The translations under genes were made by a program, and so were the position numbers. DNA of 64,000 nucleotides from Kineococcus rubinsiae. GTDB taxonomy: Bacteria; Actinomycetota; Actinomycetes; Actinomycetales; Kineococcaceae. The DNA is taken from the NCBI RefSeq assembly GCF_011839805.1, contig NZ_VWPY01000020.1, positions 1-64,000 on the forward strand, given 5' to 3'. This document shows, piece after piece, positions 1 through 64,000 of this stretch. How positions within the stretch are numbered: the stretch's first letter is position 1; every line of letters starts with the position of its first letter. Under the pieces are notes generated by a model. That model saw nothing but the letters and a program-made list of their open reading frames with translations. It was not told the origin of the DNA and searched no databases.

Positions 1-1
1 C

Positions 2-208
2 GGCGAGGCGACGGTCGCCGACTCCCTCGCCGACGACGGCGACGCGATCGCCGGCGTCATCGACGGGGCCGCGGTCCGCCCCCTGCTCGCAGCCCTCGGG
101 CCCCGCGACCAGCGCCTGCTCGCCCTCCGCTTCTACGGCGACGCCACCCAGCAGCAGATCGCCGACGAGCTCGGCGTCACGCAGATGCAGGTCTCGCGCC
201 TGCTGACG
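2..208 (+). pseudogene. SigB/SigF-type sigma factor, 3' part only, broken at its C-terminus
   Basis: The frame beginning at base 2 enters the window already open and encodes sigma-70 region 4: a segment reading LGPRDQRLLALRFYGDATQQQIADEL followed, after a short gap, by QMQVSRLLT, the -35-recognising helix-turn-helix of group 3/4 sigma factors. In SigF/SigB relatives SRLL is normally followed by about 10-20 more basic residues and a stop. Here homology stops at about base 208 and the frame runs on without a stop to 1573 through antisense of another gene. The 5' end lies outside the window. I call it broken because it fuses tail-to-tail with a truncated egtA; a sequencing or assembly join would look the same. 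Confidence 0.7.
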
Positions 209-1135
209 TCCTGCCACGGGCGGCCACAGCGTGCTGACGTGGGCGTCGACGTCGGCGGCGGTCGGCCGGCGGTCCCCCAGCAGGCGGCGGCCGGCGGCCC
301 AGTCCGCGAACGGCACGGCGTCCACGACGGGGGCGCACCCGCCGTCGGCGTCGCGGACGAACACCACGGGGGCGGCGAGGGCGAAGTCCGCCCACGACCC
401 CGCGGGGTCCGGGTCGTCGGTCACGGCGGGCGAGCGCCGGCAGCGGGCGGGTTCCAGCCGCTGCCAGACCCCCTGGCGCGCCGAGCGCGCGCCCGTGTCG
501 ACCCCGCCCAGCAGCGGGCTGCAGGCCGAGAGGGCGATGAGGACGGGCACGAGCCGGTGCAGCCGGGCCACCCGCTGCGCGGACTCCGCCGGTGCACCGG
601 CTTCGAGGTTGACCTGCAGCGACGCGGTCGAGCACATCATCGCGGCGCCGTCCGCGCCGTGGCCGACGGCCGTGAAGTGCTCGGCCATCGCGGCGTAGCG
701 GGCCCCGGGGTGCACGCGGCGGGGGGCGCGGGCGGGGTCGGTCCCGGTCGACAGCAGCACCAGGTCGTCGGCCGCGAGCACGGCGTCGAGGTGGGCGCTG
801 TCGCGGCGCAGGGCGTCCACCGCCGCGACGGGTCCGGGCAGGGGCGTCGTCGACAGCTCCACCTGCCCGCCGGGTTCCAGCGTGACGCGGGAACCGGCGG
901 GCGGTGCGCAGCCGTCGAGGACGCGGACGAGGCGGTCCCAGGCGACGCGGTGCCCGGGTCGCCGCAGGTCCACGACGTGGCGCTCCAGCTCCAGCCCGAC
1001 GGTCCCCGGGGTTCCCGGCCGCAGGGCGTCGCGGGCGACGCGCTCGCGCACGGCCTCGACGTCCAGGGGCGCGCCGGGGTCGGCGGCGAGTGGGGCGGGG
1101 GCGACGGCGGCGGCGGCGGGTTCGGTGGTGGTCAT
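209..1135 (-). pseudogene. egtA: EgtA-type glutamate-cysteine ligase, C-terminally truncated
   Basis: EgtA makes gamma-glutamylcysteine, the first step of actinobacterial ergothioneine synthesis. The frame starts at ATG 1135 (MTTTEPAAAAVAPAPLAADP). It shows GTVGLELERHVVDLRRPG (substrate/ATP region, about residues 45-60), PGGQVELSTTPLPG and CSTASLQVNLEAG, then WADFALAAPVVFV and STLWPPV near the break. Family members are roughly 400-440 residues and continue after PPV with an arginine-rich conserved stretch. Here about 309 codons remain and the frame runs into antisense sigma-factor sequence and off the window. The usual partners egtB, egtC and egtD are absent. A direct repeat TTCCAGGTC (1151 and 1168) lies upstream of the start. 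The truncation is seen; loss of function is inferred. Confidence 0.75.
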
Positions 1136-1289
1136 CGGCGGCAGTGCCCCTTCCAGGTCCGGACCGGTTCCAGGTCGGAACCGCGGGTCGGCGTGGGGCC
1201 ACCAGGTGACCTCGGGACGAGCCTCGCACGGGTGGCGCCCGCGACGGAACCCGGTCCCCTCGTGTCGCGGCCGGCGGTCAGCCCGGCCG

Positions 1290-2825
1290 TCAGTCCGGCC
1301 GTCCGTCCGGCGAGGTGCCCGGGGCCGGGGCGTGGGCCGCGAGGAACGCGTAGACCTCGTGGTCGTCCACGCCGGGGAACGTGCCCGACGGCAGCGGCGC
1401 CAGGGTCTGCGCGTGCAGCCGCGCGCTCGGCCACGACCGGCCGGCCCAGTGCGCGGCGAGGTCCGCGGGCGGGCGCCGGCAGCACGCGGCGTCGGGACAG
1501 GAGCTGCGGGCGCGGACCCGGGTGTCACGGCCGCGGAACCACTTCGCGTGCGCGTAGGGCACGCCGACGGTGATGGAGAAACCCCCCTCGCGGGTGGACC
1601 CCGTCTGGCTGGAGCACCAGAACGTCCCCGCGGGGGTGTCGGTGTACTGGTAGTTCTCGGTCGTCCGGTCGGTCACGTCGAACACCGTGCGCGCCGTCCA
1701 GCGGCGGCACACGGGCTGCCCCTCGATGGCCCCCGTGGCGTCCTGCACGAAGGGCACGCCGTCGTTCTCGTAGCCCCGGTACAGCGCACCGTCCTCGCCG
1801 ACGCGCAGGAAGTGCACGGGGATCCCCAGCTCCGCGGTCAGCAGGTTCGTCAGGCGGTGACCGGCCGCCTCGTGGGTCACGCCGAACGCGTCGCGGAAGT
1901 CCTCCACGGCGATGTCCTTGCCGGCCTTGGCCGCGGACAGGAACTCCACCGACGCGCTCCTCGGCATGAGGCACGCCGCGGCGAAGTAGTTGATCTCCAG
2001 CCGCTGGCGCAGGAAGTCGGCGTAGCTCTGCGGCCGCTCGTGGCCGAGGACCCGGTGGGCGATGGCCTGCAGGGCCAGCGAGCGCAGCCCGTGCCCGCCG
2101 GGGATCGAGGCGGGCGGCAGGTAGATGCGCCCGTTGGCGAGGTCGGTGACGGTGCGCGTGGAGTGCGGCAGGTCCTCGACGTGCAGCAGGGTGAACCCCA
2201 GGTCGTCGGCGATGCGGGTCACGGTGCGGTGGGTCAGCGCCCCGCCCCGGTAGCCCGCCGAGCGCACGACGTCCTCGGCGAGCGCCTCGAGCTCCGGGAG
2301 GTGGTTGTCGACCGCCCGCATGAGGGTCCGCAGCTGCGTGTTCGCCCGGCGGGCCTCCTCCGGGGTGGCGTTGGCGGCGTCGTGGCGGCGGGCGAGCTCG
2401 CGGTGCAGGGCCGCCAGGGACTCCAGCGCGTCCAGCGGGAGGGAGCGGCCGGCCCGGACCGCCGGCAGGCCGAGCTCGCGGACCAGGGGGCTGCGCTGGG
2501 CGCGGTCGAGCTCGATCTCGAGCGCGGTTCGGCGCGAGGGCGGCGGGGCCGGGTCCAGCAGGTCGGTCAGCTCGACGTCGAGGGCCGCGGCGACCGCGGC
2601 GATGAGCGACAGGCGCGGTTCCCGCTTGCCGTTCTCGACCTGGGACAGCGCGCTCTGGGCGGCCCCGACCACGGCGCCCAGCTCGGCCAGCGTCAGCCCG
2701 CGGGCGCGGCGGTGGTGCCGGATGCGCCGCCCGACGGTCAGCGCGTCCACCCCTCCCGGCGCCGCGGCGGGCGCGTCGGCGGGATCGGTGAGTGCTTCGA
2801 GCGCCGCGACGCGCAGACGGGTCAC
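1290..2825 (-). CDS. RamB/ScfR-type XRE regulator (short-chain acyl / glyoxylate bypass regulator)
   Basis: This is a 511-residue protein with an XRE helix-turn-helix at about 28-82 ([20 protein letters not shown], then [11 protein letters not shown]). An IrrE-peptidase-like middle follows, whose usual HExxH is reduced to AHRVLGHE, so it is probably not a protease. The ScfR-type C-terminal domain has paired cysteines ([24 protein letters not shown]). The length and order match RamB of mycobacteria and corynebacteria, which controls acetate and glyoxylate-bypass genes in response to acyl-CoA status. It is divergent from PEP carboxykinase, which suggests control of gluconeogenesis; this is inferred. 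The GTG start has a TAGCGT box 6 nt upstream, so the transcript may be leaderless. Confidence 0.8.
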
Positions 2826-2944
2826 GAGTTCACGCTAGCGGAAGAACCGCGTTTCTTCACGGGCCGGAACCGTTGTGGTGCCGCGCGGAGCCCCGCAACC
2901 TGGAACTCGACGCAGCGACGCAGACGACACGAGGAGGCACCGCG

Positions 2945-4879
2945 ATGACGGCCCTGGAGACGACTCCCGACGGAGACCGCACGACCGCCCGCACCGGGAC
3001 GGGGACCGGGGTGGGCACCGGGGTGCGCACCGGGGTGCGCACCGGGGTGAGCAACGACGCCGCCGCGGTGCTCGGCCAGGCCACGGCGAACCCGGAGCTG
3101 CTCGACTGGGTCCGCCGGACGGCCCTGCTGACCCAGCCGGACGCCGTCGTCTGGTGCGACGGCTCGCAGGAGGAGCACGACCGCCTCACGGCGCAGATGG
3201 TCGCCGACGGCACGCTCATCGCCCTGGACCCGGTGAAGCGCCCCCGCAGCTTCCTGGCCCGCTCGGCGCCCGGCGACGTCGCCCGCGTCGAGCACCGGAC
3301 GTTCATCGCCTCCGAGCGGGAGCAGGACGCGGGCCCCACGAACAACTGGCGGGAGCCCGCGGCCCTGCGCGTCGAGCTCGACGAGGCGTTCGCCGGCTGC
3401 ATGCGCGGGCGGACGATGTACGTGGTGCCGTTCTCGATGGGCCCCGTGGGCGGGCCGATCTCGCAGCTCGGGGTCCAGCTCACCGACTCCCCCTACGTGG
3501 TCGTCAGCATGCGCGTCATGACGCGCACGGGGTCCGCGGCCCTCGCGGCGATCACCCCCGGAACCCCCTTCGTCCCGGCCGTGCACAGCGTCGGGTACCC
3601 GCTCGTGGCCGCGGACGGCACGACCCGCCCGGACGTCGCGTGGCCCTGCAACCCGGTCAAGCACGTCGCCCACTTCCCCGAGACGCGGGAGATCTGGTCG
3701 TTCGGCTCCGGGTACGGCGGCAACGCCCTGCTGGGCAAGAAGTGCTTCGCCCTGCGGATCGCCTCCGTCATGGCCCGCGACGAGGGCTGGCTGGCCGAGC
3801 ACATGCTGATCCTCAAGGTGACGACGCCGGCGGGGCGGGTGCACCACCTGGCGGCGGCGTTCCCGTCCGCGTGCGGCAAGACGAACCTCGCCATGCTGCA
3901 GCCCAGCCTGCCGGGCTGGCGCGTGGAGACGATCGGCGACGACATCGCGTGGATGCGGCCCGGCGCCGACGGGCGGCTGCGCGCCATCAACCCCGAGTCG
4001 GGGTTCTTCGGGGTGGCCCCCGGCACCGGCCCGGCGACCAACCCGGTCGCGGTGGAGATGCTGCGGGAGAACGTCATCTTCACCAACTGCGCCCTCACCG
4101 AGGACGGCGACGTGTGGTGGGAGGGGCTCACCGACGAACCCCCGGCCTCCCTCACCGACTGGCGCGGCGAGCCGTGGACCCCGGACTCGGGGCGGCCCGC
4201 GGCCCACCCCAACGCCCGGTTCACGGTGCCGGCCGCGCAGTGCCCCTCGCTCGCGGAGGAGTTCTCCGACCCGGACGGCGTCGTCATCGACGCGGTCCTG
4301 TTCGGCGGCCGCCGCCGCAGCAACGTCCCGCTCGTCGCGGAGTCGCTGGACTGGGGTCACGGGGTGTTCATGGGGGCCACGATCTCCTCCGAGCAGACCG
4401 CCGCCGCGGAGGGCACGGTCGGCCGGCTGCGCCACGACCCGTTCGCGATGCTGCCGTTCTCCGGCTACCACATGGCCGACTACTTCCAGCACTGGCTCGA
4501 TGTGGGCGCGAAGCTGCCCACCCACGGCCTGCCCACGGTGTTCAGCGTGAACTGGTTCCGCCGCGGTGACGACGGCGGGTTCCTGTGGCCCGGGTTTGGC
4601 GAGAACGCCCGCGTGCTGGAGTGGATCTGCGGCCGGCTCGAGGGCTCGGCCGGCGCGCGGTTCTCCCCGCTGGGGCACCTGCCCGCCGAGGGCGCCCTCG
4701 ACGTGTCCGGCCTCGACGTCTCCCCCGCCGACCTCGCCGAGCTGTTCCGCGTCGACCCGCAGGCGTGGCTGGCCGAGGTCGACCTGCTCGAGGCGTACTT
4801 CGCGGGCTTCGGCCGCAAGCTGCCCGCGGAGATCAGCGGGCACCTGGAGCTGCTGCGCTACCGCCTCTCGGGCGCCTGA
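2945..4879 (+). CDS. pckG: Phosphoenolpyruvate carboxykinase (GTP)
   Basis: Converts oxaloacetate plus GTP to PEP, CO2 and GDP, the first committed step of gluconeogenesis. The 644-residue product carries the PEPCK-specific [19 protein letters not shown], the P-loop [13 protein letters not shown] (about 305-317) with the mobile active-site cysteine, the metal-binding [11 protein letters not shown], and [11 protein letters not shown]. The ATG at 2945 follows a GGAGG by a good distance, although the frame is open upstream. The N-terminus is about 35 residues longer than usual and holds a four-residue TGVR-like repeat (separate entry). A hairpin after the stop ends the gene. The RamB-like regulator is divergent, 119 bp away. 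Confidence 0.95.
3005..3052 (+). repeat. Four-copy 12-bp tandem repeat inside pckG
   Basis: ACCGGGGTG recurs at 3005, 3017, 3029 and 3041 in a 12-bp register and encodes a Thr-Gly-Val-Arg/Gly repeat in the non-conserved N-terminal extension of PEP carboxykinase. It looks like slippage expansion and its copy number may vary between strains. No function is evident. Confidence 0.8.
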
Positions 4880-4894
4880 CCCACCTCCCCGCCC

Positions 4895-4923
4895 TGGTCG
4901 TGCAGGGGGTCCCTGCACGACCA
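4895..4923. terminator. Bidirectional hairpin between convergent pckG and quinone oxidoreductase
   Basis: Perfect 13-bp stem TGGTCGTGCAGGG / CCCTGCACGACCA with a GGT loop and no T-run. It sits between two convergent genes and probably ends both. Almost the same palindrome occurs at 13427-13447 inside ureD, so it may belong to a dispersed repeat family. Confidence 0.75.
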
Positions 4924-4933
4924 CCGGGTCGGG

Positions 4934-5899
4934 TCAGACGGTGACGAGGACCTTGCCGACGGCCTCGCCGGAGTGCAGGCGCGCGAAGGCGTCGCGGGCG
5001 TCGGCGAGGGCGTGGACGGAGTCGACCTCGGGCCGCAGGTCGGCGAGCTCGCAGAAGCGCAGCAGCCGCTCGAACTCCTCGCGGGTGCCCATGGTCGAGC
5101 CGAGCACGCGCAGCTGGCGGAAGAACACGTTCTCCAGCATGGCCGGGGCGTCGCCGCCCGTGGTCGCGCCGGCGACCACGATCGTCCCGCCGGGGGCCAG
5201 CGACTGCACCGAGTGCTTCCAGGTCGCCTTGCCGACGGTCTCGAACACCGCGTCGACGCGGGCGGGCAGCCGCTCCCCCGGCGCGAACCCCGCGGCCGCG
5301 CCCCAGGCCAGGGCGCGCTCGACCCGCCGGGGGTCGCGGCCGGTCACCCACACCCGCAGCCCGGCCGCGGCGCCCAGGACGACGAGCGCGTTGGACACGC
5401 CGCCCGCGGCCCCCTGCACCAGCACGGTCTGGCCGGGCACGGCGCGCGCCTGCGTGAAGAGCATCCGGTAGGCCGTCAGCCACGCGGTGCCGAGGGAGGC
5501 GGCCCGCTCGAAGGACCAGCCGGCGGGCACCGGCAGCACGTTGCGCCGCGGCACCCAGACCTCCTCGGCGAGCGTCCCGGGGTGCAGCTCGGACAGCAGC
5601 GTCCGGCGCGGGTCCAGGGTCTCGTCGCCGCGGAAGTCCTCGTCGCTCACGACGGCGTGCACGACGACCTCGCGGCCGTCGTCGGTGGTGCCCGCGGCGT
5701 CGCAGCCCAGCACCATCGGCATCCGCTCCGCGGGCAGGCCCACGCCGGCGAGGCTCCACAGGTCGTGGCGGTTCAGCGCGGCGGCCCGCACGCGCACGCG
5801 CACCCACCCGGCCGGCGGTGCGGCCGCCGGGGCGTCCGCGACCTCGAGCGCGGACAGCGGGTCGTCGGGGGCGGGGCGGACGGCGCGGGCGGCGAGCAC
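4934..5899 (-). CDS. Zinc-independent quinone-oxidoreductase-like MDR dehydrogenase
   Basis: A 321-residue medium-chain dehydrogenase/reductase. A GroES-like N-half (VRVRVRAAALNRHDLW) is followed by a nucleotide-binding half with VLVQGAAGGVSNALV and WVTGRDPRRV. No cysteine-rich structural-zinc loop or catalytic zinc Cys/His set is visible, which fits NAD(P)H:quinone or enoyl reductases rather than alcohol dehydrogenases; the substrate is unknown. I chose GTG 5899 because a TAGCGT box ends 7 nt before it, giving a plausible leaderless start, and because MDR homology begins there. The longer open frame to 6109 overlaps the divergent thioesterase gene and is unlikely. Confidence 0.8.
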   Translation of the reverse strand: MLAARAVRPAPDDPLSALEVADAPAAAPPAGWVRVRVRAAALNRHDLWSLAGVGLPAERMPMVLGCDAAGTTDDGREVVVHAVVSDEDFRGDETLDPRRTLLSELHPGTLAEEVWVPRRNVLPVPAGWSFERAASLGTAWLTAYRMLFTQARAVPGQTVLVQGAAGGVSNALVVLGAAAGLRVWVTGRDPRRVERALAWGAAAGFAPGERLPARVDAVFETVGKATWKHSVQSLAPGGTIVVAGATTGGDAPAMLENVFFRQLRVLGSTMGTREEFERLLRFCELADLRPEVDSVHALADARDAFARLHSGEAVGKVLVTV

Positions 5900-5957
5900 G
5901 ACGGGGACGCTACCCGTCTCCCGCCGCCGTGCACCCGCGCTCGGTAGCCTCGCCGCC

Positions 5958-6824
5958 GTGAGCACTCCCGTGTCCCTGCTGGACGTCCTCGACGTGGTCC
6001 GCGCGGCGGGCCCCGGCGACGTGTTCACGGGCCCGAACCTCCCGCAGTGGCGGCCGCGGCTGTTCGGCGGCCAGGTGCTCGGGCAGGTGGCCGTGGCCGC
6101 CGGGCGCACGGTGGAGCCCGGGCGGGCCCTGCACTCCCTGCACGCCTACTTCCTGCGCCCGGGCGACCCCGCCGTGCCCGTGGAGTTCGCGGTGGAGCGG
6201 CTGCGCGACGGGCGCTCGTTCTCCTCGCGCCGCGTGCAGGCCGTGCAGAACGGCGTGCCCATCCTCTCCGGCATCGCCTCGTTCCAGGTCCCGGCCGAGG
6301 GCCTCGACCACGCCGAGCAGGCCCCCGACGTGCCGGGGCCGGAGGAGCTGACGAGCGACGCGGAGCTCCTGGCCGACGTCGACCACCCCGGCGCCCGGCG
6401 CATCGCGTCGTCGCGACCCGTGGAGATCCGCCACGTCGACCCGCCGGTCTACCTCGACGCCGACCCGTCGCGCTCGCCGCGGCAGTCCGCGTGGCTGCGG
6501 GTGCCGGGCCCCCTGCCCGACGACCCGCTGCTGCACCGCGCCGCCCTGGCCTACGCCTCGGACTTCACCGTGCTGGAACCGGTCCTGCGCCGCCACGGCC
6601 TGCCGTGGGCGACGCCCGGGGCGAGCGTCGCGAGCCTCGACCACGCGATGTGGTGGCACCGCGAGGCCCGGGCCGACGAGTGGGTGCTCTTCGTCGGGGA
6701 CACGCCGTCGGCCTCCGGGGCGCGCGCCCTGGCCACGGCGCGGATGTTCGACCGCGCGGGCCGGCTGATCGCCACCGTCGCCCAGGAGGGCATGGTCCGG
6801 CTGCCGGGGGAACTGCTGTCCTGA
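5958..6824 (+). CDS. tesB: Acyl-CoA thioesterase II (TesB-type, double hotdog)
   Basis: Hydrolyses medium- and long-chain acyl-CoA to free acid and CoA. The 288-residue product has the two hotdog halves typical of TesB. The first holds LFGGQVLGQVAVAAGRTV and LHAYFLRPGDP. The second holds YASDFTVLEPVL (catalytic Asp region), SLDHAMWWHR and TVAQEGMVR (Gln region). The length matches the family. The GTG start at 5958 is preceded by TAGCCT (5945-5950) with a 7-nt gap, a leaderless arrangement mirrored by the divergent oxidoreductase. It might recycle CoA in fatty-acid oxidation; nothing nearby names the pathway. Confidence 0.92.
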   Translation: MSTPVSLLDVLDVVRAAGPGDVFTGPNLPQWRPRLFGGQVLGQVAVAAGRTVEPGRALHSLHAYFLRPGDPAVPVEFAVERLRDGRSFSSRRVQAVQNGVPILSGIASFQVPAEGLDHAEQAPDVPGPEELTSDAELLADVDHPGARRIASSRPVEIRHVDPPVYLDADPSRSPRQSAWLRVPGPLPDDPLLHRAALAYASDFTVLEPVLRRHGLPWATPGASVASLDHAMWWHREARADEWVLFVGDTPSASGARALATARMFDRAGRLIATVAQEGMVRLPGELLS

Positions 6825-7022
6825 CGGCCCTCTGTCTCCACGGTCCCGGCGGGCGCGTGTTGCGCCGGTGTTTCCACTGCGTCAACTTCCGCTGCACGGC
6901 GTCCCGAGGCTCACCCGGACGGCCTAGCGTCGAGCGCGTGTCCCCGGGGTGACCTGCCGCAGCCGGCCGGTGGCGTCCGCGGCACGGAGCCCGAACGGCC
7001 GCGACCGCAGAGAGGGACACCG

Positions 7023-8726
7023 ATGACCCAGCCCACCAGCGGGCCCGGCGCCGAACCGTCGACCGCGACGGCCGTGCACCCCGGCGTCAGCACCGCCACC
7101 TCCGAGACCCTCGAGGACTACACCCTCCGGTTCGCGCCCCGCAGCTACCGGCGCTGGACCCCGGGGGTCGTGGCCACCTCGGCCCTGGGCGGGATCGCCT
7201 ACCTCGCCGACTTCTCGATCGGCGCGAACATCGGCATCGCCCACGGCACGGTGAACGCCCTGCTGGGCATCGCCGTCGCCGCGGTCGTCATCTTCGTGAC
7301 CGGGTTCCCGCTGGCGTACTACGCGGCGCGCTACAACGTCGACCTCGACCTCATCACCCGGGGTTCCGGCTTCGGCTACTACGGCTCGGTCGTCACGAAC
7401 GTCATCTTCGCGACGTTCACGTTCATCTTCTTCGCCCTCGAGGGCTCGATCATGGCGCAGGGCCTGGAGCTCGGGCTCGGCATCCCCCGCTGGCTCGGGT
7501 ACGCCGTCTCGACGCTCATGGTCATCCCGCTGGTGATCTACGGCATGAAGGCGCTGTCGAAGCTGCAGGTGTGGACGACGCCGCTGTGGCTGGTGCTCAT
7601 GGTGATCCCCTTCGCCTACCTCGTCATCGCCAACCCCTCCTCGGTGGGGGACTTCGCCTCCTACGCCGGCGAGGACGGGCAGGGCGGCACGATCAGCGCC
7701 GCCGCGGTGTTCCTGGCCGCGGGCGTGTGCCTCTCGCTCATCGCGCAGATCGCCGAGCAGATCGACTACCTACGTTTCATGCCGCCGCGGACGCCGGAGA
7801 ACTCCCGCCGCTGGTGGTCGGCCATGGTGCTGGCCGGCCCGGGCTGGGTCGTCTTCGGGGCGCTCAAGCAGGCCATCGGCCTGTTCATCGCCGTCTACCT
7901 CATCGCCTCGCTCGACCCGGCCGCGGCGGCCACGGCCAACGAGCCCGTCCACCAGTTCCTCGGCGTGTACGAGGAGATGATGCCCGGCTGGCTGGCCATG
8001 ACCCTGGCCGTCGTCCTGGTCGTCATCAGCCAGATCAAGATCAACGTCACCAACGCCTACTCCGGCTCGCTGGCCTGGACGAACTCCTTCACGCGGGTCA
8101 CCAAGCACTACCCCGGCCGGATGCTCTTCGTCATCGTCAACCTCGTCATCGCGCTGACGCTGATGGAGGCGAACATGTTCGACTTCCTCAACACCATCCT
8201 GGGGTTCTACGCGAACTGCGCGATGGCCTGGATCGTCACGGTGGCGACCGACATCATCGTCAACAAGCACCTGCTCAAGCTGTCGCCGCTGGTCCCGGAG
8301 TTCCGGCGCGGGATGCTGTACGCCGTCAACCCCGTCGGGTTCACGTCGATGCTGGTCTCGGCCCTCGCCTCCATCCTCGTGTTCTTCGGGGTCTTCGGCG
8401 CGGGCCTGCAGCCCTACTCCCCGATCGTGGCGGTCGTCCTCGCGGTCGTCTTGACGCCGGTCGTCGCGGTGGCCACGAAGGGCCGCTACTACCTGCGCCG
8501 CGCCGACGACGGCCTCCCGAACGCCCTGTTCGACGAGTTCGGCAACCCCTCCGGCGAGGTCCTCACCTGCCACGTCTGCCGGCAGGACTACGAGCGCCCC
8601 GACGTGGCCGCCTGCCAGACCCACGACGACGTCGTCTGCTCGCTGTGCCTGAGCACCGACCGGGTCGCCGACCACGTCCTGCCCGCCGACCCGCCCGCGG
8701 TCGCGGTCCTGCCCGCCCCGCGGTGA
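7023..8726 (+). CDS. NCS1 purine/cytosine/allantoin-type permease with a C-terminal Cys/His zinc-binding tail
   Basis: A 567-residue NCS1 (cytosine-purine permease) transporter. About 12 hydrophobic helices run from SALGGIAYLADFSIGANIG to about residue 490, including the conserved GSGFGYYGSV and SQIKINVTNAYSG regions. The unusual part is a cytoplasmic tail of about 70 residues with the pattern C-x2-C-x11-C-x2-H-x4-C-x2-C (from CHVC to CSLC), which resembles a small zinc finger or RING/B-box and is not part of standard NCS1 carriers. ATG 7023 follows a GAGAGGG site. The urease operon starts 97 bp downstream, so the substrate may be a urea precursor such as a purine or allantoin, or urea-related; this is inferred. 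Confidence 0.85.
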   Translation: MTQPTSGPGAEPSTATAVHPGVSTATSETLEDYTLRFAPRSYRRWTPGVVATSALGGIAYLADFSIGANIGIAHGTVNALLGIAVAAVVIFVTGFPLAYYAARYNVDLDLITRGSGFGYYGSVVTNVIFATFTFIFFALEGSIMAQGLELGLGIPRWLGYAVSTLMVIPLVIYGMKALSKLQVWTTPLWLVLMVIPFAYLVIANPSSVGDFASYAGEDGQGGTISAAAVFLAAGVCLSLIAQIAEQIDYLRFMPPRTPENSRRWWSAMVLAGPGWVVFGALKQAIGLFIAVYLIASLDPAAAATANEPVHQFLGVYEEMMPGWLAMTLAVVLVVISQIKINVTNAYSGSLAWTNSFTRVTKHYPGRMLFVIVNLVIALTLMEANMFDFLNTILGFYANCAMAWIVTVATDIIVNKHLLKLSPLVPEFRRGMLYAVNPVGFTSMLVSALASILVFFGVFGAGLQPYSPIVAVVLAVVLTPVVAVATKGRYYLRRADDGLPNALFDEFGNPSGEVLTCHVCRQDYERPDVAACQTHDDVVCSLCLSTDRVADHVLPADPPAVAVLPAPR

Positions 8727-8822
8727 CGTCTCCGCAGCTGCGAGCGGGGTCCTGCGGTACAACTGCGGTCACGACGGCCACCGGGACCCGGCGGCCACCG
8801 CGACAGGGAGGGAGGACCGGAC

Positions 8823-9125
8823 GTGCACCTCAGTCCGGCCGACACCGAGAAGCTGCTGCTGGCGGTCGCGGGCATGGTGGCCCGCGACCGCCTGGCCCGC
8901 GGCGTGCGCCTGAACCACCCGGAGGCGGTGGCCCTGCTCAGCACCTGGGTCGTCGAGCGGGCCCGCGACGGTGAGCGCGTCGTGGACCTCATGGACTCCG
9001 GCCGCCGCGTGCTCACCCGCGCGCAGGTCATGCCGGGCGTCGCGGAGATGATCCGCGACGTCCAGGTCGAGGCGACGTTCCCCGACGGCCGCAAGCTCGT
9101 CACGCTGCACGAGCCGATCTCGTGA
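8823..9125 (+). CDS. ureA: Urease gamma subunit
   Basis: Small structural subunit of cytoplasmic nickel urease, which splits urea to ammonia and carbamate. The 100 residues match the family along their whole length: [55 protein letters not shown]. The GTG at 8823 follows GGGAGGGAGGACC. It overlaps ureB by 4 bp (GTGA), so translation is coupled. It is the first gene of ureABCFGD; no ureE is present. Confidence 0.97.
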
Positions 9126-9463
9126 GCGGCGTCCCCGGCGAGGGCCCCGGCGCGATCCGCGTGCGGCCCGGCACGATCGTCCTGAACGCCGACCGCACCG
9201 ACGACGAGCGCCTGACGCTCGTCGTGGAGAACACGGGCGACCGGCCCGTGCAGATCGGTTCCCACCTGCACCTGCCCGACGCGAACGCCGCCCTGGCCTT
9301 CGACCGCGCCGCCGCGCGCGGGTTCCGCCTCGACGTCCCGTCCGGAACGTCCCTGCGCTTCGAGCCCGGCGTCTCCCGCAGCGTGCAGGCCGTCGCCCTG
9401 CGCGGCGCGCGGCGCGTGCCCGGCCTGCAGATCGACCCGGAGGGGGGCCACCTCGGTGGTTGA
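9122..9463 (+). CDS. ureB: Urease beta subunit
   Basis: Second small urease subunit (113 residues). It shows the beta-fold signature [45 protein letters not shown] and the family tail. The GTG start overlaps the ureA stop, and its 3' end overlaps the ureC start by 8 bp. It helps form the trimer-of-trimers apoenzyme with UreA and UreC. Confidence 0.97.
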
Positions 9464-11159
9464 GATCGACCGCACGGCCTACGCCGCGCTCTACGGCCCG
9501 ACCACCGGCGACCAGGTCCGCCTGGGCGACACCGACCTCTGGATCGAGGTGGAGGCCGACCTCACCGCGGGCGGCGAGGAGGCCGTGTTCGGGGGCGGCA
9601 AGTCGATCCGCGAGTCGATGGCGCAGGGCACCACGACCCGCGCGGAGGGCTCCCCGGACACCGTCATCACCAACGCGGTCGTGCTGGACCACACGGGGAT
9701 CTACCGCGCCGACGTCGGGATCCGCGACGGGCTCGTCTGCGGCATCGGCCGCGCGGGCAACCCCGACATCGCCGACGGGGTCGACCCGCGGCTGCGCATC
9801 GGGCCCGGCACCGACGTCGTCTCGGGCGAGGGGCGCATCCTCACGGCCGGCGGCATCGACAGCCACGTCCACCTGATCTCCCCCTCGCAGGTCCACGAGG
9901 CGCTCGCCGCGGGGCTCACGACCCTCGTGGGCGGCGGCACCGGGCCCAGCGAGGGCACGAAGGCCACGACCGTCACCCCGGGCGCGTGGCACCTGCGCGC
10001 CGCCCACCGCGCCCTGGACGACCTGCCCGTGAACCTCCTGCTGCTGGGCAAGGGGAACACCGTCAGCGCCGCGGGCCTCGCCGAGCAGGCCCTCGCCGGG
10101 GCGGGCGGCTACAAGGTCCACGAGGACTGGGGTTCCACCCCCGCCGCGATCGACGCCGCGCTGCGCGCCGCCGGCGAGTTCGGCCTGCAGGTGGCCCTGC
10201 ACTCCGACTCCCTCAACGAGTCCGGCTACGTCGACTCCACGATCGCCGCGATCGGCGGCCGCTCGATCCACGCCTTCCACACCGAGGGCGCGGGCGGCGG
10301 GCACGCCCCCGACATCATCACCGTCGCCGGGCTCCCGAACGTCGTGCCCGGCTCCACGAACCCCACGCTGCCGCACACCGTGAACACGGTGCCGGAGCAC
10401 CTCGACATGCTGATGGTCTGCCACCACCTGAACCCCACGGTGCCCGAGGACCTGGCGTTTGCTGAGTCCCGGATCCGCGCCACGACCATCGCGGCCGAGG
10501 ACGTCCTGCACGACCTGGGGGCGCTGTCCATCACGAGCTCCGACGCGCAGGCCATGGGCCGCATCGGTGAGGTCATCACCCGCACCTGGCAGGTCGCGCA
10601 CGTCATGAAGGCCCGCCGCGGTCCGCTGGGCGAGACGTTCCCCGCCGACAACGAGCGCGCCCGCCGCTACGTCGCGAAGTACACGATCAACCCCGCCGTG
10701 GCGCACGGGATCGACCACCTCGTCGGCTCCGTCGAGGTGGGCAAGCTCGCCGACCTCGTCCTGTGGGAACCCGCGTTCTTCGGCGTCCGGCCCTCGGTGG
10801 TCCTCAAGGGCGGCGCCCTCGTCGTCGGGGCCCTGGGCGACCCGAACGCCTCGATCCCCACCCCGCAGCCCGTGCTGATGCGCCCCGCGCTCATCGCGGC
10901 CGCCGGGGCGGACCACAGCGTCACGTTCGTCAGCCCCGCGGCCCTCGACGACGGGCTGGCCGGCCGGCTCGGCCTGCGGCGCAGGCTGGTGGCGGTGCGG
11001 GACACGCGCGCGGTCGGCAAGGCGCAGATGGTCCACAACGACGCCCTGCCGCGCATCGAGGTGGACCCGGAGACGTTCGCGATCCGGATCGACGGCGACC
11101 TCGTGGAACCCGCCCCCGTGGACGTCCTGCCGCTCGCCCAGCTGTACTCGCTGTTCTGA
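9456..11159 (+). CDS. ureC: Urease alpha (catalytic) subunit
   Basis: Catalytic subunit carrying the dinuclear nickel site (567 residues, normal length). Nickel ligands and active-site residues are intact: HVHLISP (the His-x-His pair), [11 protein letters not shown] (carbamylated lysine), ALHSDSLNE (His), [14 protein letters not shown] (His), SSDAQAMGR (Asp). The mobile-flap motif MVCHHLN holds the catalytic His. The start is GTG 9456, overlapping ureB. The enzyme should be active if nickel delivery works. Confidence 0.98.
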
Positions 11160-11164
11160 GCGCC

Positions 11165-11827
11165 GTGGCCTCCCCCGACCTCGTGCTGGCGCTGCTCGCC
11201 GACGCCCGGCTGCCCGTCGGCGCCCACACCCAGTCCGCGGGCCTGGAACCCGCCGTGGTGCACGGCGGCCTGACCGTCGCGGACGTCCCGGCGTTCCTGC
11301 GCGGGCGGATCGCGACCGTCGTCGCGGTCGACGCCGGCACGGCGGTGGTCGCCCGCCACCTGAGCCTCGCCGGTGCGGACCTCACCGCCGTGGAGGAGGC
11401 CTGGGCGGCGCGCACGCCCAGCCAGGCGCTGCGGCAGGCCTCGCGCACCCTGGGCCGCGGCTACCTCCGTCTGGCGCAGCGGTTGTGGCCCGGCGAAGCG
11501 CGGCTGGCCGCGCTGACGCGGACGCCCGCCCGGCCCGTCGTCCTCGGGGTCGTCGCCGCCCTGGCCGGGCTCGACGCGGCCCGCCTCGTCCGCCTGTGCG
11601 GGCACGAGGACGTCGCCACCGTCGGCGCCGCCGTCCTCAAGCTGCTGCCCGGCGACCCCGCCGACACGGTCGCCTGGACGCTCGCGGCGCACCCCGCGAT
11701 CGAGGCGCTCGTCGCCCGCACCGCCGCCCTCACCTCACCCCAGGAGATCCCCGCCACGGCCGCGCCGCTGGTGGAGCTCCAGTCTCTCCAGCACGCCCGC
11801 ACCCCCCGGAGGTTGTTCCATGCCTGA
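11165..11827 (+). CDS. ureF: Urease accessory protein UreF
   Basis: A 220-residue, mostly helical accessory protein that links UreD-bound apourease to UreG in the activation complex. Recognisable features are the N-terminal [19 protein letters not shown] and the C-terminal [18 protein letters not shown]. The GTG at 11165 lies 5 bp after the ureC stop and the end overlaps ureG by 8 bp. The sequence is divergent, as is normal for actinobacterial UreF; operon position supports the call. Confidence 0.9.
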
Positions 11828-12722
11828 GCAGAAGCCCGTCGCCCACCGCTCGTTCCGCCTCGGCGTCGCCGGCCCCGTCGGGACGGGCAAGAGCTCCCTC
11901 ATCGCGCTGCTGTGCCGGGAGCTGTCGGGCACCCTGCGCCTGGGCGTCATCACCAACGACATCTACACCGACGAGGACGCGCGGTTCCTGCGCTCGGCGG
12001 GCGTGCTGGACCCGGAGCGCATCCGCGCGGTCGAGACGGGCGCCTGCCCCCACACGGCCATCCGAGACGACATCACCGCGAACCTCCTCGCCGTGGAGGA
12101 CCTGGAGGCGGACTTCGACCCGCTCGACGTCGTGCTCGTGGAGTCCGGCGGCGACAACCTCACGGCGACGTTCTCGCCCGCGCTCGTCGACGCGCAGCTG
12201 TTCGTCCTGGACGTCGCGGGCGGCGGGGACGTGGCCCGCAAGGGCGGCCCGGGCATCGCGCGCGCCGACCTGCTGGTGCTGAACAAGACCGACCTCGCCC
12301 CGCACGTGGGCGTCGACGTGCCGCGGATGATCGCCGACGCCGGCGAGGCCCGCGGCGGCCGTCCCGTCGTCGCGCTGTCGCGGCTGGACCGGGCCTCGGT
12401 CGAGGAGCTGACCGCGTGGCTGCGGGCGACGCTCGCCGAGTTCCGCACGGGCCGGCACGTCCCCCAGGACCCGGGCCCGATGGCCCCGCACTCCCACGCG
12501 GACGGCATGACCCACGCGCACGGGGACGAGCAGGACGACGAGCACGGCCACGGCGACGAGCGCGGCCACCACGACGAGCACGGCCACCACGACGAGCACG
12601 GCCACCACGACGAGCACGGCCACCACGACGAGCACGGCCACCACGACGAGCACGGCCACCACGACGAGCACGGCCACGGCGACGAGCACGCCCCCCTGCT
12701 CACCTCCCACCCCTCCTCGTGA
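11820..12722 (+). CDS. ureG: Urease accessory GTPase UreG with a long C-terminal histidine-rich tail
   Basis: SIMIBI-class GTPase that delivers nickel to urease. The P-loop is [13 protein letters not shown], followed by switch/metal motifs [10 protein letters not shown] and [13 protein letters not shown] (the CPH nickel/zinc site), [18 protein letters not shown], and the base-specificity motif [10 protein letters not shown]. After about residue 225 the protein continues for about 75 residues rich in His, Asp and Glu, including six exact HHDEHG units encoded by an 18-bp tandem repeat. UreG proteins are usually about 200-230 residues, and a His-rich stretch, when present, is commonly N-terminal. 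With no ureE in the operon, the tail may store or hand over nickel; this is inferred. Confidence 0.96.
12566..12673 (+). repeat. Six exact 18-bp tandem repeats in the 3' end of ureG
   Basis: The unit CCACCACGACGAGCACGG is repeated six times without mismatch from 12566 to 12673, flanked by decayed copies. It encodes HHDEHG units. Perfect identity at DNA level points to recent slippage or unequal exchange, so copy number probably varies between strains. Confidence 0.95.
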
Positions 12723-13501
12723 CGCGGGTCGGCGTCGCCCGCCGCGCGGACGGCTCGGGCGTCGCCCTCGACCTCGCCACCACGGCGCTGCTGCCGCGCG
12801 TGCTGGCCACCACGCCCCGCGGGGCGCGGGTCGCGCTGGTGGGCGCCCGCGCGCTGCTGCTGGCGGGCGACGCGGTGCACGTCGACGTCACCGTCGGGGC
12901 CGGCTGCACCCTGGACGTCGTTGAGGTCGCGGGGACCGTCGCCTACGACGGCCGCGGCGGTCCGCCGTCGTCCTGGACGGTCCGGGCCCGGCTGGGCGAG
13001 GACGCGAGGCTGCTCTGGCACGGCGAGCCGTTCGTGGTGGCGGGTGGCGCCGACGTCCTGCGCACGCTCGAGGTGGACCTCGCCCCGGGCGCCCGCGCGC
13101 TGCTGCGCGAGGTCCTGGTCCTGGGCCGCAGCGGCGAGCGCGGCGGTGCGCTGCTGAACCGGACGCGCGCGCGGCGGGAGGGCCGGGCGCTGCTCGCGGA
13201 GGACCTCGACCTGACCGACACGGGGCTGCGGGCGTCCCCCGCCGTCCTCGGGCCGGCCCGCTGCCTGGACACGGTGACGCTCCTCGGTGCGCGCGCCGAG
13301 GGCGAGGACGTGCTCCAGCTGGAGGGCCCCGGCAGCCAGGTCCGCGCGCTGCTGACCGACGCGCACACCAGCCCGCTCGGCGCGGTGTGGGCGCGGTGGC
13401 GAACCGGCGTCCTCCCCCTCGGTGACCGTGCAGGGACGACCTGCACGACCACGGAGGGTTCGAGGTTGGCCGGGGCGCACGCGGGTACGGGCCGGGCATG
13501 A
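12719..13501 (+). CDS. ureD: Urease accessory protein UreD (UreH-type scaffold)
   Basis: A 260-residue accessory protein that first binds apourease and recruits UreF and UreG. Family features include [31 protein letters not shown], the [16 protein letters not shown] block and [16 protein letters not shown] 12719 overlaps the ureG stop. The last about 25 residues, after [11 protein letters not shown], are not family-like and are partly encoded by a palindrome (13427-13447) also seen at the pckG terminator. The stop overlaps the next gene by ATGA. Confidence 0.88.
13427..13447. repeat. Palindrome in the ureD tail, related to the pckG terminator hairpin
   Basis: CGTGCAGG-GACGA-CCTGCACG, followed by ACCAC, sits in the last coding portion of ureD. 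The hairpin at 4895-4923 shares GTGCAGGG and CCTGCACGACCAC. Two such elements 8.5 kb apart suggest a dispersed palindromic repeat that extended the ureD reading frame. Confidence 0.5.
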
Positions 13502-14625
13502 CGATCACGGACCTCACGACCGGCCAGGACCCCTCGACCGACCAGGCCTCGTCCCCGGGCGAGCGCGCCGTCGGCACCGTCGTGGTGGCGGGCGTCGGCG
13601 GCGTCATCGGCCGCCACGTGGCGATCGAGCACGCCCGCCTCGGCCACCGCGTCATCGGCCTGTCGCGGCGCGCCCCTTCGGACCTCCCCGACGGCGTCGA
13701 ACACCGCGCGGTCGACCTCGCCGACCCGGACCGGGGCGCGCTCGCGGACGTCGGCGACGTCACGCACCTGGTGTTCGGTGCCTACGTCGAGGCGGGACCG
13801 CCGGCCGAGCTGGTGGCCCCGAACGTCGCCCTGCTGCGGGGTGCCCTCGACGTCGCGCAGGCCGGCGGGCACCTGGAGCACGTCACCCTGTACCAGGGCG
13901 GCAAGGCCTACGGCGCGCACCTGGGGGGTTTCAAGACCCCGGCGAAGGAGGACGACCCGCGGCTGCTGGCCCCGAACTTCTACTACGCGCAGGAGGACGT
14001 GCTGCGCGAGCGCGGCGCCCGGGACGGCTTCGCCGTGACGATGCTGCGCCCCGAGGCCGTGCTGGGCTACGCCACGGGGAACCCCATGAACCTCCTCATG
14101 GCCGTCGCGGTCTACGGGACGCTCTGCGCGGCGGTCGGGGTCCCCCTGGCCTTCCCCGGCAGCCGCGCGGCCTACGAGGCCCTCTACCAGTCGACCGACG
14201 CAGAACTCCTGGCGCGCGCCACGGTGTGGGCGGGCCGCAGCCCGAACGCCGACGGGCAGGTGTTCAACGTGACCAACGGCGACCAGTACCGCTGGGCGAA
14301 CCTGTGGCCGCTGCTGGCGGAGGACTTCGGGGTCGACGTGGGGCACCCCCTGACCGCACCGCTGGTGGACACCATGTCGGACAAGGAACCCGTGTGGCAG
14401 CGGCTCGTCGAGCGCCACGGCCTGCGCCCGACGCCGTGGGCCGACCTGGTGCAGTGGCCGTTCGCCGACTTCATCTGGAACTCGGGCTTCGACAACGTGA
14501 GCTCCACGGTCAAGCTGCGCCAGGCCGGGTTCGGCGACTGCCTCGACTCCGAGCAGCGCTACCTCGACCTGCTCGCGCGGCTGCGCGCGGACCGCGTGAT
14601 CCCACCGCGGGGCGCCACCGCCTGA
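13498..14625 (+). CDS. PRISE-family (progesterone 5-beta-reductase / iridoid-synthase-like) short-chain reductase
   Basis: A 375-residue atypical SDR. It has an N-terminal Rossmann motif VVVAGVGGVIGRHVA and the signature of the PRISE/VEP1 enone reductases: LYQGGKAYGAHLG (catalytic Lys region), PNFYYAQEDVL (catalytic Tyr), RPEAVLGYATGNPMNLL, FNVTNGDQYRWANLWPLL and GFDNVSSTVKLRQAGFGDC. Plant members reduce activated C=C bonds of enones with NADPH; bacterial members exist but natural substrates are mostly unknown. ATG 13498 overlaps the ureD stop by 4 bp, so it is translated from the end of the urease message, with no obvious functional link. Confidence 0.8.
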   Translation: MTITDLTTGQDPSTDQASSPGERAVGTVVVAGVGGVIGRHVAIEHARLGHRVIGLSRRAPSDLPDGVEHRAVDLADPDRGALADVGDVTHLVFGAYVEAGPPAELVAPNVALLRGALDVAQAGGHLEHVTLYQGGKAYGAHLGGFKTPAKEDDPRLLAPNFYYAQEDVLRERGARDGFAVTMLRPEAVLGYATGNPMNLLMAVAVYGTLCAAVGVPLAFPGSRAAYEALYQSTDAELLARATVWAGRSPNADGQVFNVTNGDQYRWANLWPLLAEDFGVDVGHPLTAPLVDTMSDKEPVWQRLVERHGLRPTPWADLVQWPFADFIWNSGFDNVSSTVKLRQAGFGDCLDSEQRYLDLLARLRADRVIPPRGATA

Positions 14626-14654
14626 CCTCGGGGGCCGCCGCGTGAGCGCGGAGT

Positions 14655-15641
14655 TCAGCTCCGGCGGCGGGCCTTGGCCGCGTACATGGCCGCGTCGGCG
14701 TCCCGCAGCAGCTGCGCCGCGTCGAGGGGACCCGCGCCCGACGTCGCCGCGCCGACCGTGACACCGACCCGGGCCCCGGCGGCGACCCCCGCCACCTCCC
14801 CGGCCCAGGACCCGCTGGTCAGGCGGTCGACGACCAGCGCGGCCTGCTCCGCCGTGGTGTCCTCGCAGAGGACGGCGAACTCGTCACCTCCCAGCCGCGC
14901 CGCGGTGTCCTCGGGGCGCACCGACTCTCGCACGTGCCGGCTGAAGGCGACGAGCACCTCGTCGCCCACGTCGTGGCCGTAGGTGTCGTTGACGGACTTG
15001 AACCCGTCGAGGTCCAGGTACAGGACGGTGACGGGCTGCCCGTGGCGTTCGGCGCGGGGCAGGGCGCGCCGCAGCTCGTCGAGGAAGCGGGTCCGGTTGG
15101 CCAGTCCCGTCAGGGCGTCGTGGGTGGCGTCGTGCTGCAGACGGCGGCGCAGGTCCTCCCGCTCGCTGATGTCCTCCAGGTGCATGACCGCGTGCGGGTG
15201 GGCCGTCTCCCGCGCCCGCACGGCGGAGGTGGTCACCCGGACGTCGAGGAGGTGCCCGTCCGCGCGCCGGAACCGCGTGTCGTGCACCACGGTGTCGGCG
15301 GAACCGTCGCGCAGGGAGGCGCAGGAGGCGAGCGCCCGGCCGACGAGGTCGGCTTCGACGAGGCGGAACAGGTCGCGACCCACCAGCTCCTCCGCCGGGT
15401 ACCCGAGCAGGCGGGTCACGGCGTCGTTGACGCGGATCACCACCCCGGTGGGTTCGCAGACGGCGACGCCGAGGGGCGCGTGCACGAAGGCGCTGATGGC
15501 GTCGTCGGCGAGCGAGGGGCCCCCGCCGGGTGACCGGGCAGGCTCGTCCGGGCCCTCGTCGCGGCCGCCCGCTCCGGGGCCGTGAACGTTCCCGCCGCTC
15601 TGCACCGCGACAGACTCGACCCCGAGTGGTCCAGCGCGCAA
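14655..15641 (-). CDS. PAS-GGDEF diguanylate cyclase
   Basis: Makes cyclic di-GMP from two GTP. An N-terminal PAS domain (about residues 45-160: ISAFVHAPLGVAVCEPTGVV to HAVMHLEDISERE) precedes a GGDEF domain with the linker DATHDALTGLANRTRFLDEL, LYLDLDGFKSVNDTYGHD and RLGGDEFAVL. The active-site GGDEF and the RxxD inhibitory site (RPED, five residues before it) are both intact, so it should be active and feedback-inhibited. There is no membrane segment, so it is a soluble sensor. The frame opens with TTG 15641; a start a few dozen codons downstream is possible because the first 40 residues are low-complexity. Confidence 0.88.
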   Translation of the reverse strand: MRAGPLGVESVAVQSGGNVHGPGAGGRDEGPDEPARSPGGGPSLADDAISAFVHAPLGVAVCEPTGVVIRVNDAVTRLLGYPAEELVGRDLFRLVEADLVGRALASCASLRDGSADTVVHDTRFRRADGHLLDVRVTTSAVRARETAHPHAVMHLEDISEREDLRRRLQHDATHDALTGLANRTRFLDELRRALPRAERHGQPVTVLYLDLDGFKSVNDTYGHDVGDEVLVAFSRHVRESVRPEDTAARLGGDEFAVLCEDTTAEQAALVVDRLTSGSWAGEVAGVAAGARVGVTVGAATSGAGPLDAAQLLRDADAAMYAAKARRRS

Positions 15642-15683
15642 CGGTCTGACCCCGATGGCCCAGCGCCGGGGCGCGGGCCCTGC

Positions 15684-16406
15684 TCAGACCGGGGTCTCAG
15701 GACCGGTCGTCGCGGACGGCTGCGACCAGTGCCCGCCGGCGCGGAGGTGCCCGGCGACGCAGCGCTCCAGGCGGGTGCGGGGCACCACGAGGGCCGGGTC
15801 GAGGACGTCGGCGAGCGGGCGGTGGAACACGAACCGCGTCACCGAGCGGTCGTGCTCCTCGCCGCGCACGACGTCTCCCACGGCGAACCGGCGAGCGAAG
15901 CCGACGATGCCGCCGTCCGGGCCCAGCGCCGGGGGCAGCAGCGGGTCGAGCAGCCACGACGTGCAGGTGAAGGCCGACGGCCCGAACAGGACGCGGGAGC
16001 GCGCGAACGAGGCGTCGACCGCGGCCGCCGTCAGCGGCCCCGACTCCGGCACGTGCACGGCCCGGCCGTCGGGGCCCGCGGTGCGCTCGACCTGGAGCCG
16101 GCCCACGGCCACGACGTCGGCGCGCGCCAGCAGGAGGAGCCACCCGGCGTCGATGCCCGTGCCGGGCGCGGTGCCGTAGACGGCCACCTTGCGCGGCACG
16201 TCGGCGAGGGTCTCCTCGGCCGTGGCGCGGTCCAGCCCGGCGCGCGCGAACCCGGCGAGGACCTCCGGCCGGAGCACGTCGAGGGCGTGCAGGAGGCGGT
16301 CGACGGGCAGACCCGGGTCCCCCGGTGCTTCCGCCGCGCGGAGCGCCTCGCGCACGCGGTCGACGTCCGCGGCGACGTCCGCGGCGGACGGCGGGTCGGC
16401 GGGCAC
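15684..16406 (-). CDS. Acyltransferase-domain (GNAT-like) protein of unknown substrate
   Basis: A protein of about 240 residues with an alpha-helical N-third (VDRVREALRAAEAPG) and a C-terminal part with VAVYGTAPGTGIDAGWLLLLARADVVAVGRLQVER and GGIVGFARRFAVGD, resembling actinobacterial GNAT-like proteins annotated only as acyltransferase-domain proteins. No catalytic residue can be assigned. I prefer GTG 16406 because the upstream extension reads as non-coding; the start is uncertain. It shares no operon with its neighbours: a divergent oxidoreductase is upstream. Confidence 0.5.
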   Translation of the reverse strand: MPADPPSAADVAADVDRVREALRAAEAPGDPGLPVDRLLHALDVLRPEVLAGFARAGLDRATAEETLADVPRKVAVYGTAPGTGIDAGWLLLLARADVVAVGRLQVERTAGPDGRAVHVPESGPLTAAAVDASFARSRVLFGPSAFTCTSWLLDPLLPPALGPDGGIVGFARRFAVGDVVRGEEHDRSVTRFVFHRPLADVLDPALVVPRTRLERCVAGHLRAGGHWSQPSATTGPETPV

Positions 16407-16528
16407 CCCGCCATCGTGTGGCGCCCCCGGAACCGGCGTCAACCAGGGGGTCGCGGCTACTGTCAGGGCATGCCGACGACGCCGTGCGAACCCCTCCCGT
16501 GCGGCCCCGCCCTCCACGCGGTGACGCG

Positions 16529-17719
16529 GTGAGCGGGTCGGGCCTGTCGGTCGCCGTCGTCGGGACCGGCGCGCGCGCCGAGATCGGCCGCCACGTCCCC
16601 GCGGCCCGTCCCGGTTCCCGGGTCACCGCCGTCGTCGACACCAGCCCCGAGGGCCGGGTGCGCGCCCGGACGCTGTTCCCCGACGTCCCGGACGCCGCCG
16701 TCCACGCCGACCACCACGCGCTCGTCGCCGCCGGCGGGGTCGACGCCGCCGTCGTCACCACGCCCGACCACACCCACGCCGACATCGCGGTCGACCTGCT
16801 GCGCGCCGGGATCGCCTTGTACCTGGAGAAGCCGCTGGCCACGACGCTGGCCGACGCCGACCGGGTCCTCGCGGCCGCCGCGGAGACGGGGACCGCCCTC
16901 TACGTCGGGCACAACTTCCGCCACTCCGCCGTCGTGCGCACCATGAAGGGGGTCGTGGACCGCGGCGAGATCGGCGAGGTCAAGGCCGTGTGGGTGCGCC
17001 ACTTCGTCGGCCACGGCGGCGACTTCTACTTCAAGGACTGGCACGCCGACCGGCGCCGCACCGGGTCCCTGCTGCTGCAGAAGGGCAGCCACGACCTCGA
17101 CGTCGTGCACCACCTCGCGGGCGGCTACACCCGCCGCGTCGTCGGCATGGGCGACCTCGCGGTGTACGGCGGCATCACCGACCGCCGGGAGCGGACGGGC
17201 GAGACGATGCCCGACTGGTTCTCCCTCGACAACTGGCCCCCCGCGAGCCAGACGGGGCTCAACCCCGTCGTCGACGTCGAGGACGTGTCGATGGTGCTCA
17301 TGACCCTCGGCAACGGCGTGCTGGCCAGCTACCAGCAGTGCCACTTCACCCCCGACTACTGGCGCAACTACACGGTGATCGGCACCGAGGGGCGCCTGGA
17401 GAACTTCGGCGACACCGCCGGTGGCGTCGTCCGCGTGTGGGACCGCCGCCACGAGTGGGCGGCCGAGGGCGACCGCGAGCACCCGATCGGGGGCGTCGCC
17501 GTCGGTCACGAGGACGCCGACCTCGCGGCCGTGACGGAGTTCCTGGCCCACGTCGCCGACGGCACCCCCACCCTCGTCTCCCCCGTCGCGGCCCGCGAGG
17601 CCGTCGCCGCCGGCGCCCTGGCCGCGCAGTCCCTGCGTGCCGGCTCGGTTCCCCTCGCCGTCCCCGAACTGCCCGCGCACGTCCTCGCGCACTTCGCCGC
17701 CGCGCCCGCGGCCAGGTGA
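16529..17719 (+). CDS. Gfo/Idh/MocA-family NAD(P)-dependent oxidoreductase
   Basis: A 396-residue protein of the glucose-fructose / inositol dehydrogenase family. The N-terminal Rossmann fold has SVAVVGTGARAEIGRHV and VVTTPDHTHADIAVDLL. The family catalytic motif LYLEKPLATTLADA is followed by a C-terminal alpha/beta domain with GSLLLQKGSHDLDVVHHL. The substrate is probably a sugar or cyclitol but cannot be named. GTG 16529 begins right at the dinucleotide-binding strand; no strong ribosome site is visible. An SDR follows after 100 bp. Confidence 0.82.
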   Translation: MSGSGLSVAVVGTGARAEIGRHVPAARPGSRVTAVVDTSPEGRVRARTLFPDVPDAAVHADHHALVAAGGVDAAVVTTPDHTHADIAVDLLRAGIALYLEKPLATTLADADRVLAAAAETGTALYVGHNFRHSAVVRTMKGVVDRGEIGEVKAVWVRHFVGHGGDFYFKDWHADRRRTGSLLLQKGSHDLDVVHHLAGGYTRRVVGMGDLAVYGGITDRRERTGETMPDWFSLDNWPPASQTGLNPVVDVEDVSMVLMTLGNGVLASYQQCHFTPDYWRNYTVIGTEGRLENFGDTAGGVVRVWDRRHEWAAEGDREHPIGGVAVGHEDADLAAVTEFLAHVADGTPTLVSPVAAREAVAAGALAAQSLRAGSVPLAVPELPAHVLAHFAAAPAAR

Positions 17720-17819
17720 GGGCCTGGCGGCCTCCCGGGTGAGACGAGGGCGGCCGCGACGTGTGACCTGCAGCGCAGCGGGTAGCCGGACGGGTGAGCA
17801 CCCGAGCCGAGGAGGAACC

Positions 17820-18689
17820 GTGTCCGAGCAGCACGAGCAGTCCGCGCAGTCGTCCCAGCCGAAGCAGCAGCAGCAGCCGCCCGGCCTCACGACGGAGATG
17901 ACGCCGAAGCCGGACCACGGCGAGGAGAGCTACACCGGCTCGGGGAAGATGACCGGCCGGGCGACGATCATCACCGGCGCGGACAGCGGCATCGGCCGGG
18001 CCGTCGCCATCGCCTACGCCCGCGAGGGCGCCGACGTGCTCATCAGCTACCTGAACGAGGACGACGACGCCCGCGAGACGGCGTCCTGGGTCGAGAAGGC
18101 CGGCCGCAAGGCCGTGCTGGTCCCCGGCGACGTGTCCGACCCCGCGCACTGCCGCTCCATCGTGGCGAAGGCCGTGGAGGAGTTCGGCCGCGTCGACGTC
18201 CTCGTGAACAACGCCGCGTTCCAGATGACCCACGAGTCCCTCGACGAGATCCCCGACGAGGAGTGGGACCACACGATCGCGACGAACCTCAGCGCGTTCT
18301 TCCACCTCGCGAAGGCCGCCGTGCCGCACATGCAGCCCGGTGCCGCCATCATCGGCTCGAGCTCGGTGAACTCCGACATGCCGAAGCCGACGCTGCTGCC
18401 GTACGCCGTCACCAAGGCGGGCATCGCGAACATGTGCGCCTCGCTCGCGCAGCTGCTGGGCGAGAAGGGGATCCGCGTGAACAGCGTGGCGCCCGGCCCC
18501 GTCTGGACCCCGCTGATCCCCTCGACCATGCCGGAGGAGCAGGTCGAGTCGTTCGGTCAGCAGGTCCCCCTCGGCCGCGCCGGCCAGCCCGCGGAACTCG
18601 CCCCGGTGTACGTGCTGCTGGGTTCCCACGACGGCAGCTACATCTCCGGTGCCCGCGTCGCGGTGACCGGCGGCAACCCGATCCTGTGA
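17820..18689 (+). CDS. General-stress-type short-chain dehydrogenase (YhdF/YdaD-like)
   Basis: A 289-residue SDR with a low-complexity Gln-rich N-terminal tail (about residues 1-35, including four Gln in a row) before the classical core. The cofactor motif ITGADSGIGRAVAIAY, NNAAF, and active-site YAVTKAG (Tyr-x3-Lys) are intact. The tail plus TGSGKMTGRATIITGADSGIG matches the SDR group related to Bacillus general-stress proteins YdaD/YhdF, whose substrates are unknown. The start GTG 17820 has a clear GAGGAGGAA site. It overlaps the next gene by GTGA. Confidence 0.85.
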   Translation: MSEQHEQSAQSSQPKQQQQPPGLTTEMTPKPDHGEESYTGSGKMTGRATIITGADSGIGRAVAIAYAREGADVLISYLNEDDDARETASWVEKAGRKAVLVPGDVSDPAHCRSIVAKAVEEFGRVDVLVNNAAFQMTHESLDEIPDEEWDHTIATNLSAFFHLAKAAVPHMQPGAAIIGSSSVNSDMPKPTLLPYAVTKAGIANMCASLAQLLGEKGIRVNSVAPGPVWTPLIPSTMPEEQVESFGQQVPLGRAGQPAELAPVYVLLGSHDGSYISGARVAVTGGNPIL

Positions 18690-19744
18690 TCTGGTACCCG
18701 CTGCGGCTCGCCACGTCGTCGCGGTCGGACGACCTGGGCGGTCGGGCGATCGCGGACGTGCTGGGCCGCAGCGGGCTCCCCGACGGGCCGGTCCTGGACT
18801 CCAGCGAGGTCAGCGACGACGCCGGGGCGCTCGTCAGCGAGGGCGTCCTCGCGGGGACGTCGCTGCGCACCCTCGTGGCGGAGCACCCCGAGGAGCTCGT
18901 GGGGCCGGGGTGGCGGGGGGACCGCTTCCCCCTGTCGGTCACCTTCGTCGACGGCAGCGGCGCCCTGCCCGTCCACGTCCGCCCGGCGGCCGCCGGCAGA
19001 AGGGCCGGAGCTGGGGCCGGCACCCCGCCGGAGGACGACGCGACGGGCACGTGGCACGTGCTCGCGGCCGCGTCGGGAGCGAGCGCCTGGTGCGGCGTGC
19101 GCGAGGGCACGGACGCGGACGCGCTGCGGGCGGGCCTGCTCGCCGACGACGTCGGCTCCGTGCTGCGGACGCTGCCCGTGAGCGCCGGCGACACGGTCCT
19201 CGTGCCGGGTGGTGCCCCGCACTGCTTCGGGCCGGGGACGCTGCTCTACGAGATCCAGCCGGGGACGACGGCGCCCGCGGCCAGCCTGCTGCGGGGCGGG
19301 CGGCACGGCTCCCCCGGCGACGACCCGGAGCGTCGCGCCGCGGTGGAGGCCGTCGTGCGGGCCACCCGGGCGGACGCGCAGGCCACCGTCCGCGGCGCGG
19401 TCGCGGCCGCCGGCGACGACGGCGTGCGGCGCCTCGTGTGCTGCGACGGCCCCTCGGTCGGCCTGCAGCGCTGGCGGTCCGCCGCTCCGGTGACGGTCCT
19501 GCGCCGGTTCGCGTCCGTGCAGGTGCTCAGCAACCTCGGCGACCCGGTCCGGGTGCGCACCTCGACGTGGGACGGCGAGCTGGGGCGGGCCCGCAGCCTG
19601 GTCCTGCCCGCGGCCCTCGGCCGGGTCCACCTGCAGGGCCGCCTCGACCTCCTCATCGGCCACCTCCCGACCCTCCGGGCGACCCCGCGCTCCGCGTCCG
19701 CCCCCGGCGAGGTGGCCGTCGCCGGGCGGTCCTCCGCCCGGTGA
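18686..19744 (+). CDS. Class I mannose-6-phosphate-isomerase-like cupin with apparently degenerate metal ligands
   Basis: A 352-residue protein that follows the fold of the short class I ManA proteins (RLATSSRSDDLGGRAIADVLG, FPLSVTFVDGSGALPVHVRP, DTVLVPGGAPHCFGPGTLLYEIQPG). The ligand-bearing motifs normally read QVHPDD and a Glu in xxExWYVL. Here they read HVRPAA and GTWHVL, so one His and the Glu ligand look lost, while the later PxGxPHxxG is kept. It may be a non-catalytic or altered-metal relative. It is translationally coupled to the stress SDR (GTGA overlap). C-terminal beta domains (LQVLSNLGDPVRV) are retained. Confidence 0.65.
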   Translation: MIWYPLRLATSSRSDDLGGRAIADVLGRSGLPDGPVLDSSEVSDDAGALVSEGVLAGTSLRTLVAEHPEELVGPGWRGDRFPLSVTFVDGSGALPVHVRPAAAGRRAGAGAGTPPEDDATGTWHVLAAASGASAWCGVREGTDADALRAGLLADDVGSVLRTLPVSAGDTVLVPGGAPHCFGPGTLLYEIQPGTTAPAASLLRGGRHGSPGDDPERRAAVEAVVRATRADAQATVRGAVAAAGDDGVRRLVCCDGPSVGLQRWRSAAPVTVLRRFASVQVLSNLGDPVRVRTSTWDGELGRARSLVLPAALGRVHLQGRLDLLIGHLPTLRATPRSASAPGEVAVAGRSSAR

Positions 19745-19855
19745 CGGCCGCCCCCTCCCCGGCTGGGTCACGCTCAGGAAACCGGGGTTGACCGGAGGTG
19801 CGGCGCGGGCGAGGGTTGGTCCCGCACCACCCGCACCCCGACCCAGCGAGGACCG

Positions 19856-20830
19856 ATGAGCACCGAAGCCCCCCGCGACACCCCGCGCGGCCCCGTCGAC
19901 GCGACGCGGGTCCCCCGCTACGGCGGTCCGCCCACCTTCGCGCGGCTCCCGCGGCTGGACGAGGTCTCGCGCGCCGACGTCACCATCGTGGGGCTGCCGT
20001 TCGACACGGGCGTCAGCTACCGGCCCGGCGCCCGCTTCGGCCCGGGCCACATCCGCGCCGCGTCGAAGCTGCTGCGGCCCTACAACCCGGCGCTGGGTGC
20101 CACGCCGTTCGGGACGCAGCAGGTCGCCGACGCGGGTGACCTGGGCCTGAACCCCTTCGACATCACCGAGGCGCTCGCGGCGACCGAGGCCGGGCTCACG
20201 AGCCTCAGCGAGGACGGCTCCACCCTGCTGGCCCTGGGCGGCGACCACACGCTGGCGCTGCCCGCGCTGCGCGCGCTGGCCAAGCAGCACGGGCCGTTGG
20301 CCGTCGTGCACTTCGACGCCCACCTCGACACGTGGGACACCTACTTCGGCGCCCCGTACACGCACGGCACGCCGTTCCGCCGCGCCAGCGAGGAGGGGCT
20401 CATCGACCTCGAGCGCAGCGTCCACGTCGGCACCCGCGGCCCCCTGTACAGCGAGCAGGACCTCGAGGACGACGGCGTCCTGGGGTTCTCCGTCGTGCGC
20501 GCCGACGACTACGAGACCGACGGGACCGCCCGGGCCGTCGAGCGGATGCGGCGGCGCCTGGAAGGCGCACCCGTGTACGTGTCGGTCGACATCGACGTCC
20601 TCGATCCCGCGCACGCACCCGGCACGGGAACCCCCGAGGCCGGCGGCCTCACGAGCCGCGAACTGCTGCACACCCTGCGCGGCCTGGTCGGCGCGAACGT
20701 CGTCGGGGCCGACATCGTCGAGGTCGCCCCGGCCTACGACCACGCGGAGATCACCGGCATCGCCGCGGCGCACGTGGCCTACGAGATCCTCTCGGTGCTC
20801 GCGCTGAACAGCGCCGCGGGTCGCTCGTGA
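19856..20830 (+). CDS. Ureohydrolase (agmatinase / guanidinobutyrase-like)
   Basis: A 324-residue manganese hydrolase of the arginase/agmatinase family, releasing urea from a guanidino compound. All binuclear-metal motifs are present: [26 protein letters not shown] and [25 protein letters not shown], plus the entry [22 protein letters not shown]. Sequence alone does not separate agmatinase from guanidinobutyrase. It overlaps by GTGA with a tryptophan/arginine-2-monooxygenase-type flavoprotein, which favours 4-guanidinobutyrate as substrate in an arginine oxygenase route; this is inferred. A clean ATG at 19856 follows a CGAGGACCG site. Confidence 0.9.
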
Positions 20831-22545
20831 CGCTGCCCACCGGAACTCCCGCGGAGGGGCACGGCCCCGCCCCCGTCACGATGCTCGTGCCGGACTTCCC
20901 GTTCCCCTACGACGACTACCTGGCCTCGCCCGCGGGGCTGGGCAGCGTCCCGCCGGAGCGCTTCGGCACCGAGGTGGCCGTGGTGGGCGCCGGGATGTCC
21001 GGGCTGGTCGCGGCGCACGAGCTGATGAAGCTGGGCCTGCGGCCCGTCGTCTACGAGGCCGGGGAGATCGGCGGGCGCCTGCGGTCCGCGACCTTCCCGG
21101 GGGTCCCCGACGCCGTCGCCGACCTGGGGGGCATGCGGTTCCCGCGGTCGGGGCGGGCGTTCTTCCACTACGTCGACCAGCTCGGCCTGCGCACCAGCCC
21201 GTTCCCGAACCCGCTCGCGCCGCAGACGCCCAGCACCGTCATCGAGCTGGGCGGCCGGGCGCACTACGCCGAGACGCCGCAGGACCTGCCGCCCCTGTTC
21301 GGCGAGGTGGCGCAGGCCTGGCGCGAGGCCCTCGCGGAGGGGGCGGAGCTGCAGGACATGCAGCAGGCGATCCGGGACCGCGACCTCGCGCGCATCAAGG
21401 AGATCTGGAACCGGACCGTCCCGCGGCTGGACGAGGTGACGTTCTACGGGTTCGTCGCGGCGTCGAAGGCGTTCTCGCAGCTGCCCTTCGGCCACCGCGA
21501 GACGTTCGGGCAGGTGGGTTTCGGCACGGGCGGCTGGGACACCGACTTCCCGAACTCGATGCTGGAGATCCTGCGCGTCATCCACACCGACGCCGACGAC
21601 CAGCACCAGCGGATCCTCGGCGGGGCGCAGAGCGTGCCGCTGGCCCTGTGGCGGCACGCGCCGGAGGACCTCGCGTTCTGGCCCGCGGGGACGACCCTCG
21701 AGTCCCTGCACCAGGGGTCGCCCCGGCCCGGGGTGAAGCGGATCCACCGCGGCGAGGACGGCCGGCTGCTCGTGCTGGACCGGTGGGGCACCGAGCGGCC
21801 CTACGAGGCCGTCATCACGACGTGCCAGTCGTGGCTGCTCTCGGCGGGGATCGACACCGACGAGGCGCTGTTCTCCCACGACCTGTGGATGGCGATGGAG
21901 CGCTCGCACTACATGCAGTCCTCCAAGACGTTCGTCCTGGTGGACCGGCCGTTCTGGCGCGACGTCGACCCGGAGACGGGCCGGCACGTCATGTCCACGA
22001 CGCTGACGGACCGGATGACCCGCGGCACCTACCTGCTCGACGGCGGCGACGGGATCGACGACCCGGCGGCGGCGGACCGGCCGGCCGTGATCTGCCTGAG
22101 CTACACCTGGAACGACGACGCCCTGAAGTGGCTCGCGCTGCCGACCGACGAGCGCGTGCGGCTCATGCTGCACTCGCTGGCGCAGATCTACCCGGGCCTC
22201 GACATCGCCTCCCACGTCCTGGGCGAGCCGATCACCGTCTCGTGGGAGCGCGAACCGCACTTCATGGGGGCGTTCCGGGGCAACCTGCCCGGGCACTACC
22301 GCTACCAGCAGCGGCTGTTCTCCCACTTCGTGCAGGACGACCTGCCCGCCGCCCAGCGAGGGATCTTCCTCGCGGGCGACGACATCTCGTTCACCCCCGG
22401 CTGGGCCGAGGGCGCCGTCACCACCGGCCTGAACGCGGTCTGGGGCGTCGTGCACCAGCTGGGCGGCCGCAGCGCCGAGGGCAACCCGGGGCCGGGCGAC
22501 CGCTTCGCCGAGCTCGCTCCGGTGGTCCTGCCCGACACCCCCTGA
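20827..22545 (+). CDS. Flavin amino-acid oxidase/monooxygenase, tryptophan- or arginine-2-monooxygenase type
   Basis: A 572-residue FAD enzyme. It has an N-terminal leader FPFPYDDYL as in tryptophan, lysine and phenylalanine monooxygenases, the dinucleotide motif [40 protein letters not shown], and the C-terminal FAD motif [22 protein letters not shown]. The family oxidatively decarboxylates an amino acid to an amide or makes a keto acid. Because it is coupled to a ureohydrolase, arginine to 4-guanidinobutanamide is the most economical proposal. A dedicated guanidinobutanamide amidase is not next to it. GTG 20827 overlaps the previous stop. A strong hairpin follows at 22574. Confidence 0.82.
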
Positions 22546-22573
22546 GCGACGCCCCGTCCGCGGGGGCAGCGGT

Positions 22574-22617
22574 GGGTGCGGGGTCCCGGTCGTCAGGGCG
22601 ACCGGGACCCTGCACCC
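22574..22617 (+). terminator. Terminator-like hairpin after the amino-acid monooxygenase gene
   Basis: GGGTGCGGGGTCCCGGTCG pairs with CGACCGGGACCCTGCACCC over 19 bp (one G-U) around a TCAGGG loop, 28 nt after the stop codon. There is no T-run, as is usual in high-GC actinobacteria. Confidence 0.8.
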
Positions 22618-22797
22618 GCCTCCGGTCGCCTCCCAGACTGAGTGACATGCAGGAACTCAGCGTGACGTCAGCGGCGCCGACGACTGACGCTGCCCCGAAC
22701 CCCCTCGGCGGCCACCTCCGTCGCGTCATCGTCAGGGGACGAGGTGACCGCGTCGGCCAGGGCCGGGAGCGGACGCCACCCCCTGAGAGGACTGCTG

Positions 22798-23073
22798 ATG
22801 CACCACGCCGGACGCCGCGCCACGACCGTCCTCCTGGGCGCCCTGCTCACCGGCCTCCTGGCCGCTGCACCGGCGACGGCGCTGACTCCCGCGCCCGGCG
22901 CCGCCGTCGTCGCGCCCCACCCGCGCACCGTGGCCCCCGCTCCGAGCGTCTCGCCGGCGGCCGCGACCGCGCCCGAGCCGACCGTGAAGCGGTTGCCCCG
23001 CAGCGTCTTCCGGATGCCCCTGCGCCTCGTGGACGGCCGCTGGATCCACCGGGGGCCGATGCCCGCGAGGTGA
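22798..23073 (+). CDS. Small secreted Ala/Pro-rich protein, unknown function
   Basis: A 91-residue protein with a typical Sec signal peptide (HHAGRRATTVLLGALLTGLLA, cleavage near ATALTP). A short mature region follows, rich in Ala, Pro and Val and ending in a basic LPRSVFRMPLRLVDGRWIHRGP. ATG 22798 has a GAGAGGA site upstream. No domain is recognised. Its promoter region contains a TGACGTCA palindrome. It could be a cell-envelope or wall-associated peptide. Confidence 0.6.
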   Translation: MHHAGRRATTVLLGALLTGLLAAAPATALTPAPGAAVVAPHPRTVAPAPSVSPAAATAPEPTVKRLPRSVFRMPLRLVDGRWIHRGPMPAR

Positions 23074-23114
23074 CACCCCCGCCGCCCGGCCCAGGGTGGC
23101 GGGGCGCCGCGGCC

Positions 23115-24137
23115 TCACGCCGAGGGCGACCAGCCGAGCGCGGGGCCGAGGCGGGTGGCGGTGTCGGTGAGGATCTGGACGTAGTCGTCGTGCTCGAAGC
23201 CGAAGGGCAGGGCGAACACGACCTCGCGCACCTCCCGGTAGCCCGCGTGGGCCTGCAGCTGCTCCGCGATCTCCTCGGCGGAGCCCAGCAGGTCCGGCGC
23301 GAACAGGAGCCGGCCCGGGCCCTGGGGCCGAGCCGTGCGCGGCGTGCGGGCGGCGACGTAGGCGGCGTACTTCTCGCGCTGCGCGGGCGTCGCCGAGTCG
23401 GTCGGGATGACCACGAGGCCCTGCGAGGCGCGGGCCTCGGCTCCCGCGGGGTGGGCGGCCCGGAACGCCTGCAGCTGCGCGGCCTGGATCCGGGCGAAGT
23501 CGTACTCGGCGGGGTCGGCCGGGTCGTCGGGGGTCTCCGCGCCCTCGTAGCGCACGACGCTGGAGGCCAGCAGGTTGAGGCCGTGCTCGCCGGCCCACGC
23601 CGCCGAGCGCAGGCTCGCCCCGCCGTACCAGAGGCGGTCGGAGAGCCCCGCGGCGTGCGGGGTCACCGCGTCGGTGAACACCTCGATGCCCTGGGTGCCC
23701 GAGAACCGGCTCGCGGGGTCGCCGCGCAGGAAGCGCTGCAGCCGCAGGACCCGCTCGTAGCCGAAGTCCTCGGCGTCGGCGGTGTCCGGGTACAGCGCGT
23801 CCTTGACGTCGTCCCAGCGCATCGGCGTGCTGACGCTCACCCCCGGCTCGACGCGCCCGCCGGACAGCAGGTCGACGGTCGCGAGGTCCTCGGCCAGGCG
23901 CAGCGGGTTCTCCCAGCCCAGCGGCGTGACCGCGGTGCCGAGGTGGATGCGCGACGTCCGCTGGCTGGCCGCCGCCATGATCGCGATCGGTGAGGAGACG
24001 CCGGGCTGGAAGTGCCGGTGCCGCAGCCAGGCGCTGTCGAAGCCCAGCCGCTCCCCCAGGACGATCTCCTCGAGCAGGCTCTCGTGGCCCGGGCCCGGGT
24101 CGTCGAGGTCGAAGGAGCCGATGGTCAGGAACCCCAT
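23115..24137 (-). CDS. LLM-class flavin-dependent oxidoreductase (luciferase-like)
   Basis: A 340-residue TIM-barrel protein of the bacterial-luciferase family using FMN or F420. Signatures are the N-terminal GSFDLDDPGPGHESLLEEIVLGERLGFDSAWLRHRHF, HLGTAVTPLGWENPLRLAEDLATVDLLSGGRVEPGVS and LWYGGASLRSAAWAGEHGLNLLASS. The exact substrate is not deducible. I start at ATG 24137, where homology begins. It is followed by no partner reductase. It may use FMN made by the riboflavin kinase at the window end, but no riboswitch lies upstream. Confidence 0.85.
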   Translation of the reverse strand: MGFLTIGSFDLDDPGPGHESLLEEIVLGERLGFDSAWLRHRHFQPGVSSPIAIMAAASQRTSRIHLGTAVTPLGWENPLRLAEDLATVDLLSGGRVEPGVSVSTPMRWDDVKDALYPDTADAEDFGYERVLRLQRFLRGDPASRFSGTQGIEVFTDAVTPHAAGLSDRLWYGGASLRSAAWAGEHGLNLLASSVVRYEGAETPDDPADPAEYDFARIQAAQLQAFRAAHPAGAEARASQGLVVIPTDSATPAQREKYAAYVAARTPRTARPQGPGRLLFAPDLLGSAEEIAEQLQAHAGYREVREVVFALPFGFEHDDYVQILTDTATRLGPALGWSPSA

Positions 24138-24240
24138 CCGCAGCAGCGGTCCACCGGCTACCGGCACGTGTCCTCCTCGCAGGGGTCCGTCGGCGCGGGC
24201 GCGCCGCCGGGGACCGCCATCGTGCACCACCCCCGACGAC

Positions 24241-24276
24241 GGACGCCCGCGCACCCCAGGGGGTGCGCGGGCGTCC
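24241..24276 (-). terminator. Very strong hairpin downstream of ettA
   Basis: Perfect 17-bp stem GGACGCCCGCGCACCCC / GGGGTGCGCGGGCGTCC with a 2-nt loop, starting 15 nt past the ettA stop on the minus strand. There is no U-tract; probable ettA terminator. Confidence 0.85.
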
Positions 24277-24290
24277 GGGGGCGATCCGGG

Positions 24291-25973
<1,683 letters not shown>

Positions 25974-26036
25974 GCGCCCAGGCTAGTCGAGTCCCGACCG
26001 GTCGCGATCCACGCTCGGTAGGGTGCCCTCCGGCAC

Positions 26037-26109
26037 GCCCCCGTAGCTCAGCGGATAGAGCACCGGACTTCTAATCCGACGGTCGCAGGTTCGAATCCTG
26101 CCGGGGGCA
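26037..26109 (+). tRNA. tRNA-Arg, anticodon TCT
   Basis: A 73-nt cloverleaf: acceptor GCCCCCG / CGGGGGC, D-arm with TAGCTCAGCGGATAGAGC, anticodon stem CCGGA/TCCG flanking CTTCTAA (anticodon TCT), T-arm GCAGG-TTCGAAT-CCTGC, discriminator A. The following bases are CCG, so the CCA end is not fully encoded. It reads the rare AGA codon in this high-GC genome. Confidence 0.95.
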
Positions 26110-26387
26110 CCGGCGTCGTCCCAGGTCAGGCGCTCGCCGACCTGTTGGGCAGCGCGACGACCGGCGCGTCGGTCCGCACGGAGTCGCCACGAGCAGCGGG
26201 ACCCACCGCCTGACGAACCGGGCGAGTCCGTCGGTCACGCACGTCCCAGCCCGGGCGGCCACCCGGACGGCGCACCGGAGGGTGACCCCCGCTGACCGGT
26301 CGTGCTACACCTGATCGACCGTCGACGGCGGGGTCACTGGGGTGGGGTCTAGGCAGAGGCTCCCTCGGCACCGACAGGAGTTCTCCG

Positions 26388-27053
26388 GTGGAGACCTGGA
26401 TGGACGACGAGCACCAGCTGAGGCGACGGGCCGAGGTCGTGCGACAGCTCATCGGGGACATGTGGGGCGACGGAGCCCCACCCGGCCCGGACCCCCAGAT
26501 GGCGCTGCTGCTGAACACCCTGATGGGCGACGAGCAGGACGGTCGCGCCGAGCAGGTCGTGGTGCGAGGAGACTGCCTCACCTACCGCCAGCTCATCGAA
26601 GCCGTGGCGGGCTGCGGCGAGCCCTCCGCACGCTTCGCCGGACTGCCTCCAGCCCTGGTGCGACGCGTCAGCGCGAGCAGCACCTTCCCGCCCACCCCGG
26701 TCAGCCGGGGGATGGCCGCGCTGCCCGCCCGGCACGCCGGCGCGTGGGAGCTCGACTCGAGCAACGGAGTCCTCAGCTACGACTCGATCACCGCTCGCCT
26801 GCTGGGGGTGGGACACACCGACGGGTGGTGCGAGCTCCACCCGGTCGGCATGGCGGCGATCCACCCCGACGACCACTTCGTCGTGGAGTCCGCCATCACC
26901 GAGGCGCTCAGCACCGGGCGCCCCTACCAGGCCCGGTTCAGGGCACTGCTCCCCCACGGCGACTACGGCTGGCGGGCGAGCCACGCCCGGCCGGTGGCCG
27001 GGATCCACAGCGACGCCGTCCGTCTGATCGGCTTCGTCGCCGACGACGACTGA
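26388..27053 (+). CDS. PAS-domain protein of unknown output
   Basis: A 221-residue protein. The N-terminal half is unassigned (DDEHQLRRRAEVVRQLIGDMWGDG). The C-terminal half is a PAS_3-like fold: AWELDSSNGVLSYDSITARLLGV, HPVGMAAIHPDDHFVVESAITEALSTGRPYQARFRALL and HARPVAGIHSDAVRLIGFVADD. No kinase, cyclase or DNA-binding domain follows, so it must signal through a partner. GTG 26388 follows an AGGAG site with good spacing. It is monocistronic, between a tRNA and a terminator hairpin. The 278 bp before it hold no other recognisable element. Confidence 0.7.
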   Translation: METWMDDEHQLRRRAEVVRQLIGDMWGDGAPPGPDPQMALLLNTLMGDEQDGRAEQVVVRGDCLTYRQLIEAVAGCGEPSARFAGLPPALVRRVSASSTFPPTPVSRGMAALPARHAGAWELDSSNGVLSYDSITARLLGVGHTDGWCELHPVGMAAIHPDDHFVVESAITEALSTGRPYQARFRALLPHGDYGWRASHARPVAGIHSDAVRLIGFVADDD

Positions 27054-27108
27054 GGACACGTCCGGGTCGCAGGGAGAGCTGGACCGTCAGCACGAGGCAC
27101 CCGCGAGG

Positions 27109-27143
27109 CGGCGGGTCGGTGCCTTCCCCACACCGACCCGCCG
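27109..27143. terminator. Hairpin between convergent PAS gene and dehydratase
   Basis: Perfect 13-bp stem CGGCGGGTCGGTG / CACCGACCCGCCG with a 9-nt loop, 55 nt after the PAS gene stop. Probable terminator. Confidence 0.75.
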
Positions 27144-27162
27144 GGGAGGAAGCTAGCAGTCC

Positions 27163-27178
27163 TCGAACGCCCGTTCGA
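27163..27178. promoter_or_regulatory. Perfect SOS-box-like palindrome (LexA-type)
   Basis: TCGAACGCCCGTTCGA matches the actinobacterial LexA consensus TCGAAC-N4-GTTCGA at all twelve defined positions. It lies in the gap between two convergent genes, and no start codon with a ribosome site follows on either strand within about 130 bp, so its target is unclear or it is a chance palindrome. Confidence 0.4.
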
Positions 27179-27313
27179 CCCCGGCCGCGACGGGGCGACC
27201 AGACGCACCCCCTCCGCCCGCCGCCCACGAGCGACCTCTCCACCCCCGACCGCTCTGACCTGGAGCGACGTCGACGCGGGCGCGCACCCCCGCACCCCCG
27301 CACCCGCGTCGGG

Positions 27314-28279
27314 CTAGCGCGAAGTGCGGGGCTCGTCCAGCGGACGCAGCGTGCTCACGTCGGTGTTCGCACCGCACACCACGACGGCGACGCGCTGACC
27401 CGGCATCGGGCTCCACGCGCCGCTGGTCAGCGCGGCCCACGCGGTGGCGGCGCCGTGCTCGGCGACGATGCGGTAGTCCTGCCACAGCGCGGCCCGCGCG
27501 GCGGTGATGGCCTCGTCGTCGACGAGCACGCTGACCGGCTCGGAGCGCTGCGCGACGTCGAAGGCGACCTGCCCCAGGCGCCGGGCGCCCAGCGCGTCGG
27601 CGGCCACGCCGGAGACGGCCACGTCGACGGGCCGGCCCGCGTGCAGGGCCTCGTGCAGCGTCGGCGCGGTCACCGGCTCGACGGCCACGACCTGCGCCCG
27701 CCCCGCCAGCGCCGCGGCGACGCCGGCGAAGAGGCCCCCGCCCCCGACGGCCACGACGACGACGTCGAGGTCCGGCACGTCCGCCAGCAGCTCCTCGGCG
27801 AGGACGCCCGCCCCGGCGGCGACGTCCGGCTGGTCGTAGGCGTGGCAGAACAGCGCGCCGGTGCTCGCGACGTGCTCCACGGCCGCGTCGTAGGCCTCGG
27901 CGTACTCCGCGCCCACCAGGTGCACGCGGGCGCCGAGGCGGCGCAGCCCGTCCACCTTCACCCGAGGCGCGGTGGTGGGCACGAACACCGTCGCCGGCAC
28001 GACGAGCGACGCCGCGGCCCAGGCGTTGGCCAGGCCCGCGTTGCCACCCGAGGCGGCCACGATCCCGACCGCCGGGTCGAGCTCCCCGCGCTCGGCGGCG
28101 GCGAGCTGACGGTTCAGCGCGCCCCGGGCCTTGAAGGTGCCCGTGTGCTGCAGGTGCTCGCACTTCAGCCAGACGGGCCCGCCGGCCGCTCGCGGGTCCT
28201 CGCCGCGCAGCACGGGCGTGCGGCGCACGCGGCCGGCCGTGCGGGCCTGCGCGGCCAGCACGTCGTCGCGGGTGATCAC
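27314..28279 (-). CDS. PLP-dependent threonine/serine dehydratase-like enzyme
   Basis: A 321-residue fold-type II PLP enzyme. The Lys is in TGTFKARGALN (about residue 50), the substrate loop is ASGGNAGLANAWAA, and the phosphate-binding glycines are in VVVVAVGGGGLFAGVAAAL. It lacks the C-terminal ACT domain of biosynthetic IlvA, so a catabolic Ser/Thr deaminase or racemase-like role is likely. GTG 28279 lies 46 bp after the GH13 gene on the same strand, so the two may be co-transcribed; a metabolic link is not obvious. Confidence 0.82.
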   Translation of the reverse strand: MITRDDVLAAQARTAGRVRRTPVLRGEDPRAAGGPVWLKCEHLQHTGTFKARGALNRQLAAAERGELDPAVGIVAASGGNAGLANAWAAASLVVPATVFVPTTAPRVKVDGLRRLGARVHLVGAEYAEAYDAAVEHVASTGALFCHAYDQPDVAAGAGVLAEELLADVPDLDVVVVAVGGGGLFAGVAAALAGRAQVVAVEPVTAPTLHEALHAGRPVDVAVSGVAADALGARRLGQVAFDVAQRSEPVSVLVDDEAITAARAALWQDYRIVAEHGAATAWAALTSGAWSPMPGQRVAVVVCGANTDVSTLRPLDEPRTSR

Positions 28280-28325
28280 CGGGCGCCCACCGGGCGGACG
28301 GCCGCGAGCGCCGTGCCGGCCGTGC

Positions 28326-30659
28326 TCACGCCTGCGGGCCCGTGCGCAGCTCCTCGGCCTCCGGGTCGGCCGGGCACAGCAGCAGCGACATGCCCGCGTA
28401 GGGCGCGAGCCACACGCCGAAGCTCTGCAGGTCGTCGACCCAGCCGATCTCGGCACCCGTGCCCATGTCGACGACCGGCACGCGCGGCGTGAACGTCTCC
28501 GAGCGCACCGAGCCCTCGATGGTCTCGGCGCCGAAGTTCAGCACCGTGACCTGCAGCGCCTCGCGGCCGCCGTGGTCGGCCGGGTCGAGGGCGTGGACCA
28601 GGACGAGCATGCTCGGGTGCGCCACCGCGGGGATGTCGATCTGGCGCGCCGTGGCGATCTTGTGGCGGGAGCGGACGTCGAGGACGCCGGACAGGCGCCG
28701 GACGAACGACGTCTCCGACGCCAGCTGCTCGGGGATGGTGCCGTAGAGCGAGCGGCCGACCGGGACGCCCGAGCTGGACACCGTGGCCTCGGGCGCCACG
28801 CCCATGAGGTCGTGGGAGGCGCGCTCGATCCAGCGGGTGTCGCCGGAGGTGAGCAGCGGGCGGATGCTCTCCGCGGGCAGCGGCAGCATGCCGAGCAGGT
28901 CCCAGCCGGACAGGGCGAACACCCCGGGCTGCCACGCGTTGAACATGGCCAGCAGCAGGTGCGCGCGGCGGATCTGCTCGACGTCGTCCTCGGTCAGCGC
29001 GTCGAGGTCGCGGTGCCCGCGGGTGGCGGCGATGACGCTGGCGGAGGTGCAGGCGATCCCGTTGGTCGTGAACACCTGGTTGTAGGGGCCGGCGTCGCCC
29101 GTCAGGTGGCGCGTGAGGTCGGCGCGGATCGTCTCGGCCAGCTCGGCGCCCGTGGTGTCGCGGCCGCGGAAGGCGTACACGTCCTCGGCGTGGCGGGTGG
29201 CCCAGTGGACGAGCTCGTAGGTCAGCTCGTCGTGGTTCTGCAGGGCGTGCACGAGCGAGGCCGGGTCGACGCCCAGCTCCAGCGAGGTGCGCAGCGTCAG
29301 GCGCAGGAACTCCGTGTCCCCCGTGGCCAGCGCGTGCTGGTAGGCGGGACGGTTGATGAAGTCGTAGGACAGGTCCGCGCCCACCTCGGAGGTGTCGCGG
29401 ATGTCCTCGATCGTGAGGTTCAGCTCCTGGAAGGTGAAACCCCCGACCTTGCGGACCATCCCGGCGATGAGGTGGTTCGCGGCCTCCGACAGCGGGTGGC
29501 CCTCCGACCACGCGGGGCCCTCGGCGCTCTTCTCCACCCCGAGGAAGCCGTTGGCGTCCAGGCGCAGCGCGCTCGTGCCGAGGTCGCCGAGGGAGTGCAG
29601 GGCGTCGCCGATGACGAGCTTCATGCCCGCGAAGGAGGGGTCCAGCCAGTTGATCGACGGCTGCCCCTGCTTGAAGTAGTGCAGGTACACCCAGCGGCGC
29701 GCGACGCCGTCGACGCCCACGACCTCGCGGGTCGCCGACCAGTTCGTCTCCTTGATGCCGGGCGCGTAGAAGATGACGCGCTGCAGCTGGCCGATGATGA
29801 ACCCGCGCTCGTGCAGCGCGGCCTCCGCGGCCGCGTCGAGGTTGGCCGCGTCGTGGCCCGGCGCGACGTCGGGCAGCAGGTGCCAGTGCTCCGGGTCGAT
29901 CTCCACCATGTGGTAGATCCCCGGGTAGTCGCCGTGGTTCATCTCCGCGAGGCGGAAGTCCGCGCCCTTGCCCGTGTGACCGGGGACGATGTCGTCGATG
30001 ACGCTGCCGTCGTGCGCGGCCGCGACGCGGCAGACCTGGCGGAACTCCTCCTCGGTGCCGAACGTCGGGTCGATCTCGGTGGAGATGCGGTCGAAGTGGC
30101 CGTCGACGCTGGGCGTCTGGCGCCAGCCGTCGAGGCCGCCGGCGTTCTTGACGGGTCCGGTGTGCACGGCGTCGATGCCGATCTCCTGGAACGCCCGCCA
30201 CAGCGCCGGGTCGCCGAGCGCGGCGAGGAAGGAGGTGCCGGGCGCCGTCACCAGCGAGATCGGGTAGGCCGTGAACCACACCGACGCCGTGTCCAGGGCG
30301 CGGCGCGCGTCGGGCTTGGCGTAGGGGTTTTGCCACATGCTCGCCTTGCCGGAGAACTGCCGGCTGATGGCCGCGGCGTCGGAGAGCATCGACTTCGACA
30401 GCAGCCACCGGACGTACTCGGCGTTGCCCGCGTCGGCCGGCCCTTCGGAGGAGACGCGGAGCGCGGCGTGGTCGGCCGGGCGCAGACGCGCCTGCGGGCG
30501 CAGGCTGCGGGGCCGCGCCGGGTAGCGGGCCTCGTCGTAGGTGATCTCGCTCGGCTCGTGCTCGACGACCTCGAGGTCCGCCGGCTGGTCCTCGACGGCC
30601 GGTGCGGGCGTGCCCCCGGTCCGCTCCTCGACGACTCCCTGCCCGACTGCCTCGTCCAC
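28326..30659 (-). CDS. GH13 alpha-glucan enzyme, trehalose-synthase/maltosyl-like
   Basis: A 777-residue cytoplasmic (no signal) glycoside hydrolase family 13 protein. The four GH13 regions are recognisable: [10 protein letters not shown] (I), [12 protein letters not shown] with the nucleophile Asp (II), [12 protein letters not shown] with the acid/base Glu (III) and [15 protein letters not shown] with the third Asp (IV). The NHDELT plus VHW context resembles trehalose synthase (maltose-trehalose isomerase), but the N-terminal 130 residues and the catalytic-region inserts are unusual, so the exact reaction is open. A beta-sandwich C-terminal domain follows ([18 protein letters not shown]). 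MurQ is upstream on the same strand. Confidence 0.68.
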
Positions 30660-30730
30660 GCGCGTGCCTCCTGCTGACCTCGGTGTGTGCGTCCCTGACG
30701 GCCGTGCCGGCCGCCGAGCCCGCCGATCAC

Positions 30731-30745
30731 CTCATCACAGATGAG
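30731..30745. other. Short inverted repeat in the murQ-GH13 gap
   Basis: CTCATC-ACA-GATGAG lies about 75 bp before the GH13 start. It could be a small operator for the GH13 gene or a weak hairpin after murQ. No other signal was seen in the 140-bp gap. Confidence 0.3.
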
Positions 30746-30799
30746 GCGGATCCTCGACTCCGTGAGCGCGCCGCGCGGCGGACGGCGGCGCGGCAGCGC

Positions 30800-31708
30800 T
30801 CAGCGGTGCCCCACGACGTCGCCGAGCTGGCCGCCGGCCGCCTCCAGCGCGGCCCGGGCCGCCGGCGCGCCGACGCCGAGGACGAGCATCGCGACGGCCG
30901 TCTTGGCGTGCCCGTCCGCCGCCGCGAGCGCCGCGGCGGCCTCGTCCTCGCCCGCGCCGCTCGCGGTCACGACGATGCGCACGGCGCGGCGGCGCAGCTT
31001 CTCGTTGGTCGCCCGCAGGTCGACCATGAGGTTCCCGTAGGTCTTGCCGAGGCGGACCATCGCGAGGGTCGAGAGCGTGTTCAGGACCATCTTCGTGGCG
31101 GTGCCGGAGCGCAGCCGCGTGGAACCCCGCACGACCTCCGGGCCCACCGGGACCTCGATGCCGAGGTCGGCCGCCGCGGACAGCGGCGTGGAGGTGTTGC
31201 AGGACACCGCGATCGTGAGGCAGCCGTGGGCGCGGGCCGCGGCGAGCGCGCCCAGCACGTACGGCGTGCGGCCGCTCGCGGCGATGCCCACGACCGTGTC
31301 GGCCTCCGTGAGCGCCAGCGCCTCGACGTCGCGCGCACCGGCCCCGGCGTCGTCCTCGGCGCCCTCGACCGCGCTGACCAGGGCGGCGGGGCCGCCGGCG
31401 ATCAGCCCGACCACGAGCCCCGGCGGCGTGCCGAACGTCGGCGGGATCTCCGAGGCGTCGAGGACGCCGAGGCGCCCGGACGTGCCCGCGCCGACGTGGA
31501 CCAGCCGGCCCCCGCGCGCCATCCGCTCGGCGATCGCGTCGACGGCCGCGCCGATCACCGGCAGCTGGGTGCGCACCAGCCCGGCGACATCGGCGTCGGC
31601 GTCGTTGACCAGCCGGACCAGGTCCGCGGTCGCCAGCGCCGCCAGGTCGGTCCCGGTCCCGTCGAGGGCCTCGGTGGCCAGGGCGTCGAGGGGGTCGTCG
31701 GAGGGCAT
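30800..31708 (-). CDS. murQ: N-acetylmuramic acid 6-phosphate etherase
   Basis: Cleaves the lactyl ether of MurNAc-6-P to GlcNAc-6-P and D-lactate in peptidoglycan recycling. The 302 residues contain the SIS sugar-phosphate isomerase core with GRLVHVGAGTSGRLGVLDASEIPPTFGTP (MurQ signature with the catalytic Glu), DTVVGIAASGRTPYVLGAL, NTSTPLSAAADLGIEV and SGTATKMVLNTLSTLAMVRLGKTYGNLMVDL. The length is normal. ATG 31708 has TACTGT 7 nt upstream (leaderless type). No MurP/NagE permease or NagZ lies nearby. Confidence 0.95.
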   Translation of the reverse strand: MPSDDPLDALATEALDGTGTDLAALATADLVRLVNDADADVAGLVRTQLPVIGAAVDAIAERMARGGRLVHVGAGTSGRLGVLDASEIPPTFGTPPGLVVGLIAGGPAALVSAVEGAEDDAGAGARDVEALALTEADTVVGIAASGRTPYVLGALAAARAHGCLTIAVSCNTSTPLSAAADLGIEVPVGPEVVRGSTRLRSGTATKMVLNTLSTLAMVRLGKTYGNLMVDLRATNEKLRRRAVRIVVTASGAGEDEAAAALAAADGHAKTAVAMLVLGVGAPAARAALEAAGGQLGDVVGHR

Positions 31709-31738
31709 GGCGGGAACAGTAGCCAGCGCCCGGGCGGC

Positions 31739-31960
31739 TCAGCCCTCGACGAGCACCCGCCAGCTGTGGCCGCCGAGCTCGACGACGTCGCCGTCGGACA
31801 GCTGCCGCCCGCGACGGTCGTCGACCTCGCCGTTGACGAGGACCTCCCCCGCCGCGAGCACCTCGCGCGCCTCCCCGCCGGTCCCCACCGCACCGGCCAG
31901 CTTCAGCAGCTGACCGAGGCGGACGAGGCCCGTGACGGTGACGTCCTCCGGCTCGCTCAC
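31739..31960 (-). CDS. Small S4-domain RNA-binding protein
   Basis: A 73-residue single S4 domain (VRLGQLLKLAGAVGTGGEAREVLAAGEVLVNGEVDDRRGRQLSDGDVVEL), like the YaaA/YbcJ group of stand-alone S4 proteins thought to bind structured RNA. GTG 31960 overlaps the preceding gene's stop by 4 bp, so the two are co-translated. Confidence 0.85.
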   Translation of the reverse strand: MSEPEDVTVTGLVRLGQLLKLAGAVGTGGEAREVLAAGEVLVNGEVDDRRGRQLSDGDVVELGGHSWRVLVEG

Positions 31961-32322
31961 GCGTCGTCGACCGCGAGCGCGGCCAGGACGGTCGCGAGGC
32001 GCTCGGCCTCGGCGCGGGTGAGGCGCTCGGGCACGCGGAGCTCGGCGGAACCGCCGTCGGCCAGCGGCACCACGTGGGTGAGGAAGGGGCGCGAACCGGG
32101 CGGGGAGGCGACGGCCTCCGGCGTGACGGGCTCGGGCGTGACCGGCTCGGGGGTGCTCGGCGTCGCAGGGGCCGGCTCGGTCGCGGCCGCGCCGGACAGG
32201 AAGGACCGCACGCGGTCGATGCCGTCGCTGGCCAGCCGCTGCGCCGTCGGGTCGAAGCGGCCGGTGCGCAGCAGCCGCTGCAGCACGTCGTCGATGGGGT
32301 CGCCGCCCTGGCGTTCCGTCAT
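31957..32322 (-). CDS. Hypothetical protein, Pro-rich linker, coupled to the S4 gene
   Basis: 121 residues. A short helical N-terminus (DPIDDVLQRLLRTGRFDPTAQRLASDGIDRVRSFL) is followed by a Pro/Thr/Glu linker with repeated TPEPV, and a C-terminal beta-helix segment (SRPFLTHVVPLADGGSAELRVPERLTRAEAERLATVL). No family is recognised. ATG 32322 has an excellent GGAGGAGG site. Overlap with the S4 protein gene suggests a joint role. Confidence 0.65.
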   Translation of the reverse strand: MTERQGGDPIDDVLQRLLRTGRFDPTAQRLASDGIDRVRSFLSGAAATEPAPATPSTPEPVTPEPVTPEAVASPPGSRPFLTHVVPLADGGSAELRVPERLTRAEAERLATVLAALAVDDA

Positions 32323-32467
32323 GGTTCCTCCTCCGGGGCCGCAGCCCCGATCGAATCGGCTCCCAGGGTCTCACCGCGTCCGGGCCGTCGCCTCCGCCCG
32401 CGGGACCATCCGCGCACCCCCCGGAGGTCGTACCCGGCAGGACCAGCCGGCGACAGGCCCCGGCGAG

Positions 32468-35400
32468 TCAGCCGGCGAGGTGCCCCCACGCCTCCTGCAG
32501 CTCGCGCCACGGCCCGCTCGCGGCGACCCGCCCGTCGTCGAGCACGACGACGCGGTCCGCGCGCAGCAGCGCGGAGCGCTTCGAGGACGACCCGACCACC
32601 GTGACCCCCCTGCGCCGCAGCGCCTCCCACAGCTCGACCTCGGTGCGCGCGTCGAGGGCGGAGGAGACGTCGTCGGCGACGAGCAGGTCCGCGCCGGTGG
32701 CCAGCGCCCGGGCCAGGGCGAGGCGCTGCACCTGCCCGCCGGACAGCCGCACGCCGCGGTGGCCGACCAGCGCCGCGGACCCGCCGGCGTCGAGCAGGTC
32801 GGCGCGCAGGCGGGCGTCGTCGAAGGCGGCCGTGAGCCGCTCCTGCGGGTGCTCGTGGTCCAGGCGCACGTTGTCGGAGAAGGACCCCGACAGGACCCGC
32901 GGCACCTGGGCGACGAAGCAGACCTGCCCGGGGCGCAGGAAGGTCTGCGGATCGGCCACCTCGTCGTCGTTCCAGCGCAGCGAGCCCTCGTGGTCGAGCA
33001 GGCCCGCGAGCGCCCCGAGGAGGCTGGACTTCCCGGACCCGACGCGGCCCGCGAGCAGGACCAGCTCGCCCGCGTGCACCGTGAGGTCGACGCCCTGCAC
33101 GCCGACCGTCCCGTCGTCGTGGACCGCGGCGAGGCCGTCCAGGCGCAGCTGCCGCAGGGGCCGCCGCCCGGGCACGGCGGGCCGCGGGGCCAGCCCGCGC
33201 CGCAGGTCGACGCCCGGGGGCAGGGCCACGAGCTCGTCGCCGCCGGCGAGCTCCGTCATGGCCCGGACCCACTCCCGCGCCACGGGGGCCTCGGTGACGG
33301 CGGCCCCCGCGACGGTCCCGAACCACGTCGCGCCCGCGAGCGTCGTGGCGACGAGGAGGGTGGTGGCGATGTCCCAGACACCGGCGAGGTAGGCGACCCA
33401 GGTGGCGACGGTGGCGGTCTGGACCAGCAGGCCCGGGACGCCGTCGAGCAGCGCGCGGACCCGGAACTCCCGCACGCTGGCCGCGACGCGGTGCCGGTCG
33501 ACGTCCGCGAGGTGCTGCAGCACAGCGGGTCCCGCGGCGGCGAGCTTGACCGTGCGCGCGGCGTCCAGGCTGGAGGCGAGCGAGCGACCGAAGGCCACCC
33601 GGGCGTCGCCCGCCGTGCGGCCCGAGGCGCCCGCCACGGGGGCGCCCGCCACGGAGACGGCCGCGGACAGCGCCATGACGGCGGCGACCACGCCGGCCGC
33701 CGCGACGCTCCCCGAGGTGACGCCGGTGACCACGACGACGACCGCGCCGATGACGACGTCGACCCAGCGGTCGGCGTAGAGGACGAGCCGCTCGGAGTCC
33801 AGGCAGCGGGCCGTGACCTCCCCGGGCGGGGTGCGCAGCAGGCGGCGCTGGCGCGTCTGCCCGCGCAGGACGGCCAGGCGCAGCTGCAGCGTGACGAGGT
33901 TCCACCACAGGGGGTAGACGCGGAAGGCGCCCGCGAGCGCGGGGGGCAGCAGGAGCAGGCTCGCGCACAGCCCGGCCGTGGTCCAGGCCACCTCGGAGAG
34001 GCCCTCGCCGGCGCGCAGGTCCTGCACGAGCAGTCCCCACAGCCAGCCGGTCAGGGTGCCGTAGGCGCCCAGCACCGAGACCGCCAGGAAGAGCAGGGCC
34101 CCGACCACGCCCCAGGAGGGGGCGACGGCCACGGTCTGCAGGACGGTGCGGGCCAGCCGCGGCCGCCGGCGGGGCGGCGGCGGGCCGGGGTCGCGGCGCG
34201 GGCGCGGCGTCGGGTCCGGGGCCGTCGAGACGTCCCCGCCTGCTCCCGCCTCCTCGCCCGCGGCGGTGAGCAGGTCGCGGAAGGGCCCCGGCGCGCTCGC
34301 GAGCTCCCCGCGGGGGCCGTGCTGCACGAGCCGCCCGCGCTCGAGGACGGCGACGGTGTGCGCGCGGCGCGTCGTCGAGAGACGGTGCGCGATGAGCAGG
34401 CCCGTGCGCCCGACGAGCAGGCGCTCGGCGGCCGTCGTGACGCGGTGCTCGGTGACGGGGTCCATCCGGGCCGTCGCCTCGTCGAGCACGACGACGCCGA
34501 CGTCGCGCACCAGCAGCCGCGCGAAGGCGACGAGCTGCTCCTCCCCCGCGGACAGGGTCAGCCCGCCGGGGCCGAGGCGGGTGTCCAGCCCGTCGGGCAG
34601 CGTCGCCACCCACCCGGCGAGCCCGAGCTCCTCGACGGCCGCGACGACGGCGGCCCGCGGGACCCCCGTGAACAGGGTGATGTTCTCCGCGAGCGTCGCG
34701 GCCAGCAGCTCGGTGCGCTGGGTGACGACGCCGACCGCGCGGCGCAGGTCCGCGATCGCCGTGTCGCGCACGTCCTGCCCGCCCAGCAGCACCGCGCCCC
34801 GGGGCGGCTCGACGGCGCGCGAGAGCAGCGAGGCCAGCGTCGACTTGCCGGCGCCGCTGCGCCCGAGGACCGCGAGGGTCGTGCCGGCCGCGACCGCGAG
34901 GCTCACGTGCTGCAGGGCGAAGCCGCCGTCGGGGTAGGCGAAGGAGAGGTCGCGCAGCTCCACGTCCAGCGCGCCGGTGGGCACCGCGGCGCCGCCGGCG
35001 TCCTCGGCCGGGGCCCCGAGCAGGCCGCGGATGCGCGTCAGGGCGCCGAGGCCCGCCTGCACCTCGGGCAGCCGGTTGCTGACCTGGGTGACGTCGCCGA
35101 CGAAGCCCCCGACCAGCAGCCAGAGGGTGACGAGCTCCCCCACGCCCAGCCCGCCGCCGCTGACGAGGACGACGCCCCCGACGGCGAGGGCCGCGAGCAG
35201 CCCGGACAGCACGAGCGTCGTGCGCAGCCCCACCGCGGCGGACGCGCTGGAGGTGGCGCGGACGGCGTCGAGCACGGCGCGGGCCTGGTCGGCGTAGCGG
35301 CGCACGACGTGCGCCTGACCGAGGCTGGCGCGCACGTCGTCGCGGCCCGCGACGACCTCCTCCAGCTGCGCGGCGTGGTCGGTCCAGGCGGTCTCCTCGA

Positions 35401-35926
35401 CGACCTTGCGGGCGGCCAGGACCCGGGTGAGCGGGCGGGCGACGAGCAGCGCCAGGGCCGTGACCAGCGGGAACGCGATCCACGCGGGCCACCACGTCAG
35501 CCCGGCCACGACCCACGCGAGGCAGGAGCGGGCGAGGGAGCGGGCGAGGTCCCACCCCGTGGTGCGCAGCAGCTGCGCCAGCTGCCGGGGGTCGTCGTCG
35601 ACGCGGTCGAGCACCTCGCCGACGGCCTGGTCGGCGAGGGCCGGCAGCGGCTGGGCGAGCGCGGCCTGCAGGAGGTCCCCGCGCAGGACCCCCTCCGCGC
35701 GGCCGACGGCGCCGGAGAACACGGTGCGCCCGACGGTGTCGAGCACGGTGGCCCCGAGCAGGGCCGCGGCCAGCGCGACGAGCAGGGCCGAGGTCGCGTC
35801 CTGCGCGAGCCGGCCGGTCAGCACCGTCGCGGCGGTCTCCGCGACCGCCGCCACCACCGCCAGGACGAGGGCCGCGCTCACCGCGGGCCCTGCGAGCCGC
35901 CGTGCGGTGAGCGTCCGCTCTCCCAC
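32468..35926 (-). CDS. Fused tandem ABC exporter with an asymmetric, partly degenerate second ATP site
   Basis: 1152 residues comprising two complete half-exporters in one chain (TM1-NBD1-TM2-NBD2). NBD1 has Walker A LGRSGAGKST (about 357), signature LSAGEEQLV, Walker B VVVLDEAT and H-loop IAHRLST. NBD2 has Walker A GRVGSGKSS (about 964), canonical signature LSGGQVQR, Walker B LLVADDVSS (Asp in place of the catalytic Glu), and no H-loop His (VGSSSKRS). Heterodimeric exporters often have one consensus and one degenerate site; here the pair is fused. The substrate is unknown. GTG 35926 follows GAGGAGG; a TAGCGT box sits about 50 nt upstream. Confidence 0.88.
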   Translation of the reverse strand: MGERTLTARRLAGPAVSAALVLAVVAAVAETAATVLTGRLAQDATSALLVALAAALLGATVLDTVGRTVFSGAVGRAEGVLRGDLLQAALAQPLPALADQAVGEVLDRVDDDPRQLAQLLRTTGWDLARSLARSCLAWVVAGLTWWPAWIAFPLVTALALLVARPLTRVLAARKVVEETAWTDHAAQLEEVVAGRDDVRASLGQAHVVRRYADQARAVLDAVRATSSASAAVGLRTTLVLSGLLAALAVGGVVLVSGGGLGVGELVTLWLLVGGFVGDVTQVSNRLPEVQAGLGALTRIRGLLGAPAEDAGGAAVPTGALDVELRDLSFAYPDGGFALQHVSLAVAAGTTLAVLGRSGAGKSTLASLLSRAVEPPRGAVLLGGQDVRDTAIADLRRAVGVVTQRTELLAATLAENITLFTGVPRAAVVAAVEELGLAGWVATLPDGLDTRLGPGGLTLSAGEEQLVAFARLLVRDVGVVVLDEATARMDPVTEHRVTTAAERLLVGRTGLLIAHRLSTTRRAHTVAVLERGRLVQHGPRGELASAPGPFRDLLTAAGEEAGAGGDVSTAPDPTPRPRRDPGPPPPRRRPRLARTVLQTVAVAPSWGVVGALLFLAVSVLGAYGTLTGWLWGLLVQDLRAGEGLSEVAWTTAGLCASLLLLPPALAGAFRVYPLWWNLVTLQLRLAVLRGQTRQRRLLRTPPGEVTARCLDSERLVLYADRWVDVVIGAVVVVVTGVTSGSVAAAGVVAAVMALSAAVSVAGAPVAGASGRTAGDARVAFGRSLASSLDAARTVKLAAAGPAVLQHLADVDRHRVAASVREFRVRALLDGVPGLLVQTATVATWVAYLAGVWDIATTLLVATTLAGATWFGTVAGAAVTEAPVAREWVRAMTELAGGDELVALPPGVDLRRGLAPRPAVPGRRPLRQLRLDGLAAVHDDGTVGVQGVDLTVHAGELVLLAGRVGSGKSSLLGALAGLLDHEGSLRWNDDEVADPQTFLRPGQVCFVAQVPRVLSGSFSDNVRLDHEHPQERLTAAFDDARLRADLLDAGGSAALVGHRGVRLSGGQVQRLALARALATGADLLVADDVSSALDARTEVELWEALRRRGVTVVGSSSKRSALLRADRVVVLDDGRVAASGPWRELQEAWGHLAG

Positions 35927-36064
35927 GACGACGCCTCCTCACCCCGGCGCGCCGGCGGCGCGCGTCCTGCCTGCGACGCTAGCCGGTGGGGTGGACGCGG
36001 CGCCGCCGGGTTTCCGGGCGGCGGGGGTGCGGCTCAGGGGGGGCGGGCTCAGGCGGGGTCGGGC

Positions 36065-36556
36065 TCACGCGGCGGCGAGGTACTCGTCCCAGCGCGGGTC
36101 GGGCTGCTCGGCGCCGCGCACCGCCCACGAGGCGCCCCGCGGGGCGGCGGGCCGGAAGGGCAGCGCCCAGCCCATCTCCTCGGGCGTCCGATTGCCCTTG
36201 GCGTTGTTGCAGCGGATGCAGCAGGCCACGAGGTTCTCCCAGCTGTCCGGTCCCCGCCGGCTGCGGGGCAGGACGTGGTCGACCGTCGTGGCGTGCCCGC
36301 GGCAGTAGGCGCACCGCTGGTGGTCGCGGCGCAGCACCCCGCGGCGGCTGACGGGCACGACGGAACCCCGGGGCACGCGCACGTAGCGGGACAGCAGGAT
36401 GACCGACGGCCGTTCGAGGCTCATGGAGGCGCCCAGGACGGGTTCGGCGTCGGCGAGGACCACCGACGCCTTCCCGGCGAGCACGAGGACGAGCGCCCTG
36501 CGGAAGGACACCACCGCGAGGGGTTCGTAGCCGGCGTTCAGCACGAGCGTGCGCAC
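36065..36556 (-). CDS. Conserved actinobacterial HNH endonuclease-family protein
   Basis: A protein of about 163 residues. The start TLVLNAGYEPLAVVSFRRALVLVL and the HNH core CAYCRGHATTVDHVLPRSRRGPDSWENLVACCIRCNNAKGNRTPEEMGW are very typical of the single-domain HNH protein found across Actinobacteria. Two CxxC pairs bind structural zinc, DH is the catalytic pair and N follows. The biological role is not established. I choose GTG 36556 because GGAGG lies 6 nt upstream and family members start at this residue; alternative GTGs exist at 36562 and 36568. The leader is described separately. Confidence 0.88.
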   Translation of the reverse strand: MRTLVLNAGYEPLAVVSFRRALVLVLAGKASVVLADAEPVLGASMSLERPSVILLSRYVRVPRGSVVPVSRRGVLRRDHQRCAYCRGHATTVDHVLPRSRRGPDSWENLVACCIRCNNAKGNRTPEEMGWALPFRPAAPRGASWAVRGAEQPDPRWDEYLAAA

Positions 36557-36735
36557 AGGCACCTCCACAGACGACGAGAGGCGCCCTCCCCGGCGGGGAG
36601 GGCGCCTCTGACGGCGACGACGTGCGAGAGCACGCGGACCGGATGGTGGTGCCTGCGGGGCGCCCGGACGTGGCCGGGCGCGCTGGGCGTCGTGGGCGCG
36701 GCGTCCTGGTCCGGACGCACGGTGCGCTGGGACAT
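36538..36735 (-). CDS. Putative 65-codon leader ORF ahead of the HNH gene
   Basis: ATG 36735 has a strong GGGGGAGG site (7 nt). It begins MSQRTVRPDQDAAPTTPSAP, contains three consecutive His codons in PRRHHHPVRV and ends WRCLCARSC, overlapping the HNH start in another frame. The second half is formed by a 15-bp hairpin, so it may not make a functional protein and could instead be an attenuator peptide. No homology is recognised. Confidence 0.35.
   Translation of the reverse strand: MSQRTVRPDQDAAPTTPSAPGHVRAPRRHHHPVRVLSHVVAVRGALPAGEGASRRLWRCLCARSC
36577..36609 (-). terminator. 15-bp hairpin between promoter and HNH start
   Basis: AGAGGCGCCCTCCCC / GGGGAGGGCGCCTCT with a GGC loop, ending 11 nt before the HNH ribosome site. 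Since the only promoter seen is upstream of it, it acts either as a leader attenuator of the HNH gene or as the terminator of the small leader ORF. Confidence 0.6.
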
Positions 36736-36772
36736 CGGAAGCCTCCCCCGCGGGTGCAGTCGTCGTGAGCGC

Positions 36773-36801
36773 ACTGTACGTCGGCAGCGCTCGCGCGTCA
36801 G
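36773..36801 (-). promoter_or_regulatory. Sigma-A-type promoter for the leader/HNH transcript
   Basis: -35 CTGACG (36801-36796), 17-bp spacer, -10 TACAGT (36778-36773) on the minus strand, about 35 nt before the leader ORF ribosome site. Confidence 0.5.
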
Positions 36802-36857
36802 CGCCTTTCCCGGAGGTTCGCCCGCGGGTCGCCGCCCGTCCGCGTCAGCCGCGGACG

Positions 36858-36897
36858 CGACGAGGCCCGGCACCCCGAGGGGTGCCGGGCCTCGTCG
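36858..36897 (-). terminator. Strong hairpin after the NlpC/P60 gene
   Basis: A near-perfect 19-bp stem centred on CGAGGCCCGGCACCCC / GGGGTGCCGGGCCTCG with a 2-nt loop, 17 nt after the stop codon. No T-run. Confidence 0.85.
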
Positions 36898-36914
36898 GAC
36901 GCCGGAGAGGTCGA

Positions 36915-37799
36915 TCAGGCGACGGGGGCCACGCGGCCGAAGGTGACCGCGCTGCTCCAGATGGTGCGGAGCGCGACGGGCTTGCCGGTGCGGGGCGAGT
37001 CCCACATCTTGTTGCCGCCGGCGTAGATGCCGACGTGGTAGGCGCGGCCACCGCTGGAGAAGAAGACCAGGTCGCCGGGGACGGCCTGCGAGCGGTCGAT
37101 GCGCGTGGACGCGGACTTCTGGGCGTTCGCCGTGCGGGGCAGGGACACCCCGTTCTGGCGCATGACGTAGCCGGTGAACCCGGAGCAGTCGAAGCCGGCC
37201 GGCGTGGTGCCGCCGTAGACGTACGGGAGGCCCGCGTACTGCGAGGCGGTGTTGAGGATCCGGTCGCCGAGACCGCTCGCGGGGGGCGCCGCCTGGGCGA
37301 CGACCTCGACGACAGCGGCGGCGGCCGGCTGGGCCGCCGCGGGGGCCGGGGCGTCGGGGAGGACGGCCTGGACCTTGGGCGCCGCGGTCGCGCCGCGGGC
37401 CTTGCGCTTCACGGTGACGGCGGGCTTCACCGAGACGGTGGCCTTCGTGGTCACGGCCGGGACGACGACCACGGGGGCCGGCGTCGGGACCGCGGTGAAG
37501 GTCGCGGCGGTGGTGACGACGGCCGCCGCGGCGGGCGCCGAGACGACGGCCGGGACCGCGGTGCCGAAGGCGCTGTCGACGGCCGTGGGCGCGGCCGCAG
37601 CGACGGACGCCGGGACCGTCGCGGGAGCAGCCTCGGGGGCGGCGCTCGCGGGGAGGGCGATCGTGGCGACCAGGCCCCCGGCGGCGGCCAGGACGGCGAC
37701 GCCGCGACCGGCTCCGCTCGCGGTGGTCGTCACCGCGTGGGCGAAGGACGTGAGGGGACGAACGGCAGCACGGTGCCGCCCCGGGACGTGAGGGGTCAA
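36915..37799 (-). CDS. Secreted NlpC/P60 (C40) peptidoglycan endopeptidase
   Basis: 294 residues. A signal peptide (GAGRGVAVLAAAGGLVATIAL, cleavage near PASAAP) is followed by a long Ala/Val/Pro linker and then a C-terminal NlpC/P60 domain (about 180-294: LNTASQYAGLPYVYGGTTPAGFDCSGFTGYVM with the catalytic Cys, YHVGIYAGG with the His). Such enzymes cut D-Glu-DAP peptide bonds in wall remodelling. The TTG start at 37799 is favoured by GGAGAGG 8 nt upstream. A ydaO-type c-di-AMP riboswitch precedes it, the same pairing seen for wall hydrolases in other Actinobacteria. Confidence 0.9.
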   Translation of the reverse strand: MTPHVPGRHRAAVRPLTSFAHAVTTTASGAGRGVAVLAAAGGLVATIALPASAAPEAAPATVPASVAAAAPTAVDSAFGTAVPAVVSAPAAAAVVTTAATFTAVPTPAPVVVVPAVTTKATVSVKPAVTVKRKARGATAAPKVQAVLPDAPAPAAAQPAAAAVVEVVAQAAPPASGLGDRILNTASQYAGLPYVYGGTTPAGFDCSGFTGYVMRQNGVSLPRTANAQKSASTRIDRSQAVPGDLVFFSSGGRAYHVGIYAGGNKMWDSPRTGKPVALRTIWSSAVTFGRVAPVA

Positions 37800-37805
37800 G
37801 GTGGT

Positions 37806-37990
37806 GGCCTCTCCGACGCCTGCGAGGTGAGCTGTCGGGTTCGGGCGGGAAGGTCGCCCGGCCGGTTCGCACCGGCTTCACCCCAAGGACTTCTGCTCGA
37901 CCCGCAGGTCTCGCTCGGCCCGGGAACTTGGTTCCCCCACCCCTGCCATGGGTGTCGTGGGACCTCCTCGCGGTGGCAGGGCTCGGCGTC
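37806..37990 (-). promoter_or_regulatory. ydaO-type cyclic di-AMP riboswitch
   Basis: On the minus strand the leader has the ydaO hallmarks in order: a GGGGGAACC segment, GGGGTGAAGCCGGTGCGAAC (37884-37865) with its pairing partner, then CCCGAACCCGACAGCTCACC (37846-37827) followed by TCGCAGGCG, and the GGAGAGG ribosome site just after. In Actinobacteria this class controls cell-wall hydrolases and switches off on binding c-di-AMP. Limits are approximate. Confidence 0.88.
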
Positions 37991-38032
37991 CGCGTGAGGA
38001 CTCCCCGGATGCATGACCTAGGGAGCGGGTGG

Positions 38033-38062
38033 ACAGTAACCCACCGGCTGCGCGGATGTCAC
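38033..38062 (-). promoter_or_regulatory. Promoter of the c-di-AMP riboswitch transcript
   Basis: Minus strand -35 GTGACA (38062-38057), 18-bp spacer, -10 TACTGT (38038-38033). Transcription would start near 38026, giving a leader of about 225 nt. Confidence 0.55.
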
Positions 38063-38141
38063 GCACTGATCACGGGCAGATGCCAGTCTGGCTACTCTCC
38101 GTACTTCCATCGGCGCTACGTGTCATCACCTTGAACGCAGC

Positions 38142-38175
38142 GAACGCCCGCCACCGCAAGGAGTGACGGGCGTTC
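38142..38175 (-). terminator. Hairpin after ideR
   Basis: GAACGCCCG / CGGGCGTTC stem (9 bp) with a 16-nt loop, 37 nt past the ideR stop. Likely terminator. Confidence 0.55.
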
Positions 38176-38211
38176 CGGCGGCCCGAGGACCGTCCGGGTG
38201 TGAGACCGGTC

Positions 38212-38907
38212 TCAGTCCACGGGTCCCACGAAGATGTGGCCCGCCTCGGCCGTGGACAGGTCGACGACCTCGCCGGCGACGGAGACCTCGACACCCGACG
38301 CGGAGGCCTTGGCGACGACCTCGGCGCCCGGCGTGAGCCCGGCCGCCCCGAAGCGCGCCATGAGCGGCACGTCGGTCTGCAGCGGCTCCCCCAGGCGGCG
38401 GACGACGACCGTGCGGCCCTGCAGCTGCGGCGTCGTCAGCGGCTGCACCCCGGCGCGGAAGTCCTCCGTCTCGCACATCTCCCCCAGCTCCTCCAGCCCC
38501 GGGATCGGGTTGCCGTACGGGGAGGAGTGCGGGTGGTCGAGGATGTCGACGAGGCGGCGCTCGACCTCCTCGGAGATCACGTGCTCCCAGCGGCAGGCCT
38601 CCTCGTGCACCAGCGACCAGTCGAGGCCGATGACGTCGGTGAGCAGCCGCTCCGTCAGCCGGTGCTTGCGCATGACCCGCATCGCCTTGGCCTTGCCCGC
38701 GTCCGTGAGCTCGAGCCGGCGGTCGGTGCCGACGTGCAGCAGCCCGTCCCGCTCCATGCGCGCCACCGTCTGCGACACGGTCGGTCCCGAGTGGTGCAGG
38801 CGCTCGGCGATCCGGGCGCGCATCGGGACGATGCCCTCCTCCTCGAGCTCGAAGACCGTCTTGAGGTACATCTCGGTGGTGTCGATGAGGTCGCTCACAC
38901 CCGGCAT
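38212..38907 (-). CDS. ideR: DtxR/IdeR-type iron-dependent repressor
   Basis: A 231-residue metalloregulator. It has an N-terminal winged helix (LIDTTEMYLKTVFELEEEGIVPMRARIAERLHHSGPTVSQTVARMERDGLL), a dimer/metal domain with VMRKHRLTERLL, EACRWEHVISEEVERRL and SPYGNPIPG, and a C-terminal SH3-like domain. The ancillary/primary site residues typical of DtxR (Met in TTEMYL, Cys in EACRWEH, Glu-His) are kept, which favours Fe(II) over the Asp/Glu pattern of MntR. ATG 38907 is used; GTG 38898 matches the M. tuberculosis start more closely. It should repress iron uptake; no IdeR box was found in this window. Confidence 0.93.
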   Translation of the reverse strand: MPGVSDLIDTTEMYLKTVFELEEEGIVPMRARIAERLHHSGPTVSQTVARMERDGLLHVGTDRRLELTDAGKAKAMRVMRKHRLTERLLTDVIGLDWSLVHEEACRWEHVISEEVERRLVDILDHPHSSPYGNPIPGLEELGEMCETEDFRAGVQPLTTPQLQGRTVVVRRLGEPLQTDVPLMARFGAAGLTPGAEVVAKASASGVEVSVAGEVVDLSTAEAGHIFVGPVD

Positions 38908-39029
38908 CGTCCCTCATCCGCGGCGCCGGGCGCATCCGTCCCCCGGGGGCCTGCCGGCCGTGGGCGCACGCCGCGCGACGGGTGCGGCCGGGTGGTGGGC
39001 GGGGGGTGCCGCGGATAGCGTCCGCAGAC

Positions 39030-40394
39030 GTGACGGAACTCCGCTCCCTGCTCTGGTTCCGCCGCGACCTGCGCTTGTCCGACCACCCGGCCCTGCTGGC
39101 CGCCGCGGCCGACGGGGAGGTCGTCCCCCTCTTCGTGGTCGACCCGGCGCTCTGGGGCCCCTCCGGCGACGTGCGCCGCGCCTACCTCCTGCGCTCGCTG
39201 CGGGCCCTGGACGCCTCCCTCGACGGCCGGCTCGTCGTGGAGGAGGGGGACCCGGTCGCGGTGCTGCCCGCCGTGGCCGCCCGGACCTCGGCCCGGCGCG
39301 TGCACGTCACGGCCGACACGGGCCCCTACGGCCGCCGCCGCGACGAGGCCGTCGAGCACGCCCTCGCCGCGGACGACCGCGAGCTGGTGCGCACCGGCAC
39401 GAACTACTCGATCGGCCCCGGCACGCTCCTCACGGGTTCCGGTTCCCCGTTCCAGGTGTTCACGCCGTTCTCCCGCGCGTGGCGCGAGCACGGCTGGCCC
39501 CGGCCCGCCGTCTCCCCCGGCGACGCCCGCTTCGCCTCCGGTGCGGGCGACGGCGTCGACGGCCCGCACTGGCCGGCGGAACCCGACCTGGGCGACCTCG
39601 CCCTGCCCGCGGCGGGCGAGAAGGCGGCCCTGGCGCGCTGGCACGAGTTCCTCGAGGAGCGCATCGACGACTACGCCACGGACCGGGACCGCCCGGACCA
39701 GAACGGCACGTCGCAGCTGTCGGCGCCGCTGAAGTGGGGCGAGCTGCACCCCCGCACGATCCTCGCCGACCTGAGCCGCAAGCGGTCCGCGGGCGCGGAG
39801 ACGTACCGCACGGAGATCGCGTGGCGGGAGTTCTACGCCGACGTGCTGTGGCACCGGCCGGAGACGGCGCGCGAGTACTACCGCCCGCAGCTGGAGGCGC
39901 TGGCCTACACCGAACCCGGTGAGGCGTTCCGCGCGTGGAGCGAGGGCCGGACGGGTTTCCCCGTCGTGGACGCGGGGATGCGGCAGATGCGCGCCGAGGG
40001 CTGGATCCACAACCGGGTCCGGATGATCGTGGCGAGCTTCCTCGTCAAGGACCTGCACGTGGACTGGCGCCACGGGGCGCGGGAGTTCATGCACTTCCTG
40101 CGCGACGGCGACCTGGCGAGCAACAACCACGGCTGGCAGTGGGTCGCGGGTTCCGGGACGGACGCCGCGCCCTTCTTCCGGGTGTTCAACCCCGTGACGC
40201 AGGGCAAGAAGTTCGACCCCCAGGGCGACTACGTCCGCCGCTACGTGCCGGAGCTGCGCCACCTCGCCGGCGCGAAGGCGCACGAACCGTGGGACGCCGC
40301 GGACGGCTACGCCTCCGGCTACCCCGAGCGGATCGTCGACCACGCCCACGAGCGCAAGGTCGCCCTCGACGACTACGCCCGCATCCGCAGCTGA
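39030..40394 (+). CDS. phr: Class I deoxyribodipyrimidine photolyase
   Basis: A 454-residue light-driven DNA repair flavoprotein. The N-terminal antenna domain LLWFRRDLRLSDHPALL is followed by the FAD-binding catalytic domain: QLSAPLKWGELHPRTIL, WREFYADVLW, GFPVVDAGMRQMRAEGWIHNRVRMIVASFLVKDL, NNHGWQWVAGSGTDAAPFFRVFNP. The aromatic residues of the electron-transfer chain and the Asp opposite flavin N5 fit CPD photolyases. GTG 39030 has TAGCGT ending 8 nt upstream (leaderless type). It is convergent with the LGFP gene and no terminator hairpin is visible between them. Confidence 0.95.
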   Translation: MTELRSLLWFRRDLRLSDHPALLAAAADGEVVPLFVVDPALWGPSGDVRRAYLLRSLRALDASLDGRLVVEEGDPVAVLPAVAARTSARRVHVTADTGPYGRRRDEAVEHALAADDRELVRTGTNYSIGPGTLLTGSGSPFQVFTPFSRAWREHGWPRPAVSPGDARFASGAGDGVDGPHWPAEPDLGDLALPAAGEKAALARWHEFLEERIDDYATDRDRPDQNGTSQLSAPLKWGELHPRTILADLSRKRSAGAETYRTEIAWREFYADVLWHRPETAREYYRPQLEALAYTEPGEAFRAWSEGRTGFPVVDAGMRQMRAEGWIHNRVRMIVASFLVKDLHVDWRHGAREFMHFLRDGDLASNNHGWQWVAGSGTDAAPFFRVFNPVTQGKKFDPQGDYVRRYVPELRHLAGAKAHEPWDAADGYASGYPERIVDHAHERKVALDDYARIRS

Positions 40395-40431
40395 CGTCCG
40401 CCCGGAGTTGGAGGGGGGCGGGGCCCGGCGC

Positions 40432-41475
40432 TCAGACGGCGTCGACGCCGAGGCACACCTTGTAGGAGGCGCCCGCGCCCCCGCCGAGGAGTTCCGACTG
40501 CCGCTTGGACACGACGCCGTAGTAGACGTCCGGCGCCGTGCGGGCCGCCAGCACGACCATGTCCCTGGCCGACAGCGCGAACGCGGCGTTGCCCAGCGTG
40601 TCGTCGCCCGTGTCGAGCAGCGCGTTCAGGAAGTCGGTGATGACGGGTTCGAGCTTGGGCAGCACCTTCTGCGCGATCTCCCCCAGCACGGGCCCGACCA
40701 CGGGCACGTAGACCACCGCCTCAGCCACGGCCTTCGACGCCTCGGTGACGAACTCCTCGACCAGCGGCTTGAACTTCTCGGGATCGCCGAAGTCGTGCTC
40801 CATGAGGGTGGCCGCCAGCACCAGCCCGCACGGCTGCCCCCGGTACAGCTCGAGACGGTCGGGGCGCGCCTCGCCGGCGTCGACCCCGGAGTAGATCTGC
40901 GAGCGGGTGTTCACCTGCCCCGCCGGGCCGGCCAGCCCGAACAGGACGTACGGCTCGTCCTCGCTCGGCGTCGGGTCGCCGTCCCAGTCCGTCTCCCCGA
41001 AGCAGAGCAGGCCCGAGTACGTCACGACGACCTCCCGCAGGTCGATGGCCCCGGTGTCGCCCCAGAAGTAGATCGAGCCGTGCTCGAAGGTGCTGATGCG
41101 GCCGTCGTCGGGGAAGGCTGCCTCGTCGGCCAGCGGCAGGCCGAGCCAGCTCGTGGCGCCGCCCAGCTGGTCGTAGCGCTGCTCGATGGCGCCGTGGACC
41201 CAGGCCGTGCCCCCGTCCTTGCGCCGGTAGACCGTCCCGTCCTGGTAGCGGACCCGGGTGCCCTCACCCGCGGGCTCGGGCATCGAGCCGGGCGACAGCG
41301 GGGCTCCCGGTGCGCCGCCCAGGCGCGCGACGGCGTCCTCGAAGGGCTTCCAGAACAGCGCGTGGAGGTCGACGGGCGGTGTCGGCCTGAAGACCTTGAC
41401 GATCCCGCCGCCGGGGAGCGGGCGGGGGGTCGTCAGCGTGCGCGACAGGGACGGGGTGGTCGTGGTGCTCGTCAT
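40432..41475 (-). CDS. LGFP-repeat protein without a signal peptide, unknown function
   Basis: 347 residues. One to two LGFP-like units occur at about 60-130 (WVHGAIEQRYDQLGGATSWLGLPLADEA and STFEHGSIYFWGDTGAI), repeats usually found in actinobacterial wall or trehalose-linked proteins. The rest, including VVVTYSGLLCFGETDWDGDP and an amphipathic Ala/Val-rich stretch near 240-290 (EEFVTEASKAVAEAVVYVPVVGPVLGEIAQKV), is unrecognised. No signal peptide is seen, so it is probably cytoplasmic or exported unusually. ATG 41475 follows GGAGG by 7 nt. It is divergent from a LysR regulator that may control it. Confidence 0.65.
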   Translation of the reverse strand: MTSTTTTPSLSRTLTTPRPLPGGGIVKVFRPTPPVDLHALFWKPFEDAVARLGGAPGAPLSPGSMPEPAGEGTRVRYQDGTVYRRKDGGTAWVHGAIEQRYDQLGGATSWLGLPLADEAAFPDDGRISTFEHGSIYFWGDTGAIDLREVVVTYSGLLCFGETDWDGDPTPSEDEPYVLFGLAGPAGQVNTRSQIYSGVDAGEARPDRLELYRGQPCGLVLAATLMEHDFGDPEKFKPLVEEFVTEASKAVAEAVVYVPVVGPVLGEIAQKVLPKLEPVITDFLNALLDTGDDTLGNAAFALSARDMVVLAARTAPDVYYGVVSKRQSELLGGGAGASYKVCLGVDAV

Positions 41476-41551
41476 CTCGGGACCTCCGCAGTGGTGGACC
41501 TCGCCGGTGTGGCACGTCGATGCTGCGCGCGCCTCACCCGTGCGGCCCTCC

Positions 41552-41572
41552 CCGGTTCCGATGCGGAACCGG
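41552..41572. promoter_or_regulatory. Perfect 8-5-8 inverted repeat between the LGFP and LysR genes
   Basis: CCGGTTCC-GATGC-GGAACCGG lies in the 194-bp divergent intergenic region, 4 bp before a TTGACC (41576-41581) that could be the -35 of the LysR gene. Good candidate for the LysR protein's own operator. Confidence 0.55.
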
Positions 41573-41669
41573 CCATTGACCCTCCGCAGCCGGGGGCTGC
41601 GTGTCAGCCTGGACGTCCCGGCGTCCGCGCGAGCCGCCGGCCCGGCGCACGGCGGGAGGAGGCGGTCCG

Positions 41670-42575
41670 GTGGACCTGGACCTCGTGTGCGTCGAGAGCT
41701 TCCTGGTGCTGGTGCAGGAGGGTCACCACCGCCGGGCGGCCGCACGCCTGAGCATCACGTCCTCGGCGCTGACCAAGCGCGTGCAGCGCCTCGTGCGGCA
41801 GGTCGGCGTCCCCCTGCTGGTGCGGGGCGCAGCGGCCGCGCCCGGCCCGACGCCCGCCGGGGCGCGGTTCGCCCGCGAGGCGGGTCCGCTGCTGGAGCAG
41901 GCCCGGGCGGCCCGGCGCGCCGCGCGCTCCCCCGGGCGCACAGTCCTGCGCCTGGGGGTGCCCGGTGCCGTGGGCGAGTACCCCCGCCGGCGCGACCTCG
42001 TCGCCCTGGGGGCCCGGCTGCGGCGAACGCACCCCGACGTCACGCTGCAGTGCCAGGGTCTGCCCTTCACCGACCTGGTGCGCGGCCTCGTCAGCGAGAG
42101 CGTGGACGTGGTCTGGATGGCCGGCGCGGTGACCCACCCCGGCGTGGTGAGCACACCGTGCGCCGTGCTGCACCGCTCCGGCGTGGTCGGACCGCGATCG
42201 CCGTTCGCGGACGCGGTGACGGTGCCGGTCGAGGACTTCGCTGATGCGGAACTGCTGCACAACCCGCGGGCGCCGGACTCCTACATGCGGCTCTGGTACC
42301 TGGGTGACCTGCGGGCCCGCAGCGACGCACGGCTGGTGGAGGTGGCGGCCGACGACCACCGGTCCTTGCTGACCGCACTCGTGCGCAGCAGGGCCGTGAC
42401 CGTGATGCCCCGGCCGTTCGCCCGGTTGCTCCCGCCGCCGCTGCGGACGGTCGCCATTGAAGGGCTGCCCCCCGTGGTGTTCACGGTGTGCCACCGCCGG
42501 GCCGACCGGCGCCCGGTCCTGCACGAGCTGCTGCAGGTCGTCGCCGAGCGCGCGGAGGAGCTGGCCGGCGTCTAG
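41670..42575 (+). CDS. LysR-family transcriptional regulator
   Basis: 301 residues. The N-terminal winged helix-turn-helix is at 1-60 (DLVCVESFLVLVQEGHHRRAAARLSITSSALTKRVQRLVRQVGVPLLVR); the remainder is a periplasmic-binding-like effector domain (VLRLGVPGAVGEYP, PFTDLVRGLVSESVDVVWMAG). GTG 41670 follows GGGAGGAGG. It is divergent from the LGFP-repeat gene, the usual LysR arrangement with its target, and a perfect inverted repeat lies between. The effector is unknown. Confidence 0.88.
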   Translation: MDLDLVCVESFLVLVQEGHHRRAAARLSITSSALTKRVQRLVRQVGVPLLVRGAAAAPGPTPAGARFAREAGPLLEQARAARRAARSPGRTVLRLGVPGAVGEYPRRRDLVALGARLRRTHPDVTLQCQGLPFTDLVRGLVSESVDVVWMAGAVTHPGVVSTPCAVLHRSGVVGPRSPFADAVTVPVEDFADAELLHNPRAPDSYMRLWYLGDLRARSDARLVEVAADDHRSLLTALVRSRAVTVMPRPFARLLPPPLRTVAIEGLPPVVFTVCHRRADRRPVLHELLQVVAERAEELAGV

Positions 42576-42593
42576 GCCGGCCAACCCCTGCAC

Positions 42594-43424
42594 TCAGTCC
42601 TCGAAGTCGGTGCTCGCGCTCAGCGTGCGCCACTGCTCGAGCTCGGCGCGGCGGGCGTCGAGGATCCCCTCGGCCGCGGCCAGGGCGTCGGTGCCGAGGA
42701 GCAGCAGCCCGGGCGCGGACCCCGACTCGACGGCCTCGACGATCGCGCGCGCGGCCTTGGCCGGGTCACCCGGCTGGGTGCCGTGGGCGGTGTCGTTCTC
42801 CTTGCGCCGCGCGTCCACCGTCTCGGCGTAGTCGGCGATCGGCTGCGTCGCGCCGGTCAGCGAGCGGCCCGCGAAGTCGGTGCGGAACCCGCCGGGCTCG
42901 ACGGCCACGACCTGGATCCCCAGCGGCTGCAGCTCCTTGCGCAGCGACCCGGACATGCCCTCCAGCGCGGCCTTGACCGCGGCGTAGTAGCCCGATCCGG
43001 GCGGGCAGATCTGCGCACCGATGGACGACACGTTGACGACGGCGCCGGAGCGGCGGCTGCGCATGCTCGGCAGCACGGCCTTGACCATGGCGACCGCGCC
43101 GAAGAAGTTCGTCGCGAAGAGCCGCTGCACGTCGGCGTCGTCGCCCTCCTCCACGGCCGCGCGGTAGCCGTACCCGGCGTTGTTGACGAGGACGTCGACG
43201 GCGCCGAAGCGCTCCTCGGCGGCGCGCACGGACTCGGCCACCTGAGCGGCGTCCGTCACGTCGAGGGCGAGCGCCAGGGCGGTGCCGGGGTGCGCGTCGG
43301 CGAGGTCCTGGACCGTCGCGGCGTCGCGGGCCGTCACGACCGCCTGGTGGCCGGCGGCGAGGACGGCCTCGGCGAGGGCGCGGCCGAGGCCGGTGGAGCA
43401 GCCGGTGATGAGCCAGGTGGACAC
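42594..43424 (-). CDS. Classical short-chain dehydrogenase/reductase
   Basis: A 276-residue SDR: cofactor motif ITGCSTGLGRALAEAVL, VDVLVNNAGYG, VNVSSIGA and active-site YYAAVKAAL (Tyr-x3-Lys), then VEPGGFRTDFAGRSL. It belongs to the broad group annotated as oxidoreductase/SDR-family; the substrate cannot be named. It is the only gene between a LysR regulator (convergent) and an MFS exporter on the same strand 87 bp upstream. Confidence 0.88.
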   Translation of the reverse strand: MSTWLITGCSTGLGRALAEAVLAAGHQAVVTARDAATVQDLADAHPGTALALALDVTDAAQVAESVRAAEERFGAVDVLVNNAGYGYRAAVEEGDDADVQRLFATNFFGAVAMVKAVLPSMRSRRSGAVVNVSSIGAQICPPGSGYYAAVKAALEGMSGSLRKELQPLGIQVVAVEPGGFRTDFAGRSLTGATQPIADYAETVDARRKENDTAHGTQPGDPAKAARAIVEAVESGSAPGLLLLGTDALAAAEGILDARRAELEQWRTLSASTDFED

Positions 43425-43471
43425 GGGGTCTCCTCAGGGGTGGGTCGGCTCGGCGCCAGGGGTCGGCGCCG

Positions 43472-43526
43472 GAGGTGAGTGGTCAGACGACGAGTGGTCA
43501 GGGCTGAGTGGTCAGGGCTGGGGGTC
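43472..43526. repeat. Three short direct repeats between an SDR and an MFS gene
   Basis: GAGTGGTCAG occurs three times (the last two as GAGTGGTCAGGGCT in direct succession) across the 3' end of the MFS gene and the gap before the SDR. Probably slippage; one copy supplies the MFS stop codon. Confidence 0.6.
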
Positions 43527-44810
43527 GAGCGCGTCGTAGCGCACGAAGCGGGGCTGCAGGCGGGCCAGCAGCAGGACCCCGGCGACGCAGAGCATGCCAC
43601 CGACCAGCGCCGCGAGCCCCTCGCCCGTGACCTCGGCCGTGGAGCCGAGGACGAGGTCGCCCAGGCGCGGGCCGCCGGCGACGACGACGATGAAGACGCC
43701 CTGCAGGCGCCCGCGCATGGCGTCGGGGGTGGCGACCTGCAGGATCGTGCCGCGGAACACGGAGCTCACCGCGTCCGCCGCACCGGAGACGGCGAGCAGC
43801 AGCACGAGCACGGGCAGCCGCCACGACCCGCCGTCGGGGGCCAGGACGAGGACCGTCCCGAAGCCCGCGATCGACGCGCCGTAGACGACGATGCAGCCGA
43901 CGACGACCGCGCCCTGGCGGCGCACGGCGCCCAGGGGCCCGGACAGCAGGCCGGCGAGCACGGAGCCGATGGCGATGCCCGCGGTGAGGACGCCGACCGT
44001 CTCGGCCCCGCCTCCGAGCAGCACCGCGCCCACGGCGGGGAAGAGCACGCGGGGCATCGCGAAGACCATGGCGCACAGGTCGACGAGGAAGGTCATGCGG
44101 ACGTTGGGCTGCGTGCCCAGGTACTGCAGCCCCTCCAGCACCGACCGGAACCCGGCGCGCCGCACGCCCTCGGCACCCGGCTCGGGCGGCAGCGGCGGCA
44201 GCCGCCACACCCCCCACAGCGTCGCGAGGAACGTCACGGCGTCGATCGTGTAGGCGACCTCGAAGCCCCAGGTGGCCACGAGGACGCCGCCGAGCAGCGG
44301 GCCCAGCGTGAGGGCCAGCGACCACGTGGTCGCGTTCAGCGCGTTGGCCGCGGGCAGCTGCTCGCGGGAGACCAGCCGCGGCAGGATCGCCGAGCGGGCC
44401 GGGTTGTTGATCGCGAAGGCCGCGCTCTGGACGGCGACGAGCGCGTACAGCAGGCCCGGGGACTCCAGACCCAGCCACGCCTGCGCGGCCGTGGCGAGGG
44501 AGACCACCCACAGCACGACGGAGGCGACGAGGGCGACGCGGCGGCGGTCGTGGGCGTCGACCAGCGCGCCGCCGTAGAGCCCCAGCAGGACCAGCGGCAC
44601 GAGGGCCGCGAGCCCCACGAGGCCGACCGAGAAGGTGGAGGAGGTGAGCGCGTAGACCTGCAGGCCGATCGTGACGACGGCGAGCTGGTTGCCGATGCCG
44701 GCGAGCGACTGGCCGATCCACAACCGGCGGAAGTGCGGGTTCTCCCGCAGCGGGGCCGTGTCGACGAAGAGCCGGCGGCGCTCCCGCGCGGGCGCGGGTG
44801 GTGGGGTCAC
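43512..44810 (-). CDS. EntS-like MFS exporter
   Basis: A 432-residue major facilitator with about 12 helices. The N-terminus PLRENPHFRRLWIGQSLAGIGNQLAVVTIGLQVY and the motif A-like GLYGGALVDAHDRRRVALVAS put it with MFS members related to the enterobactin exporter EntS and actinobacterial drug or siderophore exporters. GTG 44810 has TACGCT 7 nt upstream, so it could be transcribed leaderless. An independent upstream promoter (45129-45100) with a structured leader also reads into it. Confidence 0.82.
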   Translation of the reverse strand: MTPPPAPARERRRLFVDTAPLRENPHFRRLWIGQSLAGIGNQLAVVTIGLQVYALTSSTFSVGLVGLAALVPLVLLGLYGGALVDAHDRRRVALVASVVLWVVSLATAAQAWLGLESPGLLYALVAVQSAAFAINNPARSAILPRLVSREQLPAANALNATTWSLALTLGPLLGGVLVATWGFEVAYTIDAVTFLATLWGVWRLPPLPPEPGAEGVRRAGFRSVLEGLQYLGTQPNVRMTFLVDLCAMVFAMPRVLFPAVGAVLLGGGAETVGVLTAGIAIGSVLAGLLSGPLGAVRRQGAVVVGCIVVYGASIAGFGTVLVLAPDGGSWRLPVLVLLLAVSGAADAVSSVFRGTILQVATPDAMRGRLQGVFIVVVAGGPRLGDLVLGSTAEVTGEGLAALVGGMLCVAGVLLLARLQPRFVRYDALDPQP

Positions 44811-44883
44811 ACCCCCCAGCGTAAGTGGCCCGGGGCCACCGCTGCGCCGCTCACCGCGTCGTCGCGGGAGCTGGGGCGCAGGG

Positions 44884-44959
44884 CCGGGGACAGGGGAAGT
44901 CCCCGGGCGCTTCCTCCACGTCGGTGGAGGGCCGGATGGACAGACCGGCGCCCGGGGAC
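44884..44959 (-). ncRNA. Structured leader with mutually exclusive stems upstream of the MFS exporter
   Basis: Read on the minus strand, segment A (44959-44948, GTCCCCGGGCGC) pairs over 12 bp with segment B (44910-44899, GCGCCCGGGGAC), enclosing two hairpins: GCCGG/CCGGC and CCTCCAC-CGAC-GTGGAGG, a three-way junction. Segment B can instead pair over 8 bp with segment C (44891-44884, GTCCCCGG) to make a local hairpin. A and C are near-copies, so the two folds exclude each other, as in attenuators. No known RNA family was recognised. Confidence 0.45.
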
Positions 44960-45028
44960 CCGGTGACTGCCTGGGTTTCGCCGCGCTGCGCGGGGCGACC
45001 AGAGCGGTCCGCGTCCTGCACGCAGCTG

Positions 45029-45067
45029 CTAGCTGGCAGCCACCTCACGTGTCCGAGAAGAACTCAT
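45029..45067 (-). CDS. 12-codon upstream ORF in the MFS leader
   Basis: ATG 45067 to TAG 45029 encodes MSSSRTREVAAS. It has an exceptionally strong AAGGAGGT ribosome site 10 nt upstream (45085-45078). CCAGAGC directly before the ATG is complementary to GCTCTGG about 70 nt downstream, so translation of this peptide could gate leader folding. It is a candidate leader peptide, not a conserved protein I can name. Confidence 0.5.
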   Translation of the reverse strand: MSSSRTREVAAS

Positions 45068-45099
45068 GCTCTGGACCACCTCCTTCCTCGTGTACGAGA

Positions 45100-45129
45100 A
45101 CGGTAGACCCGCCTCCCCGGAGTTGTCAC
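45100..45129 (-). promoter_or_regulatory. Promoter of the MFS structured leader
   Basis: Minus strand -35 GTGACA (45129-45124), 18-bp spacer, -10 TACCGT (45105-45100), followed within 15 nt by the uORF ribosome site. Same geometry as the c-di-AMP riboswitch promoter at 38033-38062. Confidence 0.55.
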
Positions 45130-45211
45130 CCCGTTTCGCGGCGTCGCCGGAGCGGGGTCGGCGGCGGCCTCCCGGCTGGTGGTGCCGGGCGGTTCGTGAG
45201 CCCATGGCGCC

Positions 45212-46078
45212 ATGAGCGAACGACTCCCCGTGACCCTCCTGGGCACCTCGACCATGGGGGCCGGCATGGCCCGGTCCCTGGCCCGCGCCGGCTTCCCCCT
45301 CGCGGTCTGGAACCGCTCCGCCGACAAGGCGCAGGCCCTCGCCGACGTCGCCCGCGTGGCGGACGACCCGGCCGACGCGGTCGCCGGCGCCGACGTCGTC
45401 CTGACGATGCTGTGGGACGCGGACAGCGTCGAGTCCACCGTGCGCGCCGCGGCCCCGGGCTTCGCGCCCGGGGCGGTGTGGGTGCAGACCTCGACGGTGG
45501 GGGTCGCGGGCACCGAGCGGCTGGCCGCCGTCGCCGCCGAGCTCGGCCTGACCTACGTCGACGCGCCCGTCCTCGGGACCAAGGGCCCGGCGGCCGACGG
45601 CGCGCTGACCGTCCTGGCCGGCGGCGCGGGCGCGGTCCGCGAGCGCGTCGAGGGCGTCTTCGAAGCGATCGGCCAGCGGACGGTGTGGCTGGACGGGGTC
45701 GGCGACGCCACCCGGCTGAAGCTCGTGTGCAACGCCTGGGTGCTGACGGTCGTCGACGGCGTCGCCACGTCGGTCGCCCTGGCCCGCGACCTCGGGTTGG
45801 ACCCGGCGGACTTCCTGGCCGCCGTCGCGGGCGGGGCGATGGACGCCCCCTACGTGCAGCTCAAGGGCAAGGCGATGATCGCCGGCGAGCACGCCCCGCA
45901 GTTCGGCGCCGCCGGCGGGCTCAAAGACCTGGAGCTGGTGCTCGAGGCCGCGGCCGCGGCGGGCGCGGAGGCCGCGCTGCCGGCGACGGTGCGAGACCAC
46001 TTCCGGACCGTCGTCGAGGCCGGGCACGGCGACGAGGACGTCAGCACGGTCATCCGGGCGCACGACCGCCGGGGCTGA
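45212..46078 (+). CDS. 3-hydroxyisobutyrate dehydrogenase-family NAD(P)-dependent reductase
   Basis: 288 residues of the beta-hydroxyacid dehydrogenase group. It has an N-terminal Rossmann domain (VTLLGTSTMGAGMARSLARAGFPLAVWNRSADK), DVVLTMLWDADSV, VWVQTSTVGVAGT, and the catalytic-lysine helix GDATRLKLVCNAW, with a C-terminal helical domain. The usual GLGxMG is GTSTMG here, a slight variant. The substrate may be a small hydroxyacid or a succinic semialdehyde/glyoxylate-type aldehyde. ATG 45212 is followed by a single-gene unit ending in a strong hairpin. Confidence 0.85.
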   Translation: MSERLPVTLLGTSTMGAGMARSLARAGFPLAVWNRSADKAQALADVARVADDPADAVAGADVVLTMLWDADSVESTVRAAAPGFAPGAVWVQTSTVGVAGTERLAAVAAELGLTYVDAPVLGTKGPAADGALTVLAGGAGAVRERVEGVFEAIGQRTVWLDGVGDATRLKLVCNAWVLTVVDGVATSVALARDLGLDPADFLAAVAGGAMDAPYVQLKGKAMIAGEHAPQFGAAGGLKDLELVLEAAAAAGAEAALPATVRDHFRTVVEAGHGDEDVSTVIRAHDRRG

Positions 46079-46085
46079 CGCGGTC

Positions 46086-46121
46086 GCCGGCCCGTGGTCC
46101 GAAGGGGGACCGCGGGCCGGC
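46086..46121 (+). terminator. Hairpin after the HIBADH-like gene
   Basis: GCCGGCCCGTGGTCC pairs with GGACCGCGGGCCGGC (15 bp, one G-U) around a 6-nt loop, 7 nt past the stop. Confidence 0.85.
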
Positions 46122-46177
46122 GGACGGCCCGTCCAGGCCGACTGAGGGTCGGAACCACCCGAACACGCGGGGGCGGC

Positions 46178-46222
46178 TTGCCCGGCGCGCGGGGCATCGC
46201 CTACTGTGCAACCCAGCAGTTG
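46178..46222 (+). promoter_or_regulatory. Promoter and possible operator of the nrtR-nad operon
   Basis: -35 TTGCCC (46178-46183), 18-bp spacer, -10 TACTGT (46202-46207). Directly after the -10, CAAC-CCAGCA-GTTG (46209-46222) is an inverted repeat at the expected start of transcription, a plausible NrtR autoregulatory site; the motif itself is not matched to a published consensus here. Confidence 0.5.
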
Positions 46223-46290
46223 TTGTCGGAACCACCTTTACTCATCTGGAGCAGAGGGTCCGGCAGGCACCCGAGACGGCGGCGCACCCG

Positions 46291-46983
46291 ATGAACGGCA
46301 CCTCGCAGGCGATCCTCGTCGCGGTGTCCACCGTGATCTTCGCCCTGCTGCCCGACCGCGACGGGCAGGTGCGCGTCCACCTCCCGCTCGTGCGCCGCAC
46401 GCGGGACCCGTTCTGCGACCAGTGGGCGCTGCCCGGGGGCTGGGTGCGCACCGAGGAGAGCCTGAGCGACGCCGGCCGGCGCACCCTGGCCGAGACGACC
46501 GGCCTGCGCCCGAGCTACCTGGAGCAGCTCTACACGTTCGGCGGGGTCGACCGCTCCCCCGGCCAGCGGGTCGTCTCGGTCGTCTACTCCGCGCTGGTGA
46601 GGAACCACGAGGCCGCCACCGCGGTCGAGGGCGACAACGTCCGGTGGACGTCCGCCGACGACTGCACGGGGCTCGCCTTCGACCACGACGAGATCGTCCG
46701 CTACGCCCTGTTCCGGTTGCGCAGCAAGGTGCAGCACGCCCACGTCGCCCTGCACTTCCTCGGCGAGCGGTTCTCCCTCGCGCAGCTGCGCGAGGTCCAC
46801 GAGGCGATCCTGCAGCGCCCGCTCGACCCGGCGAACTTCCGCCGCCAGATCGAGGGCTCCGGGACCATCGCCCCCACCGAGGAGCGCCTCACGGGCGGCC
46901 GGCACCGCCCGCCCCGGCTCTACCGGGCGCTCGTCGCCGCGGGTTCCACCGGCCCGTTCCAGGACGTGGGCCCGCTCGCCTGA
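46291..46983 (+). CDS. nrtR: NrtR-type NUDIX transcriptional regulator of NAD metabolism
   Basis: 230 residues: an N-terminal NUDIX-fold domain (VAVSTVIFALLPDRDGQVRVHLPLVRRTRDPF, WALPGGWVRTEESLSDAGRRTLAETTGL) and a C-terminal winged helix (HFLGERFSLAQLREVHEAIL and FRRQIEGSGTIAPTEERLTGGRHRPPRLYR). The NUDIX box has lost catalytic Glu residues (RRTLAET where REUXEE is expected), as in NrtR, which senses ADP-ribose rather than cleaving it. It heads nadA-nadB-nadC, exactly the expected regulon. ATG 46291 is the first plausible start; no strong ribosome site is seen, so a little-used upstream start is possible. Confidence 0.88.
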   Translation: MNGTSQAILVAVSTVIFALLPDRDGQVRVHLPLVRRTRDPFCDQWALPGGWVRTEESLSDAGRRTLAETTGLRPSYLEQLYTFGGVDRSPGQRVVSVVYSALVRNHEAATAVEGDNVRWTSADDCTGLAFDHDEIVRYALFRLRSKVQHAHVALHFLGERFSLAQLREVHEAILQRPLDPANFRRQIEGSGTIAPTEERLTGGRHRPPRLYRALVAAGSTGPFQDVGPLA

Positions 46984-47069
46984 GCCCGCCCGCCGCACCA
47001 CCCGCACGCTCCCGGCCCCCGGCCGGCTCTCGTCCCCGCGCGTCCTCCCAGCCCAGGAAGGCTCCCCCG

Positions 47070-48368
47070 ATGGCCTCCGTGCCCGTCCAGATCGACCTGC
47101 TCACCCGCACCCCGTCGCCCCGCTCGGCCGACTCGGTGTGCGACCCCGCGCTGGCGGACGGGCCGTGGACGCTCGACGCCACCCCGGGCCTGCCGCTGCC
47201 CGCGCCCACCTACGGCGCGGGCGCCTCCCGGTTCGACGTCGCCCCGCCGACCACCCCGGTGCAGCAGCAGATCCCGGCGGAGTACCGCCGCACGCCCGCC
47301 CCGGAGCTCGAGGAGCGCATCCGTGCGGCGAAGGCGGCGCTGGGCGACCGGCTCGTCGTGCTCGGGCACTACTACCAGCGCGACGAGGTGGTGCAGTTCG
47401 CCGACGTCGTCGGGGACAGCTTCCAGCTGGCGCAGGCCTCGCGGGCAGCGCAGGAGGCGGAGTTCGTCGTGTTCTGCGGCGTGCACTTCATGGCCGAGAC
47501 CGCGGACCTGCTCTCCCGCGAGGACCAGGTCGTCGTCCTGCCGAACCTCGCGGCGGGCTGCTCGATGGCCGACATGGCCGACATCGACTCCGTCACGGCG
47601 TGCTGGGAGCAGCTCGAGGCGCTGTACGGCACCGAACCCGACGCCGACGGCAGGGTCCCCGTCGTGCCCGTCACCTACATGAACTCCTCCGCGGCGCTGA
47701 AGGGCTTCTGCGGCGACCACGGCGGCATCGTGTGCACCTCCTCCAACGCGGCGCAGGTGCTCGAGTGGGCGTTCCAGCGCGGCCAGCGCGTGCTGTTCTT
47801 CCCCGACCAGCACCTCGGCCGCAACACGGCCAAGGCCATGGGCGTGCCGCTGTCGCAGATGCCCGTGTGGGACCCGCGCAAGGCGCGCGGCGGGAACTCC
47901 GCCGAGGCCCTCACCGACGCCCGCGTGGTCCTGTGGCGCGGCTGGTGCTCGGTGCACGCGCGGTTCACGGTCGACCAGATCGCGCAGGCGCGCGCGGAGA
48001 ACCCCGACGTCCGCGTCGTCGTGCACCCCGAGTGCCCGGCCGAGGTCGTCGACGCGGCCGACGAGAACGGTTCCACCCAGTACATCCAGCGCGTCGTCGA
48101 CGAGGCCCCCGCCGGCACGGCGTTCGCCATCGGCACCGAGGTGAACATGGTGCGGCGCCTCGCCGACGCCCGCCCGGACCTCACGATCACCTGCCTGGAC
48201 CCGGTCATCTGCCCCTGCTCGACGATGTACCGGATCCACCCGGCCTACCTCGCGTGGGTGCTGGAGTCGCTGGTCGCCGGGACCGTCGTGAACCAGGTCA
48301 AGGTCGCCGACGACGTGGCGGCCGCCGGCCGGGTGGCGCTGGAGCGGATGCTCGCGGTGCGGCCGTGA
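47070..48368 (+). CDS. nadA: Quinolinate synthase A
   Basis: Condenses iminoaspartate with dihydroxyacetone phosphate to quinolinate, using a 4Fe-4S cluster. 432 residues; an N-terminal extension of about 70 residues precedes the core (VVLGHYYQRDEVVQFADVVGDSFQLA). The three cluster cysteines are visible in AAGCSMADMA (about 161), VHPECPAEVV (about 321) and DPVICPCSTMYR (about 380). ATG 47070 follows CAGGAAGG. It overlaps nadB by GTGA. The co-located cysteine desulfurase could assist its cluster. Confidence 0.97.
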   Translation: MASVPVQIDLLTRTPSPRSADSVCDPALADGPWTLDATPGLPLPAPTYGAGASRFDVAPPTTPVQQQIPAEYRRTPAPELEERIRAAKAALGDRLVVLGHYYQRDEVVQFADVVGDSFQLAQASRAAQEAEFVVFCGVHFMAETADLLSREDQVVVLPNLAAGCSMADMADIDSVTACWEQLEALYGTEPDADGRVPVVPVTYMNSSAALKGFCGDHGGIVCTSSNAAQVLEWAFQRGQRVLFFPDQHLGRNTAKAMGVPLSQMPVWDPRKARGGNSAEALTDARVVLWRGWCSVHARFTVDQIAQARAENPDVRVVVHPECPAEVVDAADENGSTQYIQRVVDEAPAGTAFAIGTEVNMVRRLADARPDLTITCLDPVICPCSTMYRIHPAYLAWVLESLVAGTVVNQVKVADDVAAAGRVALERMLAVRP

Positions 48369-49966
48369 GCACGCTCTCCGCCGCCGCTCCCCGTCCCGCG
48401 CCGGAGGCGGTGCGCACCGACGTCCTCGTCGTCGGCGCGGGCATCGCGGGCCTCACCGCGGCGCTGGAGGCCGCCCGGACCCGCTCCGTCGTGCTCGTCA
48501 CCAAGACCGAGCTCGGCGACGGCAGCACGCACTACGCCCAGGGCGGGATCGCCGTCGCGGACGGCCGCGAGGACGTCGCCGCGCACGTCGCCGACACCCT
48601 GGCCGCGGGCGCCGGTCTCGGCGTCCCCGCTGCGGTGCAGGCGCTCTGCGCCGCCGGCCCGGAGGCCGTGCGCGTCCTCGCGGAGCGGGGCGTCGCCTTC
48701 GACCGCGGCGGCGACGGGCACTGGTCGCTCGGCCTGGAAGCGGCGCACTCGCGCCCGCGCATCCTGCACGTGGACGGCGACCGGACGGGCGCCGCGATCT
48801 CCGCGGCGCTGTCGGCGGCCGTGCGCCGCAGCGACGTCGACGTGCGCGAGCAGGGGTTCCTCGCCGACCTGGTGGTGGCCGACGGCCGCGTCGTCGGCGC
48901 CGACGTCCTGCTGGCCGGGCCGGACGGCCGCGACGTCCTGCACTGCTTCCTGGCCGGGTCGGTCGTCCTCGCCACGGGCGGTGCCGGGCAGCTGTTCTCC
49001 CGCACCACGAACCCCGCGGTGGCCACGGCCGACGGCCTCGCCGCCGCGTGGCGGGCGGGCGCCGACGTCAGCGACCTCGAGATGTACCAGTTCCACCCCA
49101 CGGCGGCCGCGCTGCCGCGGCCGTTCCTCGTCTCCGAGGCCGTGCGCGGCGAGGGCGCCCTCCTCCTCGACGCCGAGGGGCACCGCTTCATGCCCGACGT
49201 CGATGCGCGTGCGGAGCTCGCGCCGCGCGACGTGGTGGCCCGCGCCATCGCCGCCGCCATGGGGCGCACGGGCGGCCGCCCCGTCCTGCTGGACGCCACC
49301 GGCGTCTCCCGGCGGCTCGGGACGCCGTTCGCGCAGCGCTTCCCGGGCATCGCGGCGATGTGCCGCGAGCAGGGCCTCGACCCCGAGCACGACCCGGTGC
49401 CGGTGACCCCCGCGGCGCACTACTGGATGGGCGGCGTGCGCACCGACGCCGCGGGCCGCACCAGCCTGCCCGGACTGTGGGCCGCGGGCGAGGTCGCCTG
49501 CACGGGCGTGCACGGCGCGAACCGCCTCGCGTCGAACTCCCTGCTGGAGGCCCTCGTCACGGGCGGGCGCGTCGTCGCCGACCTCGACGCCGACCGCCCG
49601 CCCGTGCGCCCCGGGGCCGACGAGGACGTGCTGGAGCTGCCCGGGACGGCCTCGACCGCGGCGGCCCACCTGGCCCGCCGCGACCTGCAGGCGGCCCTCT
49701 GGGAGCACACGGGCCTCGTCCGCGAGGCGGCCGGCCTCGCCGTCGCGGCGAAGCTGCTGACCCCCGACGAGGAACCCGTCACGCTCGAACCGGGCACCGA
49801 CGTGCGCCGCGGGACGCGGGAGGACGCGAACCTCCTGCTCGCGGGGCAGCTGCTCGTCGCCGCCGCGACGGCCCGGGAGAACTCCCTGGGCGCCCACCAC
49901 CGCAGCGACCACCCGAACCCGCCGCCGGTCCCCCGGCGCCTCACCCTGCGGAGGACCCCGTGCTGA
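48365..49966 (+). CDS. nadB: L-aspartate oxidase
   Basis: FAD enzyme oxidising L-aspartate to iminoaspartate for NadA. 533 residues: FAD motif VLVVGAGIAGLTAALEA, the active-site region THYAQGGIAVADG, SRPRILHVDGDRTG, FHPTAAALP, AHYWMGGVRTDAAGRTSLPGLWAAGEVACTGVHGANRLASNSLLE, and the C-terminal helical domain. The length is normal. It is coupled to nadA (4-bp overlap), and its end overlaps nadC. Confidence 0.97.
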   Translation: MSTLSAAAPRPAPEAVRTDVLVVGAGIAGLTAALEAARTRSVVLVTKTELGDGSTHYAQGGIAVADGREDVAAHVADTLAAGAGLGVPAAVQALCAAGPEAVRVLAERGVAFDRGGDGHWSLGLEAAHSRPRILHVDGDRTGAAISAALSAAVRRSDVDVREQGFLADLVVADGRVVGADVLLAGPDGRDVLHCFLAGSVVLATGGAGQLFSRTTNPAVATADGLAAAWRAGADVSDLEMYQFHPTAAALPRPFLVSEAVRGEGALLLDAEGHRFMPDVDARAELAPRDVVARAIAAAMGRTGGRPVLLDATGVSRRLGTPFAQRFPGIAAMCREQGLDPEHDPVPVTPAAHYWMGGVRTDAAGRTSLPGLWAAGEVACTGVHGANRLASNSLLEALVTGGRVVADLDADRPPVRPGADEDVLELPGTASTAAAHLARRDLQAALWEHTGLVREAAGLAVAAKLLTPDEEPVTLEPGTDVRRGTREDANLLLAGQLLVAAATARENSLGAHHRSDHPNPPPVPRRLTLRRTPC

Positions 49967-50847
49967 ACTCCCGCTCCGCCGTCGCGGCCGTCGTCGCCGC
50001 CGCCCTCGCCGAGGACGCCCCCTGGGGCGACCTGACCAGCGAGGCCCTCGTCCCGGCCGGGTCGCTGGCCACCGCCGAGCTGCGCGCCCGGGAACCCGGC
50101 GTGCTCGCGGGCGGCGCGGCCGTCCACGCGGCGTTCGCCCAGGCCGCGGCCCTCGTCGGCGGAGAGGTCCGCGTGACCGACGTCCCCGCCGACGGCACCG
50201 TCTTCGCCGCCGGGGACGTGCTGGGCCGGGTGAGCGGGAACGCGCACGCCGTCCTGCGCGCCGAGCGGGTCGCCCTGAACCTCGTGCAGCACCTGTCGGG
50301 GGTCGCCACCCTCACGGCCGCCTTCGTCGCGCAGGTCGCCGGGACGCGCGCCCGCGTGGTCGACACCCGCAAGACGACCCCGGGGCTGCGGGCGCTGGAG
50401 CGCGCCGCGGTGCGGGCCGGCGGCGGCCACAACCACCGGTTCTCGCTGTCGGACGCCGTGCTGGTCAAGGACAACCACCTGGCGGTGCTGACCGCGGGCG
50501 GCCTCGACGTCACGACGGCCCTGAAGGGCGTGCGGGAGCAGGTGCCGCACACGACGGTGATCGAGGTCGAGGTGGACTCCCTCGACCAGCTCGACGCCGT
50601 CCTGGCCGCGGACGTCGACGTCGTCCTGCTCGACAACTTCAGCCTCGCCGACCTCGAGGAGGGGGTGCGCCGGGTCGCCGGGCGCGCTCTCGTCGAGGCG
50701 AGCGGGGGCGTGCGGCTGGACACCGTCGCGGCCATCGCCGCGACCGGCGTCGACCTGGTGTCGGTGGGCGCCCTGACGCAGAACTCCCCCACCCTCGACA
50801 TCGGCCTCGACACGGCGCTGGCCGCCCCGGGGACCGCGGCCCCGTGA
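49960..50847 (+). CDS. nadC: Nicotinate-nucleotide pyrophosphorylase (carboxylating)
   Basis: Quinolinate phosphoribosyltransferase, which forms nicotinate mononucleotide. 295 residues with ALAEDAPWGDLTSEALVP, LNLVQHLSGVATLT, VVDTRKTTPGLRALERAAVRAGGGHNHR (catalytic Lys/Arg), LVKDNHL and IEVEVDSLDQ. GTG 49960 has GGAGG 5 nt upstream and overlaps the nadB stop by 7 bp. It overlaps the desulfurase by GTGA. Confidence 0.97.
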   Translation: MLNSRSAVAAVVAAALAEDAPWGDLTSEALVPAGSLATAELRAREPGVLAGGAAVHAAFAQAAALVGGEVRVTDVPADGTVFAAGDVLGRVSGNAHAVLRAERVALNLVQHLSGVATLTAAFVAQVAGTRARVVDTRKTTPGLRALERAAVRAGGGHNHRFSLSDAVLVKDNHLAVLTAGGLDVTTALKGVREQVPHTTVIEVEVDSLDQLDAVLAADVDVVLLDNFSLADLEEGVRRVAGRALVEASGGVRLDTVAAIAATGVDLVSVGALTQNSPTLDIGLDTALAAPGTAAP

Positions 50848-51977
50848 TCTACCTCGACCACGCGGCGACCACCCCGCCCACGCGGGAGGTGCTGGAGGCG
50901 GCCTGGCCCTACCTCACGCAGGTGACCGGGAACCCCTCCAGCGCCCACGAGGTCGGGCGGGCGGCGAAGGCCGGGCTCGACGCGGCGCGCGAGACCGTCG
51001 CCGCCGTGCTCGGCTGCCGGCCCGGCGAGGTGGTGTTCACCTCCGGGGGCACCGAGGCCGACAACCTTGCCGTCACCGGGATCGCCACCGCGACTCCGCG
51101 CGGGCGCCACGTCGTGACGACCGCCGTCGAGCACCCCGCCGTCCTGGAGACCGCACTCGCCCTGCGCCACCGCGGCTTCCGGGTCGACGTGGTCGGCGTC
51201 GACGCGGCCGGGACCGTCGACCTCGACGAGCTCGCCGCGGTCGTGACCGACGACACCACCCTCGTGTCCGTCATGGCCGCGAACAACGAGGTGGGCACGC
51301 TGCAGCCGCTCGCGCAGGTGTCGGCCCTCTGCCGCGCCCACGGGGTCCCGCTGCACACCGACGCGGTCCAGGCCGCGGGCCACCTCGACCTCCGCGTGGA
51401 CGCGCTCGGCGTGGACGCGCTGTCGGTGTCCGGGCACAAGCTGGGCGGCCTGCGCGGCGCGGGGTTCCTGCACGTGCGGGGCGCGCTGGCGCTGGACCCC
51501 GTCCTGCACGGCGGCGGGCAGGAGCGCGGCCGCCGCTCCGGCACCGTCGACGTCGCCTCGGCCGTCGCGACCGCCGTGGCCCTGCGCGCCGCGGACGCCG
51601 CCCGGGCGAGCGAGGGCCCGCGGCTGCGCGCCCTGCGCGACGAGCTCATCGCCGGCGTCCTGGCGAGCGTGCCCACCGCCGTCCTCACCGGCCACCCCGT
51701 CCACCGGCTGCCCGGCCACGCGTCGTTCTGCTTCCGCGGCGTGGGGGGCGAGACGGTCCTCGCCGAGCTCGAGCAGTCCGGGATCGTGTGCTCCAGCGGC
51801 TCGGCGTGCGCGGCCGACTCCGACGACGCCTCCGCGGTGCTGCTGGCCATGGGGATCGACGCCGACCTCGCCCGCACCGCGGTGCGGTTCACCCTCGGCG
51901 CGAGCACCACCGCCGACGACGTCGCCGAGGTCCTGCGCGTCCTGCCGGCCGCGGTCGGCGCCGCCGCCTCCGTCTGA
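50844..51977 (+). CDS. NifS/IscS-like cysteine desulfurase of the nad operon
   Basis: A 377-residue PLP enzyme taking sulfur from cysteine. Motifs are YLDHAATTPPTREVLEA, FTSGGTEADNLAV, TDAVQAAGHLDL, SVSGHKLGG with the PLP-Lys (about 198) and the catalytic-cysteine loop IVCSSGSACAADSDDAS (about 315). As last gene of nrtR-nadABC it probably matures the NadA 4Fe-4S cluster, as in several organisms where a nifS-like gene accompanies nad genes. It is less likely to be the general Suf/Isc desulfurase. Overlap with nadC indicates one transcript. Confidence 0.93.
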   Translation: MIYLDHAATTPPTREVLEAAWPYLTQVTGNPSSAHEVGRAAKAGLDAARETVAAVLGCRPGEVVFTSGGTEADNLAVTGIATATPRGRHVVTTAVEHPAVLETALALRHRGFRVDVVGVDAAGTVDLDELAAVVTDDTTLVSVMAANNEVGTLQPLAQVSALCRAHGVPLHTDAVQAAGHLDLRVDALGVDALSVSGHKLGGLRGAGFLHVRGALALDPVLHGGGQERGRRSGTVDVASAVATAVALRAADAARASEGPRLRALRDELIAGVLASVPTAVLTGHPVHRLPGHASFCFRGVGGETVLAELEQSGIVCSSGSACAADSDDASAVLLAMGIDADLARTAVRFTLGASTTADDVAEVLRVLPAAVGAAASV

Positions 51978-51983
51978 GCGGCG

Positions 51984-53198
51984 TCAGCGGTCGGCGGCGG
52001 CGGGGTCCCGCGGACGGGCCGCGGACGTGAGGAGGCTGGCCGCGGCGACGACGACGAGCACGACGACCATCGCGGCGCGCAGCCCCAGGTGCTCCCCGAG
52101 GAACCCGAGCAGCGGCGGCCCCACCAGGAAGGCGAGGTAGCCGGCGACCGCGACCGTGGCCACCGAGGACGTCGGGTCGTCGCTGTCGGCGGCGGCCGAG
52201 AGCGTCACGGGGAAGCCGAGGGCGGCGCCCAGGCCCCACAGCACGACGGCGCAGCCGGCCAGCAGCGCGCTGTCGGAGAACACCACGACGGCGATGCCGA
52301 CGGCCGAGACCAGGGCGCTGGCCCGCAGGACGGCGGCGTTGCCGAACCGGGCGAGCAGCGGCTCCCCGGCGAAGCGGCCCACGGTCATGGCGGCGGCGAA
52401 GCCCGTGAAGACGACGGAGCCGAGCGTCGCCGAGACGCCGTGGCCGTCCACCATGATCAGCGGGAGCCAGTCGTTGGCGGACCCCTCGGCCAGGGCCAGG
52501 GCGAGGACGATGACCCCCAGGGCGACGATGCGCCGCTGCCGCCACAGCCCCAGCTGCGTGCGCCAGCCGGGGCCGCCCCCGGCCCCGGGGACCGCCCGCC
52601 CGGTGTCGCTCGGGATCGCCGGGACGGCCCACGCGACCGCCACGGCCCCCACCACGGCGACGCCCCCCAGGTGCCAGGGCACGGGCGTGTCGAGGGCGGT
52701 CAGCCCGACGCCGACCACGGCCCCCACCACGGTGCCGAGGCTGAAGCAGCCGTGCAGCACGGGCAGGACCCGCCGCCCGGACGCGGCCTCGAGGGCCGCG
52801 CCCTCCACGTTGATCGCGATCTCGGACAGCCCGATGCCGAACCCGACGAGGGCCAGGCCCGCGAAGGCGCCCGCGGAGGAGGACATCGGGGCCGCGGCCC
52901 CGATGAGGGCCACACCCAGGACGAACGTCGCCCCGCCCGCCCCGATCGTGCGCCGGGCGCCGTGGCGGCGCACCACCCCCGCCGAGGACAGCACGCCGGT
53001 CATGGACCCGACGGAGATGCCGAACAGGACGAGTCCCATCTCCGCGGTCGAGGCCTGCAGCAGGTCGCGGACCGCCGGGGTCCGCACGACCCACGAGGCG
53101 GTCCCCGTCCCGACGACGAGCATGACCGTGAAGATGGCGGCGCGGCGCCGGGCCAGCGCCGGGGAGAACCCCGGGCGCGCGGAGACGGGGGAGGTCAT
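51984..53198 (-). CDS. MFS transporter (YbjJ/fucose-permease-like subgroup)
   Basis: A 404-residue protein of about 12 helices (RAAIFTVMLVVGTGTASWVVRTPAVRDLL, GISVGSMTGVLSSAGVVRRHGARRT, LVGFGIGLSEIAINVEGAALEAASGRRVLPVLHGCFSLGTVVGA). This pattern is typical of the YbjJ-like MFS group whose substrates are unknown. ATG 53198 has TAGGTT 6 nt upstream, a possible leaderless start. It also lies 110 bp behind the SAM-riboswitch-controlled monooxygenase on the same strand, so partial co-transcription is possible. Confidence 0.82.
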   Translation of the reverse strand: MTSPVSARPGFSPALARRRAAIFTVMLVVGTGTASWVVRTPAVRDLLQASTAEMGLVLFGISVGSMTGVLSSAGVVRRHGARRTIGAGGATFVLGVALIGAAAPMSSSAGAFAGLALVGFGIGLSEIAINVEGAALEAASGRRVLPVLHGCFSLGTVVGAVVGVGLTALDTPVPWHLGGVAVVGAVAVAWAVPAIPSDTGRAVPGAGGGPGWRTQLGLWRQRRIVALGVIVLALALAEGSANDWLPLIMVDGHGVSATLGSVVFTGFAAAMTVGRFAGEPLLARFGNAAVLRASALVSAVGIAVVVFSDSALLAGCAVVLWGLGAALGFPVTLSAAADSDDPTSSVATVAVAGYLAFLVGPPLLGFLGEHLGLRAAMVVVLVVVAAASLLTSAARPRDPAAADR

Positions 53199-53308
53199 CC
53201 TCCGAACCTACGGGAGCGCCGCACGCGGCCGGGCGGCCGAGCGGCGCGCCACCGCACCGCACGTCCCGGAGCCGCTGCACCGCAGCGGGTGCGGACGGGT
53301 GGGAGGAG

Positions 53309-54583
53309 TCAGGCGGTGGAACCGCCCTGCTGCGCGACCGACGCGGCGGTGCCGATGTCCCACACGTACGGCGGGGTGGTGCCGTTGACGGAGAAGTCCC
53401 CGACGATGCGCGCCTTGTAGATCACCGGGTTGTGGCTGGCGACCGTGCGCGCGTTGCGCCAGTGCCGGTCGAGGTTCCTGCTCGTGGAGACCCCCGAGGC
53501 GCCCAGGGTGTCGAACAGCGCGGTCGCCGCGGCCGGCACCGAGCGCGAGAGCACCACCTGGGCCTGGGCCGTGGCGATCTCGGCGACGACGTTGGCGGCC
53601 AGGTCCTCGGGCGAGTCGCGCCGGGCGGCGGTGTCGGCGGCGCCCTGGACCGCCTCGGCCGCCCCGCGCACCAGCAGGCGCGCGGCGAACGCGGCCGCGC
53701 TGATCTCCCCGGCCACGGCGAGGACGGCGGGGTCCTCGCGCACCAGCGGGGCCAGGCCGTGGGTGTAGGTGCGGGTGCGGGCGCGCACCTCGGCGCCCGT
53801 GTCCCGCTCGATCGCGGCGGCGATGCCGGCCTGCACGGTCAGCAGCACCAGCTGGTAGAGCGCGGTCTGGTAGCGGAAGCGGCCCTCGAAGGGGGCCACG
53901 TCCTCCTCCTCGACCCGGGCCCGGTCCAGGACGAGCGTGCCGGTGCCGGTGACGCGCTGGCCGAAGCCGTCCCAGTCGTCGGAGACGGTGACGCCGTCCT
54001 GGCCGGTGCGCACCAGCGCCGTGGACGCCTCGTCGCCCACCCGGCAGGTCACGTCCGCCCAGTCGGCGAAGATCGTGCCCGTCGTGTAGTACTTGCGGCC
54101 GCTGACGACCCACCCCGCACCGTCGCGCTCGACGACGGTGCCCGAGCGGCCGATGACGTCGCCCGTGGCCGACCACGCGTTGCCGACCAGGTCCCCCGCG
54201 GTGACCCGCGCCAGCCAGCCGTCGCGGTAGGAGCCCGGCGGCAGCGTCAGGAGGTGCTCCACCCACGCGAGGTGGCCGCGGAAGATCTGCGGGAGAGCGG
54301 GATCGGCGGTCGCGGCCTCCACCAGGAGCTCGGCGGTCTCGACCCACGTCAGCCCGTCGCCCCCGAGGTCGGCGGGCACGCGCAGGTTCCCGAACCCGGC
54401 GGCGGCCAGGGCGCGCACCTGCGCGCGGGGCAGCTCGCGCTCGGCCTCGCGGCGCGACGCGCCCTCGGCGGCCTCGGCGAACAGCGGCGCGAGGCGGGCG
54501 CGGGCGGCGGCCAGGCGGCCGGCGCGCTCCTCGGCGCTCCCGCGGGTGGCGGCGGCGGAGGTCGCGTCGGTGGTGGTGGTCAC
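53309..54583 (-). CDS. DszC/SfnB-type flavin-dependent monooxygenase (acyl-CoA-dehydrogenase fold)
   Basis: A 424-residue protein with the acyl-CoA dehydrogenase fold: an N-terminal helical part (ALAAAGFGNLRVPADLGGDGLTWVETAELLVEAA), a central beta domain (NAWSATGDVIGRSGTVVERDGAGWVVSGRKYYTTGTIFADW) and a C-terminal helical bundle with NLDRHWRNARTVASHNPVIYKARIVGDFSVNG. The HWRNARTVASHNP tail is characteristic of DszC/SfnB-like FMNH2-dependent monooxygenases acting on dibenzothiophene, sulfones or sulfonates rather than CoA esters. The SAM riboswitch upstream supports a sulfur-scavenging role. GTG 54583 is the start. Confidence 0.85.
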   Translation of the reverse strand: MTTTTDATSAAATRGSAEERAGRLAAARARLAPLFAEAAEGASRREAERELPRAQVRALAAAGFGNLRVPADLGGDGLTWVETAELLVEAATADPALPQIFRGHLAWVEHLLTLPPGSYRDGWLARVTAGDLVGNAWSATGDVIGRSGTVVERDGAGWVVSGRKYYTTGTIFADWADVTCRVGDEASTALVRTGQDGVTVSDDWDGFGQRVTGTGTLVLDRARVEEEDVAPFEGRFRYQTALYQLVLLTVQAGIAAAIERDTGAEVRARTRTYTHGLAPLVREDPAVLAVAGEISAAAFAARLLVRGAAEAVQGAADTAARRDSPEDLAANVVAEIATAQAQVVLSRSVPAAATALFDTLGASGVSTSRNLDRHWRNARTVASHNPVIYKARIVGDFSVNGTTPPYVWDIGTAASVAQQGGSTA

Positions 54584-54629
54584 AGGGTGCTCCCCAGGTC
54601 GTCGTCGGGGTGCCCGCGTCCGACGACCG

Positions 54630-54747
54630 TGCCCGGGGGCCCGCCTTACCCGTGCGCGAGCACCAGGTCAGGTCATCACCCGGGGCACCCCACAGCGAGG
54701 AGGGTTGCCGTCCAGCGAGCCGGGGCTTCGCGCTGGAACTCGTGACC
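54630..54747 (-). promoter_or_regulatory. SAM-IV-type riboswitch upstream of the monooxygenase
   Basis: Minus strand: GGTCACGAGTTCCAGCG, then GCCCCGGCTCGCTGG, CGGCAACCCTCC, GTGGGGTGCCCCGGGTGATG and ACCTGACCTGGTG form the SAM-clan core, with P1 closed by GGTCA/TGACC. It is nearly identical to the aptamer at 54936-55050 in the other orientation. A TAGTTT -10 (54760-54755) lies just before it. It should switch the sulfur gene off when SAM is high. Confidence 0.88.
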
Positions 54748-54898
54748 GCCGACGAAACTACCCCAGGACGCCGACACGCGTCGAGCGAACGGCGAAGTCC
54801 GCCCGGGCGGGGCCGGCGCCGTCGCCGTCCTCGCCGGCCCGTCGGGGCGGCCGCCGCACCGCCGGGTCCGCGGCCCCGGAGGAGGGTCGGGGAACCGG

Positions 54899-54928
54899 TT
54901 GACAGCCGGTTCCCGCGCTGGTTACTTT
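54899..54928 (+). promoter_or_regulatory. Consensus promoter of the second SAM riboswitch
   Basis: TTGACA (54899-54904), 18-bp spacer, TACTTT (54923-54928). The aptamer begins 8 nt after the -10, so the transcript begins almost at the first aptamer base. Confidence 0.7.
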
Positions 54929-54935
54929 CTGCCCC

Positions 54936-55050
54936 GGTCACGAGTTCCAGCAGAGAGCCCCGGCTTGCTGGGCGGCAACCCTCCTCGTCGTGGGGTGCCC
55001 CGGGTGATGACCTGACCTGGTGCCGACGCACCGGTAAGGACGAGCCTCCC
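54936..55050 (+). promoter_or_regulatory. SAM-IV-type riboswitch upstream of an MFS carrier
   Basis: Plus strand: GGTCACGAGTTCCAGCAG, GCCCCGGCTTGCTGG, CGGCAACCCTCC, GTGGGGTGCCCCGGGTGATG, ACCTGACCTGGTG and a terminal GGTAAGG. It is the mirror copy of the aptamer at 54630-54747; the two make a long imperfect inverted repeat. It lies 53 nt before the carrier start. Confidence 0.9.
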
Positions 55051-55103
55051 CCGGCCTGCCTCCCTGTCGTCGACGCCGCGGCTACGACTCGAGGACGACC
55101 CCC

Positions 55104-56462
55104 ATGGCTGCACGGCTCGACCACTCGCGCTGGAAACCCGCGCACACCCGCATCGCCACCGCCCTGGGCATCGGCTGGATGCTCGACGCCTTCGAGGTGC
55201 AGATCATCGGCTCGGTGATCCCGGGCATCCAGGCCGAGTTCGGCCTGGGCGCCGGCCAGGCGGTCACCATCAACGTCGTCTGGTTCCTCGGGATCGCCGT
55301 GGGCGCCGTCGGTTTCGGCTGGCTCGCCGACAAGGTGGGGCGCAAGCGCCTGTTCGTCGCGACCCTGCTGGTGTACTCGATCGCCGCGGTGGCCAGTTCG
55401 GCGGCACCCTCGTACGAGGTCTTCATGGTGTTCCGGTTCATCACGGCCCTCGGGGTCGGCGGTGAGTACTCGGCGATCACCTCGGCGATCTCGGAGTTCA
55501 CGCCGGCGCGCAACCGCGGGCGCAGCAACGGCCTGGTCATGAGCTTCTGGGCGCTCGGCGGGATCCTGTCCTCGCTGGTCTCCATCCTCGTCATCTCCAC
55601 GTTCGGGCTGACGTGGCGCTACACCCTGCTGTTCGGGGTGGTCAGCGCCGTCTACGGCCTGCTCGCCCGGCGCCTGGTGCCCGAGTCCCCGCGGTGGCTG
55701 GCCTCCCGCGGACGGCTGGCGGAGGCCGACGCCGTGGTCGAGGCGATCACCGGGCAGGCCAGCGCGGAGGGCTACGCGCTGCCGCCCTCGTCGGCCCGGG
55801 GCGGCAGCGCCCTGGGTGAGCTGTGGGCCCACCACCGCAGCAAGCTGTTCCTGGGGATGGCGCTGGACTTCTCCGAGGCCGCGGGCTACTACGGGTTGTT
55901 CACGGCGATGAGCGTCTTCGTGTTCTCCTCCGCCTCGGGTGCCGTGCCGATCTCCGACGCCGCGCTGCCGTACTACTTCCTCATCGCCAACGTCGGGGCG
56001 CTGGCCGGCGGCGTGCTCATCGCCTGGGCGCTGGACCGCCTGGGGCGCAAGCCGTCGGTCGTCGCGGCCTACACGGGTGCGTCGCTGAGCATGCTCGGGT
56101 GCGCGGCGGCGGCGTCGACGGGTTCGCGGGCGCTCGTGCTCGTGGCGTTCACCGTCGCGGCGTTCTTCGCCACGTGCGCCTGGGTCTCGGCCTACCCCAC
56201 GTTCTCGGAGCAGTTCCCCACCCACCTGCGCGCCACCGGGGTCGGTGCGTCGGTCGGCGTGGGCCGCATGGGCGCGGTGGTGGGTCAGGTGCTGCTGGCC
56301 GAGGTCGCGGTGGCCTTCTCCGTCACGTCGATGTTCGTGCTGCTCGCCGCCTTCTGGCTGATCGGCTCGGTGGCGGGCGTGGTCTGGTGGTCGCGCGGCG
56401 TCGAGGCGCGGGGCATGACGCTGGGCGACCTGGAGCACGTGCCCGCTCCGGTCGGGTCCTGA
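55104..56462 (+). CDS. MFS carrier under SAM riboswitch control (probable organosulfur uptake)
   Basis: A 452-residue metabolite:H+ symporter-type MFS protein with about 12 helices: GIGWMLDAFEVQIIGSVIPGI, the motif A GFGWLADKVGRKRLFVATLLV, RFITALGVGGEYSAITSAISEF, LVPESPRWLASRGR and the second motif A-like WALDRLGRKPSVVAAY. This architecture is typical for uptake of organic acids and aromatic compounds. The SAM riboswitch and divergent DszC/SfnB-type monooxygenase suggest the cargo is an organosulfur compound; this is inferred. ATG 55104 with GAGGA upstream. It ends before a 14-bp hairpin. Confidence 0.85.
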   Translation: MAARLDHSRWKPAHTRIATALGIGWMLDAFEVQIIGSVIPGIQAEFGLGAGQAVTINVVWFLGIAVGAVGFGWLADKVGRKRLFVATLLVYSIAAVASSAAPSYEVFMVFRFITALGVGGEYSAITSAISEFTPARNRGRSNGLVMSFWALGGILSSLVSILVISTFGLTWRYTLLFGVVSAVYGLLARRLVPESPRWLASRGRLAEADAVVEAITGQASAEGYALPPSSARGGSALGELWAHHRSKLFLGMALDFSEAAGYYGLFTAMSVFVFSSASGAVPISDAALPYYFLIANVGALAGGVLIAWALDRLGRKPSVVAAYTGASLSMLGCAAAASTGSRALVLVAFTVAAFFATCAWVSAYPTFSEQFPTHLRATGVGASVGVGRMGAVVGQVLLAEVAVAFSVTSMFVLLAAFWLIGSVAGVVWWSRGVEARGMTLGDLEHVPAPVGS

Positions 56463-56493
56463 CGGGGGAACCCCCTCCAGCGCAGGACCTCCG

Positions 56494-56552
56494 CCGCCCG
56501 CACGGGCCGGGCCCCGCCGCGACCTGCGGTGGTGCTCAGCCCGTGCGGGCGG
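56494..56552. terminator. Hairpin between convergent MFS carrier and DHFR-like genes
   Basis: CCGCCCGCACGGGC / GCCCGTGCGGGCGG, a perfect 14-bp stem with a 31-nt loop. It is symmetrical between two convergent stop codons, so it probably serves both. Confidence 0.65.
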
Positions 56553-56586
56553 ACGTCGTCACGACGGCACCCCCGGCCAGGACGGT

Positions 56587-57111
56587 CTAGCCCGTGACGC
56601 GGAACGGCTGCGGCGCAGCCCGGGCGGCGGCGATCACGGGGATGCCGGCCCCGAGCACCACCGGGTAGCGCTTGAGCACCAGCTCGTCGATCTCCGCCAG
56701 GAGCGCACCGGCGAGCCTCCCGCCGCCGGCCAGCCAGATCCCCGCGCCCGGCTCCTGCTTCAGCCGCCGCACGAGCGCGACGGGGTCCCCGCCGCCGACG
56801 TGCAGGCCCGCCTCCTCGCGCGGCGGCAGCGTCGTGGAGACGACGTGCTGGTCCAGGTGCGCGTAGGGGCTCGTGATGCCCGCCCGCAGGGCGGGCTCGT
56901 ACGTCGCCCGGCCCACGAGCACGGTGTCGAAGCGGGTCCCCGCGGCCGTGACGCCGAGCTGCTCGCGCACGTGGGTGGGCAGGGTCTCGGGGAACTCCGC
57001 GGCGATGAACGCGAGGACCGACTCGTCGACGGGGAACACGTCGGAGGAACCGTCGGGGGCGGCGACGTACCCGTCCAGGGTCACGCCCACGTAGTAGGTC
57101 AGCCTGCGCAC
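56587..57111 (-). CDS. Dihydrofolate-reductase/RibD-C-like protein
   Basis: 174 residues: YYVGVTLDGYVAAPDGSSDVFP, TVLVGRATYEPAL, HVVSTTL, IWLAGGGRLAGALLAEIDELVLKRYPVVLGAGIPV. This matches the small RibD-C/DHFR-fold proteins widespread in Actinobacteria, whose NADPH-dependent substrate is rarely known; it is not a canonical FolA. GTG 57111 follows GGAGGGAG. Confidence 0.85.
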   Translation of the reverse strand: MRRLTYYVGVTLDGYVAAPDGSSDVFPVDESVLAFIAAEFPETLPTHVREQLGVTAAGTRFDTVLVGRATYEPALRAGITSPYAHLDQHVVSTTLPPREEAGLHVGGGDPVALVRRLKQEPGAGIWLAGGGRLAGALLAEIDELVLKRYPVVLGAGIPVIAAARAAPQPFRVTG

Positions 57112-57203
57112 GTCGACTCCCTCCGCGGCGACCGGCGTCCGCCGGGACGCTCAGCCTGGCAGGGCTCCCGGCCGGGGTCGAGGGAGTTCCGCCTGCGCCC
57201 GGG

Positions 57204-57737
57204 TCACGGGCGGGGGGCGACCGCCTCCGCCTGGCCGCCGGCCAGCGGGACGACGTCGACGAGCTCCCAGGGGCCGCCGAGGTAGCGGTGCACGGCCACC
57301 CCCTCGGCCCGCACCGCCCAGGGCGTGAACCCGGCGCTCAGGTCGGCCACGAGGGCCTTCGCGGCGTCGGGCGCCAGGAAGTTCGCGACGGTGACGTGCG
57401 CGGAGAACCTCTGCGCGTCCTGCCGCGTCAGCCACGGCGTGAAGCGGCGGGCGAGGTCGGCGCGCAGGGCGTCCAGCTCGGGCGAGCGCAGGACCAGCGC
57501 CGCGCCGCGCCCGAGGGAGCGGACGCCCGCGACCTCGACGGTGAAGGCCGGCCGCGCGCAGGCCTCGCGCACGGCGTCGAGGACGGCGGGCAGCTCCTCG
57601 CCGGGCAGCTGGTGGAACATCGTGACGTGGGCGCGCAGCTGGTTGCGCTGCGGCGGGAAGTGCCGCTCGCGCAGCGCGTCCAGCCGCCCGGCGTCCGCCC
57701 CGGCGAGCGCGAGGGCGAGGATCAGCGGATCGCTCAC
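57204..57737 (-). CDS. 2H phosphoesterase-family protein (2'-5' RNA ligase-like)
   Basis: 177 residues with the two HxT motifs that define the 2H superfamily: RAHVTMFHQLPG (about 40) and SAHVTVANFLAP (about 118). The family includes RNA ligase/cyclic phosphodiesterase ThpR; short actinobacterial members act on 2',3'-cyclic phosphates or unknown nucleotides. GTG 57737 overlaps the upstream membrane-protein gene by 4 bp. Confidence 0.82.
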   Translation of the reverse strand: MSDPLILALALAGADAGRLDALRERHFPPQRNQLRAHVTMFHQLPGEELPAVLDAVREACARPAFTVEVAGVRSLGRGAALVLRSPELDALRADLARRFTPWLTRQDAQRFSAHVTVANFLAPDAAKALVADLSAGFTPWAVRAEGVAVHRYLGGPWELVDVVPLAGGQAEAVAPRP

Positions 57738-57988
57738 CGCGACAGGACGACCACGGCGCCCCAGACCGACAGCAGCAGCGACACGGCCGCGATGGCGGCC
57801 CCCGCGGTCCACCACCCGCGGTCGGGGCTCCCCGCGCGGAGGTGGCGCACCGAGACCGCGCCGCTGACGCCGGCGATGACGAGCGCGAGCGGGAAGAACA
57901 CCGCGCTCACGACGATCGAGGCGAGGCCCGCGACGACGACGCCGATCGCGCCGGGAGAGGCCTTGCGGCGGGGCTGGGCGGCGGGCAC
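57734..57988 (-). CDS. Small membrane protein (DUF4190-like, two helices)
   Basis: 84 residues with a basic N-terminus and two hydrophobic helices (GVVVAGLASIVVSAVFFPLAL and GAAIAAVSLLLSVWGAVVVL) joined by VRHLRAGSPDRGWW, as in small DUF4190-type proteins. GTG 57988 has GGAGG 7 nt upstream. Co-translated with the 2H phosphoesterase. Confidence 0.65.
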   Translation of the reverse strand: MPAAQPRRKASPGAIGVVVAGLASIVVSAVFFPLALVIAGVSGAVSVRHLRAGSPDRGWWTAGAAIAAVSLLLSVWGAVVVLSR

Positions 57989-58016
57989 ACCGCATCCTCC
58001 CACCCGGGACGCAGGA

Positions 58017-58048
58017 CGGCCGCCGCACCCTCCCGGGTGCGGCGGCCG
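58017..58048 (-). terminator. Hairpin after the S8 protease gene
   Basis: CGGCCGCCGCACCC / GGGTGCGGCGGCCG, perfect 14-bp stem, TCCC loop, 20 nt past the stop codon on the minus strand. Confidence 0.85.
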
Positions 58049-58067
58049 CCGGTGGTGCTCGGTGCTG

Positions 58068-61000
58068 CTAGTCGACGGCGACGACCGTCGGCGTCGGGGA
58101 GTCCCCGAAGCTCACCCAGCCGAGGTAGCGGGTGCCCTCCTCGAGACCGGACCAGCTCAGCGACACCGTCACCGGCTCCCCCGCCGTGACGGGCACGGGG
58201 TTCGGGGTGGCCGTCAGGTCGCCCTCGTCCGTGTCGGGCGTGACCGCGTAGCTCGTCAGGGCGTAGGGCGCCGTGCTCGCGCCCGGCGCCGTGGCGTAGC
58301 CCGAGACCTGGACGACGTAGGTGCCGGCCTCGGGGGCCAGGACGTCGATGCGCTCGTCGGCCGAGCCGGTCGCGGAGAGCGCCACCTGCTCGGCGGTGCC
58401 GTCCGCGGCCAGGCGGTAGAGCGCCAGGTCGAGGTCGGAGCGGTCGTCGGCGGCCTGCACGTCGAACCGGGCGAGGCTGGTGCCCTCGCCGACCTCGACG
58501 CGGTACTGGTCGTCGGCGCCGGGGGCCAGGTCGCCGTCGGCGGTGGAGCCGGCCGCGAGACCGGCCGTCGTGACGGGCAGCTCACCGTCGACGCCCGAGG
58601 TGATCGTGACGTCGGTGCTGCCCTCGGTGCCCGTCCCGGTCACCTGGTCGGGGGCCACGACGGCCACGGGCTTCACGGCGACGGGCGAGCGGACCGAGAG
58701 GTTCGCGCCGCGCCAGGTCAGCGCGCCCGTGCTCCACTCGTCCTCCTCCGCCGTGGTCCGGGTGAAGCTGACCGTGAACTTCTTGGTCTCCCCCACCGCG
58801 TTGAACACCAGCACGCTCGGGGAGACGCGCACGTCGAACCCGGGCACGGTGGCGGTGGCGTTGAACAGGCCCGTGGTGGTGGACGTGACCGACCGGGTGA
58901 CGGTCTGGGTGCCCGCGAGCGAACCGACCGCGATCGAGGCCTGGTTCAGGTCGCTCGGGTCGACGGCCTCGACGCCCGTGCCGGTCTGGATGCCGGAACC
59001 CTCGAGGAACGCGATCCAGTCCGTCGGGGTGGAGTCGTAGACGAGGCCGGGGTTCAGCATCTTCGTCGGGTCGACGAAGCCGGCGCCGCCGTCGAAGGGG
59101 TTCCGGTTCGGGCTGCCGTCGGCGTTCACCAGGGCGCGGGCGGTGGTCATCATGGCCGACTTCACGGCCATCGGGGACCAGCGCGGGTGCACGCCGAGGT
59201 AGAGGGCCGCGAGGCCCGCGACGTGCGGGGCGGACATCGAGGTGCCCGAGAGCGGCATGAACAGGTTGCCGCGGTTCGGGCCCGGGGCGACGCCCGCGAC
59301 GATGCCCACGCCGGGCGCCGCGATGTCCGGCTTGAGGACGTCGCCGTCGCTCGCCGGCGTCGGGCCGCGGGAGGAGAACCCGGCGATCTGCGGGGCGGGG
59401 GTCGGCGTGCCCGTGGTGTTGCCGACCTCGAAGGCGACGGTGGGCTTCTTGGCGGACGCGGCGTAGGCCTTGACCTTCGCCCCCGCGGCCGTGTCGAGGT
59501 GGACCGTCGGCACGGTGTGCGCGTCGGAGTCGATGGAGTTCGGGGTCGGGTTGACCAGGACCATCCCGGCCCCGCCGACGCGGGCGACCTCGGCGGACTT
59601 GGCGACGCGGTCGGTGACCCCGCGGTCGCAGACGACGACCTTGCCCTTGGCCTTAGCGCTGAGGCTGCCGGCCTGGCAGATCGCGACCTCCGCCGCAGGC
59701 TTGCCCGCCACGGCGACGGCGCTGGCCAGGGTCAGGGTGGTGGACTTCAGCGGCTTCTGCACGAGCCGCGTGCCGACGAACTTCCGCCCGTCGCCGAGCA
59801 CGACCGTGCCCTCGCGCGGCACCGCGGTGGTCGCGGCGACCGTGGTCAGCCAGGGGCTGGCGTGGTCGAGGGTCGAGGCGCCGGGGCCGGAGTTCCCGGC
59901 CGAGGCGGAGACGAACACGCCCGCCGAGGCGGCGGAGAGGAACGCCAGCTCGACCGGGTCGTTCACGGTCGTCGCGGCACCGCCGCCGATCGAGTAGTTG
60001 ATGACGTCGACGCCGTCGGCGATCGCGGCGTCCACGGCCCCGAGGATGTCGGAGGTCATGCACCCGTCGTCGCCGCCGGGGGCCGCGGACCAGCAGACCT
60101 TGTAGACGGCCACGGACGCGGCCGGGGCCATGCCGGAGGCCTTGCCGTAGGCGTCGCCGTCGATCGTCGCGGGCACGCCCTCCAGGCCCGCGGCGGTCGT
60201 CGCCGTGTGCGTCCCGTGGCCCTCGCCGTCGCGCGCCGAGAGGTACTCGTACTGCCCGAGCCCGGACACGCCGCCGTTCGCGGCGAGGAACCCCTCGCCG
60301 AACGCGCGGGCGCCGATGACCTTGGTGCTGCAGTTCGCGGCGGTCCAGCCGGTGCCCGTCTCGCAGGTGCCGCGGAACGTCCCGCCGTCCTTCTTGCGCT
60401 GCACGATCGTGCCGGACGCCGTCCGGTAGGCGGTGTAGGGCGCGTTCGCGGTGGGGGCCGAGCCGAGCGGCTTGCCGGCCACGGAGGGGTGCTCGGGCCA
60501 GAGGCCCGTGTCCAGGACGCCGACGACGACGCCGGCCCCGGCCTTCGCGACCCCGCCGGCCGCGGCCCAGACGCCGTTCGCGCCGGTCAGGCCCAGGTAG
60601 TCGGGGGTGGCGGTCGTGTCGAGGTGGCGGACCGTGTCGGGGACGACCGAGAGGACGCCGGGCCGGCCGGCGAGCTTCTGCGCCTGCGCGGCCGACAGCG
60701 CGGCGGAGAACCCGTTGACGGCCACCGTGTAGCGCTGCAGGGGCTGCACCCCGGCGGTCGCGGCGACGTCGGACTGCTCCTGCAGGAGGCGGGCGCGGTA
60801 GTCCTTCGCGGCCTCCTGCGTCACGTCGACCCCGCCGTCGGCCGACTTCTTCAGCCGGGGCAGCCCGGGCAGCGAGCCGTCGTAGGACGCCATCGAGTCC
60901 GAGGCCAGGGTCACGACGTAGCGGCCGTCGCTGAACGCGCCCACGGCCGGCAGGGCGCCGGGGACCGCTGCGGGAACGGCGGCGGCACCGCCGACGGGCA

Positions 61001-61103
61001 CCGCGCAGAGCAGGGCACCGACGGCGAAGGCGGCGCCGCGGACGAGGCGCCGGCGCGCACGGCCCGCGGTGGGTGGAGGAGTGCTGGGGCGGTCGTCGTG
61101 CAC
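58068..61103 (-). CDS. Large secreted S8 (subtilisin-like) serine protease
   Basis: 1011 residues: a signal peptide (RRLVRGAAFAVGALLCAVPVG), an I9-type propeptide (YVVTLASDSMASYDG, YTVAVNGFSAALSAAQAQKLA), then the catalytic domain with Asp in VVGVLDTGLWPEH (about 194), His in GEGHGTHTATTAAG (about 296) and Ser in LSGTSMSAPHVAGLA (about 621). A PA insert lies between His and Ser (LASAVAVAGKPAAEVAICQAGSL). The C-terminus is fibronectin/PPC-like (YRVEVGEGTSLARFDVQAADDRSDLDLALYRL). No sortase signal is seen, so it is released or wall-associated. GTG 61103 has GGAGG 6 nt upstream; the longer frame to 61217 lacks a site. Confidence 0.93.
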   Translation of the reverse strand: MHDDRPSTPPPTAGRARRRLVRGAAFAVGALLCAVPVGGAAAVPAAVPGALPAVGAFSDGRYVVTLASDSMASYDGSLPGLPRLKKSADGGVDVTQEAAKDYRARLLQEQSDVAATAGVQPLQRYTVAVNGFSAALSAAQAQKLAGRPGVLSVVPDTVRHLDTTATPDYLGLTGANGVWAAAGGVAKAGAGVVVGVLDTGLWPEHPSVAGKPLGSAPTANAPYTAYRTASGTIVQRKKDGGTFRGTCETGTGWTAANCSTKVIGARAFGEGFLAANGGVSGLGQYEYLSARDGEGHGTHTATTAAGLEGVPATIDGDAYGKASGMAPAASVAVYKVCWSAAPGGDDGCMTSDILGAVDAAIADGVDVINYSIGGGAATTVNDPVELAFLSAASAGVFVSASAGNSGPGASTLDHASPWLTTVAATTAVPREGTVVLGDGRKFVGTRLVQKPLKSTTLTLASAVAVAGKPAAEVAICQAGSLSAKAKGKVVVCDRGVTDRVAKSAEVARVGGAGMVLVNPTPNSIDSDAHTVPTVHLDTAAGAKVKAYAASAKKPTVAFEVGNTTGTPTPAPQIAGFSSRGPTPASDGDVLKPDIAAPGVGIVAGVAPGPNRGNLFMPLSGTSMSAPHVAGLAALYLGVHPRWSPMAVKSAMMTTARALVNADGSPNRNPFDGGAGFVDPTKMLNPGLVYDSTPTDWIAFLEGSGIQTGTGVEAVDPSDLNQASIAVGSLAGTQTVTRSVTSTTTGLFNATATVPGFDVRVSPSVLVFNAVGETKKFTVSFTRTTAEEDEWSTGALTWRGANLSVRSPVAVKPVAVVAPDQVTGTGTEGSTDVTITSGVDGELPVTTAGLAAGSTADGDLAPGADDQYRVEVGEGTSLARFDVQAADDRSDLDLALYRLAADGTAEQVALSATGSADERIDVLAPEAGTYVVQVSGYATAPGASTAPYALTSYAVTPDTDEGDLTATPNPVPVTAGEPVTVSLSWSGLEEGTRYLGWVSFGDSPTPTVVAVD

Positions 61104-61172
61104 GTTCTGCCTCCACGAGGTGGGACGCGAGGGGAAAGGGACGCCTCTCGTGACGAAGGGCGAACGGTGCGT

Positions 61173-61223
61173 AGCCAACCTGGTGCCTGTCACTGCGTCA
61201 AGTACGCGAGCACTCACTGCTCG
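61173..61223 (-). promoter_or_regulatory. Putative promoter and operator of the S8 protease
   Basis: Minus strand TTGACG (61201-61196) with a weak TTGGCT 17 bp on (61178-61173). Just upstream, CGAGCA-CTCAC-TGCTCG (61207-61223) is a perfect inverted repeat that could bind a regulator. Confidence 0.4.
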
Positions 61224-61322
61224 TGATCAGCTGCGCCGGAGCTGAGAGGACGCCGAGAGTCCTGCGCCCCGGCCCCGGGGGCGGTCGCCGGTCCCCGCGG
61301 GGCCGCTTCGTACAGTGGCGCG

Positions 61323-61937
61323 GTGCCCCGCTCCGCCGACCGCCGCCTGCTGACCACCGCCCTCGCCGTCCTGCTGGGCTGCGGCGCCGGCCTGGGCGCC
61401 GGCGTCGCCGCCGCGACGGGCACGGCCGTCCCCGCCGCCGCCCACGACCGCCTGGTCTCCACCGACCCCGCCGACGGCGCGACGCTGGAGCAGGCCCCCG
61501 ACCACGTCGGCCTCGTGATGTCCTCCGACCCGCTCGGCCTGGGCACGCAGGTCCAGGTCACCGGCCCGGCGGGGATCGTCTCCACGGGCGACGTCTCGGT
61601 GCTCGACACCACCGTCACGCAGGCGCTCGCCGCCGACCGCCCCGCGGGCACCTACGAGGTGCAGTGGCGGATCACGTCCTCCGACGGTCACCCCGTGTCC
61701 GGGTCGTTCCGCTTCACCGCCGCGACCGGGACCGCGCCCGCCAGCCCGTCCGCGGCCCCGTCGCCCTCCGCGACCGCCGCGGCACCCAGCCCGTCGAGCC
61801 CCGCCGTCGACCCCGTCGACCCCGTCGGCGGCACCGGGTCGGCGTCACCCCTGCTGACCGCCGGCGTCGTCGCCCTCGCGGTGCTCGCGGTGGTCGGGGT
61901 GCTCGTCGGCGTGCGCCGGCGCCGCGACGGTTCCTGA
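61323..61937 (+). CDS. CopC-domain copper-binding membrane-anchored protein
   Basis: 204 residues. A signal peptide ends at PAAAHD, leaving an N-terminal His next to the mature end as in CopC. The CopC beta-sandwich (DRLVSTDPADGATLEQAPDHVGLVMSSDPLG, YEVQWRITSSDGHPVSGSFRFT with the second Cu-site His) is followed by a Ser/Pro/Ala linker and a C-terminal helix (LLTAGVVALAVLAVVGVLVGV) with an RRRR stop-transfer. No CopD or YcnI gene is adjacent. GTG 61323 has TACAGT 6-7 nt upstream (leaderless type). Confidence 0.88.
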   Translation: MPRSADRRLLTTALAVLLGCGAGLGAGVAAATGTAVPAAAHDRLVSTDPADGATLEQAPDHVGLVMSSDPLGLGTQVQVTGPAGIVSTGDVSVLDTTVTQALAADRPAGTYEVQWRITSSDGHPVSGSFRFTAATGTAPASPSAAPSPSATAAAPSPSSPAVDPVDPVGGTGSASPLLTAGVVALAVLAVVGVLVGVRRRRDGS

Positions 61938-61951
61938 GCCCCGCCGGGCGC

Positions 61952-63172
61952 TCAGCCGAACAACCGCTCGCTCGCCAGGCGCGCGCCGTCGCTCAGCGCC
62001 GCGAGCTTGGCCACGGCGATCTGCGGGTGGATGCGCCCGCCCAGACCGCAGTCGGTCGAGGCGATGACGTTCTCCGCACCGACGACGGACGCGAAGCGCT
62101 CGATCCGGTCGGCGACGAGCTCGGGGTGCTCGACGACGTTCGTGGCGTGGCTCACGATCCCCGGCACGATCTTCTTGCCCGCGGGCAGGGGCAGGTCCTT
62201 CCACACCTTCCACTCGTGCTCGTGCCGCGCGTTGGCCGCCTCGAAGGAGTAGGCGCCGGCGTCGATCTCGAGCATGACGTCGGCGATGTGGCGGAACTCC
62301 ACGTCCGTCGTGTGCGGGCCGTGCCAGCTGCCCCAGCACAGGTGGAAGCGGACCCGGTCGGTGTCCAGGCCGCGCAGGGCGTGGTTCAGCGCCTCGACCC
62401 GGATGCGGGTGAACGCCCGGTAGTCCTCGATCGAGGGTTCGGGGTTGATCTGGTCGTAGTTCTCGGCGATCGAGGGGTCGTCGACCTGGAGGGTCAGGCC
62501 GGCGTCCAGCACCGCGCGGTACTCCTCGCGCAGCACGTCGGCCCAGGCCCAGATGTGCTCCTCCTCGGTGGCGTAGTGCCGGTTGGAGATGCGCGCACCG
62601 CTGCCCGGGGAGAGCGAGGTGATGAAACCCTCCTCCAGCCCCGCGGCCGCCAGCCCCGCCTTGAGGTTGGCGATGTCGGAGGCGATCGCCTCCTGACCCA
62701 CGTAGGACAGCGGCCCCGTCGTCGCCGGGAACGCCGTGGCGTTCTTCCCCGTGGAGATGCCGGACGTCGGGTCGGTGTAGGCGTCGCGGAAGGTCGTCCA
62801 GTCGCGCCGGTCGGGGAAGCTGGTCAGCCGCACGTGCCCGGGCTCGGAGCGGACCACCGGCTGGGCGAAGAGGTCCTCCCCCGTGACGGTCAGCCCCGCC
62901 ACGCGCTGGAACGAGTACGACCACCAGGCGCCGTAGTCCACCGCGCTGGTCATGGCCTTGCCGTACTCGCCGTCCCCGACGACCGTCACCCCCAGCGCGG
63001 CCTGCCGTACGACGAGGTCGACGACCGCGTCGGTGAGGAGGCCGTCGAACTCCGGGGTGCGTTCCAGCGTGAGGCCGTCGGCGGCGAGGGTGCGGGCGTC
63101 GTTCGCGGCGATGAGCTCGGGCGTGCGGGGCAGGCTGCCCGCGTGGGTGACGGGGACCTGGCGGCGGCTCAC
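61952..63172 (-). CDS. Cobalamin-independent methionine-synthase-II-family methyltransferase
   Basis: 406 residues equivalent to the C-terminal catalytic half of MetE. The zinc ligands are present: RVRFHLCWGSWHG (His and Cys), AYSFEAANARHEHEW (Glu) and ASTDCGLGGRIHPQIA (Cys). The N-terminus reads VTHAGSLPRTPEL. Members such as YxjG/YxjH use methyl donors other than polyglutamyl-folate to methylate homocysteine; some act on sulfonium or other thiol substrates. GTG 63172 has a GAGGAGA site. No SAM aptamer lies on this strand, but the divergent riboflavin kinase has one. Confidence 0.88.
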   Translation of the reverse strand: MSRRQVPVTHAGSLPRTPELIAANDARTLAADGLTLERTPEFDGLLTDAVVDLVVRQAALGVTVVGDGEYGKAMTSAVDYGAWWSYSFQRVAGLTVTGEDLFAQPVVRSEPGHVRLTSFPDRRDWTTFRDAYTDPTSGISTGKNATAFPATTGPLSYVGQEAIASDIANLKAGLAAAGLEEGFITSLSPGSGARISNRHYATEEEHIWAWADVLREEYRAVLDAGLTLQVDDPSIAENYDQINPEPSIEDYRAFTRIRVEALNHALRGLDTDRVRFHLCWGSWHGPHTTDVEFRHIADVMLEIDAGAYSFEAANARHEHEWKVWKDLPLPAGKKIVPGIVSHATNVVEHPELVADRIERFASVVGAENVIASTDCGLGGRIHPQIAVAKLAALSDGARLASERLFG

Positions 63173-63414
63173 GGGATGCGTCTCCTCGGAGGTGGTTCGG
63201 GTTGCGCGCGAGCACGTCGCGCGGAGGTCCGCCGCGGGAGGGGCGGCTCCCGCGCGCGGCACGGGGACGACGGGCCGGGTCTGTCGGCCGGTCTGGGAGG
63301 TGCTGCCAGCGTAGGCCACACCCGCCGGGCGCGGCCCGTCGTGCTCCTCCCCCCGCCCGCTCCGTGCCGGTCCGCGTCTTGACCGTGCTGCGGTCCTCTG
63401 CCACCCTCGGCAAC
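63173..63414. other. Divergent intergenic region between MetE-like and riboswitch/kinase genes
   Basis: About 240 bp with a minus-strand TACGCT box near 63311-63316 that may start the MetE-like transcript and a plus-strand TTGACC for the kinase. No aptamer is visible on the minus strand and no small ORF with a ribosome site was found. Confidence 0.4.
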
Positions 63415-63530
63415 GGTCATGAGTGCCGACGGAGAGCCCCGGCTCGTCGGCCGGCAACCCTCCTGCTGCGTGGGGTGCCCCGGGTGAGGACCAGGCCTGC
63501 AGGGTTCCCTGCCGGCAAGGCAGAGCTCCC
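63415..63530 (+). promoter_or_regulatory. SAM-IV-type riboswitch upstream of riboflavin kinase
   Basis: GGTCATGAGTGCCGACGGAG, GCCCCGGCTCGTCGG, CCGGCAACCCTCC, GTGGGGTGCCCCGGGTGAGG, ACCAGGCCTGCAGG and GGCAAGG reproduce every core element of the two aptamers near 54.6-55.0 kb, with covarying stem changes (CCGACG/CGTCGG for CCAGC/GCTGG). A TTGACC (63379-63384) lies upstream as -35; the -10 is weak. Only 27 nt separate the aptamer from the kinase start. Confidence 0.9.
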
Positions 63531-63557
63531 GCGCGGAGCCCGAGACGAGGACACGAC

Positions 63558-64000
63558 GTGGTCGACACCTTCCCCGAACAGCGCACTCCCCTCCTGACGG
63601 TGCGCGGCGTCGTCGAGCACGGCGACGAACGCGGCCGGACCCTGGGTTTCCCCACCGCCAACGTCCCCGTCACCGGGGTGGTCGTGCACGACGGCGTCTG
63701 GGCGGGGACAGTGCAGGTCGACCCCCGCTCGGACGGCCCCGTGCACGTGGCCGCGGTCTCGGTGGGGCACCGCCCCACGTACTACGGCCGCGAGGGCGTG
63801 CGGTTGCTGGAGGCGAACCTGCTGGACTTCGACGGCGACCTCTACGACCGCGAGGTCCTGGTCACGCTGCACGAGCGGCTGCGGCCCCAGCGGCGGTTCG
63901 CGGGTTCCGACGACCTCGTCCGGCAGCTGCGCGACGACGTCGCGGCGACGCGGGCCTGGGCCCGCTCCCACGCCGCGGGGCGGGTCGTCACCCCCGCCTA
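63558..64000 (+). CDS. Stand-alone riboflavin kinase (FMN-forming), 3' end at window edge
   Basis: Phosphorylates riboflavin to FMN. 147 codons are visible, then TA at the last two bases, probably the first two of a stop. Signatures: VRGVVEHGDERGRTLGFPTAN (GRTLGFPTAN is the flavokinase ATP/Mg loop), GVWAGTVQV, VSVGHRPTYYG, LLEANLLDFDGDLYDREVLV. The FAD-synthetase half of RibF is absent, unlike the usual bacterial fusion, so this is an extra, dedicated kinase. GTG 63558 follows GAGGACACGAC. It sits behind a SAM riboswitch, so FMN supply here answers to SAM level. Confidence 0.85.
   Translation, partial: MVDTFPEQRTPLLTVRGVVEHGDERGRTLGFPTANVPVTGVVVHDGVWAGTVQVDPRSDGPVHVAAVSVGHRPTYYGREGVRLLEANLLDFDGDLYDREVLVTLHERLRPQRRFAGSDDLVRQLRDDVAATRAWARSHAAGRVVTPA

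Follow-up and report, generated by a model that had tools for sequence, protein, structure and literature searches.

A SAM-IV riboswitch ahead of a stand-alone flavokinase gene in Kineococcus and its probable link to FMN supply for sulfur scavenging

Described systems and the flavokinase of the K. rubinsiae locus

SAM riboswitches usually control genes of methionine, cysteine and organosulfur metabolism, which fits the other SAM riboswitches of the genome described here. For the SAM-IV type, the cryo-EM structure paper describes, in its accessible text, a PK-2 pseudoknot formed by the P3 loop with the 3' tail (PMC6890682). The closest described link between a flavokinase and sulfur metabolism is RibR of Bacillus subtilis, a monofunctional flavokinase encoded in a 12-gene sulfur transcription unit, which is reportedly induced by methionine or taurine and repressed by MgSO4 (PMC7693651, available text). 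This ytmIJKLMNO-ytnIJ-ribR-ytnLM operon is controlled by the repressor YrzC/CymR, and the S-box units named alongside in the accessible part of the same source do not include it (PMC2743287). The ytn cluster contains acetyltransferase, monooxygenase and deacetylase genes (PMC12757645, accessible text). No published flavokinase under a SAM riboswitch was found among the literature matches listed, most subscription papers lying outside the coverage. An earlier note on this DNA knew of no described flavokinase in a SAM regulon. A flavokinase tied to sulfur supply is described in RibR (PMC7693651 and PMC2743287, in their available parts). The coupling of flavokinase to sulfur is hence already known, and what appears to be new is that a SAM riboswitch controls it.

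The window analysed here is a stretch of 64,000 nucleotides of Kineococcus rubinsiae DNA, and the features at its end are as follows.

63379..63407, plus strand: promoter-like pair TTGACC (63379-63384), 17-nt spacer and CACCCT (63402-63407), the -10 element being our reading
63415..63527, plus strand: SAM-IV riboswitch aptamer (RF00634, 93.9 bits, full length)
63463..63467, plus strand: PK-2 strand in the P3 loop, CUGCU, able to pair with 63519-63523
63519..63523, plus strand: PK-2 strand in the 3' tail, GGCAG, able to pair with 63463-63467
63525..63539, plus strand: short hairpin GCUCC-CGCGC-GGAGC between the aptamer and the Shine-Dalgarno sequence, from a fold of the platform alone; putative part of the expression platform
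63547..63551, plus strand: Shine-Dalgarno sequence GAGGA, read from the sequence
63558..64000, plus strand: stand-alone flavokinase (riboflavin kinase) of 147 aa (PF01687, 111.8 bits; aligned to solved RFK modules)

The kinase frame starts with GTG at 63558 and ends with TAG at 63999-64001, of which the final base lies 1 nt beyond the window. Its product matched the Pfam Flavokinase family (PF01687) with 111.8 bits against a cut-off of 19.6 over residues 14-134. The NCBIfam RibF models matched the 147-aa protein through their C-terminal part alone, all below cut-off, which bears out the earlier description of a kinase without the FAD-synthetase half. In an alignment of 10 sequences the RFK motif PTAN and a Glu were located, with P32, T33, N35 and E85 invariant and A34 nearly so, and the protein was also aligned to the solved proteins 5a88 and 3op1. 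PTAN and this Glu belong to the RFK active site. These features point to riboflavin kinase activity of the protein.

The same genome encodes an intact bifunctional RibF on another contig (C36), while a further stand-alone kinase is found on C76. The window kinase is therefore an extra copy, which shares the C-terminal kinase domain with RibF (43% identity to that of its own genome in the alignment) and differs from it in lacking the FAD-synthetase half and in lying in another gene neighbourhood. A truncated bifunctional RibF was ruled out, as the gene has its own Shine-Dalgarno sequence, start and stop, and the RibF of the genome is intact elsewhere. The arrangement resembles that of B. subtilis in that a kinase-only flavokinase exists beside a bifunctional enzyme (RibFC in B. 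subtilis), RibR lying in a sulfur operon. It differs in its control, which is exerted by the CymR repressor there according to the accessible sources, whereas a SAM riboswitch is located in the kinase leader or at the operon head here, in Actinomycetota. In addition, the window protein is the kinase domain alone and has no C-terminal extension. Downstream of the kinase stop the contig comprises 244 bases and ends within a transposase frame on the minus strand (rve_3, 83.7 bits). Neither a monooxygenase nor a flavin reductase was found beside the kinase in the 7 kb upstream or in these 244 bases. A gene with a MetE C-terminal-type domain (Meth_synt_2; 61952-63172, minus strand) is divergent to the kinase, and a similar-looking protein is encoded near the L096 kinase (3004-4188).

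The SAM-IV aptamer and the kinase leader

The match of the Rfam SAM-IV model (RF00634) to the window reaches 93.9 bits, the gathering score being 38, and has an E value of 9.1e-16 over model positions 1-116 of 116. This covariance search had been proposed in the earlier note, whose complete SAM-clan aptamer was thus recovered from end to end; the distance to the kinase start codon is 30 nt, not the 27 nt given there. The window leader shares with the described SAM-IV riboswitch a complete aptamer, a conserved core, the PK-2 pairing of P3 loop and 3' tail, and its position in a 5' leader. It differs in its target, which is a flavokinase and not a methionine, cysteine or organosulfur gene.

Most of the strongly conserved SAM-IV letters, the PK-2 strands aside, agree with the consensus in the window copy, and the core blocks GCCCCGGCU, CGGCAACCC and GGGGUGCCCCGGGUGA are identical across all three SAM-IV kinase leaders found in the genus. 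Such a match argues against a look-alike aptamer that senses a ligand other than SAM. Rare variants of SAM aptamers are described to sense spermidine in the available text of PMC10853860, which gives this explanation a precedent, and for the present leaders we consider it highly improbable. The PK-2 pairing is possible in the three leaders with differing letters, namely CUGCU/GGCAG, CUGCC/GGCAG and CCCGUGC/GCGCGGG. The fit of loop and tail was evaluated on SAM-IV aptamers of the genus, of which 32 out of 46 were tried, 9 were dropped as not fitting the search pattern, and 23 were parsed. The mean pairing score was 15.5 within copies versus 14.1 between copies, and 1 of 2000 permutations reached the observed within-copy mean.

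TTGACC is located exactly 36 nt 5' of the aptamer in three out of three SAM-IV kinase leaders, a constant distance that is expected if the transcript begins at the aptamer. A transcript from the TTGACC/CACCCT pair would begin at about this point. A scan of the window kinase leader for a strict consensus promoter found none. An intrinsic terminator with a U-tract was sought in the kinase leader and was not found, and folding of the leader and platform gave no convincing helix that sequesters the Shine-Dalgarno sequence. The lowest-energy folds of the leader alone lose the aptamer, and hence no switching mechanism was drawn from them. Control at the level of translation is our guess. In the SAM-I/IV clan, SAM is known to turn expression off. 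By this relationship the kinase leader, which would bind SAM, presumably works in the OFF direction.

Recurrence of SAM control over stand-alone kinases in Kineococcus

A set of 11 Kineococcus genomes was examined, all of which contain SAM-IV elements (46 in total). Full-length stand-alone kinases were found as 14 copies in five of these genomes, a count that leaves out a partial match (G032:C448) and a distant match (G078:C2). Each of the five genomes has one copy under a SAM riboswitch, so that 5 of the 14 copies are SAM-controlled, and the other nine exhibited no SAM riboswitch in the stretches scanned. The scans extended over a stretch around each of the 14 copies and could overlook a switch at the head of a longer operon. 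A SAM-IV element is located immediately upstream of the kinase in three genomes, that is, in the window genome, in K. indalonis (L074/L084; 94.2 bits; in L074 the aptamer at 4565-4678 and the kinase at 4065-4523 on the minus strand) and in K. vitellinus (L079/L085; 74.6 bits; in L079 the aptamer at 6837-6949 and the kinase from 6988). In the two other genomes, at L243 and L223, a SAM-I riboswitch (64.1 bits) heads an operon with the order SBP5-permease-permease-ATPase-kinase, in which the kinase is the fifth and last gene and begins 4 and 6 nt past the ATPase gene in the two cases, as delimited by our gene caller. The survey of kinase-only genes and their leaders that the earlier note had suggested thus uncovered SAM control in 5 of the 11 genomes, by two riboswitch classes. 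The arrangement of a SAM-IV aptamer with a stand-alone kinase is real and recurrent.

In a tree of the kinases, the protein of K. vitellinus, which is under SAM-IV, clusters with both copies from the SAM-I operons (95/86 support), and the window and K. indalonis proteins are left unplaced. The cluster indicates that one kinase lineage is under SAM-IV or SAM-I depending on the species. The SAM regulon of Kineococcus probably includes a dedicated flavokinase as a regular component, under SAM-IV or SAM-I by species and within one lineage too, through which SAM would set FMN apart from FAD synthesis for FMNH2-dependent sulfur scavenging. Among 20 kinase loci scanned outside Kineococcus, some of them with short upstream stretches (approximately 220 bases for L098), no SAM riboswitch was found. 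A class-wide search (394 genomes, E <= 1e-24) gave 19 matches besides the kinases' own copies, which were assigned to bifunctional RibF by a frame length of at least 312 aa; divergent stand-alone copies would escape a search at this threshold.

A chance pairing of SAM-IV and kinase was ruled out, as 0.015 cases were expected versus 3 seen (Poisson p ~5e-7) under a model that places each of the 46 SAM-IV elements before a random gene, with 14 full-length kinases in 11 genomes. A different possibility is that the kinase inherited the leader of a neighbouring sulfur gene by hitch-hiking, and is controlled by SAM without a physiological role. The abundance of SAM-IV in the genus and the transposase frame beside the window kinase speak for such an event. 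The occurrence in five genomes, with two riboswitch classes and differing gene arrangements, speaks against it, as do the preserved spacing and pseudoknot pairing and the open frames of the kinases, for which a dN/dS of ~0.44 was estimated between the window and K. indalonis proteins (a rough value, the codon bias being extreme). This origin is accordingly judged improbable, and a functional SAM-controlled kinase is preferred.

SAM regulon, gene neighbourhoods and the proposed role of the kinase

The genome contains 6 SAM-I and 5 SAM-IV elements. One of the genes behind a SAM riboswitch encodes SfnG, which matched the dimethylsulfone monooxygenase model with 589.4 bits (cut-off 383), and another encodes an FMN-dependent monooxygenase of the NtaA/DmoA family (524.5 bits, cut-off 279.7). 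An ABC operon under a SAM riboswitch ends in a second monooxygenase of the NtaA/DmoA type (479.5 bits). Hence at least three FMN-dependent monooxygenases share the SAM signal of the kinase. The SAM-riboswitch genes also include a sulfonate-type ABC transporter, a metY-type gene (O-acetylhomoserine sulfhydrylase-type), a metF-type gene, a methyltransferase-fold protein and a metNIQ-type transporter; for several genes of this regulon the analysed stretch stops inside the gene, and their scores lie below the equivalog cut-offs. Within the window, two back-to-back SAM-IV elements precede a divergent pair of genes for an SfnB-like oxidoreductase and an MFS transporter.

53309..54583, minus strand: SfnB/DszC-like protein of acyl-CoA-dehydrogenase fold behind SAM-IV (Pfam)
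54637..54747, minus strand: SAM-IV ahead of the SfnB-like gene (RF00634, 87 bits)
54936..55046, plus strand: SAM-IV ahead of the MFS transporter gene (RF00634, 87 bits)
55104..56462, plus strand: MFS transporter behind SAM-IV (PF00083/PF07690)

For the SfnB/DszC-like protein both NCBIfam scores are lower than required (249.7 against a cut-off of 430.9 for SfnB; 94.5 against 850 for the other model), and SfnG and the NtaA/DmoA enzymes are therefore better candidate partners of the kinase. One FMN riboswitch was found in the genome, ahead of ribD (RibD_C, 161.8 bits). Control of the kinase by an FMN riboswitch was ruled out on this basis, and the kinase is wired to SAM, not to FMN.

Genes for LLM monooxygenases or flavin reductases were located within ~7 kb of 20 out of 34 stand-alone kinase loci and of none of 65 bifunctional RibF loci (Fisher p 3e-12), and for Kineococcus alone the figures are 8 of 14 versus 0 of 11 (p 0.003); these p-values are too small, since the loci are related, some come from one genome, and the counts are not independent samples. 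The search covered ~7 kb on either side, less at contig ends, and the 34 stand-alone loci, made up of 19 from named genomes and 15 others, include one fusion (L081). Of the 65 bifunctional loci, 13 belong to Kineococcus or to two further genomes of its order, and 52 are others; the latter come from 73 loci that were sorted into 19 stand-alone and 52 bifunctional ones, with 2 (L125 and L137) left out for a contig end immediately upstream. Almost all monooxygenase and reductase queries originate from stand-alone loci, and the exclusion of same-locus queries removes this bias in part. Several of the queries were confirmed with Pfam (Bac_luciferase, Flavin_Reduct and FMN_red). The window kinase is among the 14 stand-alone loci that gave no monooxygenase or reductase match. 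L077 has a consecutive run of genes on one strand, in which two LLM monooxygenases are followed by the kinase and then by a flavin reductase and an FMN reductase. The LLM gene adjoining the K. indalonis kinase is broken into two frames in a draft assembly. Compared with the CmoO/CmoJ salvage of S-alkylcysteine, as presented in the accessible text of PMC10863075, this K. indalonis kinase adjoins an LLM monooxygenase, a GNAT acetyltransferase and an ABC transporter, and the Kineococcus loci are distinguished by SAM riboswitch control.

Taken with the regulon, these neighbourhoods are consistent with the following mechanism. While SAM is plentiful, the SAM-IV leader would repress the accessory kinase-only riboflavin kinase. 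A drop in SAM, as under poor sulfur or methionine supply, would allow the kinase to be made along with the other genes of the SAM regulon, and the enzyme would convert riboflavin to FMN with no onward step to FAD. Flavin reductases would turn this FMN into FMNH2 for two-component monooxygenases (SfnG and the NtaA/DmoA type), which would release sulfur from organosulfur compounds. The aptamer, the kinase domain, its recurrence, the neighbourhoods and the regulon content were all computed, and we infer from them that FMN rises at low SAM and is limiting. Repression of the kinase by the SAM-IV leader, with low SAM yielding FMN for FMNH2-dependent sulfur scavenging, is probably the correct reading. 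A supply of FMN at low SAM had been foreseen from the window alone; the neighbourhoods, SfnG and the two NtaA/DmoA genes strengthen this proposal, and the SfnB/DszC-like protein, given there as an example of a partner, is a poorer candidate than these monooxygenases.

A second role for a SAM-responsive kinase would be mainly to restore the flavin pool or to regulate rib genes in the manner of RibR. A C-terminal extension of approximately T-G-[ILV]-P-x-x-Y-L-R-x-x-Y-P is common to the stand-alone kinases L080, L087, L088, L091, L227 and L245, and presumably recalls the extra domain of RibR. In these relatives the extension could bind nucleic acid. FMN riboswitches are believed to be subject to interference by RibR, likewise a monofunctional flavokinase and encoded in a sulfur transcription unit, according to the available text of PMC7693651. 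All five SAM-controlled kinases, including that of the window, lack the extension, just one FMN riboswitch was found in the genome, and the monooxygenase neighbourhoods point toward enzyme supply. A role of the RibR kind is thus rather unlikely, though it is the strongest competitor of FMN supply for sulfur scavenging.

If the supply of FMN is indeed placed under SAM, a cofactor-supply gene joins the reach of SAM riboswitches, and a second, independently wired link between FMN and sulfur hunger would exist after that of Bacillus RibR. This suggests that FMN, besides the reductase or the monooxygenase, can limit organosulfur scavenging, and kinase-only genes adjoining LLM monooxygenases may mark sulfur-scavenging loci in actinobacteria. 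The system is open to a direct test, as it consists of one riboswitch, one small gene and one measurable metabolite.

Several further observations were made on the kinase loci. In Kineococcus, the stand-alone kinases at L075 and L222 have pyrimidine-degradation-like genes nearby: an isochorismatase-fold gene adjoins the kinase at L075, and a RutA-like LLM gene (286 bits versus a cut-off of 498) adjoins that at L222. These neighbours indicate that the accessory kinase may also serve FMN-dependent enzymes outside sulfur metabolism. At L081 (5881-7596, minus strand), a 572-aa fusion of an MFS transporter with a C-terminal flavokinase lies beside flavin reductase and LLM monooxygenase genes. The kinase frame at L092 of Arthrobacter sp. 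SO3 (7007-8737, plus strand) continues into an apparent aldehyde dehydrogenase, which is a possible fusion. Other Rfam matches of the window are a 5_ureB_sRNA at 9606-9901 (minus strand), which is marginal (42.5 versus 40) and may be spurious, a c-di-AMP riboswitch at 37821-37953 (minus strand, 60 bits) and an Ms_IGR-5 sRNA at 44891-45093 (minus strand, 104.4 bits).
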